DNA from: a virus
IMG/VR virus record: IMGVR_UViG_3300042868_002461
Span: 1 to 21,470 of that record
DNA: 21,470 nucleotides
Reading direction: 5' to 3' (one strand)
In this document: positions 1-21,470 of the stretch, one piece after another
Numbering within the stretch: the stretch's first letter is position 1
Layout: each line of letters begins with the position of its first letter
Notes under the pieces: generated by a model
Seen by the model: the letters and a program-made list of their open reading frames with translations, nothing else
Told to the model about the DNA's origin: nothing
The model's database searches: none
Made by a program: the position numbers and the translations under genes

Positions 1-576
1 GATGATTTACTGCGATGCTTTCGACCTTCAACAAATTTGGGAGATAAATTTATTACAGCTGACATCGCGCGAATGGGTGACGATAGGACAGTAATAGTTG
101 TATGGAATAACTTACACGCTGAAAAGTTCGTGGTATTAAAACACAAGCCTATCAATGAGGTTGTGGACACCATCAATGACCTGATTAAAAATCACTCCGT
201 AAGACTTTCTAACGTACTGGTGGATGAGGATGGCATCGGAGGGGGTTGCAAAGATTATCTCCATTGCAAAGGATTTCTTAACGGATCAAAGGCCGTGCGA
301 GATAATTATATGAATCTAAAATCCGATTGTTATTTTAAGTTAGGAGAATTGATTTCAAGTAACGCCATCACATTTGAGTCAACTCACAAGGACACCATCG
401 TCAAGGAATTGGAGATGATACGCAGGGAGAAGATTGATAGCGATGGAAAGCTGCGAGTCACCAATAAGGAAGACCTTAAAAAGAGACACGGTATCTCTCC
501 CGACTTTGCAGACGCAATAATGATGCGTGCGTTTTACGAACTCAAAAAGAATTTTGGAAAGTACGCTTTCGCTTAA
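1..576 (+). CDS. terL: Terminase large subunit, C-terminal nuclease part (5' end outside window)
   Basis: The frame is open to the left edge (first codon GAT at 1), so this is the 3' part, 191 residues, of a longer gene. A TTG at 37 could be called as a start, but the reading frame continues upstream of it and the protein has no ATPase domain, so it is a fragment. It matches the RNase H-like nuclease domain of phage large terminases, which cuts concatemeric DNA during packaging. Visible landmarks are TADIARMGDDRTV near the beginning (first metal-binding Asp), VDEDGIGGG in the middle (second acidic motif) and SPDFADAIMMRAFYEL near the end (third acidic motif). The walker ATPase half must lie left of the window. 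It heads a short plus-strand operon that converges on the lysis genes. The family is clear; the exact packaging type is not. Confidence 0.9.
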   Translation, partial: DDLLRCFRPSTNLGDKFITADIARMGDDRTVIVVWNNLHAEKFVVLKHKPINEVVDTINDLIKNHSVRLSNVLVDEDGIGGGCKDYLHCKGFLNGSKAVRDNYMNLKSDCYFKLGELISSNAITFESTHKDTIVKELEMIRREKIDSDGKLRVTNKEDLKKRHGISPDFADAIMMRAFYELKKNFGKYAFA

Positions 577-585
577 TTATATTTG
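552..585 (+). promoter_or_regulatory. Candidate Bacteroidota-type promoter before the 53-residue gene
   Basis: TATATTTG at 578-585 fits the -7 consensus TAnnTTTG known from Bacteroidota. TTTTG at 552-556 stands 21 bases upstream, a suitable distance for the -33 element. The box starts two bases after the terminase stop and ends four bases before the ATG at 590, so the transcript would be leaderless or nearly so. The motif is common by chance in AT-rich DNA, so this is an inference. Confidence 0.4.
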
Positions 586-589
586 AACT

Positions 590-751
590 ATGGCAGACAT
601 CACAAAATGCAAAGGCACGAATTGCCCAATGAAGCAAAATTGCTACAGATACACAGCAAAAGAAGATGAGTTTTATCAGGCTTATTTTACTGAAGTTCCA
701 ATTAAAAAAGATGAATGCGATATGTATTGGCACACAACTAAAAACAAATAA
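590..751 (+). CDS. Small four-cysteine protein, unknown function
   Basis: ATG at 590 to TAA at 749-751 gives 53 residues. The protein begins MADITKCKGTNCPMKQNCYR and has cysteines at 7, 12, 18 and 43, a spacing that could bind a metal ion or form disulfides. It is rich in Lys and aromatic residues and has no membrane segment. It lies 13 bases after the terminase stop and one base before the next ATG, so it fits an operon. I recall similar small Cys-rich proteins in Bacteroidota phages, without a known function. A zinc-binding role is only an inference from the cysteines. Confidence 0.7.
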   Translation: MADITKCKGTNCPMKQNCYRYTAKEDEFYQAYFTEVPIKKDECDMYWHTTKNK

Positions 752-752
752 A

Positions 753-1103
753 ATGAAAAAAGAAATTACACAAGACGAGTTAGAAAAAATCAAGGTGCTT
801 AACCTACTTATGTGGTTGCAGGCATCCATCTACGCAGGTGATGAATGCGAGGATATTAAATGGTTCTATAACCACCAAACAAAGATGTTATTGAAACGCT
901 TAAATGAGTCTATCCAACGTGAACACGGCAAGACAATTACCGCTTTATGGGATGCAGACGGTGCTTTACTGCCCGACATAACTCGCCAAATGTCTGAATT
1001 TACATCACTTTTGGCGCAATATGGATACTGGATGCTCCCTGAACTTACGGAATATATCCGCACACAACAAGAAACACAACCCAAATTACAAGTGAAATTA
1101 TGA
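753..1103 (+). CDS. Hypothetical helical phage protein
   Basis: The start is taken as ATG 753 (MKKEITQDELEKI), one base after the preceding stop, giving 116 residues. An upstream in-frame ATG at 666 exists but would overlap the 53-residue gene by 86 bases and add a poorly conserved-looking leader, so I reject it. The protein looks mostly alpha-helical and soluble, with MWLQASIYAGDE and a segment near its end that begins DITRQMSEFTSLL. No catalytic motif is visible. Its stop overlaps the next start in an ATGA junction, which implies translational coupling. It belongs to the small-gene tail of the terminase operon; function unknown. Confidence 0.7.
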   Translation: MKKEITQDELEKIKVLNLLMWLQASIYAGDECEDIKWFYNHQTKMLLKRLNESIQREHGKTITALWDADGALLPDITRQMSEFTSLLAQYGYWMLPELTEYIRTQQETQPKLQVKL

Positions 1104-1420
1104 ATAATGTATTAGATTTAATTCAATTTGATGAAATCAAAATTGAAAAAAAGAAAGAATGGTATAGTTATAGATATACCGCTACAATTCAAAAATTTGT
1201 AGTATATCAGTCATTGGATAAGCGGTTAATATCAATAGAGCAATTTGAGGCTGAATCTAAACAATATGTAATTCTTCAAATATTAAGCGGAGCAATTTTA
1301 GAAAAATGTGATGATTCAAATCGTGAATATTTCACACAATTAAAAAATAAAATGGAAAGTATGCCTGAAGAAGTTGATGCTTATCTTTGCTCAATAGGAT
1401 TAAAAAGAAGAGAACAATGA
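1100..1420 (+). CDS. Hypothetical protein
   Basis: ATG 1100 overlaps the previous TGA by four bases (ATGA), and its own TGA overlaps the next ATG at 1417 in the same way. The 106-residue product begins MNNVLDLIQFDEIKIEKKKE and is rich in Lys, Glu, Ile and Tyr. The N-terminal half reads like alternating beta strands, and the C-terminal half like helices. I see no known motif, signal peptide or membrane segment. The coupling at both ends strongly supports a real gene; I do not recognise the family. Confidence 0.7.
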   Translation: MNNVLDLIQFDEIKIEKKKEWYSYRYTATIQKFVVYQSLDKRLISIEQFEAESKQYVILQILSGAILEKCDDSNREYFTQLKNKMESMPEEVDAYLCSIGLKRREQ

Positions 1421-1623
1421 ATATCACACACGACTTTGACAACTGCCAGTCAGATGTCTACAAAGAGGTCATCACTGATTTAATCTCACGTGAAAAAATG
1501 GGACGCATTAAGTATGGCACTACAGTAGATAAGGCGAATCTATCCGAAAAGGAATGGATGCAGCACGCTTATGAAGAGGCTCTTGATTTTGCTATCTACT
1601 TAAAAAGATTGATGTCAAAATAA
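1417..1623 (+). CDS. Small phage protein with YGT...W..HA.EE.LD..IYL motif
   Basis: The start is taken at ATG 1417 (MNITHDFDNC), in an ATGA junction, giving 68 residues; an upstream in-frame ATG at 1387 would overlap the previous gene by 34 bases and is less likely. The motif GRIKYGTTVDKANL followed by EWMQHAYEEALDFAIYLKRL recurs in small phage proteins that resemble all-alpha NTP pyrophosphohydrolase (MazG-like) helices, but at this length no complete active site can be argued. It is the last plus-strand gene. Its 3' end overlaps the convergent minus-strand gene by 32 bases (1592-1623), and a terminator follows 25 bases after its stop. Confidence 0.75.
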   Translation: MNITHDFDNCQSDVYKEVITDLISREKMGRIKYGTTVDKANLSEKEWMQHAYEEALDFAIYLKRLMSK

Positions 1624-1966
1624 GTACATTAGCACCTGAGATTAAAAGAGTGGCATTTCGCCACTTTTTTTTTGCCTTTAATTCCTCATTTAATTCCTCA
1701 CTTAATGCCTCATTTAATCCCTCTAATTGTTCGATATATGCCTCATTAACTGCATTCATCTTAGTTAGTGACTGATTCTCCTTACTTAAATTAGAATTGA
1801 CTTCAATGTAGTAGTCAAGTGAACGTACACCCAATACAACTAATCGTCTTTCAGTTCGCAAAGAATCCAGCTTGTTCCAGTTCGATGAGTCTTTGGATAG
1901 ACTTTGTGTATGCGCTATCAATGGCAGTGCTATCCATAAGATAGATAGTATCAATATCCTTTTCAT
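1592..1966 (-). CDS. Signal peptide plus coiled coil plus C-terminal TM protein, possible spanin partner
   Basis: The 124-residue product has a hydrophobic N-terminus like a Sec signal (residues 3-19, ending ALPLIAHTQS), a long helical and coiled-coil-like middle (about 50-98, with LNE/LSE repeats at 84-96), a basic KKKW (99-102) and a C-terminal membrane segment (about 104-122). There is no cysteine after the signal, so no lipobox is visible. It begins 116 bases inside the preceding membrane-protein gene (1851-2168) in another frame, which recalls Rz/Rz1 spanin pairs that disrupt the outer membrane in Gram-negative lysis. This role is an inference from architecture and from position after holin and endolysin. 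It is the last gene of the minus-strand block, and its 3' end carries the opposing operon's terminator. Confidence 0.7.
   Translation of the reverse strand: MKRILILSILWIALPLIAHTQSLSKDSSNWNKLDSLRTERRLVVLGVRSLDYYIEVNSNLSKENQSLTKMNAVNEAYIEQLEGLNEALSEELNEELKAKKKWRNATLLISGANVLILTSIFLSR
1644..1673 (+). terminator. Intrinsic terminator of the terminase operon, inside a minus-strand gene
   Basis: AGTGGC at 1649-1654 pairs with GCCACT at 1660-1665 around the loop ATTTC, and eight T follow (1666-1673). The preceding AAAAG can extend the stem with the T run. It lies 25 bases after the last plus-strand stop. The same bases encode codons for KKKWRNATL in the gene at 1592-1966 on the other strand. On the minus strand the sequence after the hairpin is only moderately T-rich, so it works best in the plus direction. 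Confidence 0.75.
1677..1724. repeat. Four tandem copies of a 12-base repeat
   Basis: The units are TTTAATTCCTCA (twice, identical), CTTAATGCCTCA and TTTAATCCCTCT. They lie in frame in the minus-strand gene at 1592-1966 and encode tetrapeptides of the type ELNE, ELSE and ALNE in its coiled-coil part. A 12-base period keeps the frame, so copy number can change without breaking the gene. Confidence 0.85.
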
Positions 1967-2168
1967 ATATCGTCTTTAATTTAATGCGTTCCAATTTCAA
2001 CGTGTCAATTCGAGCCTTTAATACTACGATTGTATCATTTTTCGTAACATTTTTATATATGGAATTGTTACGAGAGTTGCATGAATTTTGCCACAAATTC
2101 AATGCGTAAAAACTAATAAACAACCCCGCAATTGATGCGATAGTTTTTAACGTGAAATTCTTTTCCAT
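1851..2168 (-). CDS. Single-pass membrane protein with periplasmic helix, possible i-spanin
   Basis: The 105-residue product has a short N-terminus (MEKNFTLK), one membrane segment at about 9-25 and then a charged helical stretch (DTIVVLKARIDTLKLERIKL). This N-in, C-out layout with a coiled coil fits an inner-membrane spanin (Rz-like) or another lysis accessory. The ATG at 2168 is the only start that keeps the membrane segment, so the 56-base overlap with the end of the phosphoesterase gene looks real. Its last 116 bases hold the start of the next membrane protein in another frame. The order holin, endolysin, phosphoesterase, then this pair supports a lysis role, but no sequence motif proves it. 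Confidence 0.7.
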   Translation of the reverse strand: MEKNFTLKTIASIAGLFISFYALNLWQNSCNSRNNSIYKNVTKNDTIVVLKARIDTLKLERIKLKTIYEKDIDTIYLMDSTAIDSAYTKSIQRLIELEQAGFFAN

Positions 2169-3099
2169 TGCCTCTTGTAATTATTGCAAATCCGTGATTA
2201 TATTTCGAATATGGATTGTAATCAGGACTTAACTCACTCAAACACCCCACACCCCAACACGTGATAACTTTTCCGTTAACATCTCTTTCCGTGTGTTCAG
2301 CAGTTTGATGATGATGTCCACACATTGCGTTTGCTTTGGTCTTTAAGAATAGACCTCTCGCAACGTTAACAGATGGTATAAACTGCTTTCCAAATTCGTG
2401 ACCGTGAAAGATGGATAGACCTCCAACATTCAGCTTATTCTTTCCTTCAATCCAATGCACATTGTGTTTATCAAGATGGCACAATGAGGCGAAATCAAAT
2501 GCATCTATGTCAAATAACTCTGGAGCTTTGACGCGCATATAACGCCAGTAGCGTTCTTCGTGATTGCCTTCCTTGTAAATGATTTCAGCGTTGGGGAAAG
2601 TTTGACGTAACTCATAAATGAAAGTTCGCATTGCGTAAAGTTCATCTTTGAACTTGCGTTTCTTTGGATCCTTCACAAAGTCAGAAATCATATGGCAGTC
2701 AAGTGCATCTCCATTTAGTACAACTGTATCAACTCCTTCGTCAAGTCCACACTGGATAGCCGTTGACAATGCGTCAATGTCGTGGTAGGGGATATGAATA
2801 TCAGAAAGGATTAAAATCTTTTTGCCTTTTATATCAATGTGCTTTCGACCTTTTGCATATGACTTTGGCAACTTGAAAGGATTCTTTGGTCTTTCTTTGT
2901 CTATTACCAAAGATTTGTCAGCAGGTTTTTGTTTGCCTCTTTTGCCTTCAATATAACGGAGTGCATCCCTCGCATCTTCAACACCCAGAAAGGTCTCAAA
3001 ATGTTCTTTGCTTAACTTCTTTGCAAGAGTTAAAGTTGGTGTGTCTGGAAAACGCTCACGCACTTCACGTGCGATTTTTGTCTTTTGACTTTCTGGCAT
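2113..3099 (-). CDS. Calcineurin-like metallophosphoesterase
   Basis: The 328-residue protein carries the ordered metal-binding motifs of the superfamily: SDIH (Asp100, His102), NGDALD (Gly130-Asp131), GNHEER (residues 178-183), FHGHEFG (His232, His234) and GHHHQT (261-266). The first 65 residues are helical and basic (MPESQKTKIAREVRERF), which may be a DNA-binding-like or adaptor region. It is cytosolic, with no signal peptide. The substrate cannot be read from sequence; relatives act on phosphodiesters of nucleic acids, nucleotides or proteins. It lies between the endolysin and the spanin-like pair, 9 bases after the endolysin stop, an unusual place for such an enzyme. The family is certain, the role is open. 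Confidence 0.88.
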   Translation of the reverse strand: MPESQKTKIAREVRERFPDTPTLTLAKKLSKEHFETFLGVEDARDALRYIEGKRGKQKPADKSLVIDKERPKNPFKLPKSYAKGRKHIDIKGKKILILSDIHIPYHDIDALSTAIQCGLDEGVDTVVLNGDALDCHMISDFVKDPKKRKFKDELYAMRTFIYELRQTFPNAEIIYKEGNHEERYWRYMRVKAPELFDIDAFDFASLCHLDKHNVHWIEGKNKLNVGGLSIFHGHEFGKQFIPSVNVARGLFLKTKANAMCGHHHQTAEHTERDVNGKVITCWGVGCLSELSPDYNPYSKYNHGFAIITRGNGKEFHVKNYRINCGVVY

Positions 3100-3108
3100 A
3101 TGTTATTT

Positions 3109-3570
3109 TTAGAATGGTTGGTACACTGTCCGTCCACCACTCTTGACCGCACGTAACACTTGACCTCTGTTCCCATTCTTATTGTAACTTACGTGAACCC
3201 AAGAAGGTGCGTTCTCACTTCCGAACTCCCATATGAGTTGGTCAAATGTACAATTTTTTCTAATATAATCAAATAACTCTTTGTTATTTATGCCACCGTG
3301 AATATCTCCATCTATATCAATCGCTTTTCCCTCCATATGTTGTGAACTTTTTGAACCACCAATTCGTGTATTAAGTTCGATACTTCTGAATCCCGATGAT
3401 ATTCCAATAGGCTTACCGAAATGCTCACGCACTTTGTCAAAAATGTTGGTGCAAACCAGCTTCAGATTTGCCAATTGTTCAGCGTTTGGAATGTTTCCAA
3501 TCCTCAATGCCTTAGCTTGATTGCTGTGGGTTACTTCAAAGTAACTTACGTACTTACTTACCTTTTCCAT
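3109..3570 (-). CDS. Endolysin, M15-type zinc peptidase
   Basis: The 153-residue protein fits the compact phage peptidase M15 (M15_3, D-alanyl-D-alanine carboxypeptidase-like) family. ISSGFRS (residues 57-63) is followed by SSQHMEGKAIDI, with zinc ligands His78 and Asp85, and by WVHVSY with His126 as third ligand; Glu115 in IWEFG is near the catalytic position. It cleaves peptide cross-links in peptidoglycan at the end of infection. There is no signal peptide, so export must depend on the holin. It overlaps the holin gene upstream by 17 bases. Assignment is strong. Confidence 0.88.
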   Translation of the reverse strand: MEKVSKYVSYFEVTHSNQAKALRIGNIPNAEQLANLKLVCTNIFDKVREHFGKPIGISSGFRSIELNTRIGGSKSSQHMEGKAIDIDGDIHGGINNKELFDYIRKNCTFDQLIWEFGSENAPSWVHVSYNKNGNRGQVLRAVKSGGRTVYQPF

Positions 3571-3961
3571 CAGTCATTGCATCTGTTATATCTTCACTCT
3601 TTCTACCAATAATTGCTTTTATTTTACTCCACAAATCTTTACCAGTCACAGCCTCAATACTTTCAATGATTGACTTGAACTCAATGATTGCAACAACGGT
3701 AGCTATTAACTTTGTAACTGGAATAAATTGCGCTATTACATATTGCTCAATCAAGAATCCACTGACAATTGCAATTTGATACAACATTAATTTTGTGATG
3801 GTATCACTCATCCGTCTTGAGCGAATTCTTTGTCCTAATTTCAACGCTTTCCATATGCCAACCACCATATCCATCGCCACCAAAAAACCGATTGTAATCA
3901 TCAATTCTTTGATTGGTAAAAAGACGGTTGCAATACCTAATAGCCACAACTTAACTTTCAT
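3554..3961 (-). CDS. Holin (phage_holin_4-like)
   Basis: The 135-residue protein has hydrophobic segments at about 5-37 (possibly two helices), 57-73 and 82-95, separated by a basic loop (KLGQRIRSRRMSD), and a hydrophilic charged C-terminus. IIEFKSIIESIEAVTGKDL after the last helix is typical of toxin-secretion/phage-lysis holins. Holins form membrane holes that release the endolysin. It directly precedes the M15 endolysin with a 17-base overlap and is coupled upstream through an ATGA junction to a 35-residue ORF. The family is well supported by sequence and context. Confidence 0.82.
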   Translation of the reverse strand: MKVKLWLLGIATVFLPIKELMITIGFLVAMDMVVGIWKALKLGQRIRSRRMSDTITKLMLYQIAIVSGFLIEQYVIAQFIPVTKLIATVVAIIEFKSIIESIEAVTGKDLWSKIKAIIGRKSEDITDAMTDGKGK

Positions 3962-4065
3962 CTCTTTTCTTGTTTTTTTAAGTATTGCTTCAATAGCTTT
4001 TCGTACTCCTTACGCTTTAATACGATGGGGGGAGAAAGTCTTGTAGATTGATTCTTGTTCTGCAT
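3958..4065 (-). CDS. Small 35-residue basic protein before the holin
   Basis: ATG at 4065-4063 starts a frame that ends with TGA at 3960-3958, overlapping the holin ATG in an ATGA junction. The product begins MQNKNQSTRLSPPIVLKRKE and continues as a strongly charged helix (EYEKLLKQYLKKQEKR). Its first 49 bases overlap the end of the connector gene in another frame, and the remaining 55 bases fill what would otherwise be the gap before the holin. SPP followed by a Lys/Glu helix is a plausible small-protein pattern. The evidence is the coupling and the gap it fills; no function can be given. It could be only a leader ORF for holin translation. Confidence 0.5.
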   Translation of the reverse strand: MQNKNQSTRLSPPIVLKRKEYEKLLKQYLKKQEKR

Positions 4066-4592
4066 TCTTTGTACGAATTGGATATTAAAAAGTTACTCTT
4101 TCCGTATGGGTTGCGGTCAGGGAATATGTTGTTATCCGTGTTATTGGTGTACTCTGGGAATAGTTCGGTATTATAACACAAATAATCTACCATTCTTTTC
4201 GTGTACCAACGTGCGTTTTGTCTTGCAGCCTCTTTAAGTGACTCCATCTCCAATTTAGTAACTGGAGTTGTGTCCTCGCTTTGTCTGCTCACCAAGTTGC
4301 CATTGTCGTGCTTGTACAAAAGAGACGGGTAAAGTTCTACCATAGTCCACCACAACACTACTTTCAAGACGTATTCGTTCAATAGTGTTTCATAGTCACC
4401 TGATAACGTGCTATTAGCTACATCATCCTTCAATTTCACAGTCAAATTTGTACCCAAAAAGTTGGTCAAATACTTATCCTGCGCCAAATAGATGGCAGGT
4501 CTGATAAGATTGGGATCAACTGCATCCGTTAACGGAGTAAACTTCTTTATATAGTCCTCATTGATGAGTAATATTTCTTGTGGTATTGGCAT
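4017..4592 (-). CDS. Head-tail connector-like protein (DUF6712-like)
   Basis: The 191-residue protein begins with MPIPQEILLINEDYIKKFTP and a helical region (DPNLIRPAIYLAQDKYLTNFL) like the first helices of phage connector or adaptor proteins of the gp6/gp15 kind found in Bacteroidota phages. VVLWWTMVELYPSLLYKHDN in the middle is a hydrophobic helix pair typical of this family, not a membrane segment. It lies 11 bases after the portal stop, the usual place for the ring that attaches below the portal. The exact family name is from memory and not searched. Alternative: another neck protein. Confidence 0.62.
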   Translation of the reverse strand: MPIPQEILLINEDYIKKFTPLTDAVDPNLIRPAIYLAQDKYLTNFLGTNLTVKLKDDVANSTLSGDYETLLNEYVLKVVLWWTMVELYPSLLYKHDNGNLVSRQSEDTTPVTKLEMESLKEAARQNARWYTKRMVDYLCYNTELFPEYTNNTDNNIFPDRNPYGKSNFLISNSYKECRTRINLQDFLPPSY

Positions 4593-4603
4593 TTTCTTAA
4601 ATT

Positions 4604-6640
4604 TTATTTGTTACCGAAACGTGGATTGGTTGGTAGAAATCCATTGTATGGCATATCCTTTGGCTTTCTTTCTACCAAATAATTGTTGCGGACTTTGTAT
4701 CCTGCCTTTTCAGCTTTTGACCAAGCCTGCGTTCTAACATTTGGATTGTTCAAATCAAGACCAAACCCTTTTGCACTAATGTACAACTGCTTGCTCCACC
4801 AATGGCCACAGTTGCCACCGCCTTTGTACAACCAAGCTGAATACGTATCAGCCCCATTAGGCCCCCATCCTGGATTCACTGCCTTATTGGTCATTGCAAG
4901 TATATCTTCTTTGCGATATAGCTTGTCAGCTTGTAGCATTTTAGTACAAAAAGGTCTGCTTACAGATGTTATTTTACCGCTATAACGATAACGTGTGTAA
5001 TATTTCTTTCCATCTATTGTCGCATCCTGCTCACTTGTTGCATTTGGTTTGGCAGTGCCAGTGCTAACTTGATGAATCTCTACTGCATCAAATATGTGTG
5101 ATATTGCTTCATTCTCCGCATCATCCTCATCGTAATCTACATCGTATTCATCAATTAAAATCCAATCCTCATTTGCATCTTCACCGAGTTGTATCAGTTC
5201 TTCTGCTATCTCATCGAGTTTAATCGCATCTGTTTTAGAAATGCTTTGGTGTTCGCACTCAACTTTTTTTTTTTGAACTACCTGAGTGGGATCAATTACA
5301 ACGTTGGAAAGATTATCGAATATCTCGCTGATTTGGACATCGGATAACATCGGGAATGATGCTTTTGTGATTGCTTTCGCACTTGGAATGGTCAACACAT
5401 TTGCAGTAGTCTGTACAATGATTTCAAGGAGTGATGCAATTTGCGCTCCGTTCAATGCTTGACTTGCAACATCAACTGGTTGTGCTACTTCACCACTTGC
5501 ATCTACAACGGTATCATCAGCAAACAAATCATTTTGTACAATTTTGACATTGGCAAACACACCAAATGAGGCTAACACCTCTTCAACTGCGCTTGTAATT
5601 AGTCTTTGAAAAGGCTCAATTACTTGACGCTGAAAAATACGCATTGCAGTTTGCATCTCATCGGTATTACTACCCAATCCACCGCCTGCACGTACACCAA
5701 ATAACAAAGGAGATGTTACTCTATGGCTCACAAGAATTGCCTCCATTGATTGGTCAACCAACGTGGTAAATTGCTTATCCATATCGGATACAGGAAACGG
5801 AGTAAATTCCACACCTCGGTCACGTTCTTCGTTAAAGAATGTCAACACTTTCCCTGCATTCTCAGAACCTTGGATTGACATCTGCAATTGGTTCTTAATC
5901 ATATGCTGCTCCTCCAATGATGGGATGCCATTGTTGAAAGATGCGATGAGTGATGGAAAGAATCCATTGAGAATTAAGTTGACTTGATACTCGCTCAATT
6001 GGCGCATCTTTTCAATCTCATTGATTGCACCAACGTAGTCAGGTTTCGGATAGTATTCACTACCCACCATTAAGCTATGCACGAATAGAACTTGCTTTGG
6101 TTCATATTCATTGGTGTTCACATCAAACATCGGAATGAAATGCGGTGTATTCTTTTTCTTCCGCATATCAGTCCAGTCTCTCGAATACCACACACCAACT
6201 ACATCATCTTCCTCATCACTACAAGCTAACCTGCAATTCTCAAATGGAAGGTGATTGATTTGTGCAATGGTACTTCTGTCCATTGACCAAATGATTTCCC
6301 AATAGAACCCACCCTGCAACTTCAAATCCAATGAGGTTGGATGGATTATTGAATCTAAATTCAAACGGCTAATTTCTTTCACCGCTTGTGGTGTTGACGC
6401 AGTCAATTCACGACCTGCAATCATATAACTAATAGAGTTCACCAATGCTCCGTGTATTGGTGACTCATTGTAAAGTTCAATCAAGTATTGTGGAAAGGCA
6501 TTGCCTTCACCATAGTTAACCCATCCCTTTCTATCTTCCTTTTCAATGGGATCAATTTTAACGTACTTAGCCATCTCAATTTGAGTTGCACCAATGCGTT
6601 GTTTTATTTCGTCAATGTTAGCCATTGTATTCGATGTCAT
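4604..6640 (-). CDS. Portal protein with C-terminal extension
   Basis: The protein has up to 678 residues; the start may be ATG 6640 or ATG 6625 (MANIDEIKQRI), both overlapping the previous gene. Portal features are SPIHGALVNSISYMIAG near residue 60, a long helical stem region and SPLLFGVRAGGGLGSN followed by DEMQTAMRIFQRQVIEPFQR, which matches portal proteins. Portals form the dodecameric ring at one capsid vertex through which DNA enters. The C-terminal 200 residues are extra: an acidic stretch and then SRPFC (561-565), a helix and a conserved WLYKGGGNCGHWW block near 605-615. This resembles a minor-head (MuF-like) module fused to the portal. The portal call is firm, the extension's name is an inference. 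Confidence 0.85.
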   Translation of the reverse strand: MTSNTMANIDEIKQRIGATQIEMAKYVKIDPIEKEDRKGWVNYGEGNAFPQYLIELYNESPIHGALVNSISYMIAGRELTASTPQAVKEISRLNLDSIIHPTSLDLKLQGGFYWEIIWSMDRSTIAQINHLPFENCRLACSDEEDDVVGVWYSRDWTDMRKKKNTPHFIPMFDVNTNEYEPKQVLFVHSLMVGSEYYPKPDYVGAINEIEKMRQLSEYQVNLILNGFFPSLIASFNNGIPSLEEQHMIKNQLQMSIQGSENAGKVLTFFNEERDRGVEFTPFPVSDMDKQFTTLVDQSMEAILVSHRVTSPLLFGVRAGGGLGSNTDEMQTAMRIFQRQVIEPFQRLITSAVEEVLASFGVFANVKIVQNDLFADDTVVDASGEVAQPVDVASQALNGAQIASLLEIIVQTTANVLTIPSAKAITKASFPMLSDVQISEIFDNLSNVVIDPTQVVQKKKVECEHQSISKTDAIKLDEIAEELIQLGEDANEDWILIDEYDVDYDEDDAENEAISHIFDAVEIHQVSTGTAKPNATSEQDATIDGKKYYTRYRYSGKITSVSRPFCTKMLQADKLYRKEDILAMTNKAVNPGWGPNGADTYSAWLYKGGGNCGHWWSKQLYISAKGFGLDLNNPNVRTQAWSKAEKAGYKVRNNYLVERKPKDMPYNGFLPTNPRFGNK

Positions 6641-7022
6641 TAGGTATGGTTAGTGATGGTTGGTCAAAGTATGCAGTTAGCGCAGTGAATTCAATGAATC
6701 CACGCTTCAATTCTCCAACTACAACAGCATCCTCAGGATCTAAGTTAGTAGATGAATTTTGACCATAAATAATATAATTGTAACGACCGCTTTGAGTGAT
6801 TAAAACGCATCCTTCTTCAGGCTTATCCGTGTCAGTGCTAACGCTCAAAGTAGTTATTCGCTCATTGCTATCTATTACGATAGGAATAACCGCAAATAAT
6901 TTTAGTGTGATTTCATTTTGTAAAATCAACAGATAGTCCGTAAACGTAGGTAAAAGCAAAACCCCCTCCTCTAATGAAAGAAGAAGGGTTTGCGATGCGG
7001 TATTAGTCTGTAAGTAATTCAT
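6618..7022 (-). CDS. Structural protein of unknown role, between tail-tube-like and portal genes
   Basis: The 134-residue protein starts MNYLQTNTASQTLLLSLEEG and is mostly predicted beta strands, with SGRYNYIIYGQNSSTNLDPE and a final TIPNDIEYNG. I recall proteins with this layout in the structural regions of Bacteroidota phages, where they are unnamed. It is soluble, with no signal. Its last 8 to 23 bases overlap the portal start (ATG 6625 or 6640). A TAnnTTTG box lies 7 bases before its ATG, so it may have its own promoter. It is probably a virion or head-assembly component; function unknown. Confidence 0.75.
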   Translation of the reverse strand: MNYLQTNTASQTLLLSLEEGVLLLPTFTDYLLILQNEITLKLFAVIPIVIDSNERITTLSVSTDTDKPEEGCVLITQSGRYNYIIYGQNSSTNLDPEDAVVVGELKRGFIEFTALTAYFDQPSLTIPNDIEYNG

Positions 7023-7029
7023 CTACTTA

Positions 7030-7058
7030 CAAAGTTAATTAAATTGTTGGTGCTTCAA
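7030..7058 (-). promoter_or_regulatory. Candidate promoter before the 134-residue gene
   Basis: On the minus strand TAACTTTG (7037-7030) fits the -7 box TAnnTTTG, and TTG (7058-7056) stands 18 bases upstream as a possible -33 element. Seven bases separate the box from the ATG at 7022, so the leader would be nearly absent. The -33 part lies within the last codons of the preceding gene. Chance matches are likely in AT-rich DNA. Confidence 0.35.
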
Positions 7059-7581
7059 CATCAATTCCTGCGAAGTTATCGAAAGGAACAGATGTAAATG
7101 ACTCCAATCTGTAAGCCTTATTCTTTTCTTCAGCAGTCAGTGTAATGGTATAACCATTCAAATCACCTTTGGCAACTCCAGTAGCGGTAGTCATTGCAGT
7201 AACTTCAGCACCATCAAAACGACCAACCATCCAAATATTGTCGTTGTTATCTTGTACAAAAACAATAAGACGATTTTTAGCAACTAATTCTAATTGCTTT
7301 CTACGTGCAGCAGTCAACGCAAAGAATGTGGCAGTTACCGTTTGTGTATAGAAGATTGTTCCATTCTCAACGCTTGATGCTACTTCCTCGCTAAAGCTAC
7401 CAGTATGCTTTGGGCAAATGTATTTATATATGGTTGCAGTAGGCAAACCATTTACTTCTTCTGCGCCATCAATACTGATACCACTCAAAAAGTCAGCGTG
7501 CTGTTGCAAGTATATTGCTTTGATGCCGCCAATCGTTGATTTGCACTCAAGCATAAATCCAGCGGTTAATTCACAGGCCAT
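7039..7581 (-). CDS. Tail-tube-like structural protein
   Basis: The 180-residue protein begins MACELTAGFMLECKSTIGGI and has SVENGTIFYTQTVTATFFAL, AKNRLIVFVQDNNDNIWMVG and LNGYTITLTAEEKNKAY. This order of beta strands recalls a conserved Bacteroidota phage family that I take to be the major tail or tube-like protein: one domain, soluble, no signal. It lies just downstream of the major capsid gene after a hairpin, so an abundant virion protein is plausible. It sits in the head cluster, away from the tail genes, so a head-decoration role is an alternative. The structural class is likely, the exact role is not proven. Confidence 0.6.
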   Translation of the reverse strand: MACELTAGFMLECKSTIGGIKAIYLQQHADFLSGISIDGAEEVNGLPTATIYKYICPKHTGSFSEEVASSVENGTIFYTQTVTATFFALTAARRKQLELVAKNRLIVFVQDNNDNIWMVGRFDGAEVTAMTTATGVAKGDLNGYTITLTAEEKNKAYRLESFTSVPFDNFAGIDVEAPTI

Positions 7582-7612
7582 ATTATAATTTTTTTATAGT
7601 TAGTTAAAATAA

Positions 7613-7640
7613 AGGGAAGGCAGACCTAACCACCTTCCCT
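7613..7640 (-). terminator. Hairpin after the capsid gene, terminator or attenuator
   Basis: AGGGAAGG (7613-7620) and CCTTCCCT (7633-7640) pair perfectly around a 12-base loop, 17 bases beyond the capsid stop. On the minus strand the stem is followed by TTATTTTAACT, T-rich but not a pure run, so partial termination is likely. It could reduce expression of the downstream portal and connector relative to capsid, or protect the 3' end of capsid mRNA. Confidence 0.6.
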
Positions 7641-7656
7641 ATTACTTGTGGTTAAT

Positions 7657-8586
7657 TTAAGAGTTAGAACCGAAACAAACGTCTTGGTATACTCCAACCT
7701 GTACACCTACGCGGTAACGCATTGCCATACGTACGTTGTCAGATGCGTCAGTCAAAGACATATCTACAACTTTCACCTCAGCGAAATCAGAGTTAGCATC
7801 AACACCAACAAACAAGTTAGTAGGTTGTGCAGCGATTACAGTACCTGCGCTCATTCCTGGACATACGAAAATATCATATCCGTTGAATTGCAAGTTGAAT
7901 CCTTCTGATGCTTGATACATTTGCATGTAACCAAGAGCAGTGATAGCTTGACGATAGAACTGAGCAGTTTGTCTGTTCATGTATAACTTAGTCTCAGGAC
8001 TTCCAATCAAAGCAGCAGGAAGGTTGTTGATCAACTGATTCAAGTTAGCAATAACAGTAGAAGCAGACATAGCACCTGCAGACCAAGTAGCATTGTAGTA
8101 AGTTCCAGCGGTGGCGTTAATCTTCTTTTCGAATCCATCGAAAGAGGTGTAAGTTCCACCTGTATCACCTTGCCAGATAGTGTACTCGATAGTCTCACCA
8201 ACTTTAGCAGCAGCATAACCAATCAAGAAATCAGCAAAGTTAGCAGGAACAACATCGTTGATGAATCCGCGACCTGTTTGAGCAGCTTCCCAATCGCGAG
8301 CGAACTCACTCTTGCACAACTCCAAGTTTGTCTTCAAATCGGTTACAGTCAATACAGACTCATCCAAGTTCAAAGAACCAGCTTGTGAGAAATCACAATT
8401 AGTACCTGATTGAACCAAAGATGCAGCGTTAGACAACTTCTTAAGAACTGCCTTGTACTTTACACCTTCTTTGATAGTTACATAGTTTTTAGCTAAAGTA
8501 TCTCCTGATAAGATAGCTGCGTTGATGTAAGGCAACGCTAATTCACCTGCGTAGGTTGAACTGTTGATTTGTAATGAATCAGCCAT
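7657..8586 (-). CDS. Major capsid protein (HK97-fold-like)
   Basis: The 309-residue protein has the length and order expected of an HK97-fold coat protein: an N-terminal arm (MADSLQINSSTYAGELALP), a helical and beta region with an FADFLIGYAAAKVGETIEY spine-helix-like stretch, an ANLNQLINNLPAALIG helix and a C-terminal end with MAMRYRVGVQVGVYQDVCFG. It follows the scaffold gene by 18 bases and precedes a terminator-like hairpin, the usual place for the most abundant virion protein. No signal or membrane segment is present. Identification rests on family resemblance and on its position next to scaffold and protease; it is the only good candidate in the window. Confidence 0.85.
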   Translation of the reverse strand: MADSLQINSSTYAGELALPYINAAILSGDTLAKNYVTIKEGVKYKAVLKKLSNAASLVQSGTNCDFSQAGSLNLDESVLTVTDLKTNLELCKSEFARDWEAAQTGRGFINDVVPANFADFLIGYAAAKVGETIEYTIWQGDTGGTYTSFDGFEKKINATAGTYYNATWSAGAMSASTVIANLNQLINNLPAALIGSPETKLYMNRQTAQFYRQAITALGYMQMYQASEGFNLQFNGYDIFVCPGMSAGTVIAAQPTNLFVGVDANSDFAEVKVVDMSLTDASDNVRMAMRYRVGVQVGVYQDVCFGSNS

Positions 8587-8604
8587 TTTTCTTTTTTATT
8601 TTTA

Positions 8605-9195
8605 TTATTTGTATTTGTTCATGATATTAAACACTCTGTTCTTGACATCCATTTTAGCCAAGTCAACAGGTGCGCTCTTTTGAGCAACTGCAACAGACTT
8701 CTTTACTGAATCGGTAGCTGGTTGTTTGCTCATCTTTTCGATGGTTGCAGAAAGGTTTTCCTTTTCAGCGTTCAATGAAGAAATCTTTGCCTCGAATGCC
8801 TCCATCAAAGAGTTGATTGTTGACTCGAATTCTTCACGACTAACACCGTCAAAAGCAGCTTGCTTTTCTTCTTCGATTTCAATCTCTACCTTTGGCTCTT
8901 CTTCCATTGGCTCTTTAATCTCAGCGATTACACCACCGCTTACCACGATTACTTTACCTTCGGCTGTGGTATGCTCACCATCAGGTGCAGGTACTGGATT
9001 GCCATCTGCATCCATTACGAATAACTCGCTACCAACAGCGAATTCAGCATCTGGAGAATATACCTCAGTGCCATCGGCAAGAATGGCCATCGCCATTTGT
9101 TGCTCATTTGTTATTTCTCCTTCTGCTGACAATTGAATGCCGAATGCCTTCAACCTATCAGCGTACTTAGAAACAATTTCTGTTACTTTGTTCAT
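8605..9195 (-). CDS. Capsid scaffolding protein
   Basis: The 196-residue protein is acidic. Its first half has short beta-like motifs (ILADGTEVYSPDAEF and SELFVMDADGNPV), then a Glu-rich linker (EEEPKVEIEIEEE) at about 97-110, and a long coiled-coil-like helix (residues 120-155), followed by a basic C-terminus (MDVKNRVFNIMNKYK) that could bind the coat protein. This is the typical makeup of a phage scaffold, which guides prohead assembly and is removed by the protease. Gene order protease, scaffold, major capsid fits exactly. It starts 97 bases after a strong hairpin. Confidence 0.75.
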   Translation of the reverse strand: MNKVTEIVSKYADRLKAFGIQLSAEGEITNEQQMAMAILADGTEVYSPDAEFAVGSELFVMDADGNPVPAPDGEHTTAEGKVIVVSGGVIAEIKEPMEEEPKVEIEIEEEKQAAFDGVSREEFESTINSLMEAFEAKISSLNAEKENLSATIEKMSKQPATDSVKKSVAVAQKSAPVDLAKMDVKNRVFNIMNKYK

Positions 9196-9291
9196 ATCTA
9201 TGTTTTACTTTTTCTAATCATAAGTAGCAAAAACACTATTTTTGTTCCAGCATAGTTTTCGGTTTAAGTTTTGTTTAGTTGTTTCAACGAG

Positions 9292-9320
9292 AAAGGCCCC
9301 CAAACGTGGAGGCCTTTTTT
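9292..9320 (+). terminator. GC-rich hairpin with T run, oriented against the surrounding genes
   Basis: AAAGGCC (9292-9298) pairs with GGCCTTT (9311-9317), with two further CG pairs across one mismatch, and TTTTTT (9315-9320) follows on the plus strand. No plus-strand gene is near, while both flanking genes are on the minus strand, where the sequence after the stem is TTTCTCG and weaker as a terminator. It may still work in the minus direction between the protease and scaffold genes. Confidence 0.55.
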
Positions 9321-9332
9321 GTCGGGTAAACA

Positions 9333-9351
9333 TACACCTGCACGCGGTGTA
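9333..9351. other. Short inverted repeat after the protease stop
   Basis: TACACC (9333-9338) and GGTGTA (9346-9351) pair around the 7-base loop TGCACGC, five bases beyond the stop codon of the protease gene on the minus strand. With the stronger hairpin at 9292-9320 it fills the 160-base gap before the scaffold gene. No ORF and no clear promoter were seen in that gap. Confidence 0.5.
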
Positions 9352-9355
9352 ATCG

Positions 9356-9952
9356 TTACAGACCGCTTAACTCGTTTTCAAGTTCCTTCATTATCTTTTC
9401 AATCTCCTGCTGTGTCATATACTCGTCTGATATTTCAGTAAAGAATCCTTCGAGTGAAAAGCCTTTTACATCACCTTGCTTAATGGATTGCCACACTTCG
9501 TCATTGTCTATCTTCATCCCGATACACCACGTTCCTTCCGGAAAGGAGAATCCAAAGTTCTGACTCTTATCAAATTGACCTTCTGTTATCCAAGACTCCA
9601 CAACCGTGCATCCTGCAACTGGTATCTCGTGTTCTAAATTGGAATTGTGATGCATATTCCTTTTAAGATATTCCTGCGCTATCTTATTGATTGTCTCCTT
9701 TGAGTATTTGCAATAGTACTCCCGTCCAACGGCATCAACTCGGTAGATCAATTGCTCAGGCAACATCACCGCACCGTATACCATTTTCCTTTCACCTTCC
9801 TCAACTGCAGCTTGTTGAACTTTGCGTGTCTTTGACAATGCTACAAAATCCACTTCAATAGCGGGATTTTCTACCAATGACATTGCGTGTACTCCAAGAT
9901 ACCCACTGTCATCAATGGTGTACTCAATTACTTTTACTTCTTCTTCTTTCAT
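9356..9952 (-). CDS. Prohead protease, XkdF-like (S78_2 type)
   Basis: The 198-residue protein matches the PBSX XkdF-type phage serine protease family. Visible marks are KMVYGAVMLPEQLIYRVD (about 56-73), NLEHEIPVAGC with catalytic-type His108, WITEGQFDKSQNFGFSFPEG, and GFSLEGFF with Ser166. Such proteases cut scaffold and coat during prohead maturation. The C-terminal helix (MTQQEIEKIMKELENELSGL) may act in assembly. It lies directly upstream of the scaffold and capsid genes and 1 base after the tape-measure stop. Both active-site motifs are present, so the call is good. Confidence 0.82.
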   Translation of the reverse strand: MKEEEVKVIEYTIDDSGYLGVHAMSLVENPAIEVDFVALSKTRKVQQAAVEEGERKMVYGAVMLPEQLIYRVDAVGREYYCKYSKETINKIAQEYLKRNMHHNSNLEHEIPVAGCTVVESWITEGQFDKSQNFGFSFPEGTWCIGMKIDNDEVWQSIKQGDVKGFSLEGFFTEISDEYMTQQEIEKIMKELENELSGL

Positions 9953-9953
9953 A

Positions 9954-11495
9954 TTACTTTATTAATTTTGATTGGTCAAGAATCTTCTGTTGTGCGTCTT
10001 GAGCGCTCGTCACATTAGTAGCTAAAACATAACTTTGTATCGGTTGTGCTTTTGTTTGTTGGTTGTTTAAAAAGGAAAGGTCAAGTGCAGGTGCAGCAGT
10101 TGAACCGCTCATACCACCTCCACCCATTGCGCCACCTCCACCTCCACCACCTGATGGTGCAGATGCACCGCCACTTGGATTAAATTTAGTTGCTGCGATT
10201 TTGGCAACCTTCGCAAGGCCTGCTGTTATTGCTATTCCTGCCATCAATGCAGGATAACCTGGAAAGCCTATTGTAATTGGTGATGCACTCGCAGTCTTAA
10301 AGGCATTGGTAGCACCTTCGTAAGTTGCGATGGATGCTTGTGCAATACCTAAGGCCTTGTTTATTTGGAAAGACTTTTTAGCATTAACTAAACCGCTATC
10401 AGTAAGGAATGAATTTAAGTCCATCAATGCCCCAAATGCTTGTTGAGCAATTTGTAGTTTTGCCGCTTGATATGCTTGTTCACCTGCTAATTTTTTAGCA
10501 GATGCTTTATCCGCTTCTTCTAATTCAATTTGCGCTTGTTTCTTTGCGTATTCACTTGCATATTGATTTTTAATTTCACCTAATTGTACTGCTGCTATTC
10601 TCGCATTTTCTTGTCTTTGCTTTTCAAATTCAATTTCAGTAAGTGATTTCTTTTGTTCTTCCATGAAGACAACATCACTTTCCTCTTTTAGATATTGCTC
10701 AGTAAGTTTTTTCTTTTTAAGTAAATACTCTTGTTTTTCTTTGGCCTCTTTTTCTTCTAATTGTTTTCTTTTTCTATACGCCTCTTGAGCTTCTTTTTCT
10801 CTCTCCCTTTCTATTTCTTTTTCCTTTTTTAGCTGTTCATCTCTTTGTTTCTTTGCCTCATCTAATCTTTTCTGTTCCTCCTTTGCTCTTTTCTTTTCGT
10901 TCTCAGCACGTTCACCCGCTTTGGAATCGGTAAGACCTATCCAGTCCATAAAATCTACCAATCCACCAATGACACTATCAATAGTTTTTTTGATGAACCC
11001 AAACATCTCACCAACAAATCCTCCAGCTTCAACTAACTTATCAAAATTCATCACAACTGCTGCGATGATTCCACCAATTAAAAAGATTGGATTGGTCAAT
11101 AATGCCTTACCCAAATCCATCATTGTTGTTCCAAATCCTTTGGCAGCTTTTGTGAGGTCGTCAAATTTGAAATCTTTAATCGCACTGGTTACTCCTTGCA
11201 ATCCAGTTTGCGCTGCGCCAAAGTCCAATGAAAGAATAGATGAGCCAATCATCCCAAAGGAGTTGTTCAATCTCTCCAATGGATCACCCGCCAATGTGTT
11301 TACCGACCTGCTTAAGTCCCCTACTTTATCAGTCAGTTCCCCCAATTGCCTTTGCACCTTGTTGTATTCCGCAGTGCCTTCTGGTAACCTTGCAAGTTCT
11401 TCCCTTAATTGACGCATTTGCGCCCTTAATGATTGCGTTTTTTCGGTTGCGTTACCTTGTAATTCGAATTCTAAAACTACCTTATTGTCAGCCAT
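9954..11495 (-). CDS. Tail tape measure protein
   Basis: The 513-residue protein has a coiled-coil-like N-terminus (about 15-70), hydrophobic segments at about 130-150 and 160-180, a long Lys/Glu/Arg-rich coiled coil (about 190-350) and a C-terminal ALGIAQASIATYEGATNAF block with hydrophobic helices (about 380-435) and a Gly-rich stretch (about 440-465), the usual order of tape measure proteins. It sets tail length: at about 1.5 angstrom per residue, 513 residues would give a tail near 75 nm if all were extended. It is shorter than many tape measures. It overlaps a small membrane protein gene upstream by 8 bases. Confidence 0.8.
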   Translation of the reverse strand: MADNKVVLEFELQGNATEKTQSLRAQMRQLREELARLPEGTAEYNKVQRQLGELTDKVGDLSRSVNTLAGDPLERLNNSFGMIGSSILSLDFGAAQTGLQGVTSAIKDFKFDDLTKAAKGFGTTMMDLGKALLTNPIFLIGGIIAAVVMNFDKLVEAGGFVGEMFGFIKKTIDSVIGGLVDFMDWIGLTDSKAGERAENEKKRAKEEQKRLDEAKKQRDEQLKKEKEIEREREKEAQEAYRKRKQLEEKEAKEKQEYLLKKKKLTEQYLKEESDVVFMEEQKKSLTEIEFEKQRQENARIAAVQLGEIKNQYASEYAKKQAQIELEEADKASAKKLAGEQAYQAAKLQIAQQAFGALMDLNSFLTDSGLVNAKKSFQINKALGIAQASIATYEGATNAFKTASASPITIGFPGYPALMAGIAITAGLAKVAKIAATKFNPSGGASAPSGGGGGGGAMGGGGMSGSTAAPALDLSFLNNQQTKAQPIQSYVLATNVTSAQDAQQKILDQSKLIK

Positions 11496-11670
11496 TGAAA
11501 ATCATTTTTATTAAGTAAATAGTACCTACAATTAAAGTAGCAACAATGGTTAAATTGATGCCTTTAGTTAGCCAATTTGGTAACTTATTTTCGCTTGATG
11601 GATGCGTTGACTTAATGCCCATCTTTTGCATCTCGAAAATATTCTTAAAAGTCTGCTGTGGATTATTCAT
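11488..11670 (-). CDS. Small single-pass membrane protein
   Basis: The 60-residue protein has a polar N-terminus (MNNPQQTFKNIFEMQKMG) and one hydrophobic segment near the C-terminus (about 39-57, with TIVATLIVGTIYLIKMIF). It overlaps the preceding gene and the tape measure gene by 8 bases each, so it is translationally embedded in the tail operon. In many phages a short gene lies just before the tape measure; here the membrane segment suggests a role at the host membrane or in DNA entry, but that is a guess. Confidence 0.62.
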   Translation of the reverse strand: MNNPQQTFKNIFEMQKMGIKSTHPSSENKLPNWLTKGINLTIVATLIVGTIYLIKMIFNG

Positions 11671-14600
11671 AGTGGTATTGATTATAGATTATTTGACCGC
11701 CAACAAAGATATTGTCTTGTGGATACGTGTCATTCTTAAGTAATAAACGTGGTGCAAAAGTTAATCCGCTAATGTCTACATCAAACTGGAAATTGCCTGA
11801 GAATGTTTCAAGATTTTCGCTCACAATTATTGCATCTTTCACGCTTAACACTCCTGCGCTTGTGGCCAAATGTAAATTGAATTCGACTACTCCATTGCCA
11901 TCAATGCCTGCGCTAATTTGCGCTACGGTTAGCATCAATTTTGCATACCATACGCAATCGTCTGGCATTGTGATGTAGTTACCAGAATTGGTTAGTGTTA
12001 TTGGTGTTGTGCTATTAGTGAAATCCCCACTGCCAGTGAGTTGAATAAAACCAGTTTGGTATTCACCTGCATACGTTCCACCGCTACCAATTGTGACCTC
12101 TCTATTGATTGTCTTTGCTGCATCACCAACAACGGTAACAGAACCCAATCCATCCTCTACATAGTTCCTATCCCCACTCACAAATGAGCCATTGTTATTT
12201 GAACCGAGATAGCTTGTATCGCTTATCACAATAGACCTGTCATTGCTATCTTTAACTACTGAATTGTCAGCTTGAATTAATCCATTTTTTGAGTTGTTGA
12301 CATCACTTGTCGGTTTACTAATGTCATTTAAAATAGATGGTTCTTTTCCACCTGCGCCTTTCCCATCTCGCAAAATAGCATAGCACTCATCATTAACCCA
12401 AAAGTAACCATACTTATTACAGCAGCTTTCAGTTGACGCAGCAGGATCGTCATTGCTATCCAAGAAAGGAACGCTACCATCTACGTTTATTGTAGCACCT
12501 GGATGAAGCAAACAATCGGGGGTCGCGCTCACCATTTTGATGAGTTTCACCTTAACCGTGTCTTGCATTCCCACCACATAATCACTGATTTCAAGGATGC
12601 GCCAGTATGAATCTTTGATAAAGATTTTATCATTGAATTTGAACTGATAAATGTCGGCAAAATCCAAAGCAAAAAACGCTTCAATAATTCGTGCATCAGG
12701 CGCATAAATATCAGCGATGTAATCATTCCAATAACGCGCATAAAGTGTTTGCCACGGAGTGGATGCAATGGGATGCAATGGTATCTCTTGCCCAAAGTTC
12801 AAATCTTCATCCGCAATAGATGGAATTGCCCTTGTATAATGGCTAAAAATATTTAGTGTTGTATCAGCAGTTGAATTCAATGTATCATCAATGACATTAA
12901 CAATCATTTGATTTTCACATTTGTACAAAATCTTGACACCTGCATTGACATATTGACCAGTGTTATTAATGAATTTGGGAATAGGTATATCCGTTCCTTT
13001 GATGAGTGCCAAAGGTGTAGGGCTAAACATCAATTCAGTTTTCATTTCTTTGGTTGCAAAGTCATTTTCTGGATCAATCAATAAGAGTCTACCATACACA
13101 CGCTCACCTTGTGAATTGTAAAGGCTATTGATATAGTCGGTAGATGGCTTGTAAGTCCAAGTATTTTGTTGCGATTGGCTGTCAGCAGTTGACATCAATG
13201 TGATGTCTTTACTGATGTCTAATTTATTTGACCAATCTTTGGTATTGCCCTGAGATAGATACTCCTGAATCGGTATAAATGTCAATAGCTTTGGGTTAAC
13301 ATCATCCGCAATAACTACCAAATTGAACATCTTGAAAAGTGACGACATAAATTCGTTGCACTTCATTATTGGTGCATTAGCTGCCCAATCTATTGGATTG
13401 CCAAAAAATGGTTTTGTTATGCCATTTGTAGTAAAGACATTTTGACGACTTCCATCAGTATCTTTGAAAGTTATTGTACCGCTATAACCTGTTATTGCAC
13501 TGCCTGAATATAGCACCAATCGCACTGTTGTGCCTTGTGTCAAATAATTGTCAGCACCATAATTTGGACTCCAACTCGTGTAGGCATTAGCTTGTCTTGG
13601 ACTATTTGTAAAATAACCACCTGTGTTTGGATTAAAAAACGGAATAGTTGAGTGGAATGGTTGTAAATAATCATTTACTCCATCGTTCGTAATTATACCA
13701 ACTCTTAAAAAATCGGGTAGATTGCTATCAATTTCACAACGAATATTGCCATAGATTTGATACCTACCACTAAATGGAGCAGTATAAATGTTGCTTGTTA
13801 CATTATTGCCATAATCATATACCTCAGTCATTGCAGGTAAATCACAAACGTAAATAGTACCTGCGTTTAAAGTAGTAACTGCATTGAAATCAGTACCTGT
13901 AACCGTTTGTCCATCTATCCCTGCTGCCAACTTAAATTTAGCTTGTTCAGGATTTCCAATTGTCTGCGTATAGCCAGCTTCACCACTCCACGGAATCCAC
14001 ATCTTATCAAGTTGATCTACCAATGTAGCACTATCCGTGTCGTTAAATTGAAAACCACTCAAAGAAAAAATCTTATCAAATATGTAACGTGCTGACACCA
14101 TTGGTGTAAGTTCACCAACTGATGGGGCAATTGATGTATCTGTTGAATAGATTGAACGTGTGCCTGCCTCTTCGATTTCACCAACCCAATTTTGTCCCCT
14201 ATCCACTAACGTGAAATTTATATCATTTGTAGCGTTGTAAGTTGCTACGCTTGCATAATAAAAATCATCATTGTATTGCGTTTGCAATTCTGCACCTATG
14301 TAATTCTTAAAGTCAGCATCTCCAATTGTCTTGAAGAAATCAACAACGTTTCCAAAGAAAACTATTTCCAAATCACTCACCTCACCATTACTTGTATATG
14401 CAGCTTTGAATTGAACATAGCCCTCAATGATTGGAATGGTATCCACTGTGATGGATGCATTGATTTTACGCTTTGGATTGAACCCACTGAACTGAAATGT
14501 ATTCTCTTGGACAAATCCAAATATCTTCGCATTGGTCTCAGTAAATGGAATGCGAAAAGTCCTCGAATAGTTACCACGTGGTGTGAGGTCTTTGATGTCA

Positions 14601-14698
14601 TTAAATGAGTAATTCAATGAGATGTTCTCATTCTCGTATAAATCCACCAAATACGGAGTGTTATCCGCTTGGGTATAAAGTATTAATGCTGTTTCCAT
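11663..14698 (-). CDS. Large tail protein (baseplate/tail-tip hub-like)
   Basis: The 1011-residue protein starts METALILYTQADNTPYLVDL and has a motif at about 28-56 (LNYSFNDIKDLTPRGNYSRT and FRIPFTE) that I recall from large Bacteroidota phage tail proteins. Most of the middle is beta-rich. The region at about 830-880 has repeated short strand and turn motifs (SVVKDSNDRSIVISDTSYLG and FVSGDRNYVEDGLGSVTVVG) like a beta-helix, as in fibres. The C-terminus forms a compact beta domain. Size and position between the other tail protein and the tape measure suggest a tail-tip hub or side fibre; it may carry receptor-binding parts. The exact role is not proven. Confidence 0.7.
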   Translation of the reverse strand: METALILYTQADNTPYLVDLYENENISLNYSFNDIKDLTPRGNYSRTFRIPFTETNAKIFGFVQENTFQFSGFNPKRKINASITVDTIPIIEGYVQFKAAYTSNGEVSDLEIVFFGNVVDFFKTIGDADFKNYIGAELQTQYNDDFYYASVATYNATNDINFTLVDRGQNWVGEIEEAGTRSIYSTDTSIAPSVGELTPMVSARYIFDKIFSLSGFQFNDTDSATLVDQLDKMWIPWSGEAGYTQTIGNPEQAKFKLAAGIDGQTVTGTDFNAVTTLNAGTIYVCDLPAMTEVYDYGNNVTSNIYTAPFSGRYQIYGNIRCEIDSNLPDFLRVGIITNDGVNDYLQPFHSTIPFFNPNTGGYFTNSPRQANAYTSWSPNYGADNYLTQGTTVRLVLYSGSAITGYSGTITFKDTDGSRQNVFTTNGITKPFFGNPIDWAANAPIMKCNEFMSSLFKMFNLVVIADDVNPKLLTFIPIQEYLSQGNTKDWSNKLDISKDITLMSTADSQSQQNTWTYKPSTDYINSLYNSQGERVYGRLLLIDPENDFATKEMKTELMFSPTPLALIKGTDIPIPKFINNTGQYVNAGVKILYKCENQMIVNVIDDTLNSTADTTLNIFSHYTRAIPSIADEDLNFGQEIPLHPIASTPWQTLYARYWNDYIADIYAPDARIIEAFFALDFADIYQFKFNDKIFIKDSYWRILEISDYVVGMQDTVKVKLIKMVSATPDCLLHPGATINVDGSVPFLDSNDDPAASTESCCNKYGYFWVNDECYAILRDGKGAGGKEPSILNDISKPTSDVNNSKNGLIQADNSVVKDSNDRSIVISDTSYLGSNNNGSFVSGDRNYVEDGLGSVTVVGDAAKTINREVTIGSGGTYAGEYQTGFIQLTGSGDFTNSTTPITLTNSGNYITMPDDCVWYAKLMLTVAQISAGIDGNGVVEFNLHLATSAGVLSVKDAIIVSENLETFSGNFQFDVDISGLTFAPRLLLKNDTYPQDNIFVGGQIIYNQYHYE

Positions 14699-14707
14699 TT
14701 CTTAAAT

Positions 14708-16555
14708 TTATGGGCAGTTACCGAATCCAACAGTTACGTAAATATTTCCATTCATCAAACCGCCTCCAGTATAACCAGGCAACACTAATCTAAATGTATT
14801 GGTAACACCAGAAATCGGAGTTCCCCAAACAGCGTTAACTATAATTGGAGTGCCAGGTGTTTGCAAACCTCCGAATAAAATAACACTACCTCCACCAGTT
14901 GTAGTATTTCCAAGCTGAATATTTCCTTGGCGAATTGGTGATACAGGTGTTGTAAAATCATAGTCAACACGTATATAATAAGTTTGACCTGCTACTGGAG
15001 TTTCACCCAAAATATTATTCACCGCAATAACCACATATCTATCTTTTGTGGCATTGACAACTTTAATATGAGCTGCATCACCAACCACACCATTCAAATA
15101 AACTTGAGTCGTTCCTGAAGTTTGTCCAAACACATTATAGTAATCGCACGGATCAGGGCCAGGTATCGGATATTCAGCAGCAGTTATATTTATTGTATCG
15201 TATTCGTTAGCTAATTGAAGTCGCAATGATTGGTTATATTTGCGACTATTCCTTTCACGGCGCATCAAGTAGTTTGTATCTTCAACAACAACGGGAAGAA
15301 TGTTGTAACCATCTACGTTATCATCCACCATCCATACTGACTTTGAATAGAACAAGTCTTTCATCCACTTATATTCACTCTCAGTTACCCAATCGCTTGT
15401 AAGATTGATAAAAGTCTTTGTGATTGGCTCACGCTCGTTTAATGCCCTTGAATAATTCTTGGTATCAAATGGGTTGTCTACATCGGCAGTGTTATAGTTG
15501 CCCAAATAACTCTTGTATCTTTTCTTTTCGACATCAATACTACGCTCATTCTTTTTGATGAAAGAGTAGCTATCCCACCCCCCTAATTGATTTAACCAAT
15601 ACAAATGCACTGGATTGTGTTTGCAGTCCTCATCTATGTAAAATCCGTACTTAGCAGTCACCTCATCTTCTGCTGCATCAATTCCGACAATAGTCCAGAA
15701 GGATGTGTCGTCAGCTTGTTCTTGAGATATATATGCACCATCCACTAAATTCTTCAGACCTGCGGGTATATGCAATAGACCACCGTCAATAAAACTCATT
15801 GGAATGTCAAAGGTTGTGATTTCAGCATAGGCATTGTCATATAATACATATTTGAAATTAGCAATGGTAGTATATGGATAGTTTGAATTTATGAAAGTTC
15901 CATCGTCTGCAATCCAACTAAGAATCTTGTATGCGCTATCCTGCTCACCTGTAACGTTTGACCTTGAGATACGTTGCCAATTGATAACCTCTTGTTGTAA
16001 TGTCGCAGGGATATTGATCCGTGACGCAATGGTCTCAGCATTAAAACCTATTGTGTTATCATAGCATTGAGATAGTGCGATTGGTTTTGTGTCATTGCTA
16101 CCCATAACTAAAAAGTTACTTTTACCTTTGCCATATACGCACATAAAATCGTAAACAACAGTCACTGATTCATCTTCAGTGAACACACCGCCAACATCAT
16201 AACCCTCAAAAAGTCTTATCCTAAAGTTTCTACATAAATTATCATTGATTAATATAGGCTCATTTATTTGCAGTAACACATCATCAGTACCTGTAATGGT
16301 TACATTTGTCGTAACCAACTGGTTAAAGATAGTCTTTGCATTGAACACACCACTACCAACCGAATTTGGTGATATATAAAATTTGTATTCATTTCCGCTT
16401 AACGGATCTGCGATTTCAACAACGTATTTGAACCCACTATTTGCGAACTCAGACGAAGTCATTGTAAATGAGACATCATTGTTTGAGTAACACATTCCTG
16501 TGAATGCGTCCACTCCTTGTGCGGACAATCCTCTGACTGCTGTATTGTATGCCAT
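14708..16555 (-). CDS. Tail protein (distal-tail-like)
   Basis: The 615-residue protein starts MAYNTAVRGLSAQG, and its N-terminal half is beta-rich. Near the middle it has LYWLNQLGGWDSYSFIKKNE, which I recall from a conserved family of Bacteroidota phage tail proteins. The C-terminus (from about 480) consists of beta strands and Gly/Thr-rich turns (GNTTTGGGSVILFGG), like an exposed binding domain. No signal is seen. It is joined to the preceding gp10-like gene in a TAATG junction and is 9 bases before the 1011-residue gene. It is probably part of the tail tip near the tube end; a distal tail or fibre-attachment protein fits. Confidence 0.68.
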   Translation of the reverse strand: MAYNTAVRGLSAQGVDAFTGMCYSNNDVSFTMTSSEFANSGFKYVVEIADPLSGNEYKFYISPNSVGSGVFNAKTIFNQLVTTNVTITGTDDVLLQINEPILINDNLCRNFRIRLFEGYDVGGVFTEDESVTVVYDFMCVYGKGKSNFLVMGSNDTKPIALSQCYDNTIGFNAETIASRINIPATLQQEVINWQRISRSNVTGEQDSAYKILSWIADDGTFINSNYPYTTIANFKYVLYDNAYAEITTFDIPMSFIDGGLLHIPAGLKNLVDGAYISQEQADDTSFWTIVGIDAAEDEVTAKYGFYIDEDCKHNPVHLYWLNQLGGWDSYSFIKKNERSIDVEKKRYKSYLGNYNTADVDNPFDTKNYSRALNEREPITKTFINLTSDWVTESEYKWMKDLFYSKSVWMVDDNVDGYNILPVVVEDTNYLMRRERNSRKYNQSLRLQLANEYDTINITAAEYPIPGPDPCDYYNVFGQTSGTTQVYLNGVVGDAAHIKVVNATKDRYVVIAVNNILGETPVAGQTYYIRVDYDFTTPVSPIRQGNIQLGNTTTGGGSVILFGGLQTPGTPIIVNAVWGTPISGVTNTFRLVLPGYTGGGLMNGNIYVTVGFGNCP

Positions 16556-17130
16556 TATACTTTAATTTTTCCTTGTAAATTTTCCTCAATTGCTATTGTT
16601 ATCTCACCTTTCAATGCCGCCATAAATCTATCATTAAAATCTACCACTGTTTCATTGACTGCATCCCTAAAATAAAACAATGGCTTGATTCCCCTCCGTG
16701 CTATTGACCTTGCTATCTTACTTGCCATCCAATCAGTAGCGTCTTCCTTTGCTTTTGGAGTAGCGAACTTTTTGAACGCCCCATTTGGTTCACGTGGTTG
16801 GATGCGTTTAATCTTCATCCAGTTGCGAATCGCATCTACATCAACAGACTTTTTCTTAAATGAAAATCGAGAGTTGTTATTGCCTTGATAACCATTCACA
16901 CCTTCCTCAACAAATACCGCATATTCGGATGCCGTTCCTTTCGCAAAGAAATCAATTCGTTTATACTTATTGTCATATCGGTAAGTCAATGACTTGCGTA
17001 AGTTATCTGATGCCACCGCTCTGCGCTTCTTTCCGTTCACGGTGCGATAGACACCAAGATTGAGCATAGCACGCTCAACAACCTCCTGTCCAAATTCATT
17101 CATTAATTGAGTGATTGGATTAGTAGCCAT
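16555..17130 (-). CDS. HK97 gp10-like tail completion protein
   Basis: The 191-residue basic protein fits the gp10 type: KSLTYRYDNKYKRIDFFAKG, then SEYAVFVEEGVNGYQ, a basic FSFKKKSVDVDAIRNWM patch and a C-terminal RGIKPLFYFRDAVNETV. The Tyr-Ala-Val-Phe-Val-Glu-Glu-Gly motif is the usual landmark. Such proteins join the tail to the head or complete the tail top. It overlaps the upstream 65-residue gene by 11 bases and ends in a TAATG junction with the next tail gene. It is soluble with no signal. Confidence 0.75.
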   Translation of the reverse strand: MATNPITQLMNEFGQEVVERAMLNLGVYRTVNGKKRRAVASDNLRKSLTYRYDNKYKRIDFFAKGTASEYAVFVEEGVNGYQGNNNSRFSFKKKSVDVDAIRNWMKIKRIQPREPNGAFKKFATPKAKEDATDWMASKIARSIARRGIKPLFYFRDAVNETVVDFNDRFMAALKGEITIAIEENLQGKIKV

Positions 17131-17317
17131 TGGTAAAGATTGTAAATGCGGTGTTACTATCTGCTATCAATAAGTCAACAAAGGCATCAATACCTTTCTC
17201 AATGAGTGCGTTTCTGAATGGTGCGTAATCATCACTACCATCGAATCCGAAAAGAATATTCCCTTCAAATACGTGAATCATTGTGATGCCATTATTTTCA
17301 GTTATTGTATATCTCAT
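17120..17317 (-). CDS. Small acidic protein of unknown function
   Basis: The 65-residue protein starts MRYTITENNGITMIHVFEGN and is acidic, with a GFDGSDDYAPFRNALIEKGI segment. No membrane or metal motif is visible. It begins one base before the end of the fibre gene's stop region and overlaps the gp10-like gene by 11 bases, so it is translated from the same mRNA. It may be a small tail-assembly or fibre-assembly partner, but this is only by location. Confidence 0.6.
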   Translation of the reverse strand: MRYTITENNGITMIHVFEGNILFGFDGSDDYAPFRNALIEKGIDAFVDLLIADSNTAFTIFTNGY

Positions 17318-17318
17318 A

Positions 17319-18230
17319 TTATATAGTCATTACGCAAGACCACGCACCAAGTCCACCACTGCTTGCCGTTGCATTATTGTTGAATCGAATAGCCATTAAG
17401 TCACCTGCTACAAATGTTACACTATTTGCTGTATTTGAATAAACACCAGACACACTACCTGCGGCAACTGTAATTACTAAAGCTGTATCAACACTATTTT
17501 TTCTAATAGTTAAAACCAAGCTACCTGATGCAGGTTGACTGCTTGTCATAAAGAAATAAAAATTATTCAGTGTACACGCATTAGGCATTGGCAATCTTCT
17601 GGCAGCTTCACTTGGATTACCTGCCACATTGCTAAAATTGGCAAAAGTTACTTGACCTGATGTTAATGTTGCACCGCCAAAAGTTACTTGCAAAATTGAT
17701 TTTGAAGAACCAATTTTTGAATCAATTTGCGTTTGAATGGATGAAGTAACACCACTCAAATAACCCATTTCAGTTGGTGTTGCACCATTTAGATTTTGAG
17801 CAGTTGTGATATTACCAGTCGATCTATTTATAGCAATTGGATTGTCTATGTGTGCGCCTGCGTCATTGTATCTTCTAAGTTGAAAATCCGCACCGCTATT
17901 ACTACCCGACTCAGTGCCATCCACACGCAATGCCCAACGTTGTACATCATCAGTGCGAAAGGAAAGAATCCTACTTACTCCATTGTCCGCATCAATCTTG
18001 ACACGAGTTGTGGACGCACCGCCATCAATATGCAACTTTTCAGCACCTGCGGTTGTACCTATACCAATGCTATCAGCAGTCAGTGAATGAGTACCCAAGT
18101 CAACGTCAGCAGTAGCACCTGTGTAAGGTACACCACCACCACCTCCCGACATTGGTTTCCACGTATTATCCCCTGCCAAGTAATCGGTAGAGGATGCAGG
18201 ATCATTGGTTGTGTATTGCAGCTTTTTCAT
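17319..18230 (-). CDS. Tail fibre or receptor-binding protein
   Basis: The 303-residue protein has fibre landmarks: a Gly-rich linker (PMSGGGGGVPYTGATADVDL) at about 27-46, then SIGIGTTAGAEKLHIDGG and a repeat-like beta region, and LNGATPTEMGYLSGVTSS followed by IQTQIDSKIG, a motif of trimeric fibres. The C-terminus from about 180 is beta-rich with Ser/Ala/Gly and probably contacts the host surface. Such proteins decide host range and are often the most variable part of a phage. It starts in a TGATG junction with the gene upstream. It is a single complete ORF with no visible frameshift. Confidence 0.78.
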   Translation of the reverse strand: MKKLQYTTNDPASSTDYLAGDNTWKPMSGGGGGVPYTGATADVDLGTHSLTADSIGIGTTAGAEKLHIDGGASTTRVKIDADNGVSRILSFRTDDVQRWALRVDGTESGSNSGADFQLRRYNDAGAHIDNPIAINRSTGNITTAQNLNGATPTEMGYLSGVTSSIQTQIDSKIGSSKSILQVTFGGATLTSGQVTFANFSNVAGNPSEAARRLPMPNACTLNNFYFFMTSSQPASGSLVLTIRKNSVDTALVITVAAGSVSGVYSNTANSVTFVAGDLMAIRFNNNATASSGGLGAWSCVMTI

Positions 18231-18700
18231 CAGTCGCCGATGTAAGGAATTTCACACGCATTCCATTGGTAGTCAACTGTGATGTCTATGGACAATTGCA
18301 CACCTGTTAAGACGTGCGAAAACTCTTCAATAAAAGGTTGCGCTGAAATTGGTTTGCCTAACACTACAGACTCATCAAAGATGCTCCCATTTTCGAGCAT
18401 CGCTACAAAGTCACCCGCTAATTGAATGCACTCACTCATTGATTGCCTTTGATATTCAGTCTTTTCCTCCTTATCTCTCGGAAGGTCTGCAAAGTAGACA
18501 TCAAAAGAATACGTTAACGCACCTGCATCAAATGAAAATGAAGTAGGTGTGACGTGCATCCAAGGCCATTCACCTTCCTTTTCAAGGTCAGCTTGACTTA
18601 TTTGTCCGTGTGTGAACCTGCGTAACAATGCGTGGCTATTCGAGAATTGCTCGAATTTACCAATAACAACATTGTAAGTATAAAGAGATGAATCGCTCAT
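18230..18700 (-). CDS. Tail terminator-like protein
   Basis: The 156-residue protein is compact and mixed alpha/beta: TYSFDVYFADLPRDKEEKTE in the middle, a helix (YQRQSMSECIQLAGDFVAML), and a beta-rich end with LTGVQLSIDITVDYQWNACE. This layout matches small phage neck proteins that stop tail polymerisation and join the tail to the head. It follows the chaperone extension by 14 bases and is joined to the fibre gene. The family assignment is from resemblance and position. Confidence 0.6.
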   Translation of the reverse strand: MSDSSLYTYNVVIGKFEQFSNSHALLRRFTHGQISQADLEKEGEWPWMHVTPTSFSFDAGALTYSFDVYFADLPRDKEEKTEYQRQSMSECIQLAGDFVAMLENGSIFDESVVLGKPISAQPFIEEFSHVLTGVQLSIDITVDYQWNACEIPYIGD

Positions 18701-18714
18701 AATGTTAAGTAGCT

Positions 18715-19460
18715 TTAATGGTCATTTTTAGACATCAATTGTTTTTGGAAGTTGTAATAATCTAACCGATAAGAAAGATGTGCAAATATGGTAGACGCTT
18801 GTGTCTCAGTTATTGCATCAAATTTAGTCACATCTCTGTCTGCCAGTTCTTCAATGACGTGAAACCATCCGTAGCGTTCAGCTAATTCGCTTGTTGCAAT
18901 TGTTCCTCCATCATCTTCATCGCCTTCATCAAGTTCTCCTGAATCTTGGACTCTAAAAACGAGAGGGAAGTGGTCACTAATTCGCTTTCGATAGTCGAAA
19001 AAAAAAGCAACGCACCATTAGCAATGGACAAAGGCATTTGCTCAAAGTCCTTTGCATTGGATAGATGATCCGCAGTGTACTGCTGTATTTTATATTTAGT
19101 GCCAATCTCAGATGAGATGGGGCGATAAAGGATGGACAATAGCTTAGGTAGATTCTTTGGAAAGTCTTTGCAGTTGGTATCCAAGTCCAACCATTCACCG
19201 AATGAAATCTTATTGATGTCAGGGATGAATCCGTACCCATTCCACTTGTGCTGATGATTGGCCATTGGATTAGCAATGACCTCACGAAATGCACTAATCG
19301 CTTTCTCCATATCTTCTGGAGTCAACTGTCTAACAAAGTCTTTAGACTGTCCTAAGATAGCGGACACTTGACCAATGTCGTTACCTTCGTTATTAAGGAA
19401 GTCAACATACTGCTTGACCGTTATCGTATTATAGTCAAGGTTTACCTTAATCTTTTGCAT
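18715..19460 (-). CDS. Tail assembly chaperone, -1 frameshift fusion (GT-like)
   Basis: The extension frame is open from just after a TAA (19020-19018) to TAA at 18717-18715, and it has no ATG, GTG or TTG before a GTG about 45 codons from its end. It is one base back (-1) from the chaperone frame. The extension includes DDGGTIATSELAERYGWFHV and a helical end (TKFDAITETQASTIFAHL), the kind of domain seen fused to the C-terminus of phage tail chaperones. A slip would give a 248-residue protein. The candidate sites are T9 (19006-18998) and GTTTTTA (18960-18954). In lambda the equivalent gpGT binds the tape measure and the tube protein. This is the best explanation of the two frames; a sequencing error is the other. 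Confidence 0.7.
18882..19460 (-). CDS. Tail assembly chaperone, zero-frame product (G-like)
   Basis: Start ATG 19460 (MQKIKVNLDYNTITVKQYVD) is chosen over an in-frame ATG at 19496 because it has a GGAGGAGGT Shine-Dalgarno five bases upstream and overlaps the upstream gene by only 14 bases. The 192-residue protein has a helical core with ISFGEWLDLDTNCKDFPKNL and LSILYRPISSEIG, like small tail chaperones. It ends with a coiled helix (FLESKIQENLMKAMKMMEEQ). It would hold the tape measure during tail assembly and not be in the virion. Family from resemblance and from the frameshift arrangement. Confidence 0.72.
   Translation of the reverse strand: MQKIKVNLDYNTITVKQYVDFLNNEGNDIGQVSAILGQSKDFVRQLTPEDMEKAISAFREVIANPMANHQHKWNGYGFIPDINKISFGEWLDLDTNCKDFPKNLPKLLSILYRPISSEIGTKYKIQQYTADHLSNAKDFEQMPLSIANGALLFFSTIESELVTTSLSFLESKIQENLMKAMKMMEEQLQQAN
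18954..19006 (-). promoter_or_regulatory. Candidate -1 ribosomal frameshift sites
   Basis: The minus strand has C then nine T (19006-18998), read CTT TTT TTT TCG in the zero frame. T TTT TTT allows exact re-pairing after a -1 slip. Further on, G TTT TTA (18960-18954) is a second, weaker candidate that would keep more of the conserved zero-frame helix. Both lie between the TAA that opens the -1 frame (19020-19018) and the zero-frame stop (18884-18882). I saw no clear stem-loop downstream of either. Confidence 0.65.
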
Positions 19461-19623
19461 TCTGCACCTCCTCCAATACCTTGTTAATCCATTCATCGAA
19501 TAGGTTACTCATCTCAGTCTTTGCAAGTCTCTTGCGTTGTTCCTTTTGTTGTAGCCACAACCCGAATAAAACGCACATAGTGTACGTGTGTTTGGCTTGG
19601 TCTTTTGCTTGGTCTTGATCCAT
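19447..19623 (-). CDS. Small 58-residue helical protein before the tail chaperone
   Basis: ATG 19623-19621 starts a frame that ends with TAA 19449-19447, giving 58 residues. It begins MDQDQAKDQAKHTYTMCVLF, and the middle (CVLFGLWLQQKEQRKRLAK) and end (FDEWINKVLEEVQNAKD) are helical and charged. Its start overlaps the previous stop in a TAATG junction, and its end overlaps the chaperone start by 14 bases. It fills what would otherwise be a 160-base gap in a packed operon. The hydrophobic CVLFGLWL stretch is too short for a membrane span. No family recognised. Confidence 0.65.
   Translation of the reverse strand: MDQDQAKDQAKHTYTMCVLFGLWLQQKEQRKRLAKTEMSNLFDEWINKVLEEVQNAKD
19466..19474 (-). promoter_or_regulatory. 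Strong Shine-Dalgarno site for the tail chaperone
   Basis: On the minus strand GGAGGAGGT (19474-19466) ends five bases before ATG 19460. Most other starts here have only A-rich leaders or partial matches. It lies within the coding sequence of the 58-residue gene, so it may be partly due to Glu-Glu-Val codons, but spacing and length are ideal. Confidence 0.6.
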
Positions 19624-19829
19624 TAGATTTTTATTAATTCATTTTTAACTTGTGACAAATATATAACGTGCAGTGCAGCACCATCCTCATCTGCCCATTC
19701 AGCTAAGTAGTCTATCATTTCATCAATGAAAATCGTAGCACATTTAAGTACATACTTTTTCGGCACACCCGACTCCATCCCATTATAGACTTTATCATAA
19801 ATGTCTTGAGCTTTCTCTTTTGCGGTCAT
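19623..19829 (-). CDS. Hypothetical helical protein
   Basis: The 68-residue protein starts MTAKEKAQDIYDKVYNGMES and continues KKYVLKCATIFIDEMIDYLA; it is helical. I recall small proteins beginning with TAKEKAQ in many Bacteroidota phages, without a known function. It is joined to both neighbours by TAATG junctions, so it shares their mRNA and its translation is probably coupled. It contains no motif that would suggest an enzyme. Confidence 0.68.
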   Translation of the reverse strand: MTAKEKAQDIYDKVYNGMESGVPKKYVLKCATIFIDEMIDYLAEWADEDGAALHVIYLSQVKNELIKI

Positions 19830-20059
19830 TAGTCTATCTTTATTTGGTTGTCGTTTAGAATTTCGTAGAACTTATCCCGAAGTTTATCCAGTGCGTCTAA
19901 TTGTTCACCATTATAGTTTTGGCTATTGTACTTGATTTGACTACGCATCAATTGGTCAAATTCCCACAAGGCAATATAAACCCCATTCAAGTTGGTGAAT
20001 CGCTTATGCGCCTCAATGTCGGTAGGCTCGTCTAAATCAAATTCGATAATGGCTCTCAT
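19829..20059 (-). CDS. Hypothetical phage protein
   Basis: The 76-residue protein starts MRAIIEFDLDEPTDIEAHKR and has GVYIALWEFDQLMRSQIKYN and a helical end (LDALDKLRDKFYEILNDNQI). This pattern of a short strand followed by a WEFDQ/LR-type helix is one I recall from small genes in many tailed phages, with no known role. It overlaps the upstream small-terminase-like gene by an ATGA junction and the downstream one by TAATG. It is soluble and probably accessory. Confidence 0.68.
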   Translation of the reverse strand: MRAIIEFDLDEPTDIEAHKRFTNLNGVYIALWEFDQLMRSQIKYNSQNYNGEQLDALDKLRDKFYEILNDNQIKID

Positions 20060-20355
20060 AACTTATCACTGATAATGATTTGCACTGGTGCATCTCCATC
20101 TCCGACAATGGTATTCCTCGCTTGTTTGGGTTTGAAATACTCCAAAGTCTTTAGGTAAAGTTCGGATGCTATCATCTTATCTTCATCATTGCGAGAGTTC
20201 CACAACTTATCAAGGAACGCATTGAACTGCTCCGCTTGTTGACCTGTAATTGATTCACCGAGTGCTTCCCATTGGAGTGACTTTTGAGACTTTGCCCCGA
20301 CTGGTTTAAGACCACCGTGACCTTTCTTTAATCTTCCTTGTTCATCTCTTTCCAT
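20056..20355 (-). CDS. Terminase small subunit-like protein
   Basis: The 99-residue protein starts MERDEQGRLKKGHGGLKPVG, a basic Gly/Lys-rich N-terminus of the kind seen in DUF5681-like proteins, then a helical core (LGESITGQQAEQFNAFLDKL, then YLKTLEYFKPKQARNTIVGD). The EYFKPKQAR motif followed by a short beta tail resembles proteins often annotated as small terminase or packaging recognition subunits. It would bind packaging DNA and pass it to the large subunit. The large terminase is about 20 kb away on the other strand, which is unusual and weakens the call. Alternative: an unrelated DNA-binding phage protein. Confidence 0.45.
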   Translation of the reverse strand: MERDEQGRLKKGHGGLKPVGAKSQKSLQWEALGESITGQQAEQFNAFLDKLWNSRNDEDKMIASELYLKTLEYFKPKQARNTIVGDGDAPVQIIISDKL

Positions 20356-20368
20356 AACTGACTATAAT

Positions 20369-20731
20369 TTATGGTGTTACTAAAATATCTTTCAAGTTAG
20401 GCCTCGAATAATTTTCACCCTTCATCACTTTGCCATCTTCACGATAGATGGGTTGACCATTGGCATCCAACTTGCTCATATTAGAACGGTGAACCTCATC
20501 GAATAGAGCCTCTAATTTGTCTTCAATTTGAAGATTGATGGCATAGCCAATGAGTAAGTACATTTGATCTATAATCGCATCCGCTATTTCAACGTTGTTC
20601 TTTGCCCTCATCATCTCATTAAGTTCCTCTTCAACCAAATCGTAATGTAATACGTGATTGCAATCGTGAACGCAAGTAGATAAGCCAAATGCCTTCCTGA
20701 ATTCACGTACTTGGTCAATCTGTCTTTTCAT
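20369..20731 (-). CDS. MazG-like nucleotide pyrophosphohydrolase
   Basis: The 120-residue protein has the ExxE and ExxD metal-binding pattern of the all-alpha NTP pyrophosphohydrolase superfamily: Glu36-Leu-Asn-Glu39 and Glu48-Ile-Ala-Asp51, then a helix bearing Asp55, and EVHRSNMSKLD at about 79-89 followed by GENYSRPNL. Such enzymes hydrolyse NTPs or dNTPs to the monophosphate and pyrophosphate and may alter the host nucleotide or (p)ppGpp pool during infection. It is joined to the zinc-ribbon gene by an ATGA overlap. The family is well supported; the substrate is not known. Confidence 0.8.
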   Translation of the reverse strand: MKRQIDQVREFRKAFGLSTCVHDCNHVLHYDLVEEELNEMMRAKNNVEIADAIIDQMYLLIGYAINLQIEDKLEALFDEVHRSNMSKLDANGQPIYREDGKVMKGENYSRPNLKDILVTP

Positions 20732-20958
20732 TTTAATACCTTTTTAATAATTTGCCATTTGGTCTCAAACGTTATCTTTTGAAATTTCTTAATACTGAAG
20801 TTAAAAAACCATCCTTCTCTAACTTGATTTAATTTCTTATATTCACACACTCTGCACACCTTCACCCTACCTTTGTCACTTTCTCTCTGGTATCTCATCC
20901 CATCTTTGCCAAATAGGAATAAAGGCAAACGCCATTCACACCTGAAACACTTTTTCAT
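20728..20958 (-). CDS. Small zinc-ribbon protein
   Basis: The 76-residue basic protein has CxxC at 4-7 (CFRC) and CxxC at 35-38 (CRVC), a spacing that forms a zinc ribbon, and a Lys-rich C-terminal helix (about 56-76). It may bind DNA, RNA or a host protein. Small proteins with this CxxC...CxxC and nearby YKK pattern are common in Bacteroidota phages, and I know of no function. It overlaps both neighbours in ATGA junctions. Without the two Cys pairs it would be an unremarkable ORF; with them it is a solid small gene. Confidence 0.75.
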   Translation of the reverse strand: MKKCFRCEWRLPLFLFGKDGMRYQRESDKGRVKVCRVCEYKKLNQVREGWFFNFSIKKFQKITFETKWQIIKKVLK

Positions 20959-21311
20959 ATCTCCAATTTAGATTTGAAATGGTTAATCAATTGTTCCATT
21001 TTGTGGTCGTAGTATTTGGTGAAGGTCAAGAATCCTTCTTTGTCTTGTTCATATAACTTGTAAAGGACATTGCGTAACCTTTGACCATTGCTTTTCTTTT
21101 CAATTTCAAAGTCAGCTTTAAGGTCGTTAAGAATGTCCCTTTCATTAGTAGCGAATTCCTCTTCTTTTAGAGCGCAATAAACAAACGAATTTTGAAGAGA
21201 GAATATTTGCCCAGCTTGGTCAGGAGTTAGTTCATTAGTACCTATCACAATAGCAGTAGTCCTATCCTTGCGTGACTTTATTGATTCGATTTGAGCGGGT
21301 AGTATAATCAT
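20955..21311 (-). CDS. Hypothetical helical protein, first gene of the minus-strand block
   Basis: The start is ATG 21311 (MIILPAQIESIKSRKDRTTA), 118 residues. A TTG two codons upstream (21317) overlaps a -7 box and is less likely. The N-terminus has two or three strands, then NELTPDQAGQIFSLQNSFVY and a charged helical C-terminus with RLRNVLYKLYEQDKEGF. I recall the ELTPDQ...QNSFVY pattern from phage proteins of unknown role. It begins right after the candidate -7 box, so it may be translated from a leaderless transcript. Its stop overlaps the zinc-ribbon start in an ATGA junction. Confidence 0.72.
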   Translation of the reverse strand: MIILPAQIESIKSRKDRTTAIVIGTNELTPDQAGQIFSLQNSFVYCALKEEEFATNERDILNDLKADFEIEKKSNGQRLRNVLYKLYEQDKEGFLTFTKYYDHKMEQLINHFKSKLEI

Positions 21312-21314
21312 ATT

Positions 21315-21322
21315 CAAATTTA
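21315..21322 (-). promoter_or_regulatory. Candidate -7 box at the head of the minus-strand block
   Basis: On the minus strand TAAATTTG (21322-21315) fits TAnnTTTG and ends three bases before ATG 21311. No good TTG was found at the -33 distance, so the promoter is incomplete or uses other contacts. If real, it would drive the whole late operon. Confidence 0.4.
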
Positions 21323-21470
21323 CTAATTTTTTTAATATATATCTATTTATTATTTATTATATAAAGTAATAACTATAACTCAAAAGAAAAGAAAGAAAAA
21401 GAAAAAAAGGTAAAAAAGAAAAAGAAAGAAAAGAAAAAGTCCCCCCCAAGAAAAACAAACAATTTCGCGA
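21323..21470. other. Gene-free end region with polypurine tract and C7 run
   Basis: The stretch from 21323 to the edge holds no gene. Positions 21323-21380 are very AT-rich; 21382-21410 and 21412-21439 are made only of A and G on the plus strand, interrupted by one T; a C run lies at 21441-21447. The minus strand is thus a pyrimidine-rich leader region. It may be a promoter region, an origin-like or H-DNA-forming element, or simply a low-complexity contig end. Confidence 0.6.

Follow-up and report, generated by a model that had tools for sequence, protein, structure and literature searches.

The locus described here raises the question of how a conserved reading frame that has no start codon of its own comes to be expressed. 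In the window, i.e. the whole 21,470-base virus record that was analysed, the head and tail proteins are encoded by the minus strand. One tail-module gene ends with TAG 18884-18882, and a second frame, -1 relative to it, is open from 19017, just after TAA 19020-19018, to the stop codon at 18717-18715 (100 codons). A sequence-only reading of this DNA had placed the end of the chaperone frame at 18882 and the open -1 frame from just after TAA 19020-19018 to 18715, and both sets of coordinates proved exact. Its further statement that the -1 frame lacks an early start codon was borne out, as neither a start-codon ORF of at least 60 aa nor a usable start codon was found in that frame. A programmed frameshift had been proposed, at one of two motifs within the overlap, CTTTTTTTTTCG (C 19007, T9 = 19006-18998) or GTTTTTA (18960-18954), both of which are present in the sequence. 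For a slip on the T9 run, the first codon after the shift would be TTC (18999-18997) and the extension would run to the stop codon at 18717-18715, giving a predicted fusion of 154 + 94 = 248 aa.

Gene organization of the locus

The features of the locus and its surroundings are listed in Table 1. The capsid and portal genes of the window were recognised by Pfam, and a search with blastn of named phages gave no match to the query. The gene with the overlapping frames belongs to the tail module and lies upstream of the tape measure gene, with several genes between them, and the layout is the same in phage P12024S, in which the gene follows the terminase and precedes the neck-like and tape-measure genes. 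Profile phrog_1538 found the tape measure in only one of 18 relatives, which is uninformative, as tape measure proteins diverge fast.

Table 1. Coordinates of the overlapping frames, candidate shift sites and neighbouring genes in the window
Feature	Position	Strand	Basis or remarks
Zero-frame ORF, predicted short product (gpG-like), P0001	18882..19460	-	192 aa; phrog_32199 E 2e-7; AlphaFold pLDDT 89
T9 run, putative slip site, C-T9-CG, phase CTT TTT TTT TCG	18998..19006	-	heptamer U_UUU_UUU at 19005-18999
-1-frame extension, GW[YF] domain (gpT-like), predicted, 94 aa	18715..18999	-	family alignment; model pLDDT 79; hhalign vs single-ORF relatives
Dual-coded overlap, slip site to zero-frame stop	18885..18997	-	low nucleotide variability T1+12 to +47, close clade
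GTTTTTA, second candidate site, rejected	18954..18960	-	20/41 close relatives only
Next gene, 156 aa, weak relative of P12024S_41, gene order shared	18230..18700	-	pairwise E 1e-5
Neck/tail-completion-like gene	16555..17130	-	phrog_29822
Tape measure protein, 513 aa, downstream of the putative chaperone, same strand	9954..11495	-	phrog_1538 E 2e-15

Elsewhere in the window, the 678-aa portal protein (4604-6640) matches portal proteins over residues 104-363 only and has a C-terminal extension of ~300 aa. A 303-aa protein with tail-spike/fibre-like matches is encoded at 17319-18230, with the chaperone block on one side and the neck-like gene on the other; it is missing at the corresponding place in P12024S. 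The apparent C-terminal part of a large terminase is found on the plus strand (1-576), the strand that does not carry the tail genes; in P12024S and in one of the related loci (L307) the large terminase is located directly before the chaperone gene, on the same strand.

Conservation of the T9 run and of both frames

Each of the 19 close relatives recovered from IMG/VR (89-94% identity) retains C-T9-CG and an open -1 frame, with the stop codon within one codon. Iterated searches yielded a related set of 393 loci, representing 318 distinct contexts, within which loci found repeatedly by overlapping scans were merged, and 56 clusters at 60% identity. Pairwise identity among these loci has a median of 37% and a minimum of ~22%.

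Comparison of the overlap in related phages had been named as a check by the sequence-only reading. It revealed an in-phase T-run of 8-11 in all 393 loci: nine residues in 366, ten in 24, 11 in two, eight in one and seven in none. The run is at least nine long in 55 of the 56 clusters, against 7.3 expected from codon usage, and the Phe codons at the site are exclusively TTT (608/608 in the first 304 loci; 1436/2661 elsewhere in the same genes). The domain that the earlier reading had considered plausible in the -1 frame belongs to a conserved family kept in the relatives: nearly all -1 frames (all but a handful) encode one small helical domain with GW[YF]. Judging by this conservation, both frames are real coding sequence.

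Individual records deviate. The sole run below nine is that of locus L345, with T8 only (GTT TTT TTT CAG). In L301 the -1 frame after the T-run ends at 12 codons, unlike in all relatives, which may be a sequencing error or a broken copy. Record L103 (61,462 bases) has one chaperone gene at 1904-2452 and another, 30 kb away, at 32249-32818, and possibly consists of two joined genomes. A prophage search within one bacterial family detected the locus in 3 of 397 genomes; among 395 genomes sampled from the phylum, it was detected in the centre genome only.

Homologues encoded in a single frame

Cultivated phages that carry a homologous gene as a single ORF of 274-301 aa were reached through a fold search started from the model of the first half. 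These are Flavobacterium phages laban6-1, FPSV-F7 and 2A, Cellulophaga phage Ingeline_1, and a phage recorded as infecting Microcystis. A profile of the virtual fusion aligned with the single-ORF proteins of Duneviridae phages end to end over 236 columns (hhalign probability 98.6, E 4.9e-16), while single-sequence profile matches to such proteins were weaker (1e-5 to 1e-2). P0001 alone matches phrog_25418, the family of the single-ORF proteins (E 6e-4), which includes laban6-1 gp017, Ingeline1_5, the FPSV-F7 and 2A proteins and Mea-Yong924-1. The single-ORF homologues contain the two domains of the fusion in the same order and share an aromatic motif, LFF or LYF, at the junction; the Ingeline_1 homologue is also encoded upstream of the tape measure gene, three genes before it. 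They differ in having one continuous frame without a long T-run, and they apparently make the long product alone. In Ingeline_1, laban6-1 and the Microcystis phage, LFF is encoded by TTA/TTG/CTG TTT TTT G, with six T's, while FPSV-F7 and 2A have LYF at the junction and no long run. Since in-frame relatives keep LFF with T6, T9 would be imposed by the frame transition and not by the amino-acid motif.

In Flavobacterium phage 6H, gp10 (L395, 10352-10927) ends at 191 aa. Compared with FPSV-F7 and 2A (L402/L403), in which the gene is one 293-aa ORF, a stretch of ~36 nt differs; the sequences are 98-99% identical before this stretch and identical after it. The 6H gene may be recombined or damaged, or the record may contain an assembly problem.

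The T9 site and the -1 extension themselves occur in a cultivated virus, Nonlabens phage P12024S/L (P12024S_38/_39), whose protein has ~24% identity to that of the window. The gene is annotated there as two hypothetical proteins, with the frameshift unrecognised. For P12024S_39 (L394, 664-831) the annotated start is an ATG within the -1 extension, and the C-terminal half is thus filed as a separate hypothetical protein.

Position of the frame transition

The comparative data support entry into the -1 frame at T9 (19006-18998) and a fusion that is a real, conserved protein. In several relatives (L276, L224, L160, L300, L174) the -1 frame opens only 2-8 nt before T1, which rules out a shift upstream of T9. 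In the -1 frame, residues F3 and R6 are almost invariant among 53 representatives; their codons directly follow T9 and have to be translated, which rules out a shift further downstream.

The other explanations of the overlap can be weighed against the same data. GTTTTTA is in the right phase in the window, and its use would keep the zero-frame helix beyond T9, the conservation of which had led the sequence-only reading to consider this second site. In the 41-member clade at 80% identity, however, the position is occupied by GTTTTTA in 20 members, by GTATTTA in 17 and by TTTTTTA in four, and a slip there would leave F3 and R6, which lie between the two motifs, untranslated. A shift at GTTTTTA is therefore extremely improbable, and the motif was rejected as a slip site. 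Dual coding explains the zero-frame conservation: the close clade shows no nucleotide variability from T1-3 to T1+11 and little up to +47, as dual coding predicts.

Two separate genes, with the -1 frame translated from its own start or by coupling, would agree with the annotation of P12024S_38 and _39, yet in 45 of 304 loci the -1 frame contains no ATG, GTG or TTG at all, and in most others the first start lies inside or after the conserved domain. Separate genes would also leave the conserved T-run unexplained, and the single-ORF relatives show both halves as one protein; we give this arrangement almost no credence. Equally improbable is a sequencing error, a pseudogene or a phase-variable DNA repeat. 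Homopolymers are prone to error and mutation, but the run is exactly T9 in 20 of 20 sequences of the closest set (the window and 19 relatives) and in 366 of 393 overall, and both frames are conserved across ~22-94% identity. The identity of T9 in every close relative recovered largely excludes a homopolymer sequencing error in particular.

Slippage in transcription or in translation

We consider slippage of RNA polymerase at T9 to be the probable mechanism, in preference to ribosomal slippage of the lambda G/GT type. RNA polymerase would slip on the nine T's, over which a 9-bp rU:dA hybrid forms, and some transcripts would acquire ten U's. Such transcripts would be read into the extension by ordinary translation, and one gene would yield a short chaperone (192 aa) together with a minor, longer fusion (~248 aa), as with lambda gpG/gpGT. 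In bacteria, slippage is reported on 9 A or T, with a hybrid of 9-10 bp (PMC5009743), nine-residue slippage runs are found in many genomes (PMC1088944), and slippage on Tn was described at n>8 (PMC3711429).

The pattern of T's around the two Phe codons points to conservation of run length. A run of at least nine is maintained in 392 of the 393 loci across three codon phases: (i) GGT/GCT/AGT/ACT TTT TTT TTG, (ii) xTT TTT TTT Txx, and (iii) TTT TTT TTT G/C. Where FF is preceded by Gly, Ala, Ser or Thr, whose codons have no T at the second base, the next codon is always TTG, which restores nine; where it is preceded by Phe, the following codon may start with G or C, which leaves nine. When the 3' ends were permuted among clusters, 7.1 runs below nine were expected and one was observed (p 5e-5). 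The tree implies at least 10 switches in the codon phase of the run. Sequence comparison thus indicates that run length, and not codon phase, is under conservation.

The alternative is a programmed -1 ribosomal frameshift in which the P- and A-site tRNA-Phe slip on U_UUU_UUU (19005-18999), as in lambda G/GT. Ribosomal -1 shifting is the established tail-chaperone mechanism (PMC5009743), and U_UU.U_UU.U is listed among the shift-prone motifs in E. coli (PMC4066793). Moreover, U_UUU_UUU, which has the X_XXY_YYZ form, is in zero-frame phase in all 393 loci, so that a ribosomal slip would be possible everywhere; this, like the one T8 locus (L345), counts against polymerase slippage. However, a ribosomal slip leaves the runs of at least nine, with their end-to-end compensation, unexplained. 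Nor do heptamers that should be equivalent appear to be tolerated. In 31 clusters a T8->C change would alter no amino acid in either frame and would produce U_UUU_UUC, which works as an efficient heptamer in E. coli (PMC4066793), but this variant is used in none of them (0/31, P ~1e-7), although TTC makes up 40% of the Phe codons in these genes; no alternative heptamer occurs in any of the 56 clusters. U_UUU_UUU itself is reported to be far less shift-prone than A_AAA_AAG (PMC5009743). These efficiencies are E. coli data and may not hold for Bacteroidota ribosomes.

No signal of RNA structure was detected upstream or downstream of the site in 82 representatives by simple folding without pseudoknots (mean z 0.1-0.16; 0.14 and 0.10 downstream). 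Downstream structure is common, though not obligatory, in programmed -1 ribosomal frameshifting.

In many clusters the amino acids together with the heptamer already entail a run of at least nine (mean P 0.84 by chance). The synonymous evidence for nine is therefore weak, and the argument for polymerase slippage is carried by the compensation and by the doubly silent T8->C position. The 56 clusters are not fully independent; in the five phase-2 clusters FF is always followed by Leu, and amino-acid covariation could mimic compensation. Taken together, the run-length compensation, the lack of a UUUUUUC variant, the lack of RNA structure and the published run thresholds favour RNA polymerase slippage, and we regard the ribosomal mechanism as doubtful. 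From the proposal of the sequence-only reading, the -1 transition is thus retained, with two products predicted and a conserved C-terminal domain added in the longer one. The second site is dropped, and the lambda-type ribosomal slip is called into question by the compensation and by the absence of UUUUUUC.

Predicted role in tail assembly

The layout and position of the gene are consistent with a tail assembly chaperone pair: a -1 ORF without its own start overlaps the 3' end of the first ORF at a slip site, as in lambda G/GT. Pfam and PDB sequence profiles provided nothing informative, no functional match was obtained from PHROG, and Foldseek gave no significant match to the PDB for either half. 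HK97 gp13 (2ob9) was the only chain with Z of at least 2 (VIA), at a weak Z of 2.8 over 65 residues, which hints at a shared fold but does not prove it. A Pfam LepB_N match to P0001 scored 20.6 bits, below the cut-off of 25, and was set aside.

From these observations we infer a role in tail assembly, a slip in transcription and not in translation, and the ratio of the products. In a large group of phages that are mostly uncultivated and probably infect Bacteroidota, polymerase slippage at T9 would then, in the reading we find the likelier, set the ratio of two tail-module (chaperone) proteins in place of a lambda-like ribosomal frameshift, with single-frame relatives that lack the run. If this is true, tail-chaperone recoding arose by two different mechanisms, and the choice between them can be tested with silent mutations. 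The gene is filed as a hypothetical protein in P12024S and its function is unassigned in PHROGs; T9-T11 followed by a GWY domain in the -1 frame offers a simple signature for annotating it.

Comparison with known recoding systems

No description of this case was found in the open-access literature on slippage and tail assembly chaperones, which consisted of reviews of a general kind and of one survey in which the phage chaperone cluster put to the test was HK97-like. In lambda, a fixed ratio of the short and extended chaperones is essential for tail assembly, and this is the classic case of ribosomal frameshifting in a phage. The present gene would share with lambda G/GT, and with HK97 gp13-type genes, a short protein and a minor, C-terminally extended version made through a -1 transition, and, as in lambda G/GT, it belongs to the tail module and precedes the tape measure gene. 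It differs from lambda G/GT in showing no recognisable sequence homology (no Pfam match) beside the weak fold match, in lying several genes away from the tape measure gene, and in a T-run that is conserved by length and not as a heptamer like that of lambda. The run of nine is a feature shared with slippage in Thermus dnaX, IS elements and Shigella mxiE (PMC5009743, PMC1088944), as would be dependence on length, independence of a stimulator and the ordinary translation of a heterogeneous mRNA. Unlike these, the site described here is known from sequence and belongs to a phage tail-module gene conserved in dozens of lineages.
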